A stretch of DNA of 64,000 nucleotides, taken from NCBI GenBank assembly GCA_012521345.1, contig JAAYMN010000060.1, positions 1 to 64,000 of the forward strand, in the 5' to 3' direction. The number at the start of each line of letters is the position of its first letter. Within the stretch, counting starts at the first letter, position 1. Source of the stretch: Bacillota bacterium (GTDB lineage: Bacteria; Bacillota; Dethiobacteria; Dethiobacterales; Dethiobacteraceae). This document shows positions 1-64,000 of this stretch, piece by piece. A program made the translations under genes and the position numbers. The notes beneath the pieces are model-generated. The model searched no databases and was not told the DNA's origin. It worked only from the letters and a program-made list of their open reading frames with translations.

Positions 1-2
1 AG

Positions 3-1559
3 CATGAAAGCAAGGACGGCTACGAGCTTATCGGCCAGTTTGGCGTAGGTTTTTATTCCGCTTTTATGGTGGCCGATGTAGTGACGGTCAAGAGCCGCGC
101 CCTCGGCAGCGAGCAGGCATACAAATGGGAGGCCAGGGGAGCTGAAGGCTATACCATTGAACCGTGCGAGAAAGAGAAAGTGGGCACGGAGGTAATCCTC
201 AAGCTGAAGGAAAACACTGAAGACGAGCGTTATGATGAATTCCTGAGCGAATACCGCCTGCGGGAACTGATCAAAAAGTATTCCGATTTTATCCGCTACC
301 CTATTGTCATGAAAGTTACCAAAACCAGAAAAAAAGCGGGCACTGACAACGAATACGAGACGTACGAAGAAGACGAAGTCATCAACAGCATGGTGCCCAT
401 CTGGCGGAAGAACAAAAACGAGCTGAAACCGGCCGATTATGAGAACTTTTATGCGGAAAAACGCTACGGTTTTGACAAGCCGCTGGCCTATATCCATATC
501 AGTGCCGAAGGCTCCGTCAGTTACAAGGCCATTCTTTATATACCGGAGCGGATTCCCTTTGATTATTACACCCGGGAATACGAAAAAGGGCTGGAACTGT
601 ATGTTAACGGCGTCCTGGTGATGAACAAGTGTCCCGACCTGCTGCCGGACTGTTTCAGTTTTGTCAAGGGCATGGTGGACTCGGAAGACCTTTCCCTGAA
701 TATCTCCCGGGAAATGCTGCAGCATGACAGGCAGCTGAGAGTCATTGCCAAAAACATAAAAAATAAGATCAAGAGTGAACTGGAAAACATGCTGCGGGCG
801 GAGAGGGAAAAATACGAGAAATTCTTCCGCGCCTTTGGCCGCCAGCTGAAATACGGCATTTATGCCGGCTTCGGCCAGGACAGGGAATTTTTGCAGGACT
901 TGCTGCTCTTTTATTCTTCCACCGAGAAAAAGCTTGTGACCCTGGATGAATACGTGACACGCATGCCGGAGGAGCAGAAATACATTTATTATGCCGCCGG
1001 CTCTTCGGTGGAAAGGATTGAAAAAATGCCCCAGACCGAACTGGTGGCGGACAAAGGCTATGAGATCCTTTATTTCACCGAGGATATTGATGAATTTGCC
1101 ATTCGCATGCTGGGTACATATAAGGAGAAGGAATTCAAGTCGGTAGCCAGCGGCGACCTGGGGCTGCCGGAGAGCGGGGACAAAGAGGAAGAAGAAAAGC
1201 CACATGCCGATTTGTTCAAGCAGATGACGGAAATCCTGAAGGGGAAAGTAAGCCTGGTGCGGGCCAGCAGGCGCCTCAAGAACCATCCTGTCTGCCTGGC
1301 CAGTGAAGGGGATTTGACCATTGAAATGGAAAAGGTCCTGAATGCCATGCCTAACCAGCCCGGCATCAAAGCGGAACGAGTCCTGGAGATAAATACGAAT
1401 CACCCCGTCTTTACCGCTTTGAAAAAGGCTTTTGCTGGCGACACGGAGAAGTTTAAGCTGTATACGAACCTTCTATACAACCAGGCTTTACTGATTGAAG
1501 GCCTGCCGGTGGAGGATCCGCTGGCATTGTCGGAGCAAATCTGCCAGATCATGGTTTAG
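3..1559 (+). CDS. htpG: Chaperone HtpG (Hsp90), 3' part, truncated by window start
   Basis: ATP-dependent cytosolic chaperone of the Hsp90 family. The frame is open from base 3, so the true start lies upstream of the window. The first visible residues hold the GQFGVGFYS glycine-rich lid motif of the GHKL ATPase domain. They are followed by the middle domain, with the conserved segment around SREMLQ, and a C-terminal dimerisation domain ending at IMV. The 518 visible residues correspond to all but roughly the first hundred residues of a normal HtpG. A strong hairpin terminator follows at once, so this is the last gene of its transcript. Identification is secure; only the N-terminus is unseen. 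Confidence 0.96.
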
Positions 1560-1572
1560 GCTTATGTAAGGG

Positions 1573-1605
1573 AGGGCGAAAGTCTTTGGGCTTTCGCCCT
1601 TTTTG
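1573..1605 (+). terminator. Intrinsic terminator of htpG
   Basis: A 10-bp perfect stem (AGGGCGAAAG at 1573-1582 with CTTTCGCCCT at 1591-1600) and an 8-nt loop run into a T tract. It lies 13 bases after the htpG stop. Confidence 0.9.
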
Positions 1606-1631
1606 CCGCATTTTTTTCTCTTATTTTGTCC

Positions 1632-1662
1632 TTGACATTAACGTAACGTAAAGGTGTAGACT
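1632..1662 (+). promoter_or_regulatory. MerR-type promoter and operator with 19-bp spacer
   Basis: TTGACA at 1632-1637 and TAGACT at 1657-1662 are separated by 19 bp. MerR-family activators remodel exactly this over-long spacing. The spacer carries the dyad ACGTAACGT, centred near 1645. It lies just upstream of the MerR/TipAS gene, so autoregulation is expected. Confidence 0.72.
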
Positions 1663-1684
1663 GAACATGCCGGGAGGTGTTGTC

Positions 1685-2449
1685 ATGGAGTATACGGTAA
1701 AGGCTCTGGCCCGGCTGGCCGGTATCAGCCCGCGCACGCTGCGCTATTATGATGAAATAGGCCTTTTGCGGCCGGCCAGGGTAAATGCGGCCGGTCACCG
1801 GCTGTACGGGCGGGAAGAAGTGGACAAACTGCAGCAGATCCTGTTTTACCGGGAACTGGGATTAAACCTGGACCGTATTGCCCGCATTGTCAATGACCCT
1901 GCTTTTGACGTGCTGCAGGCACTGAGAAAGCACCTGCACGACCTCCTGGCCAAAAAGCGGCACCTGGAAAAAATCATTGCCACGGTGGAGAAAACTATCC
2001 GGGCGCAGGAAGGGGGTTTGGAGATGAGCGACGAGGAAAAATTTGCCGCTTTTAAAGATAAGCTTTTGGCTGAAAACGAAGCCAAATACGGCAGGGAAAT
2101 CAGGGAAAAATACGGCGAGGAAGCGGTGGAGCGCTCCAACCGGCAGTTCAGGAATATGAGCCAAGAAGATTATGAGCGCTTTAAAAACCTGGAGCAGGAA
2201 GTTAAAAACACCCTGGCGGAGGCGGTAAAAACGGGGGACCCGGCGGGCCCTTCGGCGCAGAAGGCAGCCGCCCTGCACAAAGAGTGGCTGACCTGCGCCT
2301 GGGGGCACTACAGCCCGGAAGCCCATGCGGGTATTGTGCAAATGTATGTTGATGATCCGCGCTTTGCCGCCTATTACGATGCGATCCGGCCGGGCGCAGC
2401 CGCTTTTTTGCGGGATGCGGTTCTGGTTTTTACCGGCCGGAAACAGTAA
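1685..2449 (+). CDS. MerR-family regulator with TipAS effector-binding domain
   Basis: Transcription regulator of 254 residues. Residues 1-70 form a MerR winged helix-turn-helix that begins YTVKALARLAGISPRTLRYYD, followed by a coiled-coil dimerisation helix (about 75-110). The C-terminal half (about 115-250) matches the TipAS fold that captures antibiotics or other small ligands in TipAL and Mta. I chose the ATG at 1685 because GGGAGGTG lies 5-12 bases upstream; the in-frame ATG at 1667 lacks a ribosome site and would lie nearly on the -10 element. The gene stands alone between two terminators, so its regulon beyond its own promoter cannot be read here. The inducing ligand is unknown. Confidence 0.9.
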   Translation: MEYTVKALARLAGISPRTLRYYDEIGLLRPARVNAAGHRLYGREEVDKLQQILFYRELGLNLDRIARIVNDPAFDVLQALRKHLHDLLAKKRHLEKIIATVEKTIRAQEGGLEMSDEEKFAAFKDKLLAENEAKYGREIREKYGEEAVERSNRQFRNMSQEDYERFKNLEQEVKNTLAEAVKTGDPAGPSAQKAAALHKEWLTCAWGHYSPEAHAGIVQMYVDDPRFAAYYDAIRPGAAAFLRDAVLVFTGRKQ

Positions 2450-2450
2450 A

Positions 2451-2484
2451 AACAACCCCCTCGGTGCCCTACCGAGGGGGTTGT
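2451..2484. terminator. Bidirectional terminator between merR and glnS
   Basis: The arms AACAACCCCCTCGGT and ACCGAGGGGGTTGT form a long GC-rich stem with a 5-nt loop (2466-2470). It sits between converging genes and can serve both strands. Confidence 0.9.
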
Positions 2485-2489
2485 GCCTC

Positions 2490-4196
2490 TTATTGCCCTT
2501 TTTGCATCTGTTTTGCCCAGGAATCCCGCAGGCCCACCGTGAGGTTGTAGACAATTTTCCCTTCCTCTGCGTCCTTGGGATCCAGGTAAAAATAACCCTT
2601 GCGCATGAACTGGAAGCGGCTGCCCGGAGCGGCGGCTGCCAGCGCCGGTTCCGCAGGAACGTTTTCCAGGACGGTCAGTGATCGGGGGTTGAGATTGGCA
2701 AACAGTTCTTCCTCGTTTTCTCCTTCAGGATCCTCCTGGGTAAAGAGGTTTTCGAAAAGGCGCACGGTTATCCTGGCTGCGTGTGCCACAGAAACCCAAT
2801 GGATCACACCTTTAACCTTTTTGCCGCTGGCATCCCCGCCGCTTTTTGTCCTGGGGTCATAGCTGGCGCGCAGTTCGATTATCCGGCCGTCACGGTCTCT
2901 GATGACTTCGTCACATTTAATAATGTAGGCGCCTTTTAAGCGGACTTCCCTGCCGGGTGCAAGACGATGGAAGCTTTTCGGCGGGTTTTCCATGAAATCA
3001 TCCCGCTCAATGTAGATCTCCCTGCCGAAAGGGACCTTCCGCACACCGGCACTTTCATCACCCGGCAAATTTTCCAGTTCAAGCATTTCCGTTTTGCCTT
3101 CCGGCCAGTTGGTAATGACTACTTTCAGCGGGTCGAGCACGGCCATCATCCTGTGGGCGTGGTCCTGCAGGTCCTGCCGGATGCAGTGTTCCAGGAGGGC
3201 CAGATCAATAGTGCTGTCGGCCCGTGCCACTCCAACACGTTCCGTGAAGTCAGCGATGGCGGAAGGACGGACGCCGCGGCGGCGCAGGCCGGCGATTGTC
3301 GGCATCCGCGGGTCGTCCCAGCCGAAGACATGCCCTTCCTCCACCAAGCGGCGCAGTTTGCGCTTGCTCATCACTGTATAGGTCAGGTTGAGGCGGGCGA
3401 ATTCTATCTGCCGTGAACGTGTCTTGATGACTTCGGGCATCAGTTCCAGGGCGTTTGCTACCACCCAGTCGTAAAGCGGCCGGTGGTCCGAATATTCAAT
3501 GGAACAGAGGGAATGGGTAATTCCCTCCAGCGCATCGGTAAAAGGATGGTCAAAATCATACATGGGATAGATGCACCACTTGTTCCCGGTGCGGTGGTGC
3601 GAAGTGTGCAGAATGCGGTAGAGTACCGGGTCCCGCATGTTTAAATTGCCGGAAGCCATATCAATTTTGGCCCGCAGCACCCGTGAGCCGTCCGGGAATT
3701 CCCCGTTGCGCATGCGTTCAAAAAGGTCCAGGTTTTCTTCCACGCTCCGATTGCGATAGGGGCTTTCCTTGCCCGGTTCGGTCAGGGTTCCGCGGTATTG
3801 CCTGATTTCTTCCTGGCTCAAATCACAGACATAAGCCCGGCCGGCCTTGATCAGGCGACGGGCGAATTCATATTTCAGCTCAAAAGAATCGGAAGTGTAA
3901 AACAGGCGGTCTTCCCAGTCCACCCCAAGCCAGCGGAGGTCTTCCAGAATGGAGTCGACAAATTCCTGTTCTTCCTTTGCCGGATTGGTATCGTCAAAAC
4001 GCAGATTGAATTTGCCGTTGAAGGCTTTGGCCATCCTGTAATTCAGAAGAATGGCCTTGGCATGTCCGATGTGAAGATAGCCGTTGGGCTCGGGCGGGAA
4101 ACGTGTATGCACCCTGCCGCCGTTTTTCCCTTCCGCCACGTCTTTGCTGATAATATTGTAAATAAAGTTGGAAGTAACTTCGGGACTATGCGCCAT
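2490..4196 (-). CDS. glnS: Glutaminyl-tRNA synthetase
   Basis: Charges tRNA-Gln with glutamine in the cytosol. The 568-residue protein is a class I synthetase: the HIGH motif is at residues 42-45 in [10 protein letters not shown], and the KMSKS-type loop is VMSKR at about 276-280. The C-terminal beta-barrel anticodon-binding domain typical of GlnRS follows. The ATG at 4196 is preceded by AGGAG; the open frame extends further upstream but lacks GlnRS similarity. Many Bacillota make Gln-tRNA indirectly through GatCAB, so a dedicated GlnRS is a lineage marker rather than universal. Length and motifs are normal. Confidence 0.95.
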
Positions 4197-4461
4197 CTGT
4201 TTTCTCTCCTTCACTACTGATAAAATATCCGGAAGTAGTCTCCTCCTATTATAGCAGAGATTGCCTCCCGCAAACAAATGCTCCGGTAAAAAAGTCTTGC
4301 AAGAGCGCCGGCGGCGGGTAATAATTATTGTCTGAAATTTTGCGTTTTTATTGTATAATATGTTGTGTACGTACCAAAGCAAATTTTCTGCGAGCAGCAC
4401 ATTTGCGCTACCCAAGACACGCTCCGGAGAATCAAGAGAATATCAAAAGGAGGATGAACGG

Positions 4462-5616
4462 GTGCAGTACAGAAAATTTGGCAAACTTGACTGGCAGGTA
4501 TCGGCTCTCGGTTTTGGTGCAATGCGCCTGCCCATAAAAGGAGGGCATGACCAGATCGTAGAAGAGGAAGCCATTGCCATGATACGCCGCGCCATCGACG
4601 GAGGGGTAAATTATATTGATACCGCCTGGAATTATCATGACGGCAAAAGTGAAGTGGTAGTGGGCAAAGCTCTGCAGGACGGCTACCGGGCGCGGGTAAA
4701 AGTGGCTACCAAAGCGCCAATCCGTTTGTACAAAAAGCAGGATGATTTTGACCGCTTCCTGGACGAGCAGTTGCAAAGACTGCAGCTTGATTGCGTTGAT
4801 TTTTACCTGCTGCACGGCATAGACCAGGACCAGTGGGAAAATATTGCCCTGAAACTGGATCTTTTGAGCCGGGCCGAGGCGGCCCTGGCGGACGGGCGTA
4901 TCAAGCATCTTGGCTTCTCCTTCCATGACAAGCTGCCCGCTTTTAAGCAAATCATCGATGGTTATGACAAGTGGGAATTTTGCCAGATCCAGTATAATTA
5001 CATGGACATAGAAAACCAGGCAGGGATGGAAGGTCTGAAGTACGCCGCTGCCAAAGGCCTGGCTGTTGTCATTATGGAGCCGCTGCTCGGGGGCAAGCTG
5101 GCCAATCCGCCGCAGGAAATTGCGGCCGTCATGCGGGAGGCCGATCCTAACAGAACACCGGCCGATTGGGCCCTGCAATGGCTTTGGAGCCAGCCTGAAA
5201 TTTCCGTGGTTTTAAGCGGTATGTCCACCATGCAGCAGGTCGAGGAGAACCTGACCTCGGCAGCCAAATCGGGGGTAAATACCTTCACGGCGGAGGAGCA
5301 GGCAGTAATAGACGAAGTCCGTAGAAAATACATGGCCAAAACGCAGATCCCCTGCACAGGCTGTGCCTATTGTACCCCCTGCCCGCAAAATGTGGCCATT
5401 CCCAACTGTTTCAAGCTGTATAATGACGGTTATATGTACGGTGATCTTGACCAGACCCGCTTCCATTACAAATTTTTTATCAAGGAAGATTCCCGGGCAA
5501 ACAACTGTATCCAATGCCGCGCCTGTGAGGAAAAATGCCCGCAGAAGATTCCCATCAGCGAGTGGATGCCGAAAGTACACAGCGTTCTGGGTGAGGGACA
5601 ACCTTATAATAGTTAA
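4462..5616 (+). CDS. Aldo/keto reductase with C-terminal dual 4Fe-4S ferredoxin-like domain
   Basis: Probable oxidoreductase of 384 residues. Residues 1-290 form the TIM-barrel aldo/keto reductase domain, with the N-terminal LGFGAMRLP and the catalytic region DTAWNYHDGKSE. The C-terminus carries two CxxCxxCxxxCP cluster motifs (CTGCAYCTPCP and CIQCRACEEKCP) that should bind two 4Fe-4S clusters. This architecture is common in anaerobic Clostridia; substrates are mostly unknown. The start is GTG at 4462, preceded by AAAAGGAGGA, and not the upstream in-frame ATG at 4351. A -10-like TATAAT lies at 4354-4359. The gene is monocistronic, ending at a terminator. Confidence 0.88.
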   Translation: MQYRKFGKLDWQVSALGFGAMRLPIKGGHDQIVEEEAIAMIRRAIDGGVNYIDTAWNYHDGKSEVVVGKALQDGYRARVKVATKAPIRLYKKQDDFDRFLDEQLQRLQLDCVDFYLLHGIDQDQWENIALKLDLLSRAEAALADGRIKHLGFSFHDKLPAFKQIIDGYDKWEFCQIQYNYMDIENQAGMEGLKYAAAKGLAVVIMEPLLGGKLANPPQEIAAVMREADPNRTPADWALQWLWSQPEISVVLSGMSTMQQVEENLTSAAKSGVNTFTAEEQAVIDEVRRKYMAKTQIPCTGCAYCTPCPQNVAIPNCFKLYNDGYMYGDLDQTRFHYKFFIKEDSRANNCIQCRACEEKCPQKIPISEWMPKVHSVLGEGQPYNS

Positions 5617-5632
5617 ACTGCATTTTTCCTGC

Positions 5633-5667
5633 AAAACGGACGGTTTCCACCAGGAGCCGTCCGTTTT
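5633..5667 (+). terminator. Intrinsic terminator after the aldo/keto reductase
   Basis: AAAACGGACGG (5633-5643) pairs with CCGTCCGTTTT (5657-5667), giving an 11-bp stem that ends in a T tract. Confidence 0.85.
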
Positions 5668-5753
5668 CCTCCCGGTTCCTGCAAACAGCCTGGAAAATAG
5701 TTTTCTGTAATTGCTTTGTACTGGATTGAAAATGGCTTCGGGGTATTATAAAA

Positions 5754-5784
5754 TAGGTTGGTAATCTAATATATTGGCCACCTA
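5754..5784 (+). promoter_or_regulatory. Candidate MarR operator dyad
   Basis: TAGGTTGGTAAT (5754-5765) and ATTGGCCACCTA (5773-5784) form an imperfect dyad, 9 of 12 positions paired, with a 7-nt centre. It lies 38 bases ahead of the marR start and just downstream of a possible promoter (TTGAAA at 5726, AT-rich -10 near 5747). Autorepression is the natural reading; this is inference. Confidence 0.45.
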
Positions 5785-5821
5785 AGTATTTTGCTGCCGG
5801 CCGCTGGAAGGGTGAGAAAAT

Positions 5822-6277
5822 GTGAACAACGGGCAGCATGAATTGGTGCAGTGTCTTATGGAGGCTTTTTTCCGTTTCCGGCTATTACGTAACAAAAGTT
5901 TTGTCCCCGGTATGAAGCAGAGCGAAATGCGGATGCTCCATCTTGTTGCCAGGCATCGCCGGGAAACAGGGCGGGGCATAAAAATTGCCGAATTAAGCCG
6001 GATTATGTGGGTTACTTCACCTACCATAACCCAGCTGACCAACAGCCTGGAAGCAAGGGGGTTGGTGGAGCGGTACACCGATGCCAATGACCGCCGGGTT
6101 GTTTATGTGCAGCTGACGGAAGCAGGAGAGACTGTGCTGAAACAGGCATCTGACGCTTTTTGTGCCCGCTTTGGCCGCCTTGTGCAGCATCTGGGCCCGG
6201 AAAAAAGCAAACTGCTGGCGGACCTGCTGGCGGAATGCCTTGCTTTCCTGCGTGCCGACATGGAAAAAAACTGCTGA
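5822..6277 (+). CDS. MarR-family transcriptional regulator
   Basis: Winged-helix regulator of 151 residues that probably represses the following ABC exporter genes. The recognition region reads IKIAELSRIMWVTSPTITQLTNSLEARGLVERYTDANDRR, split here only by description: DNA-recognition helix at about 63-80, beta-wing with the DxNDRR signature at about 90-96. The start is GTG at 5822, with GGAAGGGTGAG upstream. It ends 16 bases before the first exporter subunit and is evidently co-transcribed with both. Such marR-ABC-ABC operons typically respond to drugs or toxic amphiphiles; the ligand here is unknown. Confidence 0.88.
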   Translation: MNNGQHELVQCLMEAFFRFRLLRNKSFVPGMKQSEMRMLHLVARHRRETGRGIKIAELSRIMWVTSPTITQLTNSLEARGLVERYTDANDRRVVYVQLTEAGETVLKQASDAFCARFGRLVQHLGPEKSKLLADLLAECLAFLRADMEKNC

Positions 6278-6293
6278 CAGGAGTGAAGGCAGC

Positions 6294-8021
6294 TTGTTCA
6301 AACTGATGCGTTACCTGAAACCGGTTCGCTTGCTGGTCATTTTGTCCTTAGTCTTAGTAATGGTGCGTGCCCTCACCGACCTGTACCTCCCCAGCCTGAC
6401 GGCGGATATTGTTAACATCGGCATTACAGGCGGCGATACAGGCTATATCCTGCGGGTAAGCGGCATAATGCTTTGTATTGCGGCTCTCGGCGGCTTGTGT
6501 GCCGTCCTGAACGCTTTCTTTTCCGCCCGGGCTGCGGCCGGGTTTGCCCGGATCCTGCGGGAAAAAGTTTTTACCCATGTGGCAAGTTTTTCCCTGAGCG
6601 AATTTGACCGGTTCGGAACGGCAACCTTGATTACCAGGACGACCAACGATATTACGCAGTTGCAGATGTTTACCATGATGGGCATCCGCATGATGGTTAT
6701 GGCGCCCATGATGTGCGTCGGCGGCACTATAATGGCTGTCTCCAAGGACCCGGTCCTGTCGCTGGTCTTTGTTTTGGCCCTGCCGCTGCTTTTTCTGGTA
6801 ATTACCCTTATCGGCAGAAAAGGCCTGCCCTTATTTCGGCAAATGCAGGAAAAGCTGGACCGGCTAAACCTGATTTTCCGCGAACGCCTGACAGGGATCA
6901 GGGTCATCCGTGCTTTTAACCGGGATCACTACGAGCAGGAACGCTTCCGGGACGCCAATACCGATTATACGGCCACTGCCATTTATGTGCACCGCATGGT
7001 ATCCGTTATGATGCCGGTGATGATGGTTGTGATGAACTTTACTACCATTGCCATTGTCTGGTTCGGCGGTCTGCGTATTGACCTTGGTTTCATGATGGTG
7101 GGCGACCTGATGGCTTTCATTCAGTATGGTATGCATATTATGATGTCCATGTTTGCTCTCTCCATGCTGTTTATCATGATACCGCGGGCTGCCGCTTCCG
7201 CCGACAGGATTAATGAAATTCTGGAGACCAAGCCGCAGATTGCCGATACGCCGGCGCCGCAAAAAGCAACCGGCAGAAAGGGATATGTGGAATTCAGGAA
7301 TGTCACTTTCAGCTATCCGGGTGCGGAACGCCCGGCTATCTGCGATGTTTCCTTCCGGGCGGGCCCGGGGGAGACTACTGCCATCATCGGCGGTACCGGT
7401 TCGGGCAAGTCTACTATTTCCAACCTGCTGTTGCGTTTTTATGATGTTGAAAGCGGCAGCATCCTGGTTGACGGTGTGGATATACGCGAGCTGCCGCAGG
7501 CTGAACTGCGGGCAAAAATCGGCTATGTACCACAGAGGTCCGTTCTCTTTTCCGGTACGGTAAAAAGCAATATCCTTTTTGGCAGGGAAGACGCCACCGA
7601 AGCAGAAATCCGCCATGCCGCCGATATTGCCCAGGCTACGGAATTTATCGAGGAAATGCCGGGGGGATTTGAGGCGGAAATTGTCCAGGGCGGCATGAAC
7701 GTTTCCGGCGGACAGAAACAGCGTCTCGCCATTGCCCGCGCCCTTGTCCGCAAGCCGGAAATCTACATTTTTGACGACAGTTTTTCCGCCCTTGATTTTA
7801 AAACCGACGCCAGGCTGCGGGCCGCTCTGAAAAAAGAAACTGCCGAGGCAACAGTCATTATTGTGGCACAGCGCGTCAGCACTGTCATGGATGCCGATCG
7901 GATTGTTGTCCTGGAGAACGGCAAAGTGGCGGGCATCGGTACCCACAGGGAACTCCTGCAGCAGAATGAGGTTTACCGGGAGATTGTCTTATCACAACTA
8001 TCAGAGGAGGAAATAGCATGA
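6294..8021 (+). CDS. Heterodimeric ABC exporter, subunit with degenerate ATP site
   Basis: Half-transporter of about 575 residues: six membrane segments (about 10-310), then a nucleotide-binding domain. Walker A is GGTGSGKST and the signature is NVSGGQKQR. Walker B reads YIFDDSFSALD, with Asp replacing the catalytic Glu, and the switch His is replaced by Gln in VAQRVSTV. This is the hallmark of the inactive half of heterodimeric exporters such as BmrCD or LmrCD. The start is taken as TTG 6294, with AGGAG 10 bases upstream; ATG 6306 is the alternative. The end overlaps the partner gene by ATGA, so translation is coupled. Substrate unknown, likely drugs or lipophilic compounds. Confidence 0.9.
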   Translation: MFKLMRYLKPVRLLVILSLVLVMVRALTDLYLPSLTADIVNIGITGGDTGYILRVSGIMLCIAALGGLCAVLNAFFSARAAAGFARILREKVFTHVASFSLSEFDRFGTATLITRTTNDITQLQMFTMMGIRMMVMAPMMCVGGTIMAVSKDPVLSLVFVLALPLLFLVITLIGRKGLPLFRQMQEKLDRLNLIFRERLTGIRVIRAFNRDHYEQERFRDANTDYTATAIYVHRMVSVMMPVMMVVMNFTTIAIVWFGGLRIDLGFMMVGDLMAFIQYGMHIMMSMFALSMLFIMIPRAAASADRINEILETKPQIADTPAPQKATGRKGYVEFRNVTFSYPGAERPAICDVSFRAGPGETTAIIGGTGSGKSTISNLLLRFYDVESGSILVDGVDIRELPQAELRAKIGYVPQRSVLFSGTVKSNILFGREDATEAEIRHAADIAQATEFIEEMPGGFEAEIVQGGMNVSGGQKQRLAIARALVRKPEIYIFDDSFSALDFKTDARLRAALKKETAEATVIIVAQRVSTVMDADRIVVLENGKVAGIGTHRELLQQNEVYREIVLSQLSEEEIA

Positions 8022-9928
8022 GCAGCACGGAACGGCACAACACCTTGCCTCCTGCAACAGGCCGGCGTCCTCCCGGTTTTCCGCCGCCTCCCGGGGGCGG
8101 CGGCAGGCGCTTCGGCATGATGCTGCCGGCGGAAAAACCGAAAGATTTCCGCAGGACTGTGCGCAGGCTCGCCTACTACTTGCGGCCGCACAGCCTGGCA
8201 CTGTTTTTGGTCTTCATTTTATCCGTTGGCGGTATTGTTTTTAATGTAATCAGTCCCAAAATTCTTGGCCGGGCAACCACCATTATTTTTGCCGGGGTAC
8301 AGGCCAAGGCGGCAGGAACTCCGGGAGCCGCCATCAACTTTGCCGGGATAGGGCAGATCCTGCGCCTGCTGCTTCTGCTTTATGCCGGCAGTGCAATCTG
8401 CCGTTATCTGGAACAATACATTATGGCAGGTATTTCGCAAAAGACAATCTTCCACCTGCGCAGTGATGTGAGTGCCAAGCTGGTGCGATTGCCTCTCAAA
8501 TACTATGATGCCAACCCGCACGGCGATATCATGAGCCGTCTTACCAATGATATTGACACTATCGGCAACACGCTGCAGCAGAGTCTGACCCAGATACTGG
8601 AGGCTTTTATCACCCTGGCCGGCGTCTTGACATTAATGCTGACCATTAACGGCTGGCTGACACTGATTGTCCTGGTAACGCTGCCGCTGTCCTTTCTTGT
8701 TGCCAGGGCGGTAACCCGGTATTCCCAGAAACAGTTTGTCGCCCAGCAGCGGGAACTGGGGCTGCTGAACGCTCATGTTGAGGAAATGTTCGGCGGCCAC
8801 CTGATAGTCAAGGCATTTAACCGCGAAGCCGCATCCGTTGCCGCCTTCAAGGCGATCAATGAACGTTTATACGAAGCCGGCTGGAAGGCGCAATTTGTCT
8901 CCGGCATCATCATGCCATTGCTGAATTTAGTCCAAAATTTGGGGTATATTTTAACGGCAGTGGCCGGCGCTGTTTTTGTCACCCGCGGACAGATGCTGAT
9001 TGGTGATGTGCAGGCTTTCTTCCAGTACTCGCGCCAGTTTAACCAGCCCATTTTGCAGGCGGCCAATATTGCCAACATTTTTCAATCCGCGGTTGCAGCT
9101 GCGGAACGTGTTTTTGAACTGCTTGACGCAGCGGAGGAAATCCCGGACGGCAGGGACGCGCTGGCAACCTTTTCTCCGGCGGGGAATGTACGCTTTGAAA
9201 ATGTACAGTTTGGCTACAAAGAAGACGAGCTCTTGATGCACGACCTGAATATTGAAGTTCACTCAGGCCAGACTGTTGCTATTGTAGGACCCACGGGAGC
9301 AGGCAAAACAACACTTGTCAATCTCTTGATGCGTTTTTATGAAATCAGCGGCGGCCGTATTCTCATAGACGGCGTTGATATCCGCGACATTAAAAGGAGC
9401 GCCTTGCGCAGTATTTTCGGCATGGTCCTGCAGGACACCTGGCTGTTTAAGGGTACGATCCGCGACAATATTGCCTACGGCAGGCCGGAGGCAAGCGACG
9501 AGGAAATATACCGGGCTGCACGCGCCGCCCAGATTGATCATTTTATCCGCACTCTGCCGGAAGGCTACAATACCGTCCTCAATGAAGAGGCCTCCAACAT
9601 CTCGGCCGGTCAGAAACAACTCCTGACTATTGCCCGTGCCATCCTGGCCGATCCTGCCATTCTCATTCTGGATGAAGCCACCAGCAGCGTTGATACCAGG
9701 ACGGAAATCCTGATCCAGCGTGCCATGCAGGAACTGATGAAAGGCCGCACCAGCTTTGTCATTGCCCACCGCCTCTCCACCGTTCGCGATGCTGACCTGA
9801 TTTTGGTGCTGAAGAACGGCGATGTGGTGGAAAAAGGCACCCATGCCGAACTGCTGGCCAGAGGCGGTTTTTATGCCGAGATCTATCACAGCCAGTTTGC
9901 CTCCGGTGAGCTGCAGGAAACAGGGTAA
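8018..9928 (+). CDS. Heterodimeric ABC exporter, catalytic subunit
   Basis: Partner half-transporter of 636 residues. A proline- and glycine-rich cytosolic N-terminus of about 50 residues precedes six membrane segments and a canonical nucleotide-binding domain: Walker A GPTGAGKTT, Walker B LILDEATSSVD with catalytic Glu, and switch His in IAHRLSTV. The signature is altered to NISAGQKQL. The active composite site therefore pairs this Walker motif set with the intact SGGQ signature of the upstream subunit. It starts at ATG 8018 within the stop of the first subunit, behind a GAGGAGG site. Together the two form the exporter presumably controlled by the MarR protein. Confidence 0.92.
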   Translation: MSSTERHNTLPPATGRRPPGFPPPPGGGGRRFGMMLPAEKPKDFRRTVRRLAYYLRPHSLALFLVFILSVGGIVFNVISPKILGRATTIIFAGVQAKAAGTPGAAINFAGIGQILRLLLLLYAGSAICRYLEQYIMAGISQKTIFHLRSDVSAKLVRLPLKYYDANPHGDIMSRLTNDIDTIGNTLQQSLTQILEAFITLAGVLTLMLTINGWLTLIVLVTLPLSFLVARAVTRYSQKQFVAQQRELGLLNAHVEEMFGGHLIVKAFNREAASVAAFKAINERLYEAGWKAQFVSGIIMPLLNLVQNLGYILTAVAGAVFVTRGQMLIGDVQAFFQYSRQFNQPILQAANIANIFQSAVAAAERVFELLDAAEEIPDGRDALATFSPAGNVRFENVQFGYKEDELLMHDLNIEVHSGQTVAIVGPTGAGKTTLVNLLMRFYEISGGRILIDGVDIRDIKRSALRSIFGMVLQDTWLFKGTIRDNIAYGRPEASDEEIYRAARAAQIDHFIRTLPEGYNTVLNEEASNISAGQKQLLTIARAILADPAILILDEATSSVDTRTEILIQRAMQELMKGRTSFVIAHRLSTVRDADLILVLKNGDVVEKGTHAELLARGGFYAEIYHSQFASGELQETG

Positions 9929-9933
9929 ACCCT

Positions 9934-9958
9934 GGCAGGCAGGAATCCGGCAGGCAGG
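9934..9958 (+). repeat. Short direct repeat downstream of exporter operon
   Basis: GGCAGGCAGG occurs twice (9934-9943 and 9949-9958), separated by AATCC and flanked by ACCCTG and CAGGGT, which can form a 6-bp stem. It may act as a weak terminator or RNA stabiliser. No T tract follows. Confidence 0.35.
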
Positions 9959-10001
9959 GTAGAACAATAGGTGCAAAAAGTTTTTTCCGGAGGTGTATAC
10001 A

Positions 10002-10652
10002 ATGAAAGTGATAGCCGTCAATGGCAGTCCGAGAAAGAATTGGAATACTGCCCGCATGCTGGAGAGCGTGCTTGCAGGCAGTAAATCGCAGGGGGCGGAG
10101 ACGGAACTGGTCCACCTCTATGATTTGAATTTTCAAGGCTGTACCAGTTGTTTTTCCTGTAAAATCATCGGCGGCAAAAGCTATGGCCGCTGTGCCATGC
10201 GTGACGATTTAACTCCTGTCTTGGAGCGGATCGCCGCCGCCGATGCACTGGTACTCGGTTCGCCCATGTATTTTGGCTGTGTGAGCGGGGAAATGCGCTC
10301 TTTCCTTGAACGCCTGCTCTTCCAGCATTTGCGCTATACCAAAGAACACCGCACCTCCATCGCCAAACCACTGCGCACGGCCTGGGTTTATACCATGAAC
10401 TGCCCGGAGCAGTTTATTTCCCATGTCGGTTATGATAAATATTTTAAACAAAACGAGGAGCTCATGAGATTCCTGGGCAGCGAAAAGACGGAAACGCTCT
10501 GCAGCTATGAAACGCTCCAGTTTGAAGACTATTCGTTGGTTGATTCGGACATGTTCGATGTGGAGGCACGGCAGAGAAGACACCGGGAAGTCTTTCCCCA
10601 GGACTTGCAGAAGGCATACGAACTGGGCGTCCGCCTGGCAAAGGCAGAGTAA
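10002..10652 (+). CDS. Iron-sulfur flavoprotein / NAD(P)H:FMN reductase family protein
   Basis: Flavodoxin-fold protein of 216 residues that likely binds FMN and shuttles electrons in the cytosol. The N-terminal phosphate-binding loop is NGSPRKNWNT (residues 6-15). A cysteine cluster CTSCFSC plus a fourth Cys ten residues later (about 49-66) resembles the compact 4Fe-4S motif of archaeal and clostridial Isf proteins, with a longer last gap. The flavin site segment GSPMYFG follows. The start is ATG 10002, because the CCGGAGG site ends 9 bases before it; the GTG at 9993 lies on that site. The bicupin gene follows 54 bases later on the same strand. Confidence 0.82.
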   Translation: MKVIAVNGSPRKNWNTARMLESVLAGSKSQGAETELVHLYDLNFQGCTSCFSCKIIGGKSYGRCAMRDDLTPVLERIAAADALVLGSPMYFGCVSGEMRSFLERLLFQHLRYTKEHRTSIAKPLRTAWVYTMNCPEQFISHVGYDKYFKQNEELMRFLGSEKTETLCSYETLQFEDYSLVDSDMFDVEARQRRHREVFPQDLQKAYELGVRLAKAE

Positions 10653-10706
10653 GGCCATAATGTCGCCATTTTTACCGGATGGGACCGGCAAAGGAGAGAT
10701 GTTGTA

Positions 10707-11573
10707 ATGGCGGCCCAAAAATATGCCGAGCTGGTAAAACCGCTGTATTTTCGCGGCAACTTCATGGGCGCCCGTGCCAATGCCCGCCTTTTGACCTTTA
10801 TGACGGGAGACAAGCTGTGCGGCCTTGACATGAATTTTATTCTCGGGGTGTATGACCACCCGGGAGACTGGGCGCCAAACCGAGGTTCACATGTGCATCC
10901 CTTCACTGAATATCTGCTGTTCTTCGGCTATGACCCGCAAGATATGAATTACCTTGGTGCGGAACTTACACTGGCCATGGGCGAGGAGTGGGAAATCGGC
11001 AGGATCACCAGGCCTTCCATTGTTATTGCACCGGAAAATCTGCCGCACTGCCCGCTGATTACGGAAAAGGTGGAAAAACCGTTCGGCCACCTGCACCTGG
11101 CCATGTCCGCCGCTTACAGCGGCGAAAGGGCGACAGATAAAAGAGGAGACACGGACGGGACAAAATACTCTCATCTTTTTAAGGAATTTAAGGTGGTTCC
11201 CGGCCCGGGAGGCGCCGATGCAGAGCAGCTCATGACCATCAGCGGGGCGGACGGCCTGGAAGGGTATGCGCTGAACTTTCAGATGGGCCTTTACAAGGCT
11301 GCCGGCCGCTGGCAGGAAGGCCCCCACAGCCATCCGTATGATGAAATCATGATTTTTTTTGGTCATAAAACAGATGACATGACTTGCCTCGGCGCGGAGA
11401 TCACCATTGAACTTGGACCGGAGCATGAAAGGCATACATTTGACCGGACGACTGTGGTTGTCGTACCTAAAGGGACGGTGCATTTCCCCGTGACGGTAAA
11501 CAGGGTGGAATACCCCTTCCGGATGGCACGCGTAGGCCTGGCTGCAGCCTATGAAAGCATCCCGGCGGAATAA
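10707..11573 (+). CDS. Duplicated-cupin (bicupin) protein of unknown function
   Basis: A 288-residue protein built from two similar halves. The first half holds GSHVHPFTEYLLFFG and a later His in PENLPHCP. The second holds GPHSHPYDEIMIFFG and PKGTVHFP. Each set (HxHx3-4E plus a distal His) is the metal-binding pattern of cupins, so two metal sites are likely. The halves align end to end (LGAELTLAMG versus LGAEITIELG), which shows an internal duplication. The start ATG has AAAGGAGAG upstream. The gene follows the flavoprotein and closes at a terminator. I do not recognise a defined substrate; dioxygenase, isomerase or sensor roles are all possible. Confidence 0.75.
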   Translation: MAAQKYAELVKPLYFRGNFMGARANARLLTFMTGDKLCGLDMNFILGVYDHPGDWAPNRGSHVHPFTEYLLFFGYDPQDMNYLGAELTLAMGEEWEIGRITRPSIVIAPENLPHCPLITEKVEKPFGHLHLAMSAAYSGERATDKRGDTDGTKYSHLFKEFKVVPGPGGADAEQLMTISGADGLEGYALNFQMGLYKAAGRWQEGPHSHPYDEIMIFFGHKTDDMTCLGAEITIELGPEHERHTFDRTTVVVVPKGTVHFPVTVNRVEYPFRMARVGLAAAYESIPAE

Positions 11574-11591
11574 CAGGAAAGCAAAAAATAA

Positions 11592-11627
11592 AAAGGAAAT
11601 CCCCCGCGATACGGGATTTCCTTTTTC
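11592..11627 (+). terminator. Intrinsic terminator after bicupin gene
   Basis: AAAGGAAATCCC (11592-11603) pairs with GGGATTTCCTTT (11613-11624) across a 9-nt loop and continues into T residues. Confidence 0.88.
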
Positions 11628-11769
11628 GTACCTGCTAATTATGTGTGGGTTCCCCTGTCTGGTATAATAAAAAATGCCGATGCAGCTGGCCTGATTTGTG
11701 GGTAGGCATGAATGACGCCTTTGGTGCATACTGAATGTAGCGAATTTATGGGGAAAGGGGTGGAACAAA

Positions 11770-11931
11770 ATGGGAGGACCCGAGAACTTGCTGCTTTGGC
11801 TTGTTATTGCCATCATAGCCGTCTTTGTCCTGAAAACAATCTTTAAAATTGCCGTCCGTCTGGCCGTGGCGGCCGTTATAATTGTCTTTGTTATACTTTA
11901 CTTTACAGGCAAACTGCCTTTGCCGTTCTGA
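11770..11931 (+). CDS. Small single-pass or hairpin membrane protein, 53 residues
   Basis: A short gene not matching any family I recognise. The ATG at 11770 follows AAAGGGGTGG by about five bases, and the product is almost entirely hydrophobic: a helix at about 6-24 (LLLWLVIAIIAVFVL), a short basic stretch (KTIFKIAVR), and a second helix at about 32-47, ending in TGKLPLPF. A -10-like TATAAT lies upstream at 11663-11668. Independent promoter, ribosome site and amphipathic pattern make it credible. Function unknown. Confidence 0.6.
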   Translation: MGGPENLLLWLVIAIIAVFVLKTIFKIAVRLAVAAVIIVFVILYFTGKLPLPF

Positions 11932-12007
11932 CGGCAGCCGGGAAGCGCAAGGGAAGCTGCACCATGCCCGGGCTTTGGTTTGGGGCAGGCATGGGGTCTT
12001 TTCGGCC

Positions 12008-12706
12008 TTAGATGCGTTTGACATCAATGCCGCCCATAATGGCCCGCGCCCGGATTTTTAACAGCCTGTTCTGTCCTTCCGTAATGTTCTGAGCATTGCG
12101 GGTAGAGCCGATAATCCCGCCGCCGCTTTTGCCGAAAAACTCCACGCCGCCGAGGATGGCAAAACCGTCGGCGGCAACCGGCAGGTCGGCGGGTACGCGG
12201 ACATCTATCCCGCCCATTACTGCCGCCAGATCAAGGACTGTTTCTCCTTCAGGCAGGACGGCGTTTGTTAAATCCAGCTCGATGCCGCCCATGAAAGCAA
12301 AATATGCTTCCGACTCCAACTGCCAGGCTTCATTTTTACCGCGTTCCACACCGCCCAGAAAGGCGGTGGTCGCCTTCCCGACTGCTGACCTTCCGGTAAA
12401 AAGGCTGATGCCGATGGCAATCAGGAAAAGCGGGAAAAATATCTCTATAATCCTGCCGATATTAATGGCAAGATGCCCGAGGCTTCGCGCCTGCAGGACA
12501 GCACCAAGGACAATGACAAAGACAGAAAAAACGACTGCCCCTATATTGCGGCTGCCCTGGAAAAGGGAATGCAGTCCGAAGACAACGACGAGGAGCGGCC
12601 AGTAAAAAAAAAGGTTTATCTCCGTATAGCCCAGGTTGTTTAGCAGTAAAACGACGCCAACGACAATCAGGATGAGGGCAAACAAAACATTGGGACGGTC
12701 TTTCAC
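12008..12706 (-). CDS. LiaF-like membrane protein (DUF5668-type N-terminus, cell-envelope response domain)
   Basis: Membrane protein of 232 residues. Four hydrophobic helices lie at about 5-25, 29-46, 51-72 and 80-100. The soluble C-terminal domain (about 125-232) has repeated short strands with MGGIELDL, MGGIDVRV and MGGIDV motifs, the pattern of LiaF and related cell-wall-stress proteins. LiaF in Bacillus inhibits the LiaRS two-component system; no liaRS lies adjacent here, so its partner is unknown. The start is GTG 12706 with AAAGGAGGG upstream, far better supported than the longer open frame. It is divergent from the methyltransferase gene. Confidence 0.8.
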   Translation of the reverse strand: MKDRPNVLFALILIVVGVVLLLNNLGYTEINLFFYWPLLVVVFGLHSLFQGSRNIGAVVFSVFVIVLGAVLQARSLGHLAINIGRIIEIFFPLFLIAIGISLFTGRSAVGKATTAFLGGVERGKNEAWQLESEAYFAFMGGIELDLTNAVLPEGETVLDLAAVMGGIDVRVPADLPVAADGFAILGGVEFFGKSGGGIIGSTRNAQNITEGQNRLLKIRARAIMGGIDVKRI

Positions 12707-12825
12707 CTGAATCCCTCCTTTATAAGCTTTGTGCTTTTGCGTATGGACTTCTGCCGGAGACAAAAAAATCCTCCCCTCCGGCGCCCGGAGAGCGAAAAAT
12801 TCGCACAAAAAAAGAGGTGCCGCTT

Positions 12826-13554
12826 ATGTTCTATGAGACACTTGCCCGGTATTATGACCGGATTTTCCCGCTGGAAGCAGCCAAAGTCGCTTTTCTCGCG
12901 GAAGAATTTAGCCGTGTCAAGGCCCGCTCTGTTCTTGACGTGGCCTGCGGGACGGGAACATATGCACTTGCTCTCGCGGGAGAAGGTTTTGCGGTCTGGG
13001 GGACCGACCTGTCGCCGGAAATGATCAGGCAGGCCGAGCAAAAGGCGGCGCGGCAAGAACTTCCTGTCCGTTTTGCTGTCGGCGACATGCGGGAGCCGGG
13101 TATGTTCGGGCTTGCATTCGACGGCCTGTTTTGCATCGGCAACTCCCTGGCGCACCTGCTTGCGGAAGACGAGCTCAGGCGCGCCTTGGCCGCCATGCGG
13201 GAAACGCTGCGCCCGGGCGGCGTTGCCGTATTCCAGATCGTAAATTTCGACTGCATCCTGGATCGCGGGGAGACGCCTTTGCCTGTGATTGAAAGGGACA
13301 AGTTGCGCTTTATCCGCATTTACAGGCCTATGTCGGCTGAATTGCTGCATTTTTACTCCCGCCTGGAAGTTAAAAAAGACGACGGAGAGGAAGAAGTTTA
13401 TGAAAACACAATTGCCCTGCGCCCCATCCGCCAGAAAGACCTGGAGCGGTACCTGCGGGATGCCGGCTTCAGCGATCTTGCAAGTTACGGTGACTTTAAG
13501 CGCAGTTCCTATACTTTTGCTGCCCCGGCCGTCGTTGTTTCCGCCCTGGCATGA
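12826..13554 (+). CDS. Class I SAM-dependent methyltransferase
   Basis: Cytosolic methyltransferase of 242 residues. The SAM-binding motif I is VLDVACGTGTYAL (about 37-49), the acidic residue ending strand 2 lies in GTDLSPEM, and motif II is the VGDM segment. The Rossmann fold ends near residue 150 and is followed by a beta-rich C-terminal section with DLERYLRDAGF. The start is ATG 12826, with AGAGGTG 7 bases upstream; the overlapping GTG at 12817 is part of that site. Substrate unknown. It is monocistronic and ends at a terminator. Confidence 0.85.
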   Translation: MFYETLARYYDRIFPLEAAKVAFLAEEFSRVKARSVLDVACGTGTYALALAGEGFAVWGTDLSPEMIRQAEQKAARQELPVRFAVGDMREPGMFGLAFDGLFCIGNSLAHLLAEDELRRALAAMRETLRPGGVAVFQIVNFDCILDRGETPLPVIERDKLRFIRIYRPMSAELLHFYSRLEVKKDDGEEEVYENTIALRPIRQKDLERYLRDAGFSDLASYGDFKRSSYTFAAPAVVVSALA

Positions 13555-13560
13555 GGCAAG

Positions 13561-13596
13561 AAACTCTCCTGTCCCTAAGGACGGGAGAGTTTCCCG
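13561..13596 (+). terminator. Intrinsic terminator after methyltransferase
   Basis: AAACTCTCCTGTCC (13561-13574) pairs with GGACGGGAGAGTTT (13579-13592), with one G-T pair and a CTAA loop. Confidence 0.85.
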
Positions 13597-13618
13597 TTTT
13601 CGCAGAGTGTAAAAAAAT

Positions 13619-13891
13619 TCAAGCCCGGCCCCGGTTCTGGTAACAGGAGCGGCAATAAACAGGGCGGTCGAGAGAAGGGTTGAAAGGCACTTCCGTTTCC
13701 ATGCCGCAGGCGGAACAAATTACTTTGTACATACGGCGTTCGCCGCTATGCTGCTTGCGTGCCGCACGGCATGCCGGGCAGCGGACAGGTTCATTTGCAA
13801 ACCCTTTCTCTGCATAAAACTCCTGTTCGCCGGCTGTGAAGACAAATTCCTGCTTGCAGTCCCGGCAGACTAATGTTTTGTCCTGATACAT
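13619..13891 (-). CDS. Small zinc-ribbon protein
   Basis: A 90-residue protein with two zinc ribbons. CRDC (9-12) pairs with CPAC (about 38-41) in a zf-trcl-type ribbon, and CSAC (about 59-62) pairs with CRSC (about 79-82). Such proteins are common in Clostridia and may bind nucleic acid or ribosomes, but no role is established. The start has AAAGGAGG upstream on the minus strand. The 295 bases between it and the next plus-strand gene contain only a weak dyad (AAATCTG at 13948, CAGATTT at 13974) in its 5' leader. Confidence 0.82.
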   Translation of the reverse strand: MYQDKTLVCRDCKQEFVFTAGEQEFYAEKGFANEPVRCPACRAARKQHSGERRMYKVICSACGMETEVPFNPSLDRPVYCRSCYQNRGRA

Positions 13892-14186
13892 GAAAAAACC
13901 TCCTTTGTCTTGGCCCCTGATTTCCCTGTTCCCGGAATACCTGTGAGAAATCTGACACCAAACAAAGGAGAACCAGATTTACAAGTACCGTTGGAAAATA
14001 CAGTGGGTAAAATTATTATACACTGCAGGCGGCGGAGAAGCAAATAAATTAAAAATTCTTAAGCTTAGCGGGCGGCAGGGTGTTTTCCCGGCGCAGACAT
14101 GGCAAATCTTGCTTCTGTGGCGGTATCATATCCGGGCCTTTTGTGGGTATGCTAAAAATACCATCTTCAGCAAAGCGGGATGAAAG

Positions 14187-14735
14187 ATGCAAGGGAAAAT
14201 TAATGACAGATTCCTGTTGGGACTGGTAGCCGGACTGGGAGGAAATGCTGTAAAAACGCTCTCGGATGAACTGTTGCACCGGCGAAGAATGTCCCAAAGG
14301 TCCTTTCGCTCCACGGCGGCAGGCGTGTGGGTTTCGAGAAAAAGCGAGGCGGAAAGCATCAAGGGGCAGATCTTAGGCTTGCTGTTTGATTTTGGCCTGG
14401 CCGCCCTCGGCGGCATCGGCATTACGCAAATGCTGTCGAAAACAGGCAGGGATCATTATTGCCTGAAAGGGCTTGTTACCGGTGTCGCCATTGGCTCCGG
14501 CGTCACCTCGCTCTTGAGCGTCCTCACTTCGGACCGGGTCAAACCGAAAGACGCCGCCAGCAACCTGTCATATATGTTAAGCCATGCACTCTATGGTATG
14601 ACGACGGCGGCGCTGGCGGCCAAGCTGGGGCATCCCAGCCTTTTTGACGCCCCGCCGCTGAACAATTGCCTGTTGCCGACTGAGCTGACAAGTACAGAGG
14701 CAGTTCCGGCTGCGAGCAACACAAAACGTGCCTGA
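14187..14735 (+). CDS. Hypothetical membrane protein, 182 residues
   Basis: I do not recognise the family. The sequence has glycine-rich hydrophobic segments at about 9-26, 62-83, 93-114 and 127-148, compatible with a four-helix integral membrane protein, and a basic loop between the first two (HRRRMSQRSFRS). The C-terminal 30 residues are polar. The ribosome site is weak (GGGATGAAAG just before the ATG). It converges with the chromate-type transporter genes. No catalytic motif is visible. Confidence 0.6.
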   Translation: MQGKINDRFLLGLVAGLGGNAVKTLSDELLHRRRMSQRSFRSTAAGVWVSRKSEAESIKGQILGLLFDFGLAALGGIGITQMLSKTGRDHYCLKGLVTGVAIGSGVTSLLSVLTSDRVKPKDAASNLSYMLSHALYGMTTAALAAKLGHPSLFDAPPLNNCLLPTELTSTEAVPAASNTKRA

Positions 14736-14747
14736 AGCGGCACGTTT

Positions 14748-15269
14748 TTACTTGTAAATAATTATTCCTGCCAATGCGGCAAAAACAAGTATCATGACGG
14801 GATGCAGCCGCGTTTTCAGCAAAAGCAGGAAGGCACCTGCGGCAATTGCTGCTGCAGCAAGGTCTTTGATGGCGGTTTGGCCAATCAAAATGGCGGCATT
14901 GGCGATCAAGGCCATTACTGCCGGGCGCAGGCCGCCGAAAGCTGCCTGAACCCATTCATGCCGGTAAATTTGTTTCAGGATGGTCGCCGCCAGCAGCACA
15001 AGCACAAGAGAAGGCATCACCACGCCGGCGGTGGCGGCTGCCGAACCGAAGAAGCCGGCAGTACGGTAGCCGATAAAGGTGGCGCTGTTGATGGCAATGG
15101 GGCCGGGCGTCATTTCCGCAATGGCGACGATATCGACGAATTCCGCCATAGTCAGCCAGCCGTGTGTGGTAATAATTTCCTTTTCAATGAGCGGCAGCAT
15201 GACATAACCGCCGCCGATGCTGAAAATACCGATTTTAAAAAAAGCTAAAAACAGTTGCAAGAGAATCAT
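14748..15269 (-). CDS. Chromate transporter (CHR) family, short subunit
   Basis: One of two single-domain CHR proteins (173 residues, about five to six helices). It shows the family signature FKIGIFSIGGGYVMLPLIEKE near the N-terminus, cited here only to its core, and the AEMTPGPIAINSATFIGY loop. Short-chain pairs of this kind act together in the membrane; in Bacillus the homologues are YwrA and YwrB. Chromate efflux is shown for some pairs, but the natural substrate may be another oxyanion. The start ATG 15269 has AAAGGAGAT upstream and overlaps the stop of the partner gene by four bases. Confidence 0.88.
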   Translation of the reverse strand: MILLQLFLAFFKIGIFSIGGGYVMLPLIEKEIITTHGWLTMAEFVDIVAIAEMTPGPIAINSATFIGYRTAGFFGSAAATAGVVMPSLVLVLLAATILKQIYRHEWVQAAFGGLRPAVMALIANAAILIGQTAIKDLAAAAIAAGAFLLLLKTRLHPVMILVFAALAGIIIYK

Positions 15270-15832
15270 GGCGTATCTCCTTTGTTTGTTTTCCCGCCTT
15301 GCCGGCTGTGCAGCAAAAGACCGGCGGCGGCACCGGCGGCGATCAGCAGCATGGCATGCAGCTTGAAGACGACGGCCAGGATAAAAAAGATGCCCCACAG
15401 GATGATACTCTGCTTTTGCTTAAAAACTGTTCTGCCCAGCTTCAGGACGGCAGCGGCAATGAGGGCGGCCACAGCCAGGCGGATGCCGCCAAAGGCAGCG
15501 GCCACAATTTTGTTTTCCGCAAAGTGCGCGAAAAACATGGCAATAGCCAGAATGACGAGAAAAGAAGGCAGGACGGCGCCCAGCATGGCGATGATGGCGC
15601 CGCTTGCACCGCCGACTTTATGGCCGATAAAAATGGCGGTATTCACGGCCACGGCTCCGGGCAGCGACTGGGCGACCGCCAGGACATCAAGGAATTCTTC
15701 ATCGCCCAGCCAGCCTTGTCCGGCAACCACTTCTCTCTTGATGAGCGGCAGCATGGCATAGCCGCCGCCGAAAGTTGTGGCTCCAATTTTAAAAAAGGTT
15801 GTAAATAATTGTAAATATTTGTTGTTTTTCAT
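15266..15832 (-). CDS. Chromate transporter (CHR) family, partner short subunit
   Basis: The upstream member of the CHR pair, 188 residues. It carries TTFGGGYAMLPLIKRE and the equivalent AQSLPGAVAVNTAIFIG loop, so both halves keep the conserved proline-glycine motif. The two subunits share the same topology core and presumably form a heterodimer. The start has AGAGGAGC upstream. The cwlD gene lies divergently 59 bases away, so the promoters of both genes must overlap in that interval. Confidence 0.88.
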   Translation of the reverse strand: MKNNKYLQLFTTFFKIGATTFGGGYAMLPLIKREVVAGQGWLGDEEFLDVLAVAQSLPGAVAVNTAIFIGHKVGGASGAIIAMLGAVLPSFLVILAIAMFFAHFAENKIVAAAFGGIRLAVAALIAAAVLKLGRTVFKQKQSIILWGIFFILAVVFKLHAMLLIAAGAAAGLLLHSRQGGKTNKGDTP

Positions 15833-15891
15833 AAGCTCCTCTTTTCATAAGGGATCTTTCCCCGGCATATGCTTATGGGGGAGGGATCCGC

Positions 15892-16623
15892 GTGCGCATA
15901 ATTTTTCTGGCCGCACCCAGGTTGATGCGGCGCCTTTGTTTTCTTTTGCCAATCTGCTTTTTGCTGCTTGTCCTGCTTTTTGCGGCCGGACGGAGCCTGA
16001 GGGGTACGCAGCCGGCCATGAAGCCGGGGCTCCTTTTGTCCGGGAAGGTCTTTGCCGTCGATCCCGGGCATGGCGGTTATGACCCAGGTGTGATGCGCGA
16101 CGGGATTGCCGAAAAAGATGTGGCACTGGAAATATCTCTGCTTTTACGGGCTTACCTGCAATCAGCCGGGGCGCGCGTGGTAATGACCAGGGAAACAGAT
16201 CGCGACCTGCTTTTACCGGCAGCAGGACCCAAAAAGCAACAGGATATGAAAAACAGGATGCAAATCATTAACGGTGCCAGGCCGGACCTGCTAATCAGCA
16301 TTCATGTCAATTCCATCACTTCCCCCGTCTGGCGGGGGGCCCAGGTTTTCCATAAGGCGGGCGAGGGAAATTCCAAGGTTATTGCCGAGGCGATCCAGCA
16401 GGAGCTGAAGCGCATCCTGGCCAATACAGACAGGGAAGTGAAGCCAGGCAATTACTATGTGCTTAATGAGGCGAAAAGCCCGGCCGTGCTGGTGGAATGC
16501 GGTTTTTTGTCCAATCCGGAAGAAGCCAGCCTTTTAACCGACCGGACTTACCAGTCCAAGCTGGCATGGGCTGTTTATGCGGGGCTCCTCCGCTATTATC
16601 ACAGGCAGCTGCCGGGCAGTTAA
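15892..16623 (+). CDS. cwlD: N-acetylmuramoyl-L-alanine amidase, CwlD-like
   Basis: Zinc-dependent Amidase_3 hydrolase of 243 residues. A membrane anchor or signal segment lies at about 13-33, followed by the catalytic domain: zinc His in DPGHGGYDPG, Glu of the MRDGIAEKD region, the second His in SIHVNS, and catalytic Glu in VLVECGFLSNP. Length and arrangement fit CwlD, which removes peptides from muramic acid during spore cortex muramic-lactam formation. That would make this organism a spore former, although other single-domain amidases look similar. The start is GTG 15892 behind GGGGGAGGG. Confidence 0.82.
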   Translation: MRIIFLAAPRLMRRLCFLLPICFLLLVLLFAAGRSLRGTQPAMKPGLLLSGKVFAVDPGHGGYDPGVMRDGIAEKDVALEISLLLRAYLQSAGARVVMTRETDRDLLLPAAGPKKQQDMKNRMQIINGARPDLLISIHVNSITSPVWRGAQVFHKAGEGNSKVIAEAIQQELKRILANTDREVKPGNYYVLNEAKSPAVLVECGFLSNPEEASLLTDRTYQSKLAWAVYAGLLRYYHRQLPGS

Positions 16624-16687
16624 TTCTATTTTTATTATGTATGGCCTGGCTCGGCGCCTTTCATAATTATTCCTGCTTCCGGGCGCA

Positions 16688-16716
16688 TTGTCAAGCCGGC
16701 CTGTGTATGCTATACT
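16688..16716 (+). promoter_or_regulatory. Promoter of the ribozyme-nagB transcript
   Basis: TTGTCA at 16688-16693 and TATACT at 16711-16716 with an exact 17-bp spacer. Transcription would begin near 16723, giving a leader of about 120 nt before the ribozyme cleavage site and about 300 nt before nagB. Confidence 0.72.
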
Positions 16717-16840
16717 ACTAAAGTCATTGCAGGGAGGTGAAAAAGCGGGAAGAAAAGCCGGCAATACTGCCAGAATCCCAAAGGAGGTGAAAAAACGGCA
16801 GGAACAGATAAAGCAGTGCAGCATGGGATAATAATTTACA

Positions 16841-16974
16841 AGCGCCGGAACACGTTGCAGACGTGTTGACGAGGTGGAGGTTAATCGAAATATTCGGCGG
16901 GTGCCTCCCGGTTGGCCACGACCGTTAACGAACTTACAAAACCGGGGAGCGATCCCCGGGACAAAAGGTTCAGG
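16841..16974 (+). ncRNA. glmS-type self-cleaving ribozyme / glucosamine-6-phosphate riboswitch
   Basis: The stretch matches the glmS ribozyme core segment by segment. It opens with A then GCGCC, so cleavage is predicted between 16841 and 16842. P1 is AACACGT (16849-16855) with ACGTGTT (16861-16867). Then come GACGAGG, ATCGA, and TTCGGCGGGTGCC followed by TCCCGGTT, which form P2 and the P2.1/P2.2 core. After ACCGTTAA and ACAAAACC, P4 is CCGGGGA (16942-16948) with TCCCCGG (16953-16959), capped by a GCGA tetraloop. In this class GlcN6P acts as the catalytic cofactor and cleavage destabilises the mRNA. The gene downstream is nagB, not glmS. A further hairpin (TTTTGCC/GGCAAAA, 16978-16996) separates it from the ribosome site. 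Confidence 0.93.
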
Positions 16975-17023
16975 TGGTTTTGCCAGTCAGGCAAAAGATT
17001 AAAGGGGAAAACGGAGGAAAACA

Positions 17024-17749
17024 ATGGAGATATATGTGGTGGACAGTTATGAAGCATTAAGCACCAGAGCAGCCCTTATTGTGGCAGGCCAGATCTGTGC
17101 AAAGGCCGATACTGTTCTGGGCCTGGCTACTGGCAGTACACCCTTGGGCATGTACAGAGAATTGACGGAAATGCATAAAAAACAAAAACTGGACTTTAGC
17201 CGCGTCATTTCCTTCAACCTGGATGAGTACCTGGGACTGGCTCCGGACAATGTGCAGAGCTACCATTATTTCATGTGGGAAAATCTTTTTCAGCATATAA
17301 ACATCCGCCCGGAGAATACACACATTCCCGACGGCCTGGCTGCCGATACGGACGCCGCCTGCCTACAGTATGAACAAGCCCTGCAGCGTGCGGGCGGGGT
17401 TGACCTGCAGATTCTGGGGATTGGCAGAAACGGCCATATCGGTTTTAACGAACCGTCATCCCGCTTTACCGGTCCCACCCACGTGGTACGGTTAAGTGAA
17501 GATACGATCAAAGCCAATGCCAGGTTTTTTGCTTCTGTGGAGGAAGTCCCCACACATGCCATTACCATGGGGATTAAAACAATTATGCAGGCGAAAAAAA
17601 TTCTGCTTTTGGCCAATGGCAAGGAAAAAGCACAGGCTATCAAAGCAGCCGCCTGCGGTGATATTGACCCGGCCGTACCCGCTTCCATTCTCCAGTTGCA
17701 TCCTGACTGTATCTTTCTGCTTGACAGGGAAGCGGCACAATACCTGTGA
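17024..17749 (+). CDS. nagB: Glucosamine-6-phosphate deaminase / isomerase
   Basis: Interconverts glucosamine-6-phosphate and fructose-6-phosphate plus ammonia in the cytosol. The 241-residue protein has the short Bacillus-type length. Motifs: phosphate loop LATGSTPLGMY (about 35-45), catalytic FNLDEYLGL (about 65-73), GIGRNGHIGFNEP (about 129-141) and TMGIKTI. The start ATG follows CGGAGGAAAAC. Its 5' leader contains a glmS ribozyme, so high GlcN6P should cut the mRNA. A catabolic deaminase would normally be induced, not silenced, by GlcN6P, so the control logic fits a biosynthetic (aminating) role better. No nagA or sugar transporter lies beside it. Identity is firm; direction is inference. 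Confidence 0.95.
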   Translation: MEIYVVDSYEALSTRAALIVAGQICAKADTVLGLATGSTPLGMYRELTEMHKKQKLDFSRVISFNLDEYLGLAPDNVQSYHYFMWENLFQHINIRPENTHIPDGLAADTDAACLQYEQALQRAGGVDLQILGIGRNGHIGFNEPSSRFTGPTHVVRLSEDTIKANARFFASVEEVPTHAITMGIKTIMQAKKILLLANGKEKAQAIKAAACGDIDPAVPASILQLHPDCIFLLDREAAQYL

Positions 17750-17769
17750 ATCTGACAAAGAAGCGGTGC

Positions 17770-17803
17770 CCGCAACCGGAGCGGTTGCGGCCCGCATTTT
17801 TTA
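17770..17803 (+). terminator. Intrinsic terminator of nagB
   Basis: CCGCAACC (17770-17777) pairs with GGTTGCGG (17783-17790), followed by CCCGCA and a T6 tract. Confidence 0.82.
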
Positions 17804-17932
17804 TGCTGCGGCGCAGGCAGGCAAAAAAGTGAAAAATTGTTTCAATGCAGCAAAAAATCCAGTAAGATAGATGTAAGGGAAATGATTTCCGGAAACACTA
17901 TAGACGACGAGATTTACAGGGAGGAATGCGTA

Positions 17933-19285
17933 ATGAAAACCATTGCCCATGCCGGCATTTACCCGCACCCTGCCATCGTTATTCCTGCCGTGGGCGGGGC
18001 GGAGCAGGCAAAGGTTGCCGCCACTTACGCCGCCATGCAGGAGCTGGCAAGGCGCGTCAGGGCAAGCAGCGCGGATGTTTTGGTCCTGATAAGTCCTCAC
18101 GGGCCAATGTTTCGTGATGCCATTGCCGTCCTGGCAGGCGATATGCATACCGGCTCCCTGGCCCAGTTTGGCGTACCGTCCCTTACCTTTACTTACCGGA
18201 ATGACAAGGAGCTGCTTGCGGCCATTGAACTGGCAGCCGACCGGGAAGGCATCAGGATGGTGGGAATTGACCAGCGCAGTGCGTCTGCATACGGTGTTGC
18301 CGCAGCGCTGGATCATGGAGCCACTGTCCCCCTTTATTTCCTGCAGGAAGCAGGTGTACACCTGCCCCTGGTGCATATAACTTTCGGGCTGCTGTCTCCC
18401 GACAGGCTGTATGCTTTCGGCCGGGCTGTCCGCAAGGCTCTTATGCGCCAAAAACGCCAAGCGGCGCTTGTGATCAGTGCCGACCTGTCCCACCGCCTGA
18501 AACCGGATGGACCGTATGGCTACAGTGCGGCAGGACCTGAATTTGACAGTCTGCTGGTGAGCCTGCTTAAACAGTACAATATCCAGGGCATTTTAAGGAT
18601 AAGCAAAGAATTAAGGGAAGAAGCGGCAGAATGCGGCTACCGTTCCATCCTTATCGGTCTGGGGGTGCTGGACGGTGAACAGGTTAGGCCGGAAGTGCTT
18701 TCCTATGAAGGTCCCTTTGGCGTGGGGTACTTGGTGGCCGACCTGACGCCGGATTCCGCCCGCAAAGCCATGCACACTGCCACAAGTGAACATGTGGCGC
18801 TGGCCAAAAAAGCGCTGGAAAGTTATGTTTTGCAGCGGAAAGTAATTGACCCGCCTCCCGGGTCCCAGCTTGGCACCCAGCGGGCGGGGGCGTTCGTATC
18901 CCTGAAAATTAACGGCCGGCTGCGCGGCTGTATCGGCACCATCGAGCCGGTCCGCTCTTCCCTGGCGGAGGAGATTATTGCCAACGCCATCTCGGCCGGC
19001 ATGCATGACCCGCGCTTTCCTCCGGTAACGCCGGATGAACTGCCGCTATTGTCCTATTCCGTGGATGTGCTCACGCCGGCGGAAGAGGTGGCCGGGCTGG
19101 AAGATCTGGATCCCAAAAAGTACGGTGTGATTGTGGCTTTTGGCAGCCGCCGCGGCGTGCTTTTGCCGGACCAGGAAGGAGTGGAGACGGCGGAAGAGCA
19201 GGTCAGGATTGCCCTGGAAAAAGCGGGCATCCGGCCGGAGGAAAAATACCGGCTTTACCGTTTTCAGGTTGAACGCTACCATTGA
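17933..19285 (+). CDS. Fused AmmeMemoRadiSam system protein (Memo-like plus AMMECR1 domains)
   Basis: A 450-residue fusion. Residues 1-265 form a Memo-like domain of the class III extradiol dioxygenase (LigB) superfamily, with metal-ligand-type His in SPHGPMF and in SADLSHR. Residues about 280-450 form an AMMECR1 domain with the conserved LRGCIGTI segment and the DPRFPPVTPDEL region. These two families plus the radical SAM protein encoded next constitute the widespread AmmeMemoRadiSam set, whose chemistry is not established. The start is ATG 17933 behind CAGGGAGG; the longer open frame upstream has no support. The radical SAM gene follows after 15 bases. Confidence 0.9.
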   Translation: MKTIAHAGIYPHPAIVIPAVGGAEQAKVAATYAAMQELARRVRASSADVLVLISPHGPMFRDAIAVLAGDMHTGSLAQFGVPSLTFTYRNDKELLAAIELAADREGIRMVGIDQRSASAYGVAAALDHGATVPLYFLQEAGVHLPLVHITFGLLSPDRLYAFGRAVRKALMRQKRQAALVISADLSHRLKPDGPYGYSAAGPEFDSLLVSLLKQYNIQGILRISKELREEAAECGYRSILIGLGVLDGEQVRPEVLSYEGPFGVGYLVADLTPDSARKAMHTATSEHVALAKKALESYVLQRKVIDPPPGSQLGTQRAGAFVSLKINGRLRGCIGTIEPVRSSLAEEIIANAISAGMHDPRFPPVTPDELPLLSYSVDVLTPAEEVAGLEDLDPKKYGVIVAFGSRRGVLLPDQEGVETAEEQVRIALEKAGIRPEEKYRLYRFQVERYH

Positions 19286-19300
19286 GACGGAGGCTGCGTC

Positions 19301-20302
19301 ATGCTGCATGAGGCACGTTATTATGAAACACGCTCTTCCGGTGTCCTCTGCCGGCTGTGCCCGCATTTCTGCCGCCTGCAGGACGGGGAAACAGGACGCT
19401 GCGGCGTGCGCCGGGAGGTGGCAGGCAAGCTCTACAGTTTGAATTACGGTCGCTGTGCCGCCATGGCACTGGACCCGATTGAGAAAAAACCGCTTTTCCA
19501 CTTTTATCCCGGCAGGCAAATCTTTTCCATCGGCACTAGCGGCTGCAACCTGGACTGCGGGTTCTGCCAGAACTGGCAGCTGGTCAGGGGAGACCCGGAG
19601 GCGGCAAAATACCTGACACCGGCCGAGGTGGTGGAGCTGGCGCTGGCATACGGCGACCCCGAACCGTTCGGCATTGCCTATACGTATGCGGAACCGGGCA
19701 TGTGGTTTGAATTTGTCCTGGAGACTGCCCGGCTGGCAAAGGCGAGCGGTCTGAAAAACGTGCTGGTAACCAACGGCTTTCTCAATCAGGAGCCGCTGCG
19801 GGAGCTTTTGCCTGTAATTGATGCCTTTAATATTGACGTCAAGGCCTTTCAGGACGGGTATTACCGCCGGCACTGCGCCGGGCGCCTGCTGCCTGTTCTG
19901 CGTTACGTGGAAACAGCCGCTGCTTCCGCTCACGTGGAATTGACTTATCTGGTGGTGCCCGGGCTTAATGACAGCGAGGAAGAGGTGGCCAGGTTTGCAG
20001 ACTGGGTGGCGTCGCTGAATCCTGCCATTCCGGTCCACCTGACGCGCTATTTCCCGCAGCACCGCTTTACCCTGCCGCCCACACCCGTGGCGGTGATGGA
20101 AAAACTGCAGCTTGCAGCCCGGCAAAAACTGGATTATGTTTATCTGGGCAATGTGCCCAGCCACTGGGGCAACAATACCTTCTGCCCCGGCTGCGGCGGC
20201 CTGCTTATTGAGCGAAGGGGCTACACTGTCAAAAGTGGAGCAAAGCGCGGCGCCTGCCCGCACTGCGGCAGGCAGGCTGCCATAATTGGTTTGCAAAACT
20301 GA
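19301..20302 (+). CDS. amrS: AmmeMemoRadiSam system radical SAM enzyme
   Basis: Radical SAM protein of 333 residues. The cluster motif is CNLDCGFC (about 83-90, CxxxCxxC), preceded by GTSG and followed by the GEPxx-like segment TYAEPGM. An N-terminal CRLCPHFC motif (about 14-21) and a C-terminal pair CPGC/CPHC suggest additional cluster or zinc sites, as in the PflA-like AmrS family. It is translated directly after the Memo-AMMECR1 fusion, with GACGGAGG before the ATG. The substrate is unknown; physical linkage implies that the radical chemistry acts on or with the fused partner. This is the only radical SAM enzyme in the window. Confidence 0.9.
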   Translation: MLHEARYYETRSSGVLCRLCPHFCRLQDGETGRCGVRREVAGKLYSLNYGRCAAMALDPIEKKPLFHFYPGRQIFSIGTSGCNLDCGFCQNWQLVRGDPEAAKYLTPAEVVELALAYGDPEPFGIAYTYAEPGMWFEFVLETARLAKASGLKNVLVTNGFLNQEPLRELLPVIDAFNIDVKAFQDGYYRRHCAGRLLPVLRYVETAAASAHVELTYLVVPGLNDSEEEVARFADWVASLNPAIPVHLTRYFPQHRFTLPPTPVAVMEKLQLAARQKLDYVYLGNVPSHWGNNTFCPGCGGLLIERRGYTVKSGAKRGACPHCGRQAAIIGLQN

Positions 20303-20396
20303 ACATGAAGCGCCTCCCTGATGGCATACTATTATTTAGACAATGGGCGGAATGTCATTATTTTTGCTTTTTGCTGCCGGAGGTGCAGGGATTATG

Positions 20397-20426
20397 TTGC
20401 AATTTGGCGAAAAATAGCTTTATGTT
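20397..20426 (+). promoter_or_regulatory. Candidate promoter for cdaA operon
   Basis: TTGCAA at 20397-20402 and TATGTT at 20421-20426 with an 18-bp spacer, in the 180-base interval between amrS and cdaA. The match to consensus is moderate. Confidence 0.35.
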
Positions 20427-20483
20427 TTGTAATTAGTGTGTTAGCTGCCAGTAAAAGTAAAAGTGCAACGGAGGTGGGGCGGC

Positions 20484-21305
20484 TTGGCAAGCATTATGGA
20501 AACAATTATTGCGGCGTTAAACTGGCGCAACGCTTTGGATATCGTCATAGTCACCTTCGTTTTTTACAAGGCAATCATGCTGATCAGAGGAACACGGGCG
20601 GAACAGCTGGTAAAAGGCCTGGCGATCCTGCTGATTGCCACTGTTGTCAGCCGCCAGCTTCAGTTGTTTGCACTGCACTGGATTCTGGACAAATTTATGA
20701 CCCTGGGGATTGTTGCCATTCCCATTGTCTTCCAGCCGGAGCTGAGACGTGCACTGGAGACGCTGGGCCGTGGCGGGATTTTTTCCCGCAGCAGCCGGCC
20801 TTTTGAAGACTTTGATTTTGACAAGATGCTGGATGAGTTGATAAAGGCCGTCCAGGTGCTGGTCAAAAAGCGCATCGGTGCCTTGATTGTGCTTGAACGC
20901 GAAACAGGCCTTAACGAAATTATAGAGACCGGCATCAGCATTGACGGACAGGTGTCGGCCGAACTGCTGGTCAATATTTTTTTCCCCCGCAGCCCGTTGC
21001 ATGATGGAGCTGCCATTATCCGCGGCAACCGGGTGATGGCGGCAGGGTGCTTTTTGCCGCTGACGGAGAACCCCAATCTCAGCAAGGAACTGGGAACACG
21101 CCATCGTGCGGCCCTGGGGATTTCCGAACAGTCTGATGCCGTCTGCATTGTTGTTTCCGAGGAAACAGGCGCCATTTCCCTGGCAAATAACGGCAAGCTG
21201 ACACGTTTTCTGGATGAAAAAACTCTGCGGCAGCTGGTTACCAAGTTATGCAAGCCCCAGTCAAACCTGCTTAATATCCGGCAGTGGAGGTTGAACGCAA
21301 AATGA
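20484..21305 (+). CDS. cdaA: Diadenylate cyclase CdaA
   Basis: Membrane-bound enzyme that makes c-di-AMP from two ATP. It has 273 residues, the usual CdaA length. Three N-terminal helices (about 10-28, 35-55, 60-80) precede the DAC domain. The catalytic motifs are LHDGAAII (DGA) and the RHRAALG (RHR) segment about 30 residues later. I chose TTG 20484 because CGGAGGTGG sits 7 bases upstream; ATG 20496 would be too far from it. cdaR overlaps the end. The cdaA-cdaR-glmM order is conserved in Firmicutes and links c-di-AMP with peptidoglycan precursor supply. Confidence 0.95.
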   Translation: MASIMETIIAALNWRNALDIVIVTFVFYKAIMLIRGTRAEQLVKGLAILLIATVVSRQLQLFALHWILDKFMTLGIVAIPIVFQPELRRALETLGRGGIFSRSSRPFEDFDFDKMLDELIKAVQVLVKKRIGALIVLERETGLNEIIETGISIDGQVSAELLVNIFFPRSPLHDGAAIIRGNRVMAAGCFLPLTENPNLSKELGTRHRAALGISEQSDAVCIVVSEETGAISLANNGKLTRFLDEKTLRQLVTKLCKPQSNLLNIRQWRLNAK

Positions 21306-22237
21306 TGAAACGGCTGCTGCGCAACAATACTTTTGTCAGGCTGACAGCTTTTTTCCTCGCATTTATCTTCTGGGCATACGTGACGGGGGATTACCGTGAA
21401 ACGGAAACACAGAATATCACCCGCCGCTATCCCAATGTGCCCCTGGAGTGGGTCAACCTGCAGAGTGAACTGGAGCTGACAAAGATCCCGGAGGAGATTG
21501 AGGTCATCCTGGAAGGGCGCTCTTCTGTCCTGGACGATATTACGCCGCAGACATTGAGCGTTTTTGTTGATCTGCGCAACCTCGGGGCAGGCCAGCACCG
21601 GCTTACTCCCGTGGTAGACCTGCCCGGCGGGGTGCGGGTAGTTTCTTTCAACCCGGAGCAGGTGGTGGTTGTCCTGGAGGAAATTCAGTCTCCGCAAATG
21701 CTCGTGGAGGTTGACCTTTTAGGCTCGCCGGCACCCGATTACCAAATTGGTACAATTAACATCAACCCGCAAAAAGTATTTGTGCGCGGCACCCGTTCCC
21801 GGCTGGAAAAAGTGGCCCGCGTCCGTGCCATTATCAATGTGGACGGCGCGGACAGCAGCCTGGCACAGTATGTGGAGGTACAGGCTGTTGATTTTACCGG
21901 GCAGGTGGTGGAAGGAGTCAGTGTCCATCCCGCCCAGGTAGAAGTAACAGTTCCGGTGGCCCTGCCGCAAAAGACAGTCCCCGTCCGCCTGCAGGTGAGC
22001 GGTGAACTGCAGGAAGGATTTACCGTGCAGCAGGTTATTTTAAATCCCGCGGAAGTTACCCTGGAAGGACCGCAAGGCGTGCTCGACAAAATTAGCGAGA
22101 TACTGACTGAACCGGTGGATATTGCGAACGCGGAAAGCTCTCTCAACGCTGCGGTCGCCCTGCAGGTGCCTCAAGGCTGCGAGGTTTTGCATGTCGGGCC
22201 GGTTCATGTGGAAATAAAAATAGTTGCAGCGGAGTAG
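21302..22237 (+). CDS. cdaR: CdaR, YbbR-domain regulator of CdaA
   Basis: Membrane-anchored modulator of CdaA, 311 residues. A single N-terminal helix (about 12-28, AFFLAFIFWAYVTGD) is followed by three extracytoplasmic YbbR repeats of about 80-90 residues each, recognisable by recurrent V-x-V strands and the P-x-x-V-x-V-x-G pattern (PQKVFVRG, PAEVTLEG). Many copies have four repeats, so this is on the shorter side. The ATG overlaps the cdaA stop (ATGA), with TGGAGG 11 bases upstream. glmM follows after 53 bases. Confidence 0.92.
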   Translation: MMKRLLRNNTFVRLTAFFLAFIFWAYVTGDYRETETQNITRRYPNVPLEWVNLQSELELTKIPEEIEVILEGRSSVLDDITPQTLSVFVDLRNLGAGQHRLTPVVDLPGGVRVVSFNPEQVVVVLEEIQSPQMLVEVDLLGSPAPDYQIGTININPQKVFVRGTRSRLEKVARVRAIINVDGADSSLAQYVEVQAVDFTGQVVEGVSVHPAQVEVTVPVALPQKTVPVRLQVSGELQEGFTVQQVILNPAEVTLEGPQGVLDKISEILTEPVDIANAESSLNAAVALQVPQGCEVLHVGPVHVEIKIVAAE

Positions 22238-22290
22238 TATGCCGGTATGTGCTGTTGTCAGAGCCAAACTGAAATGTGGGAGGAAAAGGC

Positions 22291-23637
22291 ATGGGAAAGT
22301 TATTCGGAACAGATGGCATCAGGGGCGTAGCCAACAGGGAATTGACGCCGGAGCTGGCTTTTAAGATAGGCCGCATCGGCGCTTTTGTCTTACAGAAGGA
22401 AAACAAGGGCAAAAAAGCTTTCCTGGTAGCGCGCGACACCAGGAAATCAGGCACCATGCTGGAGTCTGCCCTGGTGGCCGGCCTGGCTTCCGCCGGCGCC
22501 GACGTTTATCTGGCAGGGGTGATATCAACGCCGGCCACTGCATTCCTGACAAAGCAGTTGGCCGGGTGCGGCGGAGTGGTCATTTCCGCTTCCCATAACC
22601 CTTATTACGACAATGGCATTAAATTTTTCAGCTCCGACGGTTTCAAGCTGCCCGATGCAGTAGAAGACGAAATGGAGGAGCTGTTTTTCCAAAATGATGA
22701 CAATCTGCCCCGGCCGGACGGAGCGGACATCGGCTCTGTCCTGCCCGACCCGGAGGCTGCGGACCGGTATCTTGCCCACCTGCTTTCCACGGTGCCCTGC
22801 CGCCTGGACGGCTATCGCATTATCCTGGACTGTGCCAACGGGGCTGTTTACAGGCTGGCTCCGCAGGCTTTCCGCGCCCTGGGGGCGGAAGTAATTGTCT
22901 TCAACGACCGCCCGGACGGTATTAACATTAATGACGGCTGCGGTTCCACCCACCCTGAAGCCATTGTGAGCTATGTGAAGCGGGAGGGTGCCGATTTCGG
23001 CTTTACATTTGACGGAGACGCGGATCGCGTCCTGGCCGTGGACGCGGACGGGGAACTGGTGGACGGCGACGCCATCATGATGATCCTGGCCAGGCACCTT
23101 ATGGCGCGCGACGCCTTGCCGCACCGGACAGTTGTCGCCACCGTCATGAGCAACCTGGGTTTGGAAAAAGCGGCGGAAAAATACGGCTTCCGCCTGTTGC
23201 GGACCAAGGTGGGGGACCGCTACGTGCTGGAAGAGATGCTGGCAGGCGGTTATACCTTGGGCGGCGAACAGTCGGGCCATATCATTCTCCTGGATTATAA
23301 TACAACCGGCGACGGTCTGCTGACTGCCCTGCAGCTGGCTGCCATTGCCGTTGCCGGCGGCAAAAGCCTGAAAGAACTGGCGGCCGACTATACCCGCTAC
23401 CCGCAAGTGCTGGTAAACTGCAGGGTGAAAAAGCGTGAAGGCTGGGACAGCAACCCCCGCATCCGGGCTGCCATTGCAGAGACGGAAGATGTCCTGCACG
23501 GCAGCGGCCGCCTGCTAATCCGCCCGTCCGGCACCGAGCCGCTTATCCGGGTGATGCTGGAAGGGCGAGATGAAGAAAAACTGCGTGCCATGGCAGAGAA
23601 GCTGGCGGATATTATCACGGCCGAACTGAACCGGTGA
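22291..23637 (+). CDS. glmM: Phosphoglucosamine mutase
   Basis: Converts glucosamine-6-phosphate to glucosamine-1-phosphate for UDP-GlcNAc and peptidoglycan synthesis. It has 448 residues with all four mutase domains: N-terminal LFGTDGIRG, the phosphoserine loop ISASHNPYYDNGIKFF (about 99-114), the magnesium loop DGDADR (about 240-245), the sugar-binding GEQSGH, and the C-terminal phosphate loop RPSGTEPLIRVM. The ATG follows GGGAGGAAAA. In many Firmicutes the next gene is glmS; here the following 310 bases hold only an interrupted frame and a terminator. Confidence 0.96.
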   Translation: MGKLFGTDGIRGVANRELTPELAFKIGRIGAFVLQKENKGKKAFLVARDTRKSGTMLESALVAGLASAGADVYLAGVISTPATAFLTKQLAGCGGVVISASHNPYYDNGIKFFSSDGFKLPDAVEDEMEELFFQNDDNLPRPDGADIGSVLPDPEAADRYLAHLLSTVPCRLDGYRIILDCANGAVYRLAPQAFRALGAEVIVFNDRPDGININDGCGSTHPEAIVSYVKREGADFGFTFDGDADRVLAVDADGELVDGDAIMMILARHLMARDALPHRTVVATVMSNLGLEKAAEKYGFRLLRTKVGDRYVLEEMLAGGYTLGGEQSGHIILLDYNTTGDGLLTALQLAAIAVAGGKSLKELAADYTRYPQVLVNCRVKKREGWDSNPRIRAAIAETEDVLHGSGRLLIRPSGTEPLIRVMLEGRDEEKLRAMAEKLADIITAELNR

Positions 23638-23896
23638 GGCGAAAGCAGGAACAGGAACTTTTAGTTTGCCCGGCATTTCTCTGCCGCTTGTCCCTGATGT
23701 CAGAGAGCATCACGGGAGGCTTTTCATTACGGGCTAAACCCTGCCGGTTGACGGCGGCAGTTTCCCCGCTGACATTGAACGGCTGTCCCCGCAACAAGTC
23801 AGGCAACAATTCTGTGATTATCCTGCCAGGGAGATCCGGGAACCGGCAGCGGAAATCAGGACCAAAGCCCGTTTGGCGGAGCAGCTTGACAACTGA
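23638..23896 (+). pseudogene. Possible remnant of a coding frame interrupted by a stop
   Basis: In the frame beginning at 23639 the translation reads like protein except for one TAA at 23735-23737. It ends at TGA 23894-23896 after a helical, charged tail that includes ERLSPQQVRQQF and RTKARLAEQLDN. I recognise no family, and the fragment does not resemble the GlmS C-terminus. It may be a decayed gene or a short real gene that begins after the TAA from a non-ATG start. Confidence is low. Confidence 0.25.
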
Positions 23897-23923
23897 AATG
23901 ATACCCAGGATGAATGATGCAAC

Positions 23924-23953
23924 AAAACAGGGACGCTTGTGCGTCCCTGTTTT
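23924..23953. terminator. Bidirectional terminator after glmM region
   Basis: AAAACAGGGACGC (23924-23936) and GCGTCCCTGTTTT (23941-23953) form a perfect 13-bp stem with a TTGT loop and A and T tails on either side. Confidence 0.9.
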
Positions 23954-25178
23954 ATTCAGTCTGCCTGCCGCATGTCGCCCCGGCAGTAAGACTGTCGTTT
24001 GACACTGCAGGCAGCTGCTGCAGTTCTTTTCGCATGATAAGCCACATGTTGGCCGGATCGTTGATCAGTTCCGTCTGCAGTCCCTCCAGGCCTGACAGGA
24101 GTTCTGTAAAATCAAGGGCGGCCGTGCTCCTGATTCTGTGCTGCAAGTCATGGTTCCAATTGCTGTCCCGTGCCTGCATGAGGGCATCTATTTTCTGCTT
24201 CAGCTCCACTGAGCCGAAACCGCCGCCGATATAAGCAATGCCCTCCGGTGCCAAGACACGGTAGATTTCCTGGAAGGCCCTTTTTTTATTGCGCCAGTGA
24301 TAAAGCGCCCCCCTGCTGATGACAAGGTCAACGGAATTGTCTTTTAAAGGCAGGTCACACACATTACCCCACAGTGTATTAACCCGCCCCCCCAGGCCGG
24401 CTTCAGCTATGTTCCGGGCGGCAATGGCCAGCATGTCCCGCGAATAATCCAAAAGGTATACTGTCAGATCCGTTATCTGTGCCAAAGCGATTCCCAGGTA
24501 GCCTGTCCCCGCTCCTACGTCCAGGCAGATGCCGGACGTAATTTTTGTTTTGTCTTTTATTTGCGCGGCAATCACGGGATAGACGGGGGCAAATACCTCT
24601 CTTGCCGTCCGGTCGTAGCTTTCTGCGCTGGGATAGTGGCTGGAAGCGGTTACGGCTGCCAGCAGCTTATTGAAAATGATCCCGAACATTATATTCCTGT
24701 TGGCGGGGGTTATTTCGAAAAGCAGAATATCGTCCCTGGCGCGGATACGGTCCAGAAACGCTGTTTTTTTGTTTTTCAGCACTCCCAGAACCGGCAGCGG
24801 GGAATCAAGCACGGCCCAGACTTTTTCCTGAAAGCGGTGTGCGTCGTTTTCAAAAAAGCCAAGCTCGTCCATTATCACCAGTTCCGGCTGGTCCCTGAGG
24901 CATTCCTCCAGGATTTTGACACCGTAGGCATCAAAAGTGGCCGGCAGTGAAACCCAGTAATCGTCGCCAATGCAGCGGCCGATAAACCTGTCTTCGCTGA
25001 TTTCAGCCGGCTGGCGGATGTCCTCCAGATAAAATCCGGTCAGTTTTTTCTCCTGGTAGTAGCGGGAAGTTCTGAACCCGGCAACCTGTGACAAAGGCAG
25101 GCTGTTTACCAGTTGCTTTAGCAGCGTGGTTTTACCTACATGCAGGTCGCCTGTCAGAAAGAAATTTTTTACCACCAT
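23952..25178 (-). CDS. Fusion of a P-loop NTPase and a SAM-dependent methyltransferase
   Basis: A 408-residue two-domain protein. Residues 1-170 look like a THEP1/NTPase_1-type P-loop domain: Walker A GDLHVGKTTLL (9-19), GFRTSRYY, and Walker B VIMDELGFFE (about 100-109). Residues about 185-375 are a class I methyltransferase with motif I CLDVGAGTGYLG, the LLDYSRDM acidic strand and a VDLVISRGALYHW segment. NTPase domains of this family occur as separate proteins, often near metal cofactor or radical SAM genes; the fusion is unusual and its substrate is unknown. The ribosome site GGGGTG is modest. The ZIP gene lies upstream on the same strand, 112 bases away. Confidence 0.8.
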   Translation of the reverse strand: MVVKNFFLTGDLHVGKTTLLKQLVNSLPLSQVAGFRTSRYYQEKKLTGFYLEDIRQPAEISEDRFIGRCIGDDYWVSLPATFDAYGVKILEECLRDQPELVIMDELGFFENDAHRFQEKVWAVLDSPLPVLGVLKNKKTAFLDRIRARDDILLFEITPANRNIMFGIIFNKLLAAVTASSHYPSAESYDRTAREVFAPVYPVIAAQIKDKTKITSGICLDVGAGTGYLGIALAQITDLTVYLLDYSRDMLAIAARNIAEAGLGGRVNTLWGNVCDLPLKDNSVDLVISRGALYHWRNKKRAFQEIYRVLAPEGIAYIGGGFGSVELKQKIDALMQARDSNWNHDLQHRIRSTAALDFTELLSGLEGLQTELINDPANMWLIMRKELQQLPAVSNDSLTAGATCGRQTE

Positions 25179-25290
25179 ATCACCCCGTCCGGAGATTCGG
25201 TTCCGGCTTGTCTAGTCATAAGCATTATATCTTTACCGGGGCCGTTATGTCAATGAAAACCAAACGGGCCAACGCAGCCGCCGGCTTCCG

Positions 25291-26100
25291 CTAGGCGAGC
25301 AAAAGCAGGCTGATCGCCATGATTAACATGCCGGCAGTGACACCGTAAATGGCTAGGTGGGCTTCCCCGTATTCACGCGCCGTCGGTAAAAGCTCATCCA
25401 GGGAAATGAAAACCATAATGCCTGCCACCAGGGCAAAAATGATGCCGGAGAGAACGTCGTTGTAAAAAGGCAGCAGGAAGAAATACCCGACCAAAGCTCC
25501 CACAGGTTCGGAAAGACCGGAGAGGAAAGAGAGCAGAAAAGCTTTCCGCCGGTTGCCGGTGGCCAGGTAAACGGGAACAAAGACGGCAATTCCCTCCGGT
25601 ATATTATGGACGGCGATTGCTACGGCAACGGCTATGCCGACGGAGGTATGCTCCAAAGCGGAAATAAAAGCGGCAAGGCCTTCAGGAAAGTTGTGCACAG
25701 CGATGGTTATGGCGGTAAAAAGCCCCACGCGCAGCATCCTGCTGTCCTCACCGGTTATACAGTCGGCACAGTTTTCAATTCTGTGGACTTCGTGAGGGTT
25801 GCCTGTTTCCGGCACCAGGCGGTCAATAACAGCTGCCAGCAAAATCCCGCCAAAGAAACCCGCGACGGCCGCCCAGGAGCCCGGTGTCCGTCCTAGGGCG
25901 GATGTCAGTTTCAGTTGTGCTTCCGGGAGGATCTCCAAAAAAGAAATATAAATCATCACGCCGCCCGATGCCCCCAGGGCGACGGAAAAAAAACGGGTAT
26001 TTGTCCTGCCTGTAAAATATGCCAGCAAACTGCCAATGCCGGTGGCCAGGCCGGCCAGCAGCGTAAGGCTGAAAGCAAAAAGCAAAGCCGATCCCTGCAT
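25291..26100 (-). CDS. zupT: ZIP-family metal transporter, ZupT-like
   Basis: Integral membrane importer of zinc and possibly iron or manganese, 269 residues, the length of ZupT. Eight helices are predicted. The metal-site motifs are VHNFPEGLAAF in helix 4 and VHNIPEGIAVFVP in helix 5, both with the His and Glu that line the transport path. The internal loop between helices 3 and 4 carries a CADC pair. The start ATG 26100 follows GGGAGGAATCTTG; the longer open frame upstream has no support. No Fur or Zur box was recognised. Confidence 0.92.
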   Translation of the reverse strand: MQGSALLFAFSLTLLAGLATGIGSLLAYFTGRTNTRFFSVALGASGGVMIYISFLEILPEAQLKLTSALGRTPGSWAAVAGFFGGILLAAVIDRLVPETGNPHEVHRIENCADCITGEDSRMLRVGLFTAITIAVHNFPEGLAAFISALEHTSVGIAVAVAIAVHNIPEGIAVFVPVYLATGNRRKAFLLSFLSGLSEPVGALVGYFFLLPFYNDVLSGIIFALVAGIMVFISLDELLPTAREYGEAHLAIYGVTAGMLIMAISLLLLA

Positions 26101-26283
26101 CAAGATTCCTCCCTTGCAAAACCAGATGCAATAATAACTTCGCCAGCAAGCCTTTTCCCTCCTCCTGCTCATGCTGGTATGACAAAAAGAGGAGGCTTTT
26201 CCGGGAATACCGAAAAAACTAGAATTTTCCCTGACACAAAAAGCATTTTGTCAAGTATAATCAGCAGTGGGGACAGGTCTGCC

Positions 26284-26310
26284 TGTAACCGTTTCGGCAG
26301 TAATGCGTTT
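26284..26310 (+). promoter_or_regulatory. Candidate ECF sigma promoter (autoregulation)
   Basis: TGTAAC at 26284-26289 and CGTTT at 26306-26310, separated by 16 bp, resemble the TGTAAC/CGT type read by ECF factors such as SigX and SigM. It sits 35 bases before the sigma gene start. A separate TATAAT at 26256-26261 could be a housekeeping -10. Confidence 0.55.
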
Positions 26311-26344
26311 TTATAATTGAGAGCAGAAAAGGAGTGCAGGACTG

Positions 26345-26911
26345 GTGACGGAAGCCGGAAAAGCAACTGATTCAGTTCACCAGAAAAAAGGTTCTGTGCC
26401 TGAGCTGGAATACCTGATGCGTCGTTACGGTGACCAGGTGGTGCGCCTTGCCTATTCCTATCTGCATGATGTGGAGGAAGCCAGGGACGCAGCGCAGGAT
26501 GTTTTTCTGCGTGTTTACCGTTTTCTTCCCAGATTCAGGGGAAAGGGCGTGCCCTATGCCTGGATTTATCGGGTGACGGTGAATCTCTGCCGTGACCGGC
26601 TGCGGAAAAAATGCCGATACCAGTGGCAGCTTTATGACGAACTTGAACTGCCCGCCGGTATTAATACTGAAAGCCAGGTATTATCAGGACTTGAGCAGGA
26701 AGAGCTTTTTGCGGCCGTTATGAACCTGCCGGTCGAATTCAGGGAAGTAATTATTCTTTATTACCTGCACCAGTGCGATGTGAAAGAGATTGCCCAAATC
26801 GTCGGGATCAGTAAATCCCTAGTAAAAACAAGGCTGTTCCGGGCCAGGCAGAAGCTGAAAACGCTTCTTCTGGAAAGCGGGGTGGTGGACGGTGCGGAAG
26901 AAAACATTTGA
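26345..26911 (+). CDS. ECF-type RNA polymerase sigma factor
   Basis: Alternative sigma factor of 188 residues. The region 2 core is DQVVRLAYSYLHDVEEARDAAQD followed by VFLRVYR (named here in two pieces), which binds core polymerase and the -10. Region 4 spans about 120-180, with LPVEFREVIILYYL and the helix-turn-helix IAQIVGISKSLVKTRLFRARQKL. The start is GTG 26345 with GGAG about ten bases upstream. It overlaps the next gene, which encodes a probable anti-sigma factor. A matching ECF promoter upstream suggests positive autoregulation. Confidence 0.92.
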   Translation: MTEAGKATDSVHQKKGSVPELEYLMRRYGDQVVRLAYSYLHDVEEARDAAQDVFLRVYRFLPRFRGKGVPYAWIYRVTVNLCRDRLRKKCRYQWQLYDELELPAGINTESQVLSGLEQEELFAAVMNLPVEFREVIILYYLHQCDVKEIAQIVGISKSLVKTRLFRARQKLKTLLLESGVVDGAEENI

Positions 26912-27548
26912 CGAGCTGCTGGAAAACCTCCCCCAGGCGCTGGCAAACAGCCTGAAAGATGTGACTTTCACGGAAAGCATGCGGCAAAACGTTTTTGCAC
27001 GCATCCGTGGAGAAGCGGCTTCCAGGCCTGTTTGGCGCAAGCGGCTGCCTGCCCTTGCCGCCGTATGCGCCCTGTTTGTCGTGTGTCTTGCCGGCCTGCT
27101 CCGGTTTGGCGGCCGGATTTCTCCGCAGGCAATGCAGGCAGCCCCTTACGGCTTTACGGAAGTGGAGGCACTTGACATTGACCTGGACGGGCAGGAACCG
27201 CTGGAGTTGGTAAACACCTGGCGTGTCCGCAAGGCGGGCAGCGATGAGATGCTTCTGGCATTAATCTGGGAGCGCGACTTGTCAGGGCAGTTGCGTGTTA
27301 TTTCCACGCATACGGTGGAAGGAACGGAGTTTTTACCCCTTTTAGTTTTAACTCCGTCTGCGAAGAGGGGAAATCTTGTCCTTGTTACTTCAACGGACGG
27401 CTCTGAACGCTACTATTACTGTATCCTGGGATTTGAAGGCGGCAAAGTTGTGGAATACAGGGATACTGATCCGTCGGCAGTCAAGCGTGTCTTTGGCTTT
27501 TCGCGGGAAATTGAACAGTTTATTCCCGTGCAAATAAAAGCAAAATAG
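26892..27548 (+). CDS. Probable membrane anti-sigma factor
   Basis: A 218-residue protein encoded in overlap with the sigma gene, the usual position of its cognate inhibitor. The cytosolic N-terminus (1-50) is helical and acidic; one membrane helix lies at about 53-72 (LPALAAVCALFVVCLAGLL); the rest is extracytoplasmic. I see no zinc-binding HxxxCxxC motif, so it is not a ZAS-type anti-sigma. The outer domain, with repeated beta strands, resembles no sensor family I can name. The start GTG at 26892 lies inside the sigma reading frame, 20 bases from its end. The role is inferred from position and topology. Confidence 0.68.
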   Translation: MRKKTFDELLENLPQALANSLKDVTFTESMRQNVFARIRGEAASRPVWRKRLPALAAVCALFVVCLAGLLRFGGRISPQAMQAAPYGFTEVEALDIDLDGQEPLELVNTWRVRKAGSDEMLLALIWERDLSGQLRVISTHTVEGTEFLPLLVLTPSAKRGNLVLVTSTDGSERYYYCILGFEGGKVVEYRDTDPSAVKRVFGFSREIEQFIPVQIKAK

Positions 27549-27583
27549 GAAAAACAAAAAAGCTTTATTCGGGAGGGACTTAC

Positions 27584-28756
27584 ATGGTGAAAAACAAAAA
27601 AAAGACCAAACTGGCACTCATCCTGCTTGTATCGCTGGCGATGCTGCTCTTGCCTTCCTTTGCGGCAGCCGCCGAAGGGGTTTTTATCGCGACAGAATAC
27701 CCGGGAATCACCGTGCGGGCCGGGGAAAGCTTAACCTTCCCGCTTGATGTGCACAACACAGGTTCACAAAACCAGATTGTTGCCTTAAAAGTAACCCGTG
27801 CACCCTCGGGCTGGGAGACTTCCCTGGAAGGCGGAGGCAAGAAAATAAACGAGATTTTTCTCAAGGCAGGAACCTATGAAGATGCGGATTTGCGCGTCCA
27901 AGTCCCGCAGGATGCGGCGGAGCAAGTTTATACCATTACCGTGGCCGCCTTCTCGGGCGACAGGGAACTGGCCGTGCTGAACCTTCATGTGGATGTCAGC
28001 AAGGCGCGGGCCGGCGAAGATGAGTTGACAGCCCAGTACTCCGAACTGAAAGGGTCGGGCAGCACCACTTTTAATTTTAAACTCAGCCTGAAAAATAACA
28101 GTGCAGAGGAGCAAACCTACAGTCTTGGCGCCGAATTGCCTTCAGGCTGGCAGATCACTTTTAAACCGTCTTATGAAGATCAGGAAGTTGCCAGCGTAAC
28201 AGTTAAAGAAGGTGAAACGAAAAACCTGGATGTGACTATCACGCCAGCTTCCAGCGTGGAAGCGGGAGAATATAAAATTCCCGTTGCTGCCACCAGCGCC
28301 GCCGGGTCGGTAACGGAAGAACTTACCGTCATTATCAGCGGGACTTATAAACTGAATTTTTCCGGCCAGGGAGGAATTTTAAGCACGGATGTAGTGGCCG
28401 GAAGCGAGAAAAAAATTACCATGGAAGTGAGCAATACCGGCAGCGCGCCCATTACCAACATTAACTTTACCGCCACGACCCCACAAGACTGGACGGTTAC
28501 CTTTGATGAGAAAACTATTGACCGGCTTGAACCCGGTGAAACTAAGCAGGTTACGGCCACCATTACCGCCAGCAGCAACGCCATTGCCGGCGATTACATG
28601 GTGACTATGCGGGCTAACGGCAAAGAAACGGGCAAAATGATCGAGTTCCGCGTTACTGTCAAAACATCCACCCTGTGGGGAATTATTGCCATTGTTATTA
28701 TTCTTGCAGTCTGCTACGGAGTTTACTGGGTTTTCCGTAAATACGGGAGGCGGTAG
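27584..28756 (+). CDS. Secreted, membrane-anchored NEW3-domain protein
   Basis: A 390-residue envelope protein. It has a signal peptide (about 1-29, cleavage near AAAAEG), three Ig-like NEW3 repeats (about 35-140, 150-245, 255-360), each with the VHNTG / LKNNS / VSNTG strand and a Pxx-GW-x-(V/I)-x-F/S strand, then a C-terminal helix (about 365-385) with a basic tail. Proteins of this type accompany ABC-2 transporters in Firmicutes and may act as their extracellular component. It is co-directional with the sigma pair and the ABC genes, with a 2-base gap to the ATPase. GGGAGGG precedes the ATG. Confidence 0.82.
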   Translation: MVKNKKKTKLALILLVSLAMLLLPSFAAAAEGVFIATEYPGITVRAGESLTFPLDVHNTGSQNQIVALKVTRAPSGWETSLEGGGKKINEIFLKAGTYEDADLRVQVPQDAAEQVYTITVAAFSGDRELAVLNLHVDVSKARAGEDELTAQYSELKGSGSTTFNFKLSLKNNSAEEQTYSLGAELPSGWQITFKPSYEDQEVASVTVKEGETKNLDVTITPASSVEAGEYKIPVAATSAAGSVTEELTVIISGTYKLNFSGQGGILSTDVVAGSEKKITMEVSNTGSAPITNINFTATTPQDWTVTFDEKTIDRLEPGETKQVTATITASSNAIAGDYMVTMRANGKETGKMIEFRVTVKTSTLWGIIAIVIILAVCYGVYWVFRKYGRR

Positions 28757-28758
28757 CC

Positions 28759-29757
28759 GTGGCTAAAGCTGCACAGGATTATCTGGTGACAACCAAAGGG
28801 CTGACAAAGCATTACGGCACGCTGGTTGCCGTGGACAACCTGAACCTGAAAGTAAAGAAGGGAACAATTTTCGGTCTTCTGGGGCCCAACGGCGCCGGCA
28901 AGACGACAACGATACTCATGCTTCTGGGGCTGACGGAACCCACTGCCGGCCAGGCTTTGATTGACGGCTGCGACCCGACGCGGGAGCCTCTGAAAGTAAA
29001 AGCCCGGACAGGTTATTTGCCCGATAATGTCGGTTTTTATCAGGATATGACCGGCTGGGAAAACCTTTATTATACGGCCGAGCTGAACGGGCTGCCGCAG
29101 GATGTGGCGAAAGAACGCATTGCCTGGGCGGTGGAACGCGTTGGGCTTGCAGATGCGATTAACCGTAAAGTGGGGGAATACTCACGCGGCATGCGCCAGC
29201 GCCTGGGAATTGCAGACCTGCTGGTCAAAGACCCGCCGCTGATTATTATGGACGAACCTACCCTGGGCATTGACCCGGAAGGGGTCAGGGAACTGCTGGC
29301 GCTTATCAAGACGTTGGCCAGGGAGGATGGACGCACCATCCTGCTGTCTTCCCACCTGCTGCACCAGGTGCAGGAAATATGTGATGAAGTAGGCATTTTC
29401 GTCAGGGGGAAAATGATCGCCTGCGGCACAGTGGACGACCTGGGGCGGCAGCTGGTGCAGGGGAAACGTTTCAGCCTGGAAATCGAAGCCGAGCCGCTGG
29501 ATGAAGGGCTGCTCAACCTCTGCCGCTCACAGCGCGGCGTGGTGGAACTGCAACAGGCAGGCACCAGGCTGACCCTTTTATGCAGCGAGGATATCCGGCC
29601 GCAGTTGACGAAAGAAATTGTTGCCGCCGGCTACAAGCTTCTGCACCTGACACTGCGAGGTTATTCGCTTGACGAAATTTACAGGCGTTATTTCACAAAG
29701 GAGGAGGGAAAAAATGGCCAAGCCGCAACTGCCACAAGTAAAGCCGCCCAGCATTGA
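28759..29757 (+). CDS. ABC transporter ATP-binding protein (ABC-2 type)
   Basis: Cytosolic ATPase of 332 residues. Walker A is GPNGAGKTT (about 42-50), the signature is YSRGMRQRLG, Walker B is LIIMDEPTLG, and the switch His is in LLSSHLL. About 90 residues after the ATPase core form the regulatory extension typical of multidrug or envelope-linked ABC-2 systems. The start is GTG 28759, two bases after the NEW3 gene. The last 44 bases overlap the permease gene. The substrate is unknown; linkage to an ECF sigma factor suggests a stress-induced envelope function. Confidence 0.9.
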   Translation: MAKAAQDYLVTTKGLTKHYGTLVAVDNLNLKVKKGTIFGLLGPNGAGKTTTILMLLGLTEPTAGQALIDGCDPTREPLKVKARTGYLPDNVGFYQDMTGWENLYYTAELNGLPQDVAKERIAWAVERVGLADAINRKVGEYSRGMRQRLGIADLLVKDPPLIIMDEPTLGIDPEGVRELLALIKTLAREDGRTILLSSHLLHQVQEICDEVGIFVRGKMIACGTVDDLGRQLVQGKRFSLEIEAEPLDEGLLNLCRSQRGVVELQQAGTRLTLLCSEDIRPQLTKEIVAAGYKLLHLTLRGYSLDEIYRRYFTKEEGKNGQAATATSKAAQH

Positions 29758-30706
29758 CAACCTGCTGCAGGCTAACAAGGGTCTAACTGCAGTGATCAAA
29801 AAGGAGATTTCCGACCATATCAGCGGCAAGCGGTTTCTTATCCTGGTAGCGCTGGTTGTCATTGCCTGTCTGGCTTCCCTTTATATTGCCGCTACCGCCA
29901 TCCGCGATGCGGGAACCGATAATTTTGCCTTTCTGAAAATGTTCACGGTGGCCGGCTCTAAGCTGCCCTTTTCCTTTACAGCGTTTGTTTCTTTCCTCGG
30001 GCCGCTCATCGGTCTGATTATGGGCTTTGATGCCATCAGCGGCGAAAGGGACAGGGGCACTTTGAGCCACGTACTGTCCCAGCCAATTTACCGGGACGCT
30101 CTGATCAACGGCAAGTTTATCGCCGGTGTTGCTGTCTTGGCCATGGTCATCTTTGGTCTGGGGCTGGTGACAGGCGCCCTGGGAATTCTAATTTTCGGTG
30201 TTCCTCCCACACTGAGTGAGTTTTTGCGCATTATAACTTTCCTGCTTTTAAGCGTTGTCTATATTTCCTTCTGGCTGGCGCTTTCCCTCCTTTTCTCCAT
30301 TGTTTTTCGCCAGACCACAACCTCGGCCCTGGCAGGCATTGCTCTCTGGCTTTTTTTCTCACTGTTTGCCATGTTCCTGGTGGGGATGATTGCAGATGCC
30401 ATCTTCCCTGTCACTGACAACAGTCCGGCAAGCCAGATTATAAAAAATGCCCGCCTAAACCAGTGGCTTGGACGACTCTGCCCCAACTACCTTTACGATG
30501 AGGCAACAGTCACCTTAATGAACCCGTCAGTCAGGGCCCTGGGTGTCGTGACCCTGGAACAGATCCTTGGCGCCATTGAAGCACCACTGACATATGGGCA
30601 GAGCCTTCTGCTCATCTGGCCGCATGTCGTCGGCCTTATTGCCGCAACGCTGATTTGCTTTGCCATTGCCTACTATCTCTTCATGCGCCAGGAGATACGC
30701 GCCTGA
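29714..30706 (+). CDS. ABC-2 type transporter permease
   Basis: Membrane component of 330 residues for the preceding ATPase. After a cytosolic N-terminus of about 45 residues come six hydrophobic segments. Between the second and third is the GPLIGLIMGFDAISGERDRGTL motif (named only to mark the site), which contains the ERDRGTL coupling signature of NosY-like ABC-2 permeases. The start ATG 29714 follows AAAGGAGGAGGG inside the ATPase frame, so expression is coupled. The operon ends at a strong terminator. Confidence 0.9.
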   Translation: MAKPQLPQVKPPSIDNLLQANKGLTAVIKKEISDHISGKRFLILVALVVIACLASLYIAATAIRDAGTDNFAFLKMFTVAGSKLPFSFTAFVSFLGPLIGLIMGFDAISGERDRGTLSHVLSQPIYRDALINGKFIAGVAVLAMVIFGLGLVTGALGILIFGVPPTLSEFLRIITFLLLSVVYISFWLALSLLFSIVFRQTTTSALAGIALWLFFSLFAMFLVGMIADAIFPVTDNSPASQIIKNARLNQWLGRLCPNYLYDEATVTLMNPSVRALGVVTLEQILGAIEAPLTYGQSLLLIWPHVVGLIAATLICFAIAYYLFMRQEIRA

Positions 30707-30771
30707 TTGGAAACCTGCCTCTTCCCTTGGGCCGTGTCTGTGCCTTATCGACTGAACAGAAACTATGTTGG

Positions 30772-30806
30772 CAGAGGCCTGCATAAATGCCGGCCTCTGT
30801 TTTTTA
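30772..30806 (+). terminator. Intrinsic terminator of the ECF sigma-ABC operon
   Basis: CAGAGGCC (30772-30779) pairs with GGCCTCTG (30792-30799), followed by a T7 tract. Confidence 0.9.
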
Positions 30807-30917
30807 TACTGCAGAAAAACAACACGTCGGCACAAACCGCATCCTTGCGGTATGAAAGCCAGGTTTTTAAGTAAGCAAAAAGAGGCGGATGAGGGAGGGA
30901 CGCAACAGGCAGGTTTA

Positions 30918-30926
30918 TGTTATAAT
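30918..30926 (+). promoter_or_regulatory. Extended -10 promoter before glycyl radical enzyme
   Basis: TGT then TATAAT at 30921-30926 forms an extended -10 (TG one base upstream of the hexamer). No good -35 is visible. It lies 72 bases before the GTG start, within an otherwise empty 290-base interval. Confidence 0.5.
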
Positions 30927-30997
30927 GAAGGAAAAGAAGCGGCGGCGGAGAAAAAGGATGAGGACGGTTATCAGCGGAAAAGAGGAGGAAAGAGAAA

Positions 30998-33406
30998 GTG
31001 TTTGTCTTAAGCCCGGTTTCACCCAGAGTGCAACGCCTCAGGGAACGCTACAGAAATACAATTCCCAGCCTGGATGCGGAACGGACAAAAATTATTACCG
31101 AATATTATCAGAAAAGTATGAATGAAGTGCCTATTATACGCAGGGCCAAGGCACTCTATGAAATCCTGTCGAAAATGACTGTCAGAGTGGAAGAGGACGA
31201 ACTGATCGTCGGCAACGTGGGCAAGCATTTCCGCGGCTGCCTGCTTTGGGCCGAATACAACGGCCTTTCCTGGCTGAAAAAGGAACTGGAAGACGGCACC
31301 TTTGACAAGCGGGATACAACTACGGGCGTCATGAAGCTCAGGCAGGAAGACAGGGATTATTTAATGTCGGTGGTTGATTTTTGGGAGGAAAACGGCATTG
31401 GCGCCAAACTGCAGGCCGCCATGCCGGAAGAACTGGAGCAGTTGGCTACGGCGGACGTCCTGCCCCATACCACAGGTCTTAAATATACCGTTCCGCACGG
31501 CCATTTCAACGCCAACTACCGCAAGGCGGTGGAAAAAGGCTTTGGCGCCATTAGGCAGGAAGCACTGGAGAAACTGGAAAAAATGAAAGGCTACCTCCCC
31601 GGCAAGGATGCGGAAAAATACTTCTTTTACCGTGCCGTGGTGATTTCCTGCGACGCCGTTATTCTTTTCAGCAAGCGTTTTGCCGCCGAGTGCCGCCGCC
31701 AGGCGGAGCTGACGCAGGACGAAAAAAGGCGAGCCGAGCTGTTAAAAATGGCGGACTCCCTGGACTGGATCATGGAACATCCCGCCCGCACTTTCCACGA
31801 AGCGCTGCAAGTGGTTTATCTCTACCACCTGGCAATTCATATCGAGGGCAACTATCTGGGCCTCTGTCTGGGGAGGGTGGACCAGCATGTCGGAGACTAC
31901 CTTGAAGCCGACCTGGCCGCCGGCCGCATCACCCTGGAAGAGGCGCAGGAACTGGTAGACTGCTTTTGCCTGAAAGTGGGGGACATCTTTATGTCCGGCC
32001 CCGCCGCCATGACCCACTTCCTGGGCTCCTACAGCGACAATATGCGCATTACCATCGGCGGCCGCAAGCCGGACGGCAGCGATGCCACCAACAAGGTTAC
32101 CTACATGTTTTTACAGTCGGCGGCGCGGCTGAAGCTGCATGACCCCACCTTCTCCCTGGGGCTGCATAAGGATTCGCCCCCGGAACTGTGGGAAGCCGGC
32201 ATTGAAGTATCGAAGCTGGTGGGAGGGATTCCCACCCTGGAGAATACGGATCTGATTATTGACATCCTGCACAAGCGCGGCCTTGCCCTGGAGGACGCCC
32301 GCAACTACTGCGTGGTGGGCTGCGTGGAAATCACAGGCTCCGGCTGTGAATTCGCCAACCCTTCCGGGCCGTTTTCGCGCACGCACCTGAATATTGCCAA
32401 TGTGGTGCTGCAGGCCATTAACGACGGGAAAAACCCCTTTAACGGCAAGCAGGGCGGCTTGCACACGGGCTACCTCTATGAAATGGAAAGCTTTGACGAG
32501 GTAAAGGCCGCTTTTGCCAAGCAGCTGGAATACTTTATGAACTGGCACTTTACGCTGAACAACATTGCGGAATACATCGGCAACCCCCTGGTACCGGTGC
32601 CCATTGCTTCCGCCACCATGGACGGCTGCATGGAAAGCGGCCGCGACATGATGCTGGGAGGCGCCAAGTACAATTCCACAGGCAGCGCCTGTATCGGCAT
32701 TGCCACTGCCATTGACAGCCTTGTCGCCATTAAATACCTTGTTTATGACAAAAAGATCTGCACTGCCCGCGAGCTGTATGACGCCATCATGGCCAACTGG
32801 GAAGGGTATGAGCTTTTGAGGGAGCGTGCCCGCAATGAAGTGCCCTACTTTGGCAACGGTGATCCTTATGCCGATGAGATTGCCTCCTGGGTGTCCGACC
32901 TCTTTACCACGAGAATTAATAATTACATCGGTCCCCGCGGCATCCACAGGGCCGGCATCTATTCCGCCGGCGCCAATGTCCAGCAGGGCTACCTCACTTA
33001 TGCCACCCCCAACGGTAGGAAAGCGGGCGAGCCGGTCTCCGATGCCGCTTCTCCCACCCAGGGCGCGGACAAAAACGGCCCCACCGGCGTAATTGCCTCC
33101 AACATTGCCCTCCACCCCTACAATTACGGCAACGGGCTGCAATTCAACATGAGATTCCACCCGTCCAGTGTGGAAGGTGAAGAAGGGACGGCCAAACTGA
33201 AGCAACTGGTGGAAACCTTCTTTGAGCTGGGCGGCATGCAGCTCCAGTATAATGTTGTCAGCGCCGACACACTGCGCAAGGCGCAGGCCAACCCGGAGGA
33301 ATACCGCGACCTTGTCGTCCGCGTTGCCGGCTTCTCCGCCTATTTCGTCGAGCTTTACAAGGACCTGCAGGATGACATCATCCGGCGGACCGAAAACTAT
33401 GTATGA
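30998..33406 (+). CDS. Glycyl radical enzyme (pyruvate formate-lyase-like family), substrate unknown
   Basis: An 802-residue oxygen-sensitive enzyme. The C-terminal radical loop is RVAGFSAYF, with the radical glycine at Gly778. The catalytic thiyl motif is GCVE, with Cys442 and Glu444, as in the dehydratase and C-N or C-S lyase branch (glycerol, propanediol, choline, hydroxyproline or isethionate enzymes) rather than true PFL, which has two adjacent Cys. Downstream of GCVE the sequence is ITGSG, not the usual P-x-G type, and another Cys lies at 438. Both suggest an unassigned substrate. The start is GTG 30998 behind AGAGGAGG. No activating radical SAM enzyme lies beside it, so activation must be supplied from elsewhere. 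Confidence 0.9.
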   Translation: MFVLSPVSPRVQRLRERYRNTIPSLDAERTKIITEYYQKSMNEVPIIRRAKALYEILSKMTVRVEEDELIVGNVGKHFRGCLLWAEYNGLSWLKKELEDGTFDKRDTTTGVMKLRQEDRDYLMSVVDFWEENGIGAKLQAAMPEELEQLATADVLPHTTGLKYTVPHGHFNANYRKAVEKGFGAIRQEALEKLEKMKGYLPGKDAEKYFFYRAVVISCDAVILFSKRFAAECRRQAELTQDEKRRAELLKMADSLDWIMEHPARTFHEALQVVYLYHLAIHIEGNYLGLCLGRVDQHVGDYLEADLAAGRITLEEAQELVDCFCLKVGDIFMSGPAAMTHFLGSYSDNMRITIGGRKPDGSDATNKVTYMFLQSAARLKLHDPTFSLGLHKDSPPELWEAGIEVSKLVGGIPTLENTDLIIDILHKRGLALEDARNYCVVGCVEITGSGCEFANPSGPFSRTHLNIANVVLQAINDGKNPFNGKQGGLHTGYLYEMESFDEVKAAFAKQLEYFMNWHFTLNNIAEYIGNPLVPVPIASATMDGCMESGRDMMLGGAKYNSTGSACIGIATAIDSLVAIKYLVYDKKICTARELYDAIMANWEGYELLRERARNEVPYFGNGDPYADEIASWVSDLFTTRINNYIGPRGIHRAGIYSAGANVQQGYLTYATPNGRKAGEPVSDAASPTQGADKNGPTGVIASNIALHPYNYGNGLQFNMRFHPSSVEGEEGTAKLKQLVETFFELGGMQLQYNVVSADTLRKAQANPEEYRDLVVRVAGFSAYFVELYKDLQDDIIRRTENYV

Positions 33407-33423
33407 AACCCTGGGCTGCAGAC

Positions 33424-33455
33424 ATGGACCCTTTTCCATATGGGGTCCATTTTTT
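33424..33455 (+). terminator. Intrinsic terminator after glycyl radical enzyme
   Basis: ATGGACCC (33424-33431) pairs with GGGTCCAT (33443-33450), followed by a T tract. Confidence 0.85.
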
Positions 33456-33458
33456 GTC

Positions 33459-33776
33459 ATTAGTGAAAAAATACAGCAGATTATCCAAAATTATGATAAA
33501 ATGTATGTTAATGAAAACCATTTATGTTTTAACAACTTATTTGTAAGGAAATAGAAAAGCTCCGGGTAATTCGCAATCAAATTGTCCATAAGGGCGGTTT
33601 CATCAGCTCAAAAAGGATTCTTCATAAGGGAAAGATTGCTGATAATAACTTGTACCATAGCCCTAATACTGAACTTCCGGGAATTTTTATATTTGCCAAC
33701 ACAAAAAAAAGGTGAAGAGAGCATTTTAAAACTTGTAAAAGAAGTAGTCGATCTCCTGGGCAAAATGCAAGCCTAA
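33459..33776 (+). pseudogene. Frameshifted remnant of a HEPN-like protein
   Basis: An AT-rich stretch that reads as one protein only if two frameshifts are bridged. Frame A gives a segment ending NENHLCFNNLF (to about 33544). Frame B continues KEIEKLRVIRNQIVHKGG, then a section ending FIFANTKK (to about 33710). Frame C, after an A-run at about 33703-33711, gives GEESILKLVKEVVDLLGKMQA and a TAA at 33774-33776. The RNQIVH core fits the R-x4-6-H pattern of HEPN RNase or abortive-infection proteins. No start or N-terminus is evident, so this is the decayed C-terminal part of a probably acquired gene. The remainder to 33955 holds nothing recognisable. Confidence 0.6.
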
Positions 33777-33955
33777 AATAAGAGTTCAATCTTTGCCTAA
33801 GTAATCTAGGGTGAAATTTAGGATAGATCTGGGAAAGATTACCTGATTCTTTTACATTATAAAAAAGCTCCCCCTTGTGCAGTCCTGTTTTGATTGTTCC
33901 AGGTATCTGCGCAAAGGGGAGCATCTTGCCGTTTCGGCCAATTTTTTACACCTGC

Positions 33956-35338
33956 CTAGGGGGAGAACCCGGGAATTTTGTCCTCCAGGAACGCAAGTAC
34001 TTCACCGGTTCCATTGATCATGATGAAGCCCTGCCTGGTGTAGATGACAAGAAAGGGCGGTTGCCGGGGGTTTAAATAGAGCTTGCCCCGCCCGTAGCCT
34101 TCCACGTCAAATGTTCCTTTACGCAGGTTATCCATGCCGGTGCCCACGATTCTCCTTGCAGCGGGCAGCTCGGGCAAAAGTTCCACGGATTCTATTTCCT
34201 GGGCCATAATTTTTGCTATTTCCGACAAATGGGTGATGACAATTGCCGATTCAGTGGCCTCAATGCGCAGGGGGGTAAATTCTTCGGCCATTACCCAGAG
34301 CGGAAGCACCGGTACTGACAGGAGGCAGAGCAGGGCAAAGGCCATGGTGATTTTGCCCGCCGGACGTGCCAGGTTTACAGTCATGCCGATCCCCACACGG
34401 TTGCTGACCAGCGACTTTTGGTCGTTCGGGTTATAGTAAAACATGCCGTTGATCCAATAGCGGTCCTCGTCCGTGTAGAGCGGCGCGGGGCTGGCTGCCG
34501 CCAGTTTGTGCTGCATGTTGCGTGTGGCAAATTCCGCCTTTAAGACAGTCCAGAGAATGGCGACTGTATAAAGGGCAGTGGCAAGCAGGAAGACAAAAAA
34601 GACGGTCCGGCCGGTTACACTCAGCCACAGTATGACGGTATATAGCGCATTGATCCAGGCGGCGGAGAGCCAAAAGCGTGTCCAGTTTACCCTCCTGATC
34701 CTGGTTAGGACCAGGTTGTATTCACTGTCTTCGGCAATTATCTCTGTCCGCTGCCGTGAAACAAGACGGTAGAGGGTAAAAAACAGCACGGTGACAAGCA
34801 GCAGCGTGGCACAGAAAGCAAGGATGGAGAAGTGTGTTTGCGAAAGTCCCGCCGTCAACTCATAAGCAAGGGGGAAGGCGCTGACAAGCAGGGCAGGGAT
34901 GACCGGCCACACTTTGGCCTGCACATCATTTGCGGCTAAAGCTTTCAGGTCGACAAGTATTTTCTGACTGCTGCCGGCTTCCCAGTTCCTTTCCTGCTTC
35001 AGGGCTTTCAGCTTCCGGTGGTATTTTGTATACGGTATGAAAGGTATGATAATTGCCAGAAGCAGCCAGTAAAACAGGATAAACATGACGACCGATATGC
35101 TGTCGGCAAAGAAGACAAGGAAGGGAGGAAAGGCCAAAAGCAGGACGGCTTTGCCCAAGGCGCGCTTAAACTGTTGACAGGCTGCTTTGAGCTCCGGGTC
35201 ATCCAGCGCGGGGTATGGCAGTGTTACGCCAAGAACAATATTTTTTCTGGGCTTGGTTTCATTCATGAGCAGGAAATACATAATGGGCAGGACGGGATAC
35301 AATAGCACCAGTAAAAAGATTTTGATAAAAATGTTCAT
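33956..35338 (-). CDS. DUF5808-like membrane protein with C-terminal PH-like domain
   Basis: A 460-residue membrane protein in an operon with a GntR regulator. Hydrophobic segments lie at about 3-24, 62-80, 85-100, 145-163, 170-192, 222-240, 244-265 and 335-353. The cytosolic stretch YWINGMFYYNPND followed by a GxGxTxNxA run matches the DUF5808 signature. The last 100 residues resemble a bacterial PH domain, as in other proteins paired with YtrA-like regulators. Function unknown; an envelope stress role is guessed from the family context. The ATG overlaps the gntR stop, with GGAGGAAG upstream. Confidence 0.75.
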   Translation of the reverse strand: MNIFIKIFLLVLLYPVLPIMYFLLMNETKPRKNIVLGVTLPYPALDDPELKAACQQFKRALGKAVLLLAFPPFLVFFADSISVVMFILFYWLLLAIIIPFIPYTKYHRKLKALKQERNWEAGSSQKILVDLKALAANDVQAKVWPVIPALLVSAFPLAYELTAGLSQTHFSILAFCATLLLVTVLFFTLYRLVSRQRTEIIAEDSEYNLVLTRIRRVNWTRFWLSAAWINALYTVILWLSVTGRTVFFVFLLATALYTVAILWTVLKAEFATRNMQHKLAAASPAPLYTDEDRYWINGMFYYNPNDQKSLVSNRVGIGMTVNLARPAGKITMAFALLCLLSVPVLPLWVMAEEFTPLRIEATESAIVITHLSEIAKIMAQEIESVELLPELPAARRIVGTGMDNLRKGTFDVEGYGRGKLYLNPRQPPFLVIYTRQGFIMINGTGEVLAFLEDKIPGFSP

Positions 35339-35715
35339 TTTTCTTCCTCCATTCCTTCAAGCAGGCGGTTAAACAATTCCCGCATCTCCGCTTTGCTGAT
35401 GCCCTTTACTTTTGCTTCTGAAACAATAAGCTCCAGTTCTTTACTCAGCCTGGCCAGCACATCTGCTTTGCTGTCGCGGGAAAGACTGACAAAGGCGCCG
35501 CTGCGCCGGTCAATGGAGATTATTCCTTCCTCCTTTAACAACTGGTAAGCTTTGTTTACAGTCATCATGTTAACCCCGGCCTCATTGGCCAGGGTCCGGA
35601 TTGCAGGCAGCTTTTCCCCGGGCTTCAGCTTTCCCCCGGCGATGGCCAGCAGTACCTGGTTCCTGATTTGGAGGTAGATTGGTGTTTCACTGGAAAAATC
35701 CAGGGATAATATCAT
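35335..35715 (-). CDS. GntR-family regulator, YtrA subfamily
   Basis: A 126-residue repressor: a winged helix in residues 10-75 (PIYLQIRNQVLLAI, PAIRTLANEAGVNMMTVNKAYQLL) and a short helical dimerisation tail, the layout of YtrA. The start ATG has GGGGAGTGA upstream on the minus strand. A perfect 10-bp inverted repeat lies 14 bases beyond the start and covers a TATAAT, so it most likely represses its own operon. The ligand is unknown. It is coupled to the DUF5808-like gene by a four-base overlap. Confidence 0.9.
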   Translation of the reverse strand: MILSLDFSSETPIYLQIRNQVLLAIAGGKLKPGEKLPAIRTLANEAGVNMMTVNKAYQLLKEEGIISIDRRSGAFVSLSRDSKADVLARLSKELELIVSEAKVKGISKAEMRELFNRLLEGMEEEK

Positions 35716-35728
35716 GGCGAATCACTCC

Positions 35729-35753
35729 CCTGTATTATGCATTATAATACAGG
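35729..35753 (-). promoter_or_regulatory. GntR operator over the -10 element
   Basis: CCTGTATTAT (35729-35738) and ATAATACAGG (35744-35753) form a perfect 10-bp inverted repeat with a 5-nt centre. On the minus strand it includes TATAAT at 35746-35741. It is positioned for autorepression of the gntR operon. Confidence 0.75.
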
Positions 35754-35967
35754 TAATACATAAAAGAAAGCAGACGGCAAAAAAGTTGCAGATTTTTTCT
35801 CCGGCAAGTTATGTACAGGATAAACCCCGCCTGCAAGCACTTATTGTGGAAAGGCCTGCAAAAAAAAACGCAGGGGGCAGCATTTTGCCCGGATGGTTTT
35901 TGATATGCCAGGGGCGCCGGAACGTATTGACCCGCGTTCAGGCTGTGCAGAAAAAAGCAGTGAAAAC

Positions 35968-36008
35968 AACGCAGGACGGCAGTGTCACCTGCACTGCCGT
36001 CCTGCGTT
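35968..36008 (-). terminator. Terminator-like hairpin after the EamA gene
   Basis: AACGCAGGACGGCAGTG (35968-35984) pairs perfectly over 17 bp with 35992-36008, around a TCACCTG loop. On the minus strand it is followed by GTTTT. It lies in the 320-base interval between gntR and eamA, which holds nothing else apart from the GntR operator. Confidence 0.8.
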
Positions 36009-36036
36009 GCGGGATAAAACGCGCTCTCAGCCGGAA

Positions 36037-36918
36037 TCAGGCTGCCGTACCCGTCTTTTGTGCCTGCCTGCGTTCATTAAGCAGGCTGCGTATGGTGACG
36101 GCGCCAAGGACAAGCAGGCCGCCTGCGATTGTCTTTGGTCCCGGCACCTCCGCATAGAACAGCATTACCCAGACGGGATTGAGGATCGGCTCAATCACGG
36201 GGATCAGTATGGCGTCCAGGGCGGAAACATGCTTGACGGCAAGGCAAAAAAGCAGGTAGGGGATGCCCAGTTGAAAAACTCCCAGGGCAAGCAGGGCCAG
36301 CCATCCGGCCGTATCCAGTGCGGGCTGCTGCAAAAGAAATGGCAGCGCAACAAGAAAGGTCAGCAGGTTGCCGCAGAGGACGGATTCCAGCGGGGAGCCG
36401 TCTTTTTGTTTGCGCAAAAAAAGCGCCATGGCGCCAAAACTGACGCCGCTCAGGATGCCGCAAAGGTTGCCCAAGGCCTTGCCCGGCGTCAGGCTGTCAA
36501 GGAAAAAGAGCACCATCCCGCCCATGACAACCGCCACGGTGAGCCAGTCTGCGCTGGTTGTGCGCTCCTGCAGGAACCAGGCGCTAAAGAGGGCGACATA
36601 GATGGGCGCCGTATACTGCAGCAGGATGGCGGTAGCCGCCGTTGTCAGCTTGGTGGCCGCCACCAGGGTGGTGACCGTGCAGGCATAGGCAAGGGCGGCG
36701 CCCCACTGGGCCGGGGAGCCGTTCCAGCGCGGCCGCCCGATGGCGGCCGCAAAAATGGCGGCGGCAATGGCGCTGCGCCCGCCGGCAATGGCCAGGGGGT
36801 GCCAGGGAATGAGCTTGATCAGGATTCCTGCGCTGCTCCAGAGCAGGGCGGCAATAACGAGCAGTGCTGCAGCCTGCCCGCGGCTTAGTTTTTTATCTGT
36901 CAGACCGTGTCTCAACAT
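36037..36918 (-). CDS. EamA/DMT superfamily metabolite transporter
   Basis: Ten-helix drug/metabolite transporter of about 293 residues, made of two five-helix EamA repeats (about 20-145 and 155-283). The conserved LLWSSAGILIK near helix 1 and the P-x-x-x-x-L segment APIYVALFSAWFL are visible. Such proteins export amino acids, purines or other metabolites; the substrate is unknown. The start is uncertain: ATG 36918 has AGGTG only three bases upstream, GTG 36924 overlaps that site, and TTG 36915 has better spacing. The gene is monocistronic. Confidence 0.85.
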   Translation of the reverse strand: MLRHGLTDKKLSRGQAAALLVIAALLWSSAGILIKLIPWHPLAIAGGRSAIAAAIFAAAIGRPRWNGSPAQWGAALAYACTVTTLVAATKLTTAATAILLQYTAPIYVALFSAWFLQERTTSADWLTVAVVMGGMVLFFLDSLTPGKALGNLCGILSGVSFGAMALFLRKQKDGSPLESVLCGNLLTFLVALPFLLQQPALDTAGWLALLALGVFQLGIPYLLFCLAVKHVSALDAILIPVIEPILNPVWVMLFYAEVPGPKTIAGGLLVLGAVTIRSLLNERRQAQKTGTAA

Positions 36919-36972
36919 CCACACCTGTTTCGGCTGTTTTTTCTTGTACTAAAATCTTCCGGGCAGTCGTGA

Positions 36973-36978
36973 TATAAT
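36973..36978 (+). promoter_or_regulatory. -10 element before solitary DNA methyltransferase
   Basis: TATAAT at 36973-36978, in an AT-rich patch about 40 bases before the gene. No convincing -35 is visible. Confidence 0.4.
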
Positions 36979-37012
36979 TATACCATATACGGAAGGGGTG
37001 ACAACCGGAAAG

Positions 37013-38155
37013 ATGGACGGGGAAAATGCTTACCTGGCAATTGTTCTGCCGCGGGCGGCAACCGCGGCAGACTGCCAGACAGTGGCCGCCTTCAACCGTT
37101 TTTTCCCGCCCGGCGATGTTTATGCCCGGGCGGAAGAAGGCAAGGTTGTCATTTGCCTGAAACAGCTTGATTTCCGGAGGCTGGAGGAGTTTGCCGCCGC
37201 CCGGCCGGATGAACTGGCGCAGGAGATTTTTCGCCGCATCAGCGACATAAAGAGTTACAATATCCGGGGCGGCAAGCGGATCTATGCCAATTACGGCGCG
37301 GAACGCAAGGTTAGGCAGCGCAAGCTGAAAGAGGAAAAGCGGGACAAGGTTTTTTATGCCCGGGGACATAATTTTGCCCCTGAGAATAACGCTGTGCCTC
37401 CTGCTTACGCAAACAGGATTATCTGCGGCGACAGCCTGAAAATCCTGCAGGCTTTGCCGGACAACTGCGTCGATTTGATTTTTACCTCGCCCCCTTACAA
37501 TTTCGGTCTGGAGTATGCGGAGCAGGATGACGACCATTACTGGCAGGATTACTTTGACAAGCTTTTTGCCGTTTTCGATCAGTGTATCCGGGTGCTGAAA
37601 TTCGGCGGCCGCATTGCCGTCAATGTACAGCCCCTCTTTTCCGACTACATTCCCACCCACCACCTGCTCAGCAATTATTTCCTCGGTAAAAAGCTGCTCT
37701 GGAAAGGCGAGATCCTCTGGGAGAAAAACAATTACAATTGCAAATATACCGCCTGGGGCTCCTGGAAAAGCCCGGCCAGCCCTTATTTAAAATATACCTG
37801 GGAGTTCATTGAAATCTTTTGCAAGGGCAGCCTGAAAAAAGTGGGGGCAAAAGAAAACGCCGACATTACAGCCGAGGAATTTAAAAACTGGGTGACGGCA
37901 AAATGGTCAATTGCGCCTGAACACAAAATGCAGGCTTACGGCCACCCTGCCGTGTTCCCGGAGGAACTGGCCCGCAGGATAATAAAACTTTTCAGCTTCC
38001 GGGGCGATTTCGTGCTGGACCCCTTTAACGGTACGGGTACCACCACCGCCGTGGCGCAGCGGCTGGGGCGAAAGTTTTTGGGTATTGATATTGCGGAAAA
38101 GTACTGTGAGATAGCACGTGCCCGCCTTGCCGGCAGCGGCGAAGGAGAGGATTGA
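37013..38155 (+). CDS. Solitary site-specific DNA methyltransferase (beta class, N4-cytosine or N6-adenine)
   Basis: A 380-residue DNA methyltransferase. The catalytic motif IV is TSPPYN (about 157-162) and precedes the SAM-binding motif I DPFNGTGTTT (about 336-345), an order that marks the beta class. S/T-PPY is seen in N4-cytosine enzymes as well as some adenine enzymes, so the base is not fixed. About 135 N-terminal residues have no motif I recognise and could be a DNA-recognition or partner domain. No restriction gene lies beside it. ATG 37013 is preferred to the GTG at 36998, which overlaps GGAAGGGG, although spacing is long. Confidence 0.85.
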   Translation: MDGENAYLAIVLPRAATAADCQTVAAFNRFFPPGDVYARAEEGKVVICLKQLDFRRLEEFAAARPDELAQEIFRRISDIKSYNIRGGKRIYANYGAERKVRQRKLKEEKRDKVFYARGHNFAPENNAVPPAYANRIICGDSLKILQALPDNCVDLIFTSPPYNFGLEYAEQDDDHYWQDYFDKLFAVFDQCIRVLKFGGRIAVNVQPLFSDYIPTHHLLSNYFLGKKLLWKGEILWEKNNYNCKYTAWGSWKSPASPYLKYTWEFIEIFCKGSLKKVGAKENADITAEEFKNWVTAKWSIAPEHKMQAYGHPAVFPEELARRIIKLFSFRGDFVLDPFNGTGTTTAVAQRLGRKFLGIDIAEKYCEIARARLAGSGEGED

Positions 38156-38167
38156 CGGACAAAGAGA

Positions 38168-38193
38168 GGGAGCACACTGTACAGTGTGCTCCC
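38168..38193. terminator. 26-bp perfect palindrome, bidirectional terminator
   Basis: GGGAGCACACTGT (38168-38180) followed directly by its reverse complement (38181-38193). It lies between the converging methyltransferase and glnQ-like genes. No long T tract flanks it, so termination is likely but not certain. Confidence 0.65.
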
Positions 38194-38196
38194 CGC

Positions 38197-38958
38197 TTAA
38201 TGTTCGAAACGGTTCAGGAAAGCCTTTGTCCGCTCGTTTTGCGGGTTGTCAAGCACCGCTGCGGGAGGTCCTTCCTCGACGATGACCCCTTCATTCAAAA
38301 AGATGACGTGGTCGGCCACATCCCGGGCAAACCCCATTTCATGGGTGACAATCACCATTGTCATCTTTTCTTCCGCCAACTGGCGGATAACTTTCAGTAT
38401 TTCGCCCGTCAATTCCGGGTCCAGGGCGGAGGTGGGTTCATCAAAAAAGAGAATTTTCGGCTTGAGCGCCAGCGCCCGGGCTATGGAAACACGCTGCTGC
38501 TGGCCGCCGGAAAGCTGGTAGGGGTAGGCGTTTTCCTTGTCGGAAAGTCCCATTTTGGCAAGCAGTTCCCGGCCGATGGCCAGCGCTTCCTCCCTGTCTT
38601 TTTTCTGGACAGTAATCAGGGCGTCGGTAACATTTTTTATGACGGAAAAATGGGGGAAGAGATTGAAGTTTTGAAATACCAGGCCGACGTAGTGCCGGAT
38701 TCTGCGCAGGTCTGCCGGGTGCGCATAAACAGCCTTTCCTTCCGGACCGGTTGTTGCAGCCTTTTCACCAAGATAAATCAATTCGCCGCTGTCAATCGTC
38801 TCCAGGAAGGTGGCGCAGCGTAAAAGTGTGGATTTGCCCGAACCGGAAGGGCCGATGACGGCTACTACCTGCCCTTCATTTACTTCCAGGGAAACACCGC
38901 TCAGCACTTCCAGGCTGTCAAAACTCTTTCGCAAGTTTTTTATCTCCAGGATTTTCAT
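38197..38958 (-). CDS. glnQ: Polar amino-acid ABC transporter ATP-binding protein
   Basis: Cytosolic ATPase of 253 residues of the PAAT family. Walker A is GPSGSGKST (about 34-42), signature LSGGQQQRVSIARAL, Walker B ILFFDEPTSALD, and switch His in VIVTHEM. Length is standard. It is the last gene of a three-gene minus-strand operon, eight bases after the permease. The symbol denotes the family; glutamine, cystine or another polar amino acid could be the ligand. Its stop is followed by a perfect palindrome. Confidence 0.92.
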   Translation of the reverse strand: MKILEIKNLRKSFDSLEVLSGVSLEVNEGQVVAVIGPSGSGKSTLLRCATFLETIDSGELIYLGEKAATTGPEGKAVYAHPADLRRIRHYVGLVFQNFNLFPHFSVIKNVTDALITVQKKDREEALAIGRELLAKMGLSDKENAYPYQLSGGQQQRVSIARALALKPKILFFDEPTSALDPELTGEILKVIRQLAEEKMTMVIVTHEMGFARDVADHVIFLNEGVIVEEGPPAAVLDNPQNERTKAFLNRFEH

Positions 38959-38966
38959 TTTTTCAC

Positions 38967-39617
38967 CTACTGGTAGTAACTTAAGCGCTTTTCCACCGCT
39001 TCCGTGGCAAAAGCAACGACAGAATTGAAAAGGTAATAAAAAACCCCGGCGACAATAAAGGGCAGCATATTGCTCTGCGCCGCCGCAATGGCCTTGGCGG
39101 TTGTAAACATTTCGCCGACGGAAATGGCAAACGCAAGCGACGTGTCCTTGACCAGGGTTATAACTTCATTGGTCACGGCGGGCAGGATGCGTCTTACCAC
39201 CTGGGGGAAAATGATGCGCACAAAAGTCTGAGTTTTATTGTAGCCGAGCACTTGGGCCGCTTCATACTGTCCTGCCGGCATGGACAGTATGCCCCCGCGG
39301 TAAATTTCGGCGAAATAAGCTGCATAGTTCAGGGAAAAACCGATAATGGTGGCAACAAAGCGGTAGCTGTATCCGAGAGGAATGCGAAAAAGATAATAAG
39401 GCCCGAAGTAAACAACCATCAATTGCAGAACCAGCGGTGTGCCGCGCATAATGGAAATGTAAAACTTGACAATATTGCGGAGCAGAAAGTTTTTAGACAT
39501 GCGGCCGAAAGCCACCAGCAGGCCGAGGGGCAGGGAAAAGAGCAGTGTCAGGGCAAAAATGGCTATGGCCACAAGCAAGCCCTCGGCCAGCTTTACAACC
39601 AGCAAAGAAAATGCCAT
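38967..39617 (-). CDS. Polar amino-acid ABC transporter permease
   Basis: Membrane subunit of 216 residues with about five helices. The ATPase-contact loop shows AAQVLGYNKTQTFVRIIFPQ, the EAA motif of HisM/GlnP-like permeases. The start ATG has GGAGGTAGC upstream. It lies between the binding-protein gene and the ATPase. A stable hairpin separates it from the binding-protein gene and probably lets more binding protein than permease be made. Confidence 0.92.
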   Translation of the reverse strand: MAFSLLVVKLAEGLLVAIAIFALTLLFSLPLGLLVAFGRMSKNFLLRNIVKFYISIMRGTPLVLQLMVVYFGPYYLFRIPLGYSYRFVATIIGFSLNYAAYFAEIYRGGILSMPAGQYEAAQVLGYNKTQTFVRIIFPQVVRRILPAVTNEVITLVKDTSLAFAISVGEMFTTAKAIAAAQSNMLPFIVAGVFYYLFNSVVAFATEAVEKRLSYYQ

Positions 39618-39645
39618 GGAAGCTACCTCCGTAAATCACTTACGT

Positions 39646-39683
39646 GCAAAGAAAGGGCCATCTTGGGACAGCCCTTTCTTTGC
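39646..39683 (-). promoter_or_regulatory. Intercistronic hairpin between binding protein and permease genes
   Basis: GCAAAGAAAGGGC (39646-39658) pairs perfectly with GCCCTTTCTTTGC (39671-39683). No T tract follows on the minus strand, so an RNA stabiliser or partial attenuator is more likely than a full terminator. Confidence 0.7.
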
Positions 39684-39700
39684 CGTATCCGCCGTCAAAC

Positions 39701-40474
39701 CTATTTTTTCCCCAGGGTTGTAATGTCTTTGCCGAAATATTCTTGAGATATTTTTGCCATTGTCCCGTCGGCTGCCATTTCTTCCAGTTTTTCCTGGACT
39801 TTATCCCTCAGTTCTGTATTGCCCAGTAAAAAGCCCACACCATATTGCTCGGAGGCTATCGATTCTTCCAGCACCTTGTAACTGGCGCCTCTTTTCTGAA
39901 TCTTGTAGTTGGCTACAATTTCATCCATGGCCACTGCATCAACGGCTCCCGCTTCCAGGTCCATGAGAGCGGTTTCGTAATTATCCGTCGTCACCAATTC
40001 TTTAAAGGTGCTTGTCAGCTCCGGCTGGTCCTCAAGGGCATACTGCGCGCTGGAGTCAATCTGGACAGCCACCACTTTGCCTGCCAGGTCGGCCAGCGAA
40101 TTTATGTCTGAGTCTTTGCGGACCACAATGACCTGTTCATTGTCCATGTATGGCTCCGTCCAGGTATAGAGTTCCTCACGGCCGTTCATGGTAAAACCGT
40201 TCCAGATGCAGTCAATATTGCCCGATTTCAGTTCTTCGTCTTTTGCATCCCAGGCAATGGGCTGCAGAACCAGTTCCATGTTCAGGCGCTTGGCAACTTC
40301 GGCTGCCAGGTCCAGGTCAAAACCTGTGTACTTGCCGTCGTCACCCACAAAACCCATGGGTGGAAAGTTCTGGTCAAAACCGACAGTAAACGTGCCTTCT
40401 TTCTTTTTGCCGCAGCCGCTCAGTCCGGCGGCCAGAAAAAGAGCTGCCAACAATACTGCAAATACTTTTTTCAT
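39701..40474 (-). CDS. Polar amino-acid ABC transporter substrate-binding lipoprotein
   Basis: Extracytoplasmic binding lipoprotein of 257 residues. The signal peptide ends in lipobox LSGC, so Cys20 should be lipidated. The SBP family 3 fold follows: FTVGFDQNFPPMGF, the YTGFDLDLA segment, an RKDSD hinge and the VDAVAMDE ligand loop. It is the first gene of the operon, behind AAGGGGGAG. The ligand class is polar amino acids; the exact one cannot be read from motifs. Confidence 0.93.
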   Translation of the reverse strand: MKKVFAVLLAALFLAAGLSGCGKKKEGTFTVGFDQNFPPMGFVGDDGKYTGFDLDLAAEVAKRLNMELVLQPIAWDAKDEELKSGNIDCIWNGFTMNGREELYTWTEPYMDNEQVIVVRKDSDINSLADLAGKVVAVQIDSSAQYALEDQPELTSTFKELVTTDNYETALMDLEAGAVDAVAMDEIVANYKIQKRGASYKVLEESIASEQYGVGFLLGNTELRDKVQEKLEEMAADGTMAKISQEYFGKDITTLGKK

Positions 40475-40570
40475 TCTTTGAAACTCCCCCTTCTTTTGCA
40501 GTTTTCCTCCGTTACTATGCTAACACGTTAATACATTAAAGTAAATAGCCACTTTTCCCGTATATGGGCC

Positions 40571-40601
40571 GGAAAAAAACCGCACCGCCGAAACGGTGCG
40601 G
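40571..40601 (-). terminator. Intrinsic terminator after the formate/nitrite channel gene
   Basis: CCGCACCG (40580-40587) pairs with CGGTGCGG (40594-40601). On the minus strand a T7 run follows (complement of 40573-40579). Confidence 0.88.
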
Positions 40602-40620
40602 TTAAATAATGCAAAAGCAG

Positions 40621-41451
40621 TCAGCGTTCCTGGCGAACAGTGATTGACTCTTTTACACGGAGGATAGTAGTTCCCGTGTCTTTGACGGCATAAACACAAT
40701 GGTAAATAAAAGGAATGAAAACCGCCCCTCCCAGAAGGTTGCCGATCGTTACAGGGATCAGGTTCGCGGTCCAAATTTTTCCCCAGGTAATTTCTGCTCC
40801 CAGGAATTTGGCCAGCGGCAGGAAAAACATATTGGCAATAGAGTGTTCAAAGCCTGAGAAGACGAAAAGCATAATCGGGAACCAGATGGTAAACACCTTG
40901 CCTGCCATTTCCTTGGCTCCCGCCTGCATCCAGCAGGCAAGCACCACTAAAATGTTGCAGAAAATACCGCTGATGAGAGCCTGTGAAAAGGTCTGGCCCA
41001 GTTTTCCGGAAGCAATGGCTGCCGCTTTATCAATCATTGCTTCTGCGCCGTAAATACTGGTCTTTGATAACAACAGGGCCAGCAGGACTGAACCTGCGAA
41101 ATTGCCGACATAAACGATAATCCAGTTGCGTAAAAGCTGCAGGAAAGAGATGCGGCGATTGGCTACTGCCAGTGTCATTAAATTGTTGCCGGTAAAAAGT
41201 TCCGCCCCGGCGAGAATAACAAGCATCAGACCGACAGGGAAAACGGCCGCTCCGGCCAGCCTGGCCAGCCCCGGATCAAGATTTGCAATGTACGCGTTTG
41301 CCACGATGTTGCCGTGTCCGCCCAGACCGATGAACAAACCGCCAAGAATGCCGAGCAGAAATAATTTGACAGCCGGTGAAGTTCCTTTTTTAAAGCCGTT
41401 CTCAATCCATGCTTCACAGATCTTGCCGGGTGCAAGGCAGCTATTCTCCAT
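40621..41451 (-). CDS. Formate/nitrite transporter family channel
   Basis: Pentameric membrane channel of the FNT family, 276 residues with six helices. Family signatures visible are GGLFIGLGGHGNIVA (about 40-54), AELFTGNNLMTLA in the pore-loop region, and the SGFEHSIANMFF segment carrying the pore histidine. The protein may carry formate, nitrite, hydrosulfide or a short-chain acid. Start ATG 41451 follows AGAGGTGAAAG. The 350-base interval to the next plus gene holds only its promoter region, with AT-rich -10-like sites near 41506. Confidence 0.9.
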   Translation of the reverse strand: MENSCLAPGKICEAWIENGFKKGTSPAVKLFLLGILGGLFIGLGGHGNIVANAYIANLDPGLARLAGAAVFPVGLMLVILAGAELFTGNNLMTLAVANRRISFLQLLRNWIIVYVGNFAGSVLLALLLSKTSIYGAEAMIDKAAAIASGKLGQTFSQALISGIFCNILVVLACWMQAGAKEMAGKVFTIWFPIMLFVFSGFEHSIANMFFLPLAKFLGAEITWGKIWTANLIPVTIGNLLGGAVFIPFIYHCVYAVKDTGTTILRVKESITVRQER

Positions 41452-41804
41452 TTCTTTCACCTCTTGGTTTAGGATCAATTAGACTTGTATATACTAGTTC
41501 AACCAAAATTATACCATAAATTATGCCCCCTGCCAACACAGATGGCCATAATATGTGCAAAACTGAGGACAAACTCCTTCGGTGGCGGCTTCCACCCTGC
41601 CATCAACTCCAGCTTTTTACCGGCTCCGACGGCATTTCATGGCGGCAAATGGTCTCCGGGTGCAAAGGAAAGGAAAAAACTGCAGGATGTTGAATATGTA
41701 AAAGCAGTCCTTTTACTGTTATTTCATGCAGGCATGATGCGGAAGACTGCAGCCGGGAAAAGCTTGAGTCCCGGAATCAAGCCTGAAACAAGTGAGGTAG
41801 TAGC

Positions 41805-42665
41805 ATGGACAGGTGTGTTTTTTGCGAACTGAAGGGCAGCAGCCTCCTGTGTGAAAACGAACTGGCCAAGGCTTTTTATGATGCTTATCCCGTTAATGAA
41901 GGGCATACGCTGGTCGTGCCGAAAAGGCATGTGGCCACATTGTTTGAGGCCGGCGCCGATGAGCTGGCGGCTATCAACGAACTGATTTTCCGGGTCAGGG
42001 AGCTGCTGGACGAAAAATACCGGCCCGACGGCTACAATGTGGGGGTGAACGTAGGGGAAGCCGCGGGACAGTCCGTTTTCCACCTGCATTATCATGTCAT
42101 CCCCAGATACATCGGGGATGTGGAAAATCCGCGGGGCGGCATCCGGAAAATTAAAAAAAGCATAGTTCCTCATCCTCTGGAAGACCTGCGTGAGGAGCAT
42201 GCCGGCAAAAAAGGCCGGGACGCTGCTGCGGGAGCATTGGAGGGAAAAATGAAGACTTACCGTAAGGAACTGTGGTTTGAAGTTAAAACCAGGCGCGCGC
42301 TGATCAACATTACGGACCAGGTGGAGGCTTGCCTGCGGGAAAGCGGGATTAAGGAAGGCCTCCTGCTCTGCAATGCCATGCATATAACTTCCAGCGTCTT
42401 TATCAACGATGATGAACCGGGGCTGCACCGGGACTTTGAGCGCTTCCTGGAAAAGCTGGCACCCGAGAAGCCTTATGAGCAGTATGAGCACAACGGTTTT
42501 GAGGACAATGCCGACGCCCACCTGAAACGGACCATCGTGGGACGGGAAGTGGTTGTGGCCGTCACCGGAGGGAAGCTTGACTTCGGACCGTGGGAGCAGA
42601 TTTTCTACGGCGAGTTTGACGGCAAGCGCAGAAAAAGGGTGCTGGTTAAAATTATCGGTGTATAA
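41805..42665 (+). CDS. HIT hydrolase fused to YjbQ/UPF0047 domain
   Basis: A 286-residue fusion. Residues 1-140 are a HIT domain with CVFCEL zinc-type Cys pair at the start, the conserved [12 protein letters not shown], and the histidine triad HLHYHVIPR; such enzymes cleave nucleotide phosphoramidates or anhydrides. Residues about 150-286 match the UPF0047/YjbQ family, with the [12 protein letters not shown] and [13 protein letters not shown] motifs; some members can substitute for thiamine phosphate synthase. The ATG follows GTGAGGTAG. Both domains seem intact. I know these families mostly as separate proteins, so a coupled function is possible but undefined. Confidence 0.85.
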
Positions 42666-42698
42666 CATGCCTTTCGAAGCCTGGTGTCAGGCAGGAAA

Positions 42699-42721
42699 AA
42701 ACGCCCTGCGACGGGCGTTTA
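42699..42721. terminator. Terminator between HIT-YjbQ and VanY-like genes
   Basis: AAACGCCC (42699-42706) pairs with GGGCGTTT (42713-42720). It overlaps the stop codon of the converging minus-strand gene and can serve both. Confidence 0.78.
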
Positions 42722-43615
42722 TTCTTGCCATTCCTGCGGCTGTTCCAGCAGCCATTCAGTCAGGGTCACCCCTGCTTCCTTCCAGGCAGCCGCATTTTCC
42801 ACGCCAATGTAGCGGAAATGCCATGGTTCATAAACATAGCCTGTGATTTCGGCCGCCCCTTTGGGATAGCTCATGACAAACCCGTATTTCCAGGAGTTTT
42901 CCGCCAGCCACTTGCCGATTTCGGTTTCACCGAAGCTGTCCGACAGGCTGTGTCCCGGTACAACCAGGTCCACCGTGGTGCCCAGCTGGTGTTCCGACTG
43001 GCCGGCGCGGGCACTGAAGGTGTTTGCTTTTTCCTCGCCGTGAGCGGTTGCGTAATTGGCAAAGAGTCGCTCCTGGGTGCTATAGCTGCGGTAGGCGGAA
43101 GTGACGAGAAAAGAGAGCCCGTCGTTTTGTGCCCCTTCCCACATGTCAAGCAGGTGCTCATAGGCCTCTTTTCTTAATTTATACGGGTAGTCATTGGCCC
43201 ACAGCTCCTGGGTAATTTCCACCAAATCGACCGGTTCATAATCCCCCAGGCTTGTTTTTTTGGTGACAAGCGCCAGCAAATAGTCACCGTCTGCAATCAC
43301 GGGCAATTTTTCTCCGGCAGGCGGGGTGCCCTGGGGCTCCTCTGCGGAGGGCGGCTCTTCCACAGGAGGCGGGTCTTTCGCCTTTGGGTCTTCCTGCTCG
43401 GGCGGCGTGGGCGGCGCATCAACAGGTTCCTCCGGTGGCAGTTTCGTGCCGGGGTCTTCGGGCGGAGGACTGTCTGGCTTGCCAAAAGTTAAAAGCAGCT
43501 TGGGATGGAAAAAATATAAAAAGGCGGCGGCGACAACGAATACTGTCAGCAGTGGCAGCAGCCGCCGGCGCTTACGCTTGGCTGGTGTCCGATAGATTGC
43601 GGTTTGGCTTTTCAT
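42719..43615 (-). CDS. D-alanyl-D-alanine carboxypeptidase, VanY-like (M15B)
   Basis: Membrane-anchored peptidoglycan peptidase of 298 residues. A basic N-terminus and one helix (about 19-36) precede a long proline/glutamate linker (about 47-103), then the M15B domain. Zinc ligands are in SEHQLGTTVDL (His and Asp) and EPWHFRYIG (His), with AYRS as substrate-binding Arg. It trims terminal D-Ala from stem peptides outside the membrane. The linker presumably spans part of the wall. Start ATG has GGGGAG upstream. No van regulatory genes are adjacent, so this is housekeeping rather than resistance. Confidence 0.9.
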   Translation of the reverse strand: MKSQTAIYRTPAKRKRRRLLPLLTVFVVAAAFLYFFHPKLLLTFGKPDSPPPEDPGTKLPPEEPVDAPPTPPEQEDPKAKDPPPVEEPPSAEEPQGTPPAGEKLPVIADGDYLLALVTKKTSLGDYEPVDLVEITQELWANDYPYKLRKEAYEHLLDMWEGAQNDGLSFLVTSAYRSYSTQERLFANYATAHGEEKANTFSARAGQSEHQLGTTVDLVVPGHSLSDSFGETEIGKWLAENSWKYGFVMSYPKGAAEITGYVYEPWHFRYIGVENAAAWKEAGVTLTEWLLEQPQEWQE

Positions 43616-43868
43616 TTTTTTGCTCCCCTAAAAGTGCTTATTTACATCATATGTTCGCGCCGGCGGTACGCTTCTCCTTCAGAGGACAAAAAGAAGTTTT
43701 GCCAAAACCGCTCTTGTGATGCGCCGCGTACCGCTGCGCAAACAGGAACGCTTAGCAGCATACGGTGTGATAGAGGGTTGCGCCGCCAGAGGATTTGTGG
43801 CATATTTTAGAGAAAGCTGCTTTGCCGCAAAATGGCACAGGGCATGACTTGGCAGGACGGAGGAAAGA

Positions 43869-44627
43869 ATGATGGGCAATGAACAGGAAGTACAGCGCAA
43901 TTTCGGACAGCGGGCGGCCTCTTACCGCCAAAGCAGGACCCATGGAAACAAGGCGGACCTGGAGCGCATGCTGAAGCTGCTGGCGCCGGACAAGAATGCC
44001 GTGGCGCTGGATGTGGCCACTGGCGGGGGGCATACCGCCTGTGCCTTGGCACCGCATGTCAAAAGCGTGACAGCCATTGATATTACCCCGGAAATGCTGC
44101 GGGAGGCGGCCGCTTATGCCGGGGCACTGGGCCTCAAAAATATCAGCTTCCAGGCCTGTGATGTGCATGACATGCCTTTTGCTGAAGGACAGTTTGACCT
44201 GGTTGCCTGCCGGCTGGCCGCGCATCATTTTTATGACATAAATAAAGCTCTGCAGGAAATGTGCAGGGTGCTGAAAAAAGGCGGCAAATTATACATCTTG
44301 GACTGTTCCGTCTGTGACGGGGAAGAGGCGGAAAGGGAAATAAACAGGATGGAAAAAATCCGGGACAGTTCCCACCACTGTTCATATTCCCCGCGGCAGT
44401 GGCTGGCGCTGCTCGGGGAACTGCCGCTTGAGCTTTGGAAGCACAGGCTGCTAAAGCTGCAGTACGACCTGCCGGAGTGGTTTGACCGGATGGGAGCTGG
44501 GCAAAGGCAGCAGGAGGAAGTATTCCGCATCCTGCGGAATTTGTCCCCCGCCTGCCGGGAGCAGTATCCTTTTGGCGAGGATTTTATTGCTACTTACCGC
44601 TTTGAATGTGTGGCGGTGAAGTGTTAG
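43869..44627 (+). CDS. UbiE-type SAM-dependent methyltransferase
   Basis: Cytosolic methyltransferase of 252 residues. The N-terminal EVQRNFGQRAASYRQS is typical of BioC/UbiE-like enzymes. Motif I is ALDVATGGGHTACAL (about 47-61), the acidic motif II is AIDITPEM, and the post-I segment is FDLVACRLAAHHF. The substrate is unknown; menaquinone or small-molecule methylation are typical of relatives. GACGGAGG precedes paired ATG codons at 43869 and 43872. About 95 bases separate it from the HD-domain gene downstream, with no terminator between. Confidence 0.85.
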   Translation: MMGNEQEVQRNFGQRAASYRQSRTHGNKADLERMLKLLAPDKNAVALDVATGGGHTACALAPHVKSVTAIDITPEMLREAAAYAGALGLKNISFQACDVHDMPFAEGQFDLVACRLAAHHFYDINKALQEMCRVLKKGGKLYILDCSVCDGEEAEREINRMEKIRDSSHHCSYSPRQWLALLGELPLELWKHRLLKLQYDLPEWFDRMGAGQRQQEEVFRILRNLSPACREQYPFGEDFIATYRFECVAVKC

Positions 44628-44722
44628 TTGGTTTTTGGTTTCCATCAGGGCTAAGGAAATGGTAAAATAATGATTAAGGCAGCCCGGCTGCAAAAAAACA
44701 CGACAGGGGTGAAGTTTGGCTG

Positions 44723-45301
44723 ATGCAGGGAACAAGACCGACGAGAGAAGAAGCGTACAGGCTGCTTACTGAATATAACAAGAGCGAAAGCCTGATTAAG
44801 CACGCCCTGACCGTGGAAGCGGTCATGCGGCATTTTGCCGAGCTTTTTCAGGAAGACCCGGAAAAGTGGGGCATTATCGGGCTGATTCATGACCTTGATT
44901 ATGAACGGTATCCGGACGAGCACTGCACAAAAACCCGGGAAATCTTGACAGAACGCGGCTGGCCAAAAGACTATATCCATGCGGTTGTCAGCCACGGCTG
45001 GAAACTATGTTCCGATGTGGAACCGGTGGAACGCATGGAGAAAGTTTTATATACAATTGACGAGCTGACGGGGCTGATTGCGGCCACCGCCCTGATGCGG
45101 CCCAGCAAAAGCATTATGGATACGGAAGTAAAGTCGGTAAAGAAAAAATGGAAACAGAAAGGTTTTGCCGCCGGAGTGAACAGGGAGGTAATTGCGGAGG
45201 GGGCGGAACTTTTGGGGATGGAATTGGATGAAATCATTGCCGAGACAATTAAGGGAATGCAGAAAGTGGCTGCTGAAATAGGACTTCTGGGCAATCTCTA
45301 G
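44723..45301 (+). CDS. HD-domain phosphohydrolase-like protein
   Basis: A 192-residue HD-superfamily protein. The metal motif is GLIHDLDYERYP (about 53-64), with H27 (KHALTVEA) and VVSHGW supplying further His ligands. Proteins of this subset are annotated as HDIG-domain hydrolases of unknown substrate. The ATG has AGGGGTGAAG about ten bases upstream. It ends at a strong terminator. Confidence 0.82.
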   Translation: MQGTRPTREEAYRLLTEYNKSESLIKHALTVEAVMRHFAELFQEDPEKWGIIGLIHDLDYERYPDEHCTKTREILTERGWPKDYIHAVVSHGWKLCSDVEPVERMEKVLYTIDELTGLIAATALMRPSKSIMDTEVKSVKKKWKQKGFAAGVNREVIAEGAELLGMELDEIIAETIKGMQKVAAEIGLLGNL

Positions 45302-45334
45302 CCCAAGCCTCCGGGCGGGCTTCGGACTGCAGTT

Positions 45335-45375
45335 AAACCGCTGTTGAGCAGTAAAGCTCAAACAGCGGTTTTTTA
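45335..45375 (+). terminator. Intrinsic terminator after HD gene
   Basis: AAACCGCTGTTGAGC and GCTCAAACAGCGGTTT form a stem with one bulged base and an AGTAAA loop, running into T6. Confidence 0.88.
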
Positions 45376-45432
45376 CATATGAAAGAAAAATACCCGCAAA
45401 GATAAAGTTTTATCAGCCATTGCCGATAAAGG

Positions 45433-45456
45433 AAGTAAGTTAATATTTACTAACTT
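45433..45456 (+). promoter_or_regulatory. TetR-type operator in front of the chemosensory operon
   Basis: A 24-bp near-palindrome from AAGTAAGT to TACTAACTT, with 20 of 24 positions symmetric. It ends a few bases before the ribosome site of the tetR gene, where it would block transcription start or elongation. Probable autorepression site controlling the whole operon. Confidence 0.7.
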
Positions 45457-45465
45457 GGAGGGAAA

Positions 45466-46089
45466 ATGGGCTACTCAATTCTTCCCCGGAAAAAAAGAAT
45501 TATCCTCACGACCATTGATGTGATCAACGAATACGGTATTCAAGGCGTATCAACCAGGGAGGTGGCCAAAAGGCAGGGAATTTCGGAAGCGGCTGTTTTC
45601 AAGCATTTTCCGCGCAAAGCGGACTTGCTGAATGCTGTGCTGGATTTTTATGCACAGTACGACAATGACATCAGTGCGTCATCTATGCAGCAGAGAGATT
45701 ATCTACAGGCCATTTTTTACTTCGTGACAAGATATGCCGAGTACTACGAAAACTACCCGCAAATTACAGCAGTTACCCAGTCGTATGACGTGCTGGCCTG
45801 TGAAGCTGATTTCCGTGAGAAAATTAAAAAGATCCATTTTGGGCGTCTGAAGACACTCCAGGTCCTGGCCGCCAAAGCGCAGGAGGCCGGGCTTTTGTCC
45901 TGCGAACTGTCGGCAGCGCAACTAGCGGAAATTATCCTGGGCTTTTTCCATGCAGCCTGCCTGACGTGGCGTTTTCAGCAATATGCTTTTTCCTTGAAAA
46001 AATATGTGGCATCCACATTACAAGTCCTATTAAATTCTTTAATTACAGACGGAAAGAAAGAGAGCGTGAGAAAATGCCAAGAGTTTTAA
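45466..46089 (+). CDS. TetR/AcrR-family regulator heading the chemosensory operon
   Basis: A 207-residue repressor. The DNA-binding helix-turn-helix is in residues 10-58 (GVSTREVAKRQGISEAAVFKHFPRKADLL, spelled here only as its location). The remaining helices form a ligand pocket of unknown specificity. The ATG follows TTGGAGGGAAA. The end overlaps the cheY start by 16 bases, so regulator and chemotaxis genes are translated as one operon. That is unusual: TetR factors rarely lead chemotaxis operons. Confidence 0.88.
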   Translation: MGYSILPRKKRIILTTIDVINEYGIQGVSTREVAKRQGISEAAVFKHFPRKADLLNAVLDFYAQYDNDISASSMQQRDYLQAIFYFVTRYAEYYENYPQITAVTQSYDVLACEADFREKIKKIHFGRLKTLQVLAAKAQEAGLLSCELSAAQLAEIILGFFHAACLTWRFQQYAFSLKKYVASTLQVLLNSLITDGKKESVRKCQEF

Positions 46090-46430
46090 TTGTTGATGAT
46101 GCTGCGTTTATGAGAATGGCAATAAAAAATATGCTTCTGAACCACGGATATGAAATAGTAGGGGAAGCGGAAAACGGTGTGGCTGCGGTAAAAAAATACT
46201 TGGAATGCAAACCCGACATCGTCACCCTTGATATTACCATGCCGGAGATGAACGGCCTGGAGGCGCTGAAGGCCATCATGAAAATTGATCCCAATGCAAA
46301 AGTGGTGATGGTCTCTGCCATGGGGCAGGAAAACATGGTCAAGGAAGCGATCTTAAGCGGCGCCAAATCGTTTATTATCAAACCGTTTAAAGAGGATCAC
46401 GTCATCAAGACACTGCAGAAAATCCTTTAA
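46074..46430 (+). CDS. cheY: Chemotaxis response regulator CheY
   Basis: Single receiver domain, 118 residues, with no output domain. Acidic pocket VDDAA (8-9), phospho-acceptor Asp in TLDITMPEMNG (about 52), Thr/Ser switch VSAMG and Lys in FIIKPF. The helix and VLIVDDAAFMR start match clostridial and bacillar CheY. The start ATG 46074 lies inside the tetR frame. The ribosome site is weak, which suggests coupling to tetR translation. cheA follows 19 bases later. Confidence 0.93.
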   Translation: MPRVLIVDDAAFMRMAIKNMLLNHGYEIVGEAENGVAAVKKYLECKPDIVTLDITMPEMNGLEALKAIMKIDPNAKVVMVSAMGQENMVKEAILSGAKSFIIKPFKEDHVIKTLQKIL

Positions 46431-46449
46431 AGAAAGGAGGCGGAACCGG

Positions 46450-48531
46450 ATGGCGGACGATTTTCTCAACGACTCCATGCTTGAGGTCTATATTTTTGAG
46501 ACTTCGCAGAATATTGAGCAGCTGGAGAATGCCGTGCTGGAAAGCGAAAAAACAGGTAGGTATTCTGAAGCCGCCATAAACGAAATTTTCCGCATCATGC
46601 ACACCATCAAGGGATCCTCAGCCATGATGATGCTGGGCAACCTGGCGGAACTGGCCCACAAGATGGAGGATTTATTCTATTACATACGTGAAGCGCAGCC
46701 AAAACAGGTGGATTACGCTGCTTTGTCCGACCTGGTCCTGTCGGGAATTGATTTTATCCAGGCGGAACTGAAAAAAATCCAGGACAAGAAACCGGCTGAT
46801 GGAGATGCAAACGAACTGCTGGCGGCGATAGCAGTCTTCCTGGAACAGCTGAAAGCGGCCAACGGCGATCTCCAACAGGAGCAGGACACATCCTCCGTTC
46901 AGGCTGCTGCCGGCGATGAGTACGCTTTACAGCCCACCCCGGACGATGAGCACAAATCCCGGCCTGCAGAGGGATTGTCAGCCTATGAGGCGGTGCTCTA
47001 CTATGAGGAAGGCTGTGAGATGGAAAATATACGGGCTTACGGCGTCATTCACAACCTGCAGGGGTTGGTGGAGGACCTTTATTACCGGCCGGCCGATATC
47101 CTGGAAAATGACGAAACGGCAGCCTATATCAGCAAGCATGGTTTTACCGTCGGTGTGCTCACCGACAAGCCGGCGGATGAAATGCGGCGCTTTTTTGCAG
47201 ATGTGCTGTTTTTGGCTAAGCTCGAATTCCGGGAACTGGATGCAGCCACCTTTGCAGAGCGAAAAGGCGGCGCCGGCACAGTCCGGACCCAAGTGAAGGC
47301 GGCGGCAGCCGGATCCGGGGAAAACGGGGGGAAGGTCAGGGCGCAGGAGACAGCTGTGGCGTCTTCGTCCGGCCAGGGTATGATCAGTGTTAATGTGGCC
47401 AAGCTGGACAAGCTGATGGACCTGGTAGGCGAGATGGTGATTGCCGAGGACATGGTGGTGCAAAACCCGGACCTGAACGGACTGGAACTGGAAAATTTCC
47501 GGCAGGCTGCCCGTCAGCTGCGCAAGATCACCAGTGAAATTCAGGACCTGGTCATGTCCGTGCGCATGGTGCCACTGGCCAATACCTTTCTTAAGATGCA
47601 GCGCATTGTACGGGATATGAGCAAAAAACTGCAGAAAGAGGTGAGGCTGCAGTTAATTGGTGAAGATACGGAAGTTGACAAAAATATTATCGAACACATT
47701 TCCGACCCCCTGATGCATTTAATCCGCAACGCTGTTGACCACGGACTGGAAACGGCGGAGGAAAGGCTGGCAGCCGGCAAGGATAAAACGGGAACTGTGA
47801 CCCTGGAAGCCCGCAATGTTGGCAACCATGTCCTGATTATGGTGCGGGACGACGGCAGGGGTCTGAATAAAGAAAAAATTATTAGTCGTGCGGAAAAGCA
47901 CGGCCTGCTGACCAAGCCGGCTGCGGAAATGACGGAGAAGGAAATCTTCCAGTTGATTTTTCTTCCCGGCTTTTCTACCAGTGAGCAGATAACGGAATAC
48001 TCCGGGCGCGGGGTAGGCATGGATGTGGTGGTGAAAAACCTGGAAAAAGTGGGCGGGTCTGTCTCGGTGGACAGTGTAAGCGGCCAGGGGACAGCTTTTA
48101 CGCTGAAACTGCCGCTTACCATGGCTATCATTGAAGGCATGAACCTGACCGTGGGCCGGGCGCGCTATACGATCCCCATCAGTGCCATCAAGGAATCGGT
48201 CCGTCTGGAAAACCACAAACTGGTAAGAGATACCGACGGGAATGAAATGCTTTTGGTTAGGGGAGAGTGTTACCCCATTATTCGCCTGCATGAATTCTTT
48301 AAGGTTCCGACGGAGGTAACGAACCTGGCGGATGGTATTTTTATCCTGGTGGATTATGAGGAAAAACCGTTTTGCCTTTTTGTGGACGATTTACTCGGGC
48401 AACAGGAAGTGGTGGTCAAAGCCCTGCCCCGCTATATTCAAAATAAACGGGTCAGGGGTATTGGCGGCTGCACTTTGCTTGGAGACGGCAGCATCAGCCT
48501 TATCCTTGACGTGAGCGGTTTTGTGGCGTGA
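46450..48531 (+). CDS. cheA: Chemotaxis histidine kinase CheA
   Basis: Central kinase of the array, 693 residues, all five domains present. P1 HPt holds His51 in RIMHTIKGSS. A P2-like CheY-binding domain lies at about 175-270. P3 dimerisation helices start at VNVAKLDKLMDLVGEMV (about 315). The P4 ATPase has N-box LIRNAVDHGLE, GRGL, and GFSTSE / GRGVGMDVV. P5 is a CheW-like coupling domain to the C-terminus. AAAGGAGGCGG precedes the ATG. It phosphorylates CheY and CheB encoded in the same operon. Confidence 0.96.
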   Translation: MADDFLNDSMLEVYIFETSQNIEQLENAVLESEKTGRYSEAAINEIFRIMHTIKGSSAMMMLGNLAELAHKMEDLFYYIREAQPKQVDYAALSDLVLSGIDFIQAELKKIQDKKPADGDANELLAAIAVFLEQLKAANGDLQQEQDTSSVQAAAGDEYALQPTPDDEHKSRPAEGLSAYEAVLYYEEGCEMENIRAYGVIHNLQGLVEDLYYRPADILENDETAAYISKHGFTVGVLTDKPADEMRRFFADVLFLAKLEFRELDAATFAERKGGAGTVRTQVKAAAAGSGENGGKVRAQETAVASSSGQGMISVNVAKLDKLMDLVGEMVIAEDMVVQNPDLNGLELENFRQAARQLRKITSEIQDLVMSVRMVPLANTFLKMQRIVRDMSKKLQKEVRLQLIGEDTEVDKNIIEHISDPLMHLIRNAVDHGLETAEERLAAGKDKTGTVTLEARNVGNHVLIMVRDDGRGLNKEKIISRAEKHGLLTKPAAEMTEKEIFQLIFLPGFSTSEQITEYSGRGVGMDVVVKNLEKVGGSVSVDSVSGQGTAFTLKLPLTMAIIEGMNLTVGRARYTIPISAIKESVRLENHKLVRDTDGNEMLLVRGECYPIIRLHEFFKVPTEVTNLADGIFILVDYEEKPFCLFVDDLLGQQEVVVKALPRYIQNKRVRGIGGCTLLGDGSISLILDVSGFVA

Positions 48532-48563
48532 CATGAAAATAAGTAAGCGGAAGGAGTTTGCCT

Positions 48564-49058
48564 ATGGTCGATTATGTCAGTTTTCAGGGGTATGAGGAGG
48601 AAGAGGAAGATACACTGCGCGGCAAGTACCTGACCTTTTTTATCGACAATGATTCCTACGGTATTGAACTGCGTTATGTAACGGAGATTATTGGCATCCA
48701 GCCGGTGACGGAAGTTCCTGAACTGCCCGATTATATCCGCGGAATTATAAACCTGCGGGGGCGCATCATTCCCATCATGGACGTGCGACTGCGCTTCCGG
48801 AAGCCTTTCCGCGAATATGACGACCGAACTTGTGTGATTATTGTGGAAATGAGCGGGATTACCATGGGGCTGGTTGTGGACAGTGTTGCCGAGGTCCTCT
48901 CCATCCCGGATGAAGATATTGTGGAACCGCCGGAAATTCAGAAAAATCATAACCGTTATGTCCAGGGGATTGCCCGTGTCGGTGATGATGTCAAGCTGAT
49001 TCTGGACTGCAACAAGATCCTGACAGACGACGAAGTGGAACAGTTATCTCAGCTTTAG
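48564..49058 (+). CDS. cheW: Chemotaxis coupling protein CheW
   Basis: Adaptor of 164 residues linking receptor and CheA. The CheW fold begins at KYLTFFIDNDSYGIEL (after a short acidic tail EEEEED), with the conserved INLRGRIIPIMDVRLRF core and GLVVDSVAEVL. ATG 48564 is chosen because GGAAGGAG lies eight bases upstream; the TTG at 48558 is too close. Its stop overlaps the ribosome site of the receptor gene. Confidence 0.94.
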   Translation: MVDYVSFQGYEEEEEDTLRGKYLTFFIDNDSYGIELRYVTEIIGIQPVTEVPELPDYIRGIINLRGRIIPIMDVRLRFRKPFREYDDRTCVIIVEMSGITMGLVVDSVAEVLSIPDEDIVEPPEIQKNHNRYVQGIARVGDDVKLILDCNKILTDDEVEQLSQL

Positions 49059-49070
49059 GAGGGGATGGTA

Positions 49071-50921
49071 ATGAAACTGTTTACAAACCGCCGCCTGTTT
49101 ACCAAAATCCTTATCTGCTTTTTAATTGGGGCAGCATTGACAGGTTTTGTTGGCTACCTTGGTGTTTCAAATGTCAGAAGACTTGCCGCTGCCGTGTCTG
49201 AAGTTTATGAAAAGCAGACGCTGCCCATCTACCAGGCATCCACCATGCTCTCGCTCTTTAAAAAGCTGCATGCGGACGCCCGGGATATGATATATGCCAA
49301 TTACGAGGAAACGGATCAGTATCTTGCCAGCATCCAGGAATTGGACGAAGAGCTTACAACCATGATAGAAGACTTCGGCAAACTGCAACAGTCAAAAGAG
49401 ATTAAGGCCGCGTTTGATGATTTTATCGCAAAAAGAGCCGCTTATAAGGAAGGCCTGGAAAGACTATATTCTCTTGCCAGGCAGAACAGGGACGGGGAGG
49501 CCATCATGCTCCTGAACGGGGAAATGAATAGAGCCTCTCTTGATCAGCAGGCGGCTTTACAGAAACTAATGGAATTAGCTTTATCCGACGCTGAGGAACA
49601 AGCCAAGCAGAACGAAGAGCAGGCCGCCAGGGTGGCAAACAATTTGCTGATTTGGGTTGTTGTGGCTATCGCCCTGGCTTGTGTCTTGGGCTTCATGATT
49701 TCCCGGCATATCAGCAGGCCCATCAATAAGCTGGTAAAAGCCGCCAACGCCTTGGCGGAGGGCAGGCTCGACATAGCCATAGATGTTGAGGCCGGGGACG
49801 AAGTTGGCATTCTTGCCCGTGCCTTCCAGAAAATGACCGATAATATGAATTATGCCCTCACCAATATCTGGACGGCCGCCGAACAGGTTGCTTCCGGCGC
49901 CAAGCAGGTGTCCGATTCCAGCATGGTGCTTTCCCAGGGTGCGACCGAACAGGCCAGCTCGATTGAAGAATTGACTGCCTCGCTGGAAGAAGTGCTGACT
50001 CAGACAAGGCTGAATGCGGAAAATGCCAATAAAGCCAGTGAACTGGCCGATGCGGCCAAAAACAACGCCCAGCAGGGAGACACCCAGATGCAGGAACTGC
50101 TGGCGGCCATGGAAGAGATCAATACTTCCTCCGCCAACATTTCGCGCATTATCAAGGTTATTGACGAAATTGCCTTCCAGACCAATATCCTGTCACTAAA
50201 TGCGGCCATTGAGGCGGCAAGGGCAGGCCAGTACGGAAAAGGTTTTGCAGTGGTGGCGGAAGAAGTGCGCAATCTGGCGGCACGCTCCGCCGAAGCGGCC
50301 AAAGAAACCACCGAGTTGATTGAACTGTCCAGGCAAAAGGCAACGCATGGCAAGCGCATAGCCGGGCAGACAGCCGAAGCCCTGGGGAAAATTATTGACA
50401 GCATTACGGAAGTGGCAAGCATCATGGGCGAGATTGCGGTGGCTTCCAACGAGCAGGCAACTGCCATTGGCCAGATTAATGACGGGGTGATGCTTGTCTC
50501 CGATGTCACCCAAAGCAATTCAGCCACTTCGGAAGAAACGGCGGCCGCCAGTGAAGAACTGGCCGGACAGGCCGAACTGCTGAAAAACCAGGTGGCTCGC
50601 TTTACCCTGAAACCAGAAGGAACAGTCCTGCCCGAGCTGGCAGACGAGGAAGAAAAATCGACAGGCAAGGAAAAACAAGGCTTGAATACTGGGCTGAAAA
50701 GTTTTGCCAGCCGGTTTCTGCGCAAAAAGAAGCCGGCGGTGGCAGAACAGGACGAAAAGCCGGCAGCCGGGCAGGCTTTGGCGGATGCAGGAGAACTGCC
50801 CTTGAAGGAGGCGGCAGCAGGTGTGGAGATAAAACTGCCTGATGAGGAAAACTTGGCTGGTGATGGGCAAGCTGCAGCCAGGGACAGCTTGAGTGACAGC
50901 GACTTCGGCAAATACTCCTAG
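49071..50921 (+). CDS. Methyl-accepting chemotaxis protein
   Basis: Membrane chemoreceptor of about 616 residues. Helix 1 is at about 11-31; a periplasm-facing four-helix-bundle sensing domain of 4HB_MCP type spans about 32-188; helix 2 is at about 190-212; a HAMP domain follows to about 265. The signalling domain contains the hairpin tip [21 protein letters not shown] (identified by its core [15 protein letters not shown]) and [13 protein letters not shown]. About 110 residues after the bundle form a charged, Ala/Glu/Lys-rich tail. No C-terminal NWETF-type tether is present. The start ATG 49071 fits TTTAGGAGGGG better than 49065. It is the only receptor in the operon. Confidence 0.94.
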
Positions 50922-50935
50922 TAAAGAAGGATAGT

Positions 50936-51856
50936 TTGGCAAGGATGCAACCGATACAACAGCAAACGAAAAAAATTTTTGTTTCGGCAGAGGGTACAGC
51001 TCCTGCCGCAGGTGGTGCAGGCATGGCAGGCGTTAAAAATATTACCGACAAGGAATTTCAGAGGCTGGCGACTTTCATAAAAAACAATTACGGTATTTAT
51101 CTGAAACCGGAGAAAAAAACGCTGCTTGTTGGCAGGCTGCAAAACCTGCTTGCAGCCGGAAATTACCGGACATTTACAGAGTACATTGACGATCTTGTCT
51201 CCGACACAACCGGGGAAGCCGTCATCAATCTCCTGAACAGGATTACAACAAACCACACATTTTTCATGCGGGAAGCGGAACACTTTTACTTCTTTCGCGA
51301 TGAAGTGCTGCCTTATCTGAAGGCAAGCATCCCCGACCGTGACCTGCGTGTCTGGTGCGCCGCCTGTTCCACCGGCGAGGAAGCTTATACCCTGGCCATG
51401 ATTATAGATGAATTTTTCGGGGCGGAGGCTGTTTTCTGGGATACCAGAATTTTGGCCACGGACATTTCCAGGCAAGCATTGGAAATTGCCAAAAAAGGTA
51501 TTTACAGCAAGGAAAGGATAGCGCCGCTGCCGGCTGCCTGGAAGCTCAGTTACTTTGACCGGTATGATGCGGATAATGTCATTGTTAAGGACCGGATAAA
51601 AAACAATGTCATTTACAGGACATTCAACCTGGTGGAGCGTGTCTTTCCGTTCCGCCGCAAGTTCCATGCTATTTTCTGCCGGAATGTAATGATTTATTTT
51701 GACAACGATACTAAAAATGAACTGGTCAATAAGTTTTATCATCTTCTGGAAGACGGCGGCTATCTTTTCATTGGCCACTCTGAATCCTTAAACCGGGAAA
51801 AAACTTCTTTTAAATACGTACGGCCTGCCGTCTACAGAAAAATAATTCGCACATGA
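50936..51856 (+). CDS. cheR: Chemotaxis protein methyltransferase CheR
   Basis: Methylates receptor glutamates, using SAM. It has 306 residues: an atypical N-terminal stretch of about 35 residues, the helical CheR_N domain (NYGIYLKPEKKTLLVGRL), then the catalytic domain with WCAACSTGEEAYTLAM (SAM loop), ATDIS, and the FRRKFHAIFCRNVMIYF segment. The start is TTG 50936, seven bases after AAGAAGGAT; ATG 50945 is possible. Confidence 0.93.
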   Translation: MARMQPIQQQTKKIFVSAEGTAPAAGGAGMAGVKNITDKEFQRLATFIKNNYGIYLKPEKKTLLVGRLQNLLAAGNYRTFTEYIDDLVSDTTGEAVINLLNRITTNHTFFMREAEHFYFFRDEVLPYLKASIPDRDLRVWCAACSTGEEAYTLAMIIDEFFGAEAVFWDTRILATDISRQALEIAKKGIYSKERIAPLPAAWKLSYFDRYDADNVIVKDRIKNNVIYRTFNLVERVFPFRRKFHAIFCRNVMIYFDNDTKNELVNKFYHLLEDGGYLFIGHSESLNREKTSFKYVRPAVYRKIIRT

Positions 51857-51876
51857 CAGGTCAGGAGAGTGCCACA

Positions 51877-52914
51877 GTGTTGACAACAATGCGAAAAATC
51901 AAAGTATTGGTCGTTGATGACAGTCTTGTCTTCCGCGAAATTGTTGTCAGAGGATTGGCTCATGACAGCCAGATTGAAGTTGTGGCCACTGCTGTGGATC
52001 CGTATGACGCCCGTGACAAAATACTGGCTTACCGCCCCGATGTTATGACCTGTGACATCGAGATGCCTAAAATGAACGGGATTGAATTCATCCGGCGCCT
52101 GCTGCCGCAGTACCCGCTGCCGGTAATCGTCATCAGTACCACCAGCGGTGCTGTTTTCGATGCTTTAAATGCCGGGGCTGTGGAATTTATCAGCAAGCCG
52201 GACCTTTCATCCCACCGGCATATTCAGCGCTTTCTTGTCGACCTGGCGGAGAAGATCAAAATAGCGGCAAACAGTAAAATCAAAGTTGCAGGCACATCCC
52301 GCCGGGTGGTGCAGCCACAGAACAGACCCGGCACTTCCTCATACCGCCGGCAGGTAATTGCCATCGGCTCTTCCACTGGCGGCACCGAAGCGCTGCACTA
52401 CCTGCTCAGTCATTTGCCTGCAGATCTTCCCGCCATTCTTATCGCTCAGCATATCCCTCCTGTTTTTTCGCGTCTTTTCGCAGAACGTCTTGATGCCCAG
52501 ACCGCCTTCACGGTCAAAGAAGCGGAAAGCGGCGATGTCCTGGAAGCGGGCAAGGTTTTTGTTGCGCCGGGAGACCGGCACCTGCGGCTGAAGCGGCAGG
52601 CAGGCCGCTACCTGGCCGAGCTGGTTGACAGTGAAAAAGTGAACGGGCACCGTCCTTCAGTGGATGTTCTCTTTGAGTCGGTGGCCGAAGCAGCCGGTGA
52701 TAAAGCAGTGGGTATCATCCTGACAGGCATGGGGGCCGATGGAGCCCGGGGCTTGCTTTCCATGCGCCGCAAGGGGGCGCGGACCATCGGTCAGGACGAG
52801 CAGTCAAGCGTGGTTTACGGTATGCCCAAAGTAGCCTATGAGATCGGAGCAGTGGAGAAACAGGCTCCGCTTTCGGAGATCCCGGATTTACTACTGGAAG
52901 CTTTGAGCAGGTGA
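51877..52914 (+). CDS. cheB: Chemotaxis methylesterase CheB
   Basis: Response-regulated glutamate methylesterase/deamidase, 345 residues. The receiver domain (8-125) has VVDDS and phospho-acceptor Asp in TCDIEMPKMNG. The C-terminal esterase has the catalytic Ser in GSSTGGTEAL, His in AQHIPP and Asp in TGMGADGARG. GTG 51877 is chosen, nine bases after AGGAG; the longer ATG at 51853 overlaps cheR but lacks a ribosome site. With CheR and CheD it completes the adaptation module. Confidence 0.94.
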   Translation: MLTTMRKIKVLVVDDSLVFREIVVRGLAHDSQIEVVATAVDPYDARDKILAYRPDVMTCDIEMPKMNGIEFIRRLLPQYPLPVIVISTTSGAVFDALNAGAVEFISKPDLSSHRHIQRFLVDLAEKIKIAANSKIKVAGTSRRVVQPQNRPGTSSYRRQVIAIGSSTGGTEALHYLLSHLPADLPAILIAQHIPPVFSRLFAERLDAQTAFTVKEAESGDVLEAGKVFVAPGDRHLRLKRQAGRYLAELVDSEKVNGHRPSVDVLFESVAEAAGDKAVGIILTGMGADGARGLLSMRRKGARTIGQDEQSSVVYGMPKVAYEIGAVEKQAPLSEIPDLLLEALSR

Positions 52915-52918
52915 GTGC

Positions 52919-53389
52919 ATGGAGATTATAGTAGGTATCGGAGAATGCGCCGTTTCCAACCAGGCTGAGGCAAAGCTGAAAACGTTCGCTCTGGCTTCCT
53001 GTGTGGCCGTTACTGCTTACAGCAAAATCCGCAAGGCGGCGGGGATGGTTCATATTGCCCTGCCTTCCCCTCCCAGCGAGGAGGCTGCCAGGCAGCGCCC
53101 GGCATATTATGCCTCCACCGGTCTTGCCCTGCTGCTGGACAAAATGCACCGCGAATTCGGCTGCCTGCGCACGGAACTGCAGATTGGGGTTTTCGGCGGG
53201 GCTGATTCCGCACGCGACAGGGATTATTTTTCCATAGGCAAAAAAAACATCGCAGCGGTAATGAGTCAGCTGTCGGCCATGTCCCTCACGGTGAACAGCA
53301 TCGAAGTGGGCGGTGATGTCAGCCGGACTGTGGAGATGGATGTAGCTACAGGTAAAGTTACCATAACCACACAACCAATTCTCATCTGA
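52919..53389 (+). CDS. cheD: Chemoreceptor glutamine deamidase CheD
   Basis: A 156-residue deamidase that converts receptor Gln to Glu and, in Bacillus, interacts with CheC and CheY-P. The catalytic Cys lies in ALASCVAV (about 28-35) and His in GMVHIALP (about 45-52). The C-terminal IEVGGDVSRTVEMDVATGKV portion fits the family. No cheC is visible in the operon. Four bases separate it from cheB; AGGTGAG precedes the ATG. Confidence 0.92.
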   Translation: MEIIVGIGECAVSNQAEAKLKTFALASCVAVTAYSKIRKAAGMVHIALPSPPSEEAARQRPAYYASTGLALLLDKMHREFGCLRTELQIGVFGGADSARDRDYFSIGKKNIAAVMSQLSAMSLTVNSIEVGGDVSRTVEMDVATGKVTITTQPILI

Positions 53390-53410
53390 CAGGTCGAGAG
53401 GGTGGAAGTT

Positions 53411-55342
53411 ATGGCGGAGCAGGCACAAACAGCCGACTATGGCCGTATGACAGCCATTATTAACTGTATGGGAGACGGCGTAATTGCCACTGATATCAGC
53501 GGAACAATCAACTATATGAACAGTTCTGCCGAACAGATCACCGGCTGGCAGCAAAAAGAAGCGCTGGGAAGGGAGTTGTCCGCTGTCTTTTCCCTTTTTC
53601 ATGCCGAAACTAATCAACCGCTGCCGCTGCCGCTGAAAGAAATTATGGCAGACAGGGAGCCCACGGGGCTGATGCCTGAAACCATACTGCGCTGCCGGGA
53701 CGGATCCAAAAAATACCTGTCAGCAAGTTGTGCTTCCATACGAGACGCCTGGGGTGAAATAAGCGGTGCCGTGATTGTCTTTCGCGATATTACCCGGCAG
53801 AAAAAGGCGGAAGAGCAGCTGCTGAAAGCGAAGGAAGCGGCGGAGGCGGCCAACAGGGCAAAAAGTGAATTTTTAGCCAATATGAGCCATGAGATCCGCA
53901 CTCCCATCAACGGTATTATCGGTATGATTGATCTGACCCTGCTTACACCCCTGAACAGGGAGCAGCGGGACAATCTGCTGACGGCAAAAAAATGTGCCGA
54001 TTCCCTGCTGTTAATTATCAACGATATTTTGGACTTCTCCAAAATAGAAGCGGGAAAAATGAAGATTGAAGCAGTGCCATTCAACCTGCGGGAGCTGCTG
54101 GGGGAAATCATGAAAACTCACAGCGTCAGCGCCCAAAAAAAAGGCCTTATGCTTAAGCAGGAGCTTGATGTCTCTGTGCCTGCCTTTCTGATCGGTGATC
54201 CCACACGCCTGCGCCAGGTAATTGACAATCTGCTGAACAATGCCATTAAATTTACCGAAGAGGGATCTGTGACCCTTTCGGTGCAGAGGACCGGTGGAAG
54301 AGACGGTAAAGTACATCTGCAGTTTGCCGTTGCCGATACAGGGATTGGTATTGAACGCCACATGATGGGAAAGCTTTTCCAGAGCTTCAGCCAGGTTGAC
54401 AGCTCCACCACCCGTAAATTTGGCGGCACGGGCCTGGGGCTGGTCATCAGCAAGCAGCTGGTGGAAAAAATGGGCGGCAGCATTTGGGCCCACAGTGAAC
54501 CGGGTGTGGGCAGTACCTTTGCTTTCAGCCTGCCTTTTCTACTTGCCCAAGAAAGTATTCTGCCCAAAGAGCAGGAGCCTGCCAGGATTTATAAGGCGTC
54601 GCGACCGCGGAGAATCCTGCTGGTGGAGGATGACCGTGTCAACCAGGAGGTTTTGGCTCGCCTGCTCAAAGAGCGGGGGCACCGGGTGGATGTGGCCGAC
54701 AACGGGCTGGAAGCCCTTGCCATGCATGCCGCCAACGCATATGATTTGATTTTGATGGACATTCAGATGCCCAAAATGGACGGTATTGAAGCTACCGCCA
54801 GAATCCGCGAGCGGGAAAAGGGGGGGAGACACACTCCCATTGTTGCCCTTACGGCTTTTGCCTTGCAGGGTGACAGGGAACACTTCCTGTCGCTGGGGAT
54901 GGATGAATACCTGCCCAAACCTGTCCGGATGGAGGAACTGTATGATATGGTGGACAGGGTGCTTACCGTCGGCAGACAGGCTGCTTTTCGCGGTCATGTC
55001 CGTTTGAACGCCGACGGGGAACTGGTTGTAACGGAAAATAAAGAGGGGGCCAAAACAGAACTGGCGGCGCACCTGCCTGAACTGGAAGCACTTCTGGTTG
55101 AACTGCAGGCAGCCTGCGCAGACTGTGACCTTGAACGGACGGAGCTGTATGCTCACAAAATGAAGGAATTGTTTTTTGCCTTGGAAGCGGAAGATTTAAA
55201 ATATGCCATGTTTAAAATAGAGCTGGCAGCACGTCGCGGGAACAGCAAAGATACTAATATTCTACTCTCCCGGTTCCAGGATCTGTTTGCAACGTATAAA
55301 AAAATCTTGTGCAACAGGAGGGAAGGAATATGCGAATTTTAA
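53411..55342 (+). CDS. Hybrid sensor histidine kinase (PAS-HisKA-HATPase-REC-HPt)
   Basis: Soluble hybrid kinase of 643 residues. PAS domain at about 15-130 (GDGVIATDISGTINYMNSSAEQITGW at its start, located by IATDISG). HisKA has His in NMSHEIRTPINGI (about 160). The HATPase_c part has NLLNNAIKFTEEG, DTGIGI and GGTGLGL. The receiver has phospho-acceptor Asp in ILMDIQMPKMDG. The last 90 residues look like an HPt domain, with AHKMKEL supplying the candidate His. No membrane segment is present. It is co-transcribed with the che genes and a stand-alone receiver downstream, suggesting crosstalk between the array and another output. Confidence 0.93.
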   Translation: MAEQAQTADYGRMTAIINCMGDGVIATDISGTINYMNSSAEQITGWQQKEALGRELSAVFSLFHAETNQPLPLPLKEIMADREPTGLMPETILRCRDGSKKYLSASCASIRDAWGEISGAVIVFRDITRQKKAEEQLLKAKEAAEAANRAKSEFLANMSHEIRTPINGIIGMIDLTLLTPLNREQRDNLLTAKKCADSLLLIINDILDFSKIEAGKMKIEAVPFNLRELLGEIMKTHSVSAQKKGLMLKQELDVSVPAFLIGDPTRLRQVIDNLLNNAIKFTEEGSVTLSVQRTGGRDGKVHLQFAVADTGIGIERHMMGKLFQSFSQVDSSTTRKFGGTGLGLVISKQLVEKMGGSIWAHSEPGVGSTFAFSLPFLLAQESILPKEQEPARIYKASRPRRILLVEDDRVNQEVLARLLKERGHRVDVADNGLEALAMHAANAYDLILMDIQMPKMDGIEATARIREREKGGRHTPIVALTAFALQGDREHFLSLGMDEYLPKPVRMEELYDMVDRVLTVGRQAAFRGHVRLNADGELVVTENKEGAKTELAAHLPELEALLVELQAACADCDLERTELYAHKMKELFFALEAEDLKYAMFKIELAARRGNSKDTNILLSRFQDLFATYKKILCNRREGICEF

Positions 55343-55767
55343 TCGCGGAAGATGACCCTGCCAGCAGGCAATTTTTAAGTAAATTTCTCTCTCAATACGG
55401 TGAATGCGACCAAGTGGTGGACGGCTTGGAAGCAATTGACGCCTATGTGATGGCCATGAAGGACAACAACCCCTATGACCTTATCTGCCTGGACATCATG
55501 ATGCCCAAAGTTGACGGTGTAAAAGTTTTAAAGGCAATACGGGACCTGGAAAGGCAGAATAATATTCCGCCCTCTGAAAGTGTTGTCATTATTATGACAA
55601 CTGCACTGGGCGCCACTGATCATGTCCATGAAGCATTTGCCCTGGGCTGCAATGCTTACGCGGCCAAGCCTATTGATACTGCAAAATTTGCCGAGATGCT
55701 GAAAAAATTAAACATTATCCCGGCGACCGCTTTGGAAAGCGCTGCTGCAGAAGAGGCTGAGCCTTGA
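55330..55767 (+). CDS. Stand-alone response regulator (CheY-like)
   Basis: A 145-residue receiver protein without an output domain: EDDPAS acidic pocket, phospho-acceptor Asp in CLDIMMPKVDG, switch Thr in IMTTALG, and Lys in AAKPID. A polar tail of about 15 residues follows. The ATG 55330 overlaps the kinase gene end and has GGAGGGAAGG upstream. It is the last gene of the operon and is the likely phosphoacceptor of the hybrid kinase HPt domain. The 335 bases after it hold one terminator and nothing else I recognise. Confidence 0.92.
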   Translation: MRILIAEDDPASRQFLSKFLSQYGECDQVVDGLEAIDAYVMAMKDNNPYDLICLDIMMPKVDGVKVLKAIRDLERQNNIPPSESVVIIMTTALGATDHVHEAFALGCNAYAAKPIDTAKFAEMLKKLNIIPATALESAAAEEAEP

Positions 55768-55960
55768 GCAAAACAAGTGTTCTTCTGACTCCATTTGCCG
55801 CTTTTGAGTTGTTCAGCATTGTGGGCATGACACTGCAAGCCCCGTTGTCAGAAACAAATCCGGGATAAAAGACTTGGCCAGGGAAAAACACCCGCATTGT
55901 TAAAATGCTGTGCCAAAACGGGCTGCAGGCTGTCCCCGGGAAAATACAAAATTGCCAGAA

Positions 55961-55985
55961 AACGCAGGATTTCCCTGCGTTTTTG
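55961..55985 (+). terminator. Intrinsic terminator after chemosensory operon
   Basis: AACGCAGG (55961-55968) pairs with CCTGCGTT (55974-55981) and runs into T residues. Confidence 0.8.
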
Positions 55986-56103
55986 CGTGTACGGGGCAAA
56001 CTGCCGCCGGTTTTTTACGGCACCGGCAGGAGAAACGTTGTTTTCCCGTGGTAACAATGTTACAATTAATATCCGGTTATTGTTATATTTTGGGGTGAAA
56101 GCG

Positions 56104-56589
56104 ATGAAAACACTCATTGTTTATGCCGGCAGGCACGGGTGTACGCAGAAATGTGCTGAAATGCTGGCAGCCCGGGCTCCCGGCGGGATTACACTGGCCA
56201 ACCTGCAGAAATGCCAGGCGGACCCGTCCGGTTATGATACTGTGATTATAGGCGGCTCCATTCGCATGGGGAAAATACAGAAAGAAACGGCAGCTTTTTG
56301 CCGGGCATACCATTCACAGCTCCTGGAAAAAAAGGTGGGCCTTTTTCTCTGCTGTGCAAATACAAATGCTGTGGAATCACAGTTGCAGGCCGCATTTCCA
56401 GCAGAGTTGCTTGCCGCCGCCAGAGCTGTTGAACACCTGGGGTATGCCTATTATTTTCAGAAAATGAATTTCCTCGAACGGGCCGTAGTGAAAAAAATTG
56501 CAGGGGTAAGCCGGACTGTGGAAAATATTTCACAGGCCGGAGTAGACAGGCTCTGCGCTGCTCTCTACGGGGAACAGTCTGCGGGATAG
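56104..56589 (+). CDS. Flavodoxin-domain protein (HemG/flavodoxin_5-like)
   Basis: A 161-residue FMN-binding flavodoxin-fold protein. The phosphate loop is YAGRHGCTQKCAEML (about 7-21), with the YDTVIIGGSIRMGK segment (about 45-58) as the flavin contact. Length and ends match the flavodoxin_5 group that includes HemG-type protoporphyrinogen oxidase and unassigned electron carriers. The ATG follows GGGGTGAAAG; the longer open frame upstream overlaps a terminator. An FMN_bind-domain gene, itself frameshifted, follows after about 50 bases, so both may belong to one electron-transfer unit. Confidence 0.8.
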   Translation: MKTLIVYAGRHGCTQKCAEMLAARAPGGITLANLQKCQADPSGYDTVIIGGSIRMGKIQKETAAFCRAYHSQLLEKKVGLFLCCANTNAVESQLQAAFPAELLAAARAVEHLGYAYYFQKMNFLERAVVKKIAGVSRTVENISQAGVDRLCAALYGEQSAG

Positions 56590-56641
56590 CAGGTAAGAGC
56601 ACGCATTTTGAAGCGGGAGAAAGTTGAGGAGGCGCTGCAAT

Positions 56642-57030
56642 TTGAGAAAAAAAGCGTTACTTGTTTTACTGGCGGCGGTTGTGTTGTTTGCCGGCGGCGC
56701 AGCAATATCTTTCTGGCGTGGTCTCAGGATTATCCGGGTGATGGAGATTGGTGAAATTAACCTTGGGCAGGTTGCCGACGGAGTTTACCCCGGCAGCATG
56801 AAGCCGGCCCCATTGGTGTGGAACTGACAGTGACAGTGGCCGGCGGGAAAATCACGGCTATTGACATCCAGCGTCATGACCACGGCAGGGGTGCGGCGGC
56901 GGAAAAGATTACCGACCGCATTATTGCAGAACAGTCGCTGCAGGTAGACACAATTTCCGGCGCCACCTACAGCAGCAAAGTAATCCTCAAAGCAATAGAA
57001 AAAGCTTTAGGCCAGGCTGGAAATTCCTGA
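56642..57030 (+). pseudogene. Frameshifted FMN-binding (FMN_bind) domain protein
   Basis: Two partial frames make up one protein. The first runs from TTG 56642 (behind GAGGAGG) with a signal/anchor helix at 4-22 and reaches ADGVYPGS near 56799. The second frame continues with GPIGVELTVTVAGGKI and ends DTISGATYSSKVILKAIEKAL at 57030. The DGxYxGxxxG...GPI...VTVxxGKI...SGATYSS order is that of FMN_bind domains, where the Thr of SGATYSS carries covalent FMN. A one-base shift lies between about 56800 and 56815, near GCCGGCCCC. It is either a true pseudogene or a base-call error. Confidence 0.75.
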
Positions 57031-57080
57031 ACTTCTCATTTGGCCCCGGGCCATTACCCTGGCCGGACAAGGAGACAGCA

Positions 57081-58229
57081 ATGGCAAGAATTGAATTGAT
57101 TGCAACAGCCGCTTTCGGTCTGGAATCAGTAGTGGCCGCCGAACTGAAAGAGCTGGGCTACGGGGACCAGCTGGTGGAAAACGGCCGCGTTACTTTTTGG
57201 GGCGACGAAGAAGCCATTTGCCGGGCAAACCTCTGGCTGCGTTCCGCCGACAGGGTGCTGGTCAAACTGGGAGAGTTTGAAGCTGTTACTTTTGACGAGC
57301 TTTTTGAAGGAACAAAAGCTTTGCCGTGGCCTGAATGGCTGCCACCTGATGCCGCTTTCCCCGTCACCGGCAAGACCGTCAAATCAAAACTGTTCAGTGT
57401 ACCGGACTGCCAGGCCATTGTCAAAAAGGCGGTAGTGGAAAAAATGAAGCAGGTTTACCGCCAGAACTGGTTTCCCGAAAGCGGTGCGACCTATAAAATA
57501 GAAGTTGCCCTGCTGAAAGACAGGGCAACGCTGACGCTTGACACCAGCGGCGCCGGACTGCACAAGCGCGGCTACAGGGAACTGACGGCCGCCGCCCCGC
57601 TCCGGGAAACGCTGGCGGCCGCCCTGGTACGCCTGTGCAAATGGCAGCCGGAGCGGGTGCTGGCCGATCCATTTTGCGGTTCGGGAACCATTCCCATCGA
57701 GGCAGCCATGCTGGCTTTAAATATTGCCCCCGGCAGCCGCCGCCGCTTCAGTGCGGAAAACTGGCCGCGCATTAACGCGCACCTGTGGCGGCTTGCCCGG
57801 CAGGAAGCGGAGGATCTGGCCTGCCGGGAGAGGAAAGTACGTATCCTGGGGACGGATATAGATGAAAAAGTGCTGCGCCTGGCACGTCATCATGCCCGCA
57901 AGGCCGGGCTGGAAAACGTGATCCATTTTCAGCGGCTGCCCTTTCACGCTTTCCGGTCCCGCTACAAATACGGCTACCTCCTTTGCAACCCGCCCTACGG
58001 TGAACGGCTGGGGGAAGTGCGGGAAGCGGAAAAAATCTACCGGGAGCTGGGCCGGCTTTCCCTTGAGCACCTGCCTACCTGGTCCTGTTTTGTCTTAACG
58101 TCGCATAAAGGCTTTGAGCGGCTTTTCGGCCGCCCGGCCGCGAAAAAAAGAAAGCTTTACAACGGTAGGATTGAATGCCACTTTTACCAGTATTTCGGCC
58201 CCGAACCGCCCGGCGGCAGGAATGACTGA
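57081..58229 (+). CDS. THUMP-domain rRNA (guanine-N2) methyltransferase, RlmL/YpsC-like
   Basis: A 382-residue RNA methyltransferase. Residues 45-155 form a THUMP RNA-binding domain and about 165-370 the UPF0020 catalytic Rossmann domain, with DPFCGSGTIPIEAA as the SAM loop and NPPYGERLG as the catalytic motif. This is the short single-methyltransferase form found in Firmicutes (YpsC-like); the likely target is a guanine in 23S rRNA. The ATG lies about nine bases after AAGGAGAC. The HAD gene overlaps or abuts its end. Confidence 0.9.
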   Translation: MARIELIATAAFGLESVVAAELKELGYGDQLVENGRVTFWGDEEAICRANLWLRSADRVLVKLGEFEAVTFDELFEGTKALPWPEWLPPDAAFPVTGKTVKSKLFSVPDCQAIVKKAVVEKMKQVYRQNWFPESGATYKIEVALLKDRATLTLDTSGAGLHKRGYRELTAAAPLRETLAAALVRLCKWQPERVLADPFCGSGTIPIEAAMLALNIAPGSRRRFSAENWPRINAHLWRLARQEAEDLACRERKVRILGTDIDEKVLRLARHHARKAGLENVIHFQRLPFHAFRSRYKYGYLLCNPPYGERLGEVREAEKIYRELGRLSLEHLPTWSCFVLTSHKGFERLFGRPAAKKRKLYNGRIECHFYQYFGPEPPGGRND

Positions 58230-58251
58230 ATGGGCAGGAGTGATTGACTCA

Positions 58252-58947
58252 TTGTACAAGCATATTCTTTTTGACCTGGACGGTACGCTGACTGACCCGG
58301 CGGAAGGAATCCTGCATTCCCTCAACCATACCATGCGGCATTTCGGCAAAGAGGAGTTTACGGCCGAATCCTGCCGGGTTCTTATCGGCCCGCCCATTCT
58401 TGAATCCTTTCAGCTTGTCTGCGGCTTTAACAGCAAGGAGGCTGCAGAGGCCCTTCGCATCTACCGGCAGCATCACCTGCAGGTCGGCCTGTTTGAAAAT
58501 AAGGTCTACCCGGGCATTGCCGGGATGCTGGAAAAACTCCGGGCAAGAGGGTGCCGCCTGTATGTGGCGACGCTGAAGCTTGCTTCCATGGCCGATGCGG
58601 TACTGCAACATCTGGGACTGCGGTCTTATTTCACCGCAGTGGTCGGCGCCAGGGAGGGAGGCGGGATACCGGCCAAAACTGACATCATCGCGGAAGTGCT
58701 GGCTGGCATCCCCGCCGCGGAGCGCGTACAGGCGCTGATGGTGGGAGACCGCAAATATGACATCATCGGTGCCCGGGAAAACTGGATAGCTTCGGTTGCC
58801 GTGCTTTACGGCTACGGCAGCGAGGAAGAGCTTTTGGCGGAAAAACCGGACCATCTGGTGCGGACTGTGGCGGAACTGGAAGCGCTGCTTGCCGGGCTGT
58901 CGCAGGGACAGGAGGAAAGGACGGGGAGGATGCTAAAGAATGTATGA
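58252..58947 (+). CDS. HAD-family phosphatase (phosphoglycolate phosphatase-like)
   Basis: A hydrolase of about 231 residues. Motif I is FDLDGTLTDP with the nucleophile Asp near residue 7, motif III is the Lys in GGGIPAKTD, and motif IV is MVGDRKYDIIGA. The cap is of the helical C1 type. The start is uncertain: TTG 58252 lies eleven bases after AGGAG and places motif I at the usual distance; ATG 58222 or GTG 58240 would add residues. It overlaps the next gene by eight bases. Confidence 0.82.
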   Translation: MYKHILFDLDGTLTDPAEGILHSLNHTMRHFGKEEFTAESCRVLIGPPILESFQLVCGFNSKEAAEALRIYRQHHLQVGLFENKVYPGIAGMLEKLRARGCRLYVATLKLASMADAVLQHLGLRSYFTAVVGAREGGGIPAKTDIIAEVLAGIPAAERVQALMVGDRKYDIIGARENWIASVAVLYGYGSEEELLAEKPDHLVRTVAELEALLAGLSQGQEERTGRMLKNV

Positions 58948-60013
58948 CCTGGCCATTGTCGGTGCGGGGCCGGCGGGGGCGACGCTGGCCAGGCTGCTGG
59001 GTCGGCGCTATCGGGTTTTGCTGTTGGAGCGGCGCAACCTCATGCGGCCTAACGGCAGCACTTCAGCACACAAATGCTGCGGCGGGCTTTTGGCTCCCGA
59101 TGCCCAGAAGATCTTAGGCGTCATGGGCCTTGCCCTGCCCAAGGACGTGCTGGTGGAGCCGCAGCTTTTTGTTGTCCGCACCATAGATTTGGAAAGCGGG
59201 CAGGAGCGCTATTACCAGCGTTTCTACCTGAACATGGACCGGGAAAAATTTGACCGCTGGCTTTTGTCCCTGGTACCGGACACCGTGGATATCCGCTGTT
59301 CCGCCGTAGTGAAAGAGGTGCGGCGGGAAGGCGGCCTGTACAGGCTGCAGTATCTGCGGGAAGGTGAAACACGCGAAGCTTATGCACGGTGCCTTGTCGG
59401 TGCTGACGGGGCTGCCTCCCTGGTGCGCAGAAGGCTTTTTACCGGGAAAACTAAACAAAAGTTGTATGCGGCTATCCAGGAATGGTTTCCGGCAGATGCG
59501 GCTCTCCCGTATTTTTCCGTCTTTTTTGCCCGGCGGCTGACCGACTTTTACGGCTGGACCATCCCCAAAGACGGGATGCTTCTTCTGGGCGCCGCCCTGG
59601 CACCCGGCAGGAATGCCGTAGCGGCTTTTGCAGAGCTGAAGCGAAAACTTGCCGCCTATGGCTACCGGTTTGCCGACTGTCAAAGAAGGGAAGGGGCATA
59701 TATTGTCCGCCCGTGCCATATTCCGCACTCCCTGACCGACGGCTACGGTGCCGCCCTCATCGGAGAGGCGGCCGGGTGGATCAGCCCCAGTTCGGCGGAA
59801 GGCTTCAGTTTTGCCTTTCGCAGCGCGCTTGCCTGTGCCAACAGTTTGGCAGGGGGCCTTGACGGTTTTACAGAGCGCTACCGCAGGGAAACAGGCGCCC
59901 TGCGCCGCCAGATCCTGCTGAAAAACATTAAACTGCCTTTCATGTATCACCCTCTGCTGCGCAGGCTGGTGATGGGGCTTGGCCTGGCGGCGATGAATGT
60001 TAAGAAAAATTAA
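58940..60013 (+). CDS. FAD-dependent oxidoreductase of the geranylgeranyl-reductase family
   Basis: A 357-residue flavoprotein. The dinucleotide-binding fold is IVGAGPAGATLARLL (6-20), the second FAD motif is VGADGAASLVRR (about 155-166), and the third is ALIGEAAGWISPSSAEGFSFA (recognised by GEAAGWISP). Relatives reduce polyprenyl groups or act as monooxygenase-like reductases. A conserved HKCCGG near residue 37 contains paired Cys, common in clostridial members. The ATG overlaps the HAD gene, behind ACGGGGAGG. The substrate is unknown. Confidence 0.82.
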   Translation: MYDLAIVGAGPAGATLARLLGRRYRVLLLERRNLMRPNGSTSAHKCCGGLLAPDAQKILGVMGLALPKDVLVEPQLFVVRTIDLESGQERYYQRFYLNMDREKFDRWLLSLVPDTVDIRCSAVVKEVRREGGLYRLQYLREGETREAYARCLVGADGAASLVRRRLFTGKTKQKLYAAIQEWFPADAALPYFSVFFARRLTDFYGWTIPKDGMLLLGAALAPGRNAVAAFAELKRKLAAYGYRFADCQRREGAYIVRPCHIPHSLTDGYGAALIGEAAGWISPSSAEGFSFAFRSALACANSLAGGLDGFTERYRRETGALRRQILLKNIKLPFMYHPLLRRLVMGLGLAAMNVKKN

Positions 60014-60109
60014 TTACTTAGGCGAATTCTGTAAATAAACAGTAACACAACGCGAATCTTAATTTGTTATGATGGGAGTACGACTCTCCAAAGGCAGAAG
60101 GTGCCTGCA

Positions 60110-61075
60110 ATGAAAAGATATGTTTGTGTTTTGCTGGCAATGCTTTTGACATTGACTGGATGCGCCGCCTTTGAATTGAACAACCTGCCGCCCCAGGCGG
60201 TCGAGCTTGAAGTTTTGGAAGATGATAAGGTTACCCGCCTGGCGGATATTGATTTTGTACCCGTTCCCGGATTTGCCTATAACGTGTTGCTAGAGGAAGG
60301 CCTGGCCGGCGGGAATAAGGTATTTTATCGCCGTTTTATTGCTTACGGGGAGACGGGCGATGAAGTTCACGAATTTGTCACGGAAGCGGAGCTGCCCCGC
60401 TCTTTCCCGTCAGCCCAGGAGGCCAGGTCATACCTGACAAGAGTAACGCCGGAGAAACTGCATTTGCCGGAAAATACCTATGTAAGTGACAGTGTGCACT
60501 ATTCCTGGGAAGAGGAAGCTTATCCGGCCGCGGTGGAAGAGGAGCAGCGCATTTCCCTGACGGCTCTGAAGCGTCTCGGCGCCGTGTCACGTCTGAACGA
60601 ATACTATGTAATCGGCAAAAACCCGGAACCCTTGGTGGCGGCGATTGAGGCGGTGGAAGCAGGTATTGCCGATGTGGCGGACAGTTTTGTTGTTGAACGT
60701 TCCCTGGAATCCCTGCCGCAGTCATTTGCTTACAGTATCGCTCTGGCACTGCCCGGCAAAAAGCAGGTACAAAACAGTGCGGAAGCAATGCAGGCAAGTG
60801 TAAGCCTGCAGTATCAGATCGACGAACTGGGCAACCCGCTCCACCTGGAGCTTGTTTACAGTGCCGCTTTTCAGAATGGCCTTGATGACGGCAACATGGC
60901 GCTGCTGAACAGGATGGCCGCTTTTGTCAACGAACTGGTGGATACCCTGAAAGAACAACTGGACCTTTTCGGGGTCAACAGCAACAACCCGTCTTTGACG
61001 TACAGCAATGTTACCCTCTATTACGAAGAAGAAAAGCTTCCGGACAGTTTATGTCGAAAAATTGAAATCCGCTGA
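60110..61075 (+). CDS. Hypothetical lipoprotein, 321 residues
   Basis: Secreted lipoprotein: the signal peptide ends in lipobox LTGC, so the Cys at about residue 18 should be lipidated. The mature part, about 300 residues, is rich in acidic residues and short strands; I recognise no family. The start ATG 60110 follows AGAAGGTG by seven bases, rather than the GTG at 60101. A possible -10 is TATGAT at 60068-60073. The sensor kinase gene follows 96 bases later, behind a folded RNA leader, so a sensory partnership is possible but unproven. Confidence 0.72.
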   Translation: MKRYVCVLLAMLLTLTGCAAFELNNLPPQAVELEVLEDDKVTRLADIDFVPVPGFAYNVLLEEGLAGGNKVFYRRFIAYGETGDEVHEFVTEAELPRSFPSAQEARSYLTRVTPEKLHLPENTYVSDSVHYSWEEEAYPAAVEEEQRISLTALKRLGAVSRLNEYYVIGKNPEPLVAAIEAVEAGIADVADSFVVERSLESLPQSFAYSIALALPGKKQVQNSAEAMQASVSLQYQIDELGNPLHLELVYSAAFQNGLDDGNMALLNRMAAFVNELVDTLKEQLDLFGVNSNNPSLTYSNVTLYYEEEKLPDSLCRKIEIR

Positions 61076-61114
61076 AGCAGGCGCTGCCGGCTATGGCAGT
61101 AAAAAGGATTTTTT

Positions 61115-61167
61115 ACCACCGCTGTCGAACACCACAGAAACTGTGGTACCGGACAAAGGTGGTTTTT
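61115..61167 (+). promoter_or_regulatory. Nested terminator-like hairpin that covers the kinase ribosome site
   Basis: An outer stem pairs ACCACC (61115-61120) with GGTGGT (61158-61163), and an inner hairpin pairs ACCACAG (61131-61137) with CTGTGGT (61141-61147). A T6 tract follows, ending four bases before the kinase ATG. The only Shine-Dalgarno candidate (AAAGGTGG) lies in the 3' outer arm. The structure could terminate transcription or hide the ribosome site. Confidence 0.6.
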
Positions 61168-61171
61168 TCAT

Positions 61172-62854
61172 ATGAATCTGTTTTTGCCGCGCCGGAATTC
61201 CCTGGGGGGACGGTATTTCTTCATCATCAGCCTTTTATTCATTGCCTTGCTGCTTTTGGATTATGTCATCAGCAGCAAGTATTACTACAACTGCGAACTG
61301 GACAAACTGCACACGCAGGCAGAAGTAATTACAGAACAGTTTATTGCCATGCGTTCTTTTATTGCCTCCCAGCAGGACAGGATTAATTATGACAGCAAGG
61401 GTAATTTCGAATTTAAACACCTGAACCCGGCAGCAGTAGGCAAAGGCGTGGTCGACATCCTGGCTGAACGGACGGACTATAGCATCAAGCAAACCAGGCT
61501 GCAGGCCCGCAACCAGGACAACATTCCTGATGAGTTTGAGCACGAAGCACTCCTGCAGTTTGCGGACGACAACAGTTTAAAGCATGTCGAAACAACTGCC
61601 GAGCTGGACGGGGAACCGGTTTACCGCCATATTGTGCCGCTTTTTGCGGAGGAAGACTGCTTGGCCTGTCATGGCATGCCGGCAGGGGAGCCGGATATAG
61701 CCGGCTTTCCCAAAGAAGGCTACCAGGTCGGCGATCTGGCCGGAGCAATCAGCGTGACCATCCCCATGGCGGAAAGCCTGGCTGCAATAAGGCAAAACCG
61801 TTTCAGCCTGCTGCTTTTCAGTACGATTCTTGGCGTGGCGATCCTGGCGGCAGTGCTTTTGGTTACCGGCCGCATGGTCATCCGGCCACTGCAGGAGCTT
61901 AAGGACCGGGCTATAAAAGTGGGCGAAGGCAACCTGGATGTATCCTTTGACGATGTGCCTGCCTACGGGGAAGTTGCCACCCTGGCGCAGGAATTTTCCG
62001 CCATGCTGGCGAAGCTAAAAGATTTATACCAGAATATGGAGTGCAAGGTTAGAACGCGCACCAGGGAGCTGGAAGTGGCCAATTTGCGCCTGAAAGAAGG
62101 CCAAAAGGTCCTGGCACAACTGAACCAGAAGCTTTCCGAGAACAACCGCCTGAAAAGCGAATTTCTGGCAACCATTACCCATGAGCTGAAGACGCCCCTT
62201 ACCTCCATCGTGGCTTTTTCCGAGCTGCTGCTGGACGAGATCCCCGGCCCGCTCAACGAGGAGCAGCGGGAAAACCTCATGGATATTAAAACAAGTTCCC
62301 AGCAGCTTATGATCATGATCAGCGATATTTTGGACATGGCCAAGTATGATGCGGGGCATTTACGCCTGGAAATAGAACGGGTGGATCTAAATGACATTTT
62401 CCGTGTGGTGCGGCGAACCATGTCAGCCATTGCCTATCAAAACAATGTGCGGCTGCATGTCCACCCGGTCAACCTGCCGCTGGTGTACGGGGATCCGGAA
62501 CGGATCCGCCAGATGATTGTCAACCTAATTTCCAACGCCATCAAGTTTTCCAAGGAAGAGGGCGAAATCCACGTATCGGCGGCCGTGGAAGGCGATTTCG
62601 CCGTCATTACCGTCAAAGACAACGGCGAAGGCATAGCCCCGGAATTTCTGCCCCATATCTTTGAACGTTTCCGCCAGGCAGACAGTTCCAACCGCCGGCG
62701 CCGCAGCGGCACCGGCCTGGGTTTGGCCCTGGTGAAAACGCTGGCCGAAATGCAGGGCGGCCGCGTAGGCGTGTCCAGTCAGTTGGGCGAGGGTACCGAG
62801 TTTTATATTTACTTGCCTTTTGCCGGCAAAGGAGGACAGGAACATGAGCAGTAA
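61172..62854 (+). CDS. Sensor histidine kinase with DUF3365 heme-c type sensing domain
   Basis: Membrane kinase of 560 residues. Helix 1 is at about 16-35; an extracytoplasmic DUF3365-type domain spans about 40-205 with CLACH (Cys163, Cys166, His167), the covalent heme c attachment motif; helix 2 is at about 212-232; HAMP follows. HisKA has His337 in ATITHELKTPLTS; the HATPase has NLISNAIKFSKEEG, DNGEGIAP and GTGLGL. It should sense redox state or a gas ligand at the outer face. It overlaps the response regulator gene by 11 bases. Heme c attachment requires a cytochrome maturation system not seen here. Confidence 0.9.
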   Translation: MNLFLPRRNSLGGRYFFIISLLFIALLLLDYVISSKYYYNCELDKLHTQAEVITEQFIAMRSFIASQQDRINYDSKGNFEFKHLNPAAVGKGVVDILAERTDYSIKQTRLQARNQDNIPDEFEHEALLQFADDNSLKHVETTAELDGEPVYRHIVPLFAEEDCLACHGMPAGEPDIAGFPKEGYQVGDLAGAISVTIPMAESLAAIRQNRFSLLLFSTILGVAILAAVLLVTGRMVIRPLQELKDRAIKVGEGNLDVSFDDVPAYGEVATLAQEFSAMLAKLKDLYQNMECKVRTRTRELEVANLRLKEGQKVLAQLNQKLSENNRLKSEFLATITHELKTPLTSIVAFSELLLDEIPGPLNEEQRENLMDIKTSSQQLMIMISDILDMAKYDAGHLRLEIERVDLNDIFRVVRRTMSAIAYQNNVRLHVHPVNLPLVYGDPERIRQMIVNLISNAIKFSKEEGEIHVSAAVEGDFAVITVKDNGEGIAPEFLPHIFERFRQADSSNRRRRSGTGLGLALVKTLAEMQGGRVGVSSQLGEGTEFYIYLPFAGKGGQEHEQ

Positions 62855-63554
62855 AGTGACCAAGATCCTGGTGGTGGATGATGAACCGAAAATCAGGCGC
62901 ATTGTTGAACAGAGCCTGCGGAAGGACGCTTACAGGGTGATCCATGCGGCGGACGGGCGTGAAGCGATCCAGAAAGTGGAGGAAGAACGCCCGGATTTGA
63001 TTGTGCTGGATTTAATGATGCCGGAAATGGACGGCTTTGAAGTCTGCAGGGTCTTGCGCAGCAAGGGGGACAATACGCCGGTCATTATCCTTTCCGCCAA
63101 GGATGAGTTGGAAGATAAAGCCCTGGGGTTTAACCTGGGAGTCGACGACTATGTCACCAAGCCTTTCAGCCCCTCGGAACTGGCACTGCGCGTGAAAGCC
63201 GTCTTGCGCCGGGTTGCCGGCGAGGAGCTTGCTCCCCGCCTGCGGCAGGGAACATATGATGACGGTCGCCTGTATATTAACAGTAAGACGCGGGAAGTAA
63301 AGCTGAACGGCAGGGATGTATACCTGACGGCAAAGGAATTCGACCTGCTGTGGGTGCTGGCCAACAACCCCGGCGTGGTTTACAGCCGGGATCAGCTGCT
63401 AGATCTGGTCTGGGGAAACGAGTATTTCGGCGATACGGGCACGGTAACCGTTTTAATCCGGCGCATCAGGGAAAAAATAGAGAAGGACCCGGCCAACCCT
63501 ACATATTTGCGGACAGTCTGGGGCATCGGCTATAAGTTCGAGCCGGCCCCCTGA
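62844..63554 (+). CDS. OmpR/PhoB-family response regulator
   Basis: A 236-residue transcription factor, partner of the heme-type kinase. The receiver (about 5-120) has VVDDEPK, phospho-acceptor Asp in VLDLMMPEMDG and Lys in YVTKPF. The winged-helix DNA-binding domain (about 140-234) has LTAKEFDLLWVLANNPGVVYSRDQLL in its core (located by FDLLWVL) and a conserved Arg-Gly-rich wing ending TVWGIGYKF. AAAGGAGG precedes the ATG inside the kinase gene. Targets are unknown. Confidence 0.94.
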   Translation: MSSKVTKILVVDDEPKIRRIVEQSLRKDAYRVIHAADGREAIQKVEEERPDLIVLDLMMPEMDGFEVCRVLRSKGDNTPVIILSAKDELEDKALGFNLGVDDYVTKPFSPSELALRVKAVLRRVAGEELAPRLRQGTYDDGRLYINSKTREVKLNGRDVYLTAKEFDLLWVLANNPGVVYSRDQLLDLVWGNEYFGDTGTVTVLIRRIREKIEKDPANPTYLRTVWGIGYKFEPAP

Positions 63555-63567
63555 AGGCGGCAGGAAC

Positions 63568-63972
63568 ATGAACTGTGAAAGCAAAACAGCGTTGCGCTGC
63601 GGCGTTGATATTATTGAAATCGAGAGAATTGCCCGGGCGTATTTCAGGCGGCCCCGCTACTTTCTGCAGCGCCTTTTTTCGGCGCGTGAACAGGAGCAGC
63701 TGGCGGCAAAACGCCACGCCGCCCCGCACCTGGCGGCCCGCTTTGCCGCCAAGGAAGCCGTGTTTAAACTGCTGGGGCTGGGGCTGGGCGAACTAGACTG
63801 GAAAGAAGTGGAAATTATTTCCCTGCCCGGGGGGGAACCGTTTGTGCATCTTTCCGGCAAAGCGGCGGAACGGGCGGCAGAATTGTCCCTGTCGCCCGTA
63901 GCCCTCTCGCTGAGCCACAGCCGGCAATACGCTGTCGCTTTTGCCACAGCCCTGGTCTTAAAAAAACATTAA
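63568..63972 (+). CDS. acpS: Holo-[acyl-carrier-protein] synthase
   Basis: Transfers 4'-phosphopantetheine from CoA to acyl carrier protein. The 134-residue protein has the AcpS signatures CGVDIIEIERI with the magnesium Asp (about 14), RFAAKEAVFKLLG with the Glu of the second metal ligand, and the C-terminal SLSHSRQYAVA. The start ATG follows GGCAGGA; GTG or internal starts are less likely. It lies 13 bases after the response regulator gene. Only 28 bases of the window remain, with no feature. Confidence 0.94.
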   Translation: MNCESKTALRCGVDIIEIERIARAYFRRPRYFLQRLFSAREQEQLAAKRHAAPHLAARFAAKEAVFKLLGLGLGELDWKEVEIISLPGGEPFVHLSGKAAERAAELSLSPVALSLSHSRQYAVAFATALVLKKH

Positions 63973-64000
63973 ACTGCCCAAAAAACTCCTCCAGCCCCTT

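Follow-up and report, generated by a model that had tools for sequence, protein, structure and literature searches.

Why should a glmS ribozyme stand in front of nagB? The glmS ribozymes have been described as controlling glmS, and in Bacillus subtilis the ribozyme is the feedback switch of the cdaA-cdaR-glmM-glmS operon, in which GlmM is the next enzyme after glucosamine-6-phosphate (GlcN6P). The direction of NagB, the glucosamine-6-phosphate deaminase/isomerase, has in turn long been treated as catabolic in cells, the enzyme favoring deamination unless ammonia is high. GlcN6P stimulates ribozymes of this class to cleave themselves, and in B. subtilis it reduces the level of the mRNA downstream (PMC6171935). 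The stretch of DNA analyzed here (the window, 64,000 nucleotides) was the subject of an earlier note, which placed a glmS ribozyme before nagB and offered two explanations: either this NagB works in the aminating direction, or the ribozyme tunes a reversible catabolic step so that GlcN6P is spared.

The ribozyme and the gene behind it

A cmscan search of the whole window at the gathering threshold returned a single Rfam match, RF00234 (glmS), which reached 109.7 bits where the gathering score is 37 (E = 8.1e-25), covered the full model (1-167) and had no non-standard pairs flagged in its alignment. This copy is also the sole RF00234 match in the 2.06 Mb window genome. The covariance model thus bears out the earlier note's identification of the RNA, and the cleavage site, the GNRA-capped stem and the upstream promoter with 17-nt spacing that it had described were all recovered (Table 1). 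Cleavage between A-1 and G1 has been described for the B. subtilis glmS ribozyme (PMC11602151). Judged from its sequence, the window RNA is a typical RF00234 ribozyme, and its GlcN6P-dependent self-cleavage is inferred. What is not met is the customary context of RF00234, the 5′ leader of glmS, since the gene that starts after a gap of 42 nt is nagB; that location is a matter of custom and lies outside the definition of the RNA class.

Table 1. Features of the ribozyme-nagB locus and the downstream glmM, in window coordinates
Feature	Position	Strand	Basis or remark
Sigma-70-type promoter, TTGTCA-17 nt-TATACT, TG before the -10	16688..16716	+	Same in two congeneric genomes (alignment)
glmS self-cleaving ribozyme	16830..16981	+	Full RF00234 model
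Predicted self-cleavage site, A/GCGCC, between A16841 and G16842	16841..16842	+	Sequence and RF00234 alignment
First variable ribozyme hairpin	16849..16867 (16849-16856 with 16860-16867)	+	5/8 pairs vary on both sides, 14 ribozymes
GNRA-capped ribozyme stem, GCGA loop 16949-16952	16942..16959	+	5/7 pairs vary on both sides
Ribosome-binding site, GGAGG	17012..17016	+	Sequence; conserved in G001
nagB, glucosamine-6-phosphate deaminase/isomerase, 241 aa (ATG 17024, TGA 17749)	17024..17749	+	TIGR00502
Intrinsic terminator, GC-rich hairpin then T6	about 17757-17803	+	Fold -26 kcal/mol, z = -3.4
glmM	22291..23637	+	TIGR01455, 581.9 bits; 4.5 kb downstream of nagB, no glmS behind

Every sequence test applied identifies the protein encoded behind the ribozyme as a NagB. 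It scores 310.6 bits on the equivalog model TIGR00502 (cut-off 236.9), and its best match among solved structures is the B. subtilis NagB (2bkv/2bkx), which has the same length, aligns over nearly its full extent and carries D67, N136, H138 and E143 at the same numbers. These active-site residues are invariant in the family, and the N/D136 criterion is met. The window NagB differs from that of B. subtilis in lacking a nagA or PTS enzyme I partner, in having a ribozyme of its own, in its glmM neighborhood and in its inferred synthetic direction. More generally, the catabolic context customary for NagB (nagA, the GlcNAc PTS) is missing in the window's family, although such context is again custom and does not define the protein family. 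Four positions, none of them catalytic, set the ribozyme-linked NagBs of the core clade apart, so the direction of the enzyme is not revealed by sequence alone.

Promoter and ribozyme are conserved in an alignment with both congeneric genomes. Because a strong hairpin followed by T6 lies 3′ of nagB, the gene looks monocistronic, in agreement with the earlier note's description of nagB as the only gene downstream. A GGAGGTGAAAAA-like motif occurs twice (16732-16748 and 16780-16799) in the leader between promoter and ribozyme and is mostly conserved across the three genomes. Beyond the terminator, at 17933-19285, a single open reading frame joins the AmmeMemoRadiSam proteins A and B, and the radical SAM partner follows it.

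Gene order and glmS in the window's family

The window's family (f1) comprises 20 genomes in our sample, and the ribozyme is present in 19 of them, the window's included. The common order is cwlD-amrAB-amrS-cdaA-ybbR-glmM-ribozyme-glmS, with glmM-ribozyme-glmS present in ten genomes; in four (G008, G009, G012, G017) nagB lies exactly in the glmS slot, giving glmM-ribozyme-nagB. The window's genus has the order cwlD-ribozyme-nagB-amrAB-amrS-cdaA-ybbR-glmM, which reads as a move of the ribozyme-nagB unit by a few kilobases upstream within the same neighborhood. G001, of this genus, repeats the ribozyme-nagB junction with a nagB that is 93% identical, and the contig of G002 stops just behind its ribozyme, leaving nagB outside the assembled sequence. 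A misassembled junction, which the earlier note had named as a possible refutation, is excluded by the identical junction in G001 and further assemblies. The system therefore shares with the ribozyme-glmS switch of the Bacillota the ribozyme class, the full consensus and, in the relatives, the cdaA-ybbR-glmM-ribozyme-slot neighborhood, and it differs in the regulated gene, in an inferred nitrogen donor that is free ammonia and not glutamine, and, in the window's genus, in the location of the unit between cwlD and amrAB.

Other arrangements occur in the family. G010 and G016 have ribozyme-glmM-hexapeptide acyltransferase-nagB, and in G011 a single cluster contains two ribozymes, one ahead of glmM and the other ahead of glmS, with nagB lying farther downstream (L080:5941-12144). 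Tandem arrangements are listed as lacking for glmS ribozymes (PMC9481103); the two in G011 are separated by glmM. The protein that accompanies nagB and glmM in these clusters is a 272-aa hexapeptide-repeat acyltransferase-like protein (L080:9679-11400, L076:1322-2140), possibly an acetyltransferase of the UDP-GlcNAc pathway, and L080 additionally encodes a 299-aa protein without a Pfam match near nagB and glmM. The sole f1 genome without RF00234, G005, has a 448-nt gap before glmM (L087:3431-3879) in which neither an Rfam match nor a degenerate ribozyme was found; it is also the only tested f1 genome with PTS enzyme I.

The occurrence of nagB in f1 is confined to genomes with ribozyme-led nagB plus G011. 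No full-length glmS (TIGR01135) was found in six genomes (G001, G009, G010, G012, G016, G017), whereas one is present in 11 of the 11 other f1 genomes that lack a ribozyme-led nagB (Fisher p = 0.002 for glmS absence against ribozyme-led nagB, uncorrected for relatedness). These absence calls are based on draft assemblies of MAGs that are 87-97% complete, and the joint chance that all six result from incompleteness is about 8e-8. It could be argued that the junction or the absence of glmS is an artefact of assembly or binning, the f1 genomes being drafts of tens to hundreds of contigs. We consider this practically untenable in view of that chance, of the recurrence of the junction across three families and 11 genomes, and of the tetranucleotide make-up that C78, the contig with the window genome's own glmS, shares with the window.

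The earlier note had left the presence of glmS elsewhere in the genome to a search, which finds none under ribozyme control but does find a full-length copy directly behind purA (G000:C78:146-1951; L002:143-1954), with neither a ribozyme nor a ribozyme remnant upstream. It belongs to a purA-glmS clade (100/100 support) whose only members in the sample are from the window genome, G002, G008 and G194, the last being a fragment cut by a contig end. A long branch divides this clade from the remaining GlmS proteins of the tree, among them the ribozyme-controlled one of the family, to which the purA-linked GlmS is about 50% identical, and all four of its carriers belong to ribozyme-nagB lineages. 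The simplest history, which is an inference, is that the inherited glmS was lost and a foreign copy acquired afterwards. Contamination as the source of the C78 gene was considered and rejected on the tetranucleotide evidence, and it is also opposed by the presence of the gene in G002 and G008 at the expected divergence. Given these purA-linked copies, the window genome, G002 and G008 have a potential source of GlcN6P besides NagB, whose exclusive role there is thus not demonstrated.

Independent origins of the pairing

Our wider sample consists of 399 genomes of the phylum, with the ribozyme in 266 and a nagB match in 192. Pairs were found by comparison of coordinates and re-inspection of 30 loci, and their number is a minimum because the ribozyme coordinates were incomplete. 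The order glmM-ribozyme-nagB recurs in genus g152 of family f84 (G194, G404) and in genus g128 of family f26 (G159, G193, G317), and no full-length glmS was found in G404, G159, G193 or G317. At least 11 genomes thus have a direct ribozyme-nagB pair (these five together with G000, G001, G008, G009, G012 and G017), and full-length glmS is missing from eight of the 11.

In a maximum-likelihood tree of 104 NagBs, the ribozyme-linked proteins fall into separate and supported groups, namely the six of f1, those of G010, G016 and G011, the two of f84, the three of f26 and, at a distance, that of G099, where the ribozyme gives only a weak match of 43.6 bits. The supported branches require at least six label changes. 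Since the NagBs of f1, f84 and f26 belong to different clades, the swap appears to have arisen at least three times, and on the simplest reading of the tree the direct pairs alone would require at least three recruitments of nagB behind the ribozyme. Among 80 NagB loci of named genomes, up to 59% identical, an nhmmer search with the family ribozyme profile found no ribozyme nearby, with the reservation that near relatives of the window may be left out. Two genomes of the same class without a full glmS, G026 and G028, have glmM-nagB pairs without a ribozyme (L237:3708-6677, L238:5131-7226), which is the same replacement without the RNA.

A sister genus of g152 within f84, g207 (G362, G271), has altered GlmS itself. 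Its ribozyme lies upstream of a 383-aa GlmS that starts in the linker and has no glutaminase domain (L234:3538-4689, L235:998-2149), and the use of ammonia by this protein is inferred. With either the nagB swap or the glutaminase-less GlmS, glutamine is no longer the evident nitrogen donor, and the ribozyme is kept.

In principle, the ribozyme could be a passive leftover, an RNA that is no longer regulatory at a site where glmS was lost and nagB happened to land, and the exact coincidence of nagB with the former glmS position in most loci is what this explanation would lead one to expect. We compared 14 ribozymes, 11 of them directly upstream of nagB, together with the contig-end copy of G002 and two that head a glmM-acyltransferase-nagB operon. 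The AGCGCC, GTTGACGAGG and TCGGCGG columns are invariant in all 14, 94% of the structure cells are paired, and 18 of 36 pairs have changed on both sides (the core pseudoknot was not assessed separately); none of 500 shuffles reached the observed level and slid controls were far lower. The invariant core and covarying stems make the ribozymes look as though they are under selection in the nagB context. Together with the joint relocation of ribozyme and nagB in the window's genus and the at least three separate origins, they leave a functionless remnant very improbable.

Direction of NagB and the source of nitrogen

Our preferred reading, to which we assign a probability of roughly 0.8, is that the ribozyme was kept as a product-feedback switch after NagB displaced GlmS, and that NagB aminates fructose-6-phosphate. 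The sequences directly show the ribozyme and where it lies, relatives in which nagB has replaced glmS, genomes that have lost glmS, and a lack of nagA; the cleavage, the mRNA decay and the direction of the enzyme in the cell are inferred. NagB, predicted here to act as an ammonia-dependent GlcN6P synthase, would convert fructose-6-phosphate and NH4+ to GlcN6P and water, and GlmM would draw off the product and feed peptidoglycan. When abundant, GlcN6P would serve as the ribozyme cofactor and the leader would be cut between A16841 and G16842, the cut nagB mRNA would be expected to be degraded, and GlcN6P synthesis would fall. The nitrogen donor for GlcN6P would have changed from glutamine to free ammonia with the feedback retained.

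The reaction catalyzed by NagB is reversible and most characterized NagBs deaminate in cells, according to a study of Akkermansia muciniphila (PMC5902328). It is therefore conceivable that the NagB described here, which is assigned to the NagB family and retains the deaminase active site, is simply a catabolic deaminase, and that the ribozyme spares GlcN6P or serves to switch expression on, with cleavage yielding a stabler mRNA so that deamination is induced at high GlcN6P. An ON switch is at odds with the reduced expression that follows cleavage in B. subtilis (PMC6171935). NagA was not found in any f1 or f84 genome, and the f1 genomes with nagB yielded only PEP-synthase-like partial matches to PTS enzyme I; a GlcNAc-catabolic NagB is accordingly unlikely in the latter, and salvage of GlcNAc or PTS-glucosamine is not supported as their source of GlcN6P. 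nagB lies together with glmM and not with GlcNAc uptake genes, and glmS is missing from most ribozyme-nagB genomes, where a cell that destroyed GlcN6P and had no synthase for it would not survive. We therefore regard a catabolic role as unlikely, with the qualification that the f26 genomes carry nagA and the role is less excluded there. Of the two explanations in the earlier note, comparative genomics lends support to the aminating direction (nagB in the glmS slot, glmS loss, NagA absence and repeated origins), and the sparing of GlcN6P in a catabolic step is the weaker one, no GlcNAc-catabolic partner gene having been found in f1.

The Akkermansia precedent is relevant in another respect, because there, as in the glmS-less relatives of the window, NagB occurs in a cell without GlmS. 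According to that study, the Km values of its NagB are 41 mM for NH4+ and 5.5 mM for Fru6P, the GlcN6P output is insufficient at physiological substrate levels, and GlcNAc is needed (PMC5902328). The failure of this enzyme to supply GlcN6P indicates that its kinetics and the availability of ammonia decide which way a NagB runs. The glmS-less genomes might likewise belong to auxotrophs for GlcNAc or GlcN in which NagB has no synthetic part, and non-PTS glucosamine uptake with a kinase was outside the scope of our gene searches. Salvage of GlcNAc to GlcN6P, however, requires NagA, which is absent in f1 and f84, and an auxotroph would have no reason to retain product feedback on nagB or to pair nagB repeatedly with glmM, so we give auxotrophy scarcely any credence. 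The f1 genomes differ from Akkermansia in having no nagA, and the accessible part of the Akkermansia paper reports no ribozyme control (PMC5902328).

Returning to the biosynthetic NagB, all of the support for it comes from draft-genome sequence, without biochemical data. A broader claim, that the glmS-ribozyme regulon has switched from glutamine to ammonia repeatedly, at least three times through unrelated NagBs and once through deletion of the glutaminase domain of GlmS, and that peptidoglycan synthesis in the glmS-less species relies on NagB alone for GlcN6P, seems to us probable, with considerable room for doubt. The departure from known systems is the ribozyme-nagB pairing and its inferred meaning. 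We found no open paper on a glmS ribozyme upstream of nagB, in a search that did not cover the 2011 and 2012 surveys of McCown. The abstract of the 2011 survey reportedly states that all but two ribozymes lie in glmS mRNAs, and since this main survey was outside our literature search, priority is not established.

Automated annotation should not take the presence of a glmS ribozyme to mean that glmS follows, and the pairing is also relevant to antibacterial work that targets the glmS ribozyme. The product-feedback logic together with the repeated pairing with nagB constitutes genomic evidence for NagB making GlcN6P from free ammonia.

Follow-up and report, generated by a model that had tools for sequence, protein, structure and literature searches.

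A glmS ribozyme ahead of nagB and the possible recruitment of NagB for glucosamine 6-phosphate synthesis in a family of Bacillota

Which enzyme makes glucosamine 6-phosphate (GlcN6P) in a bacterium whose cdaA-cdaR-glmM cluster is not followed by glmS and whose glmS ribozyme stands ahead of nagB, the gene for GlcN6P deaminase? The question is raised by a stretch of 64,000 nucleotides from a member of the Dethiobacteraceae (the window; contig JAAYMN010000060.1 of assembly GCA_012521345.1). The available text of PMC6171935, PMC2258182, PMC11602151 and PMC7125110 describes the glmS ribozyme as controlling glmS. In titles and abstract openings of the literature, no description of a glmS ribozyme before nagB was found. 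According to the abstract of a 2011 survey by McCown et al., all but two glmS ribozymes reportedly lie in glmS mRNAs, and the two may precede nagB.

The window locus and the ribozyme-free GlmS of its genome

The cluster consists of three plus-strand genes. The first, cdaA (diadenylate cyclase, 20496..21305), scores 277.8 bits against TIGR00159 and contains CdaA_N and DAC domains (PF19293, PF02457); its end overlaps the start of cdaR in the motif ATGA. The product of cdaR (21302..22237), the YbbR-repeat regulator of CdaA, matches PF07949 in three repeats (111.2 bits), and glmM (phosphoglucosamine mutase, 22291..23637) matches TIGR01455 with 581.8 bits. Where a B. subtilis-type operon has glmS, directly 3' of glmM, there is instead a terminator hairpin (23924..23953, plus strand, -22.9 kcal/mol, z -6.99), and the next gene (23952-25178) lies on the minus strand. 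The first-pass annotation had described the three genes without a following glmS, and a terminator and then genes of the other strand in its place; both observations are borne out. Of two frames in the roughly 310 bases 3' of glmM, one (23634-24002, 122 aa) is uninterrupted and matches nothing in Pfam, and the other is broken by stops and had no relative among the loci compared. A relic of glmS or of its ribozyme was considered for this stretch and rejected, as neither its three plus-strand frames nor its DNA had relatives among those loci.

The same annotation had placed a ribozyme-nagB unit upstream of the cluster, and its two components are both present, about 3.5 kb upstream of cdaA. The self-cleaving glmS ribozyme (16830..16981, plus strand), GlcN6P-sensing by its family, matches RF00234 over positions 1-167 of 167 with 109.7 bits (gathering score 37) and is the only glmS ribozyme of the genome. 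It is followed by nagB and not by the glmS expected of such a ribozyme, which touches the context of the RNA, not its identity. Only 42 bases separate the ribozyme from the start codon of nagB (17024..17749, plus strand), which is preceded by a GGAGG ribosome-binding site read from the sequence (17013..17017). The encoded glucosamine-6-phosphate deaminase/isomerase (241 aa) exceeds the TIGR00502 cut-off of 236.9 over its full length (310.6 bits). Its best solved relative is NagB 2bkv (252.7 bits); 2bkv and 2bkx are structures of B. subtilis NagB. The unit ends in a terminator-like hairpin with a T run (17763..17795, plus strand, -24.3 kcal/mol, z -3.89), equalled in stability by 0 of 200 shuffles. 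A putative promoter-like site (TTGTCA-17-TATACT, 16688..16716, plus strand) lies 5' of the ribozyme by consensus scan only.

The first-pass annotation had implied that glmS was missing, though the window could not show whether a copy lay elsewhere; for this genome the implication is wrong. A genome search returned a complete glmS without stops, adjoining purA on a separate 5.4-kb contig (G000:C78:146-1951, minus strand). Its product matches TIGR01135 with 781.9 bits (cut-off 418) and combines a class-II amidotransferase (GATase) domain with two SIS domains. A complete glmS elsewhere with its own ribozyme had been named as the observation that would overturn the earlier view; only half of it was made, because this glmS has no ribozyme and the window genome contains no second copy of the RNA anywhere. 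The C78 enzyme is of a foreign type, 45-51% identical to the family's own GlmS. The same type (GlmS2) occurs in two further family genomes, at 92.5% and 77.4% identity and likewise directly 3' of purA; for this reason contamination is rejected as its origin. The GlmS2 tree is compatible with vertical inheritance within the group. Since NagB and a foreign-type GlmS coexist in the window genome, NagB cannot be called the sole source of GlcN6P there.

Ribozyme placement and gene content across the family

The family sample comprises 19 genomes, with the window genome as G000, all of them drafts; drafts make up nearly all genomes of the class. Eighteen of the genomes carry 19 glmS ribozymes between them. 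Ten copies precede glmS, five stand directly before nagB (G000, G001, G012, G013 and G018), three precede glmM (G010, G011 and the first of two in G004) and one is cut by a contig end (G002). The order in G012, G013 and G018 is cdaA-cdaR-glmM-ribozyme-nagB, with nagB at the normal glmS position, and G001 keeps the ribozyme-nagB unit with a NagB 93% identical to that of the window. G011 has cdaA-cdaR-ribozyme-glmM-acyltransferase-nagB, an order that G010 shares from the ribozyme to the edge of its contig; by GlmM the closest relative of the two is G004, with ribozyme-glmM-ribozyme-glmS-acyltransferase-299aa-nagB.

The window ribozyme has its core in common with the 18 other family copies, and 10 of 33 predicted pairs are preserved by two-sided changes in the alignment of the 19 sequences. 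By sequence, the nagB-linked copies appear to have intact cores like those of the others. Two NagB lineages lie downstream of the ribozyme, one in G000, G001, G012, G013 and G018 and the other in G010 and G011, and the nagB-linked genomes split into two clades in the GlmM tree, which suggests two separate captures of the ribozyme by nagB. Outside the family, the pairing was absent from 80 named nagB loci, the top-ranking ones among at least 593 candidates, a selection that may omit near kin of the window. These were searched with a regular expression that missed one of the 19 true ribozymes (G016) and with R1, a covariance model built from the 19 family ribozymes, whose best other match reached 12.5 bits. 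It was also absent from 41 nagB loci in 40 class genomes outside the family (best match 10.7 bits).

GlmS exceeds its cut-off in 14 of the 19 family genomes and was not found above it in G001, G010, G011, G012 and G013, which are 90-97% complete; incompleteness alone would produce all five absences with a chance of ~8e-7, if they are independent. No SIS-domain protein, nor any SIS fragment, was found in these five genomes, so a stand-in of the GlmD or NagB-II type is not present. SIS was detected in every one of the 11 genomes entered by way of other loci, and in 14 of 14 built-in controls. All five have nagB, behind the ribozyme or within its operon, compared with three of the 14 glmS-bearing genomes (p=0.005); outside the family the association is not significant (7/9 vs 15/31, p=0.15). 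NagA over its cut-off occurs in 0 of 19 family genomes, and the family's NagB is thus without its usual catabolic partner. In G002, which has a ribozyme, nagB was not found in the assembly. Elsewhere in the class, G035 and G093, both genomes of good quality, yielded none of glmS, nagB and SIS, so the absence of glmS does not require NagB. The proposal that the GlcN6P-forming step had moved to nagB is supported in the sister genomes with nagB under the ribozyme and no GlmS or SIS found; in its strong form, with glmS lost altogether, it fails in the window genome, where GlmS coexists.

Relatives carry nagB and an acyltransferase as one cassette, joined in some of them by GlmM. The best solved relatives of the acyltransferase are 5z09 and 2ggo, sugar-1-phosphate nucleotidylyltransferases, and judged by its genes the cassette looks anabolic in character. 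Two features were not supported as markers of glmS loss, on counts made by eye at loci of which several end at contig edges: the acyltransferase-nagB cassette outside the family (4/13 without glmS vs 22/27 with it) and glmM-nagB adjacency (4/13 vs 4/27). The goat-rumen locus L155 (acyltransferase-glmM-nagB) was likewise not supported as a case of glmS loss outside the family; two SIS domains occur in a 405-aa frame of its genome.

Proposed recruitment of NagB and its alternatives

The explanation that we favour, with a probability of roughly 0.6, is that the family came to use NagB as an ammonia-dependent producer of GlcN6P, controlled by the old glmS ribozyme with its GlcN6P sensing, which passed to it from glmS. 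The ancestral order would have been cdaA-cdaR-glmM-ribozyme-glmS; in two lineages glmS would have dropped out of the operon and a nagB taken its place behind the ribozyme. There NagB would work in the aminating direction (fructose-6-P + NH3 to GlcN6P + H2O), GlmM would draw GlcN6P toward UDP-GlcNAc, and GlcN6P would promote self-cleavage of the nagB leader and lower nagB expression, a feedback as known for glmS. The direct basis is gene order, the integrity of the ribozyme sequence, the presence or absence of GlmS, SIS and NagA, and the trees; from these we infer the direction of NagB, the cleavage, the feedback and a sharing of the work between NagB and the second GlmS. The NagB sequence is itself silent on direction, and its context argues against deamination. 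A shut-off activated by the product should suit a biosynthetic and not a degradative enzyme, to extrapolate from the repression of glmS in the available parts of PMC2258182 and PMC6171935. With both the ribozyme-nagB unit and a GlmS that belongs to another lineage and has no ribozyme, the window genome would possess two routes, one using ammonia (NagB) and one using glutamine (the GlmS by purA), possibly with divided labour.

In the window genome, the C78 GlmS could instead make the GlcN6P, with ribozyme-nagB as a leftover or minor valve and NagB a synthase only in relatives or never. The completeness of that enzyme (782 bits, GATase and both SIS domains) and the vertical pattern of GlmS2, shared with G002 and G018, agree with this; however, the window retains an intact ribozyme core and an intact nagB frame, whereas a useless ribozyme would be expected to decay, and the unit is retained in G001, where GlmS was not found. 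We regard this as unlikely, though deserving of some weight. Import of amino sugars by the glmS-less relatives, as in Akkermansia (a precedent in the accessible part of PMC5902328), would leave NagB degradative and make the ribozyme placement a deletion accident. G035 and G093, without apparent GlcN6P source, would fit import, but the absence of NagA hits, the origin of the pairing in two lineages with differing NagBs, and nagB neighbours that are glmM, cdaR and cdaA rather than uptake genes do not, and we consider it improbable.

The sign of the control might also be reversed, such that cleavage on GlcN6P stabilizes or frees the nagB message and NagB, as a degradative enzyme, is switched on by its own substrate. 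While this would explain a ribozyme ahead of a degradative gene, the same ribozyme with a like core precedes glmS in 10 of the 19 family cases, the distance to the start codon is short, and repression is the sole outcome described in the portions of PMC6171935 and PMC2258182 at hand; a reversal is very improbable. Slimmer still is the chance that assembly gaps explain the glmS-less calls and that all members have GlmS. These are drafts of 100-220 contigs, the C78 contig is small, and G001 shows no GlmS though its two congeners have it; for G001 alone (93% complete) a gap is possible. In G010-G013, however, the native glmS place is spanned by continuous glmS-free sequence, and the missing SIS fragments and the low chance of five gaps in five also argue against gaps.

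Transfer of the ribozyme to nagB offers natural evidence on the direction of NagB, because product-sensing shut-off makes sense only for a synthesizing enzyme. It points to bacteria that appear to have replaced an essential cell-wall enzyme, and drugs against GlmS or its ribozyme would face a different target in them. A wider picture, to which we give slightly less than even odds, is that one family re-used the ribozyme twice for a NagB replacing GlmS, so that peptidoglycan precursors depend on free ammonia, a reversed catabolic enzyme and RNA feedback, and that some members also have, next to nitrogen genes, a GlmS that uses glutamine and is free of the ribozyme, forming a pair of routes for high and low ammonia.

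Comparison with known systems

Akkermansia muciniphila has no GlmS, its NagB makes no GlcN6P at physiological conditions, and it requires GlcNAc (PMC5902328, in the part available). The glmS-less relatives resemble it in the absence of GlmS and in having NagB as the only candidate, and its NagB is the main warning against NagB as a synthase; unlike in the family, no ribozyme link is reported for it in the same portion of that paper.

B. subtilis has a cdaA-cdaR-glmM-glmS operon with a glmS ribozyme, and its NagB is an inducible deaminase that passes GlcN6P to central metabolism (both from the accessible text of PMC6171935). The window shares the cdaA-cdaR-glmM order, the RF00234 ribozyme and GlmM as the next pathway enzyme, but its ribozyme heads nagB in a unit upstream of cdaA, and its GlmS is ribozyme-free and lies by purA. 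The two NagBs belong to the same enzyme family, are similar in length and align almost over their full length; unlike its B. subtilis counterpart, the window's nagB is under a product-sensing ribozyme, in a family where NagA over the cut-off was not found.

Archaea have a GlmD route to UDP-GlcNAc (GlmD model NF041128). Unlike GlmD, NagB is not an SIS protein, the five glmS-less genomes are without SIS, and control is by a glmS ribozyme. If NagB aminates, the likeness to the archaeal route would lie in a deaminase run backwards on ammonia and replacing GlmS, alongside an acyltransferase in the relatives that resembles the C-terminal part of 5z09/2ggo.

Ribozyme-linked nagB and a complete GlmS in the window's genome

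In the window, nagB (17024-17749) starts 42 bases behind a full-length glmS ribozyme (16830-16981, 109.7 bits). Because nagB has its own GGAGG site and a terminator-like hairpin, and the ribozyme is preceded by a promoter-like site, the RNA and the gene look like one short transcription unit. Further on, cdaA (20496-21305), cdaR (21302-22237) and glmM (22291-23637) stand in a row. The first-pass annotation saw no glmS behind this row, and this is borne out: glmM is followed by a strong hairpin (23924-23953) and then by a gene on the opposite strand. The single long frame in the 310 bases between glmM and that gene has no Pfam match, and the stretch, compared in its plus-strand frames, has no relative among the loci searched. 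Elsewhere, two adjoining half-size frames (14748-15832) look, by eye only, like halves of a chromate-transporter-type protein.

In its strong form, the reading suggested by the same annotation is that glmS is gone and the GlcN6P-forming step has moved to nagB. This cannot hold in the window's genome (2.06 Mb in 130 contigs, 97% complete), since contig C78 encodes a complete GlmS (603 aa, 782 bits, no stops), starting 29 bases after purA. A complete glmS with its own ribozyme had been named as contrary evidence; the glmS is there, but a genome-wide search for the ribozyme family (RF00234) gives exactly one match, upstream of nagB. Among 33 GlmS sequences from the class Dethiobacteria, the usual proteins of the family Dethiobacteraceae cluster together, and those of the window's genome, G002 and G018 form a separate set on a long branch (45-51% identity to the other 30). 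This foreign-type glmS directly follows purA in all three (gaps of 29, 46 and 70 bases; L073:2436-6926, L072:367-3517, L008:143-3216), and is absent from G001, G012 and G013. In G018 it is followed by glutamine synthetase (TIGR00653, 401.6 bits, slightly below the cut-off of 429).

Ribozyme placement across the family

The family and its order comprise the same 19 genomes in our comparison, 18 of which have the ribozyme (19 copies in total). Ten copies stand before glmS, and nagB comes directly after five (the window's genome, G001, G012, G013 and G018); glmM follows three (one each in G010 and G011, and the earlier of the G004 pair), and a contig end cuts the context of one (G002). The order in G012, G013 and G018 is cdaA-cdaR-glmM-ribozyme-nagB, with nagB occupying the place of glmS. 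G011 has cdaA-cdaR-ribozyme-glmM-acyltransferase-nagB, and G010 has this order from the ribozyme onward. It can be derived from that of G004 (ribozyme-glmM-ribozyme-glmS-acyltransferase-299aa-nagB) if the second ribozyme is lost together with glmS and the gene for the 299-aa protein.

The two G004 ribozymes lie 1.5 kb apart in one operon (L074; G004:C1:235940-236093 before glmM, 237597-237750 before glmS). The acyltransferase gene, intact in G011, is split into two overlapping frames in G010 (L065:3046-3866), through either decay or sequencing error. The conserved 299-aa protein (L074:8501-9397), encoded between the acyltransferase gene and nagB, has 23 further full-length or nearly full-length copies in the class loci. 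Its GSDLD motif is invariant, and its match to nucleotidyltransferases is weak and falls under the cut-off.

The GlmM tree groups G004 with G010 and G011 (SH-aLRT 97), and the window's genome with G015, G018, G012 and G013 (SH-aLRT 95). The NagB tree sets the window's genome, G001, G012, G013 and G018 (SH-aLRT 98) apart from G010, G011, G004 and the rest of the class. Taken together, these quick trees, which have several open forks, suggest that the ribozyme was captured twice, by two NagB lineages.

Loss of GlmS in the family and class

GlmS is over the cut-off in 14 of the 19 family genomes searched; none is found in G001 and G010-G013. Continuous sequence spans the native glmS place in G010-G013, and the absence from G001 may reflect an assembly gap. 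Among 10 genomes examined for SIS domains, these five have none whatever, so the SIS-type deaminases GlmD and NagB-II are also excluded there. With kinship between genomes disregarded, nagB is present in all five, versus 3 of the 14 with GlmS (p=0.005). NagA is over the cut-off in none of the 19 (weak, partial matches in nine).

Of 97 class genomes, 57 pass the quality bar and 14 of these lack glmS. Again disregarding kinship, nagB is present in 12 of the 14 versus 18 of the 43 with glmS (p=0.005; the G039 copy is a fragment at a contig end). Excluding Dethiobacteraceae, the counts are 7 of 9 versus 15 of 31 (p=0.15); thus, it is mainly Dethiobacteraceae that carry the association seen across the class. 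No SIS domain is found in 12 of 14 glmS-less class genomes examined outside the family; the other two are G034, with one weak SIS fragment, and G060, which encodes a 386-aa two-SIS protein (G060:C42:11343-12101), possibly another stand-in for GlmS. Two good-quality drafts (G035, G093) have no glmS, nagB or SIS domain, and no visible GlcN6P source. G065, from another family, has cdaA-cdaR-glmM-nagB (L220:6007-9398) with neither ribozyme nor glmS, and is a further in-place swap of nagB for glmS.

Proposed role of NagB and known systems

The glmS ribozyme and NagB both belong to known families. Our literature search found no report of the two combined in a group whose sister genomes lack GlmS; an earlier mention is possible, as the main glmS-ribozyme survey was outside its scope. 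Since the nagB-linked ribozyme cores match the glmS-linked cores, the RNA should be active. We propose that NagB would aminate fructose-6-P using ammonia, that GlmM would draw off the GlcN6P, and that GlcN6P would cause the leader of nagB to be cleaved. Arguments for this scheme are the sign of control, the operon place, the disappearance of both GlmS and SIS proteins, and the absence of any NagA over the cut-off. As described in the available text of one study (PMC5902328), Akkermansia has no GlmS and requires GlcNAc, and its NagB has a Km of 5.5 mM for Fru6P and 41 mM for ammonium. An organism that lacks GlmS and has NagB, yet depends on GlcNAc, is on that account a warning against our proposal.
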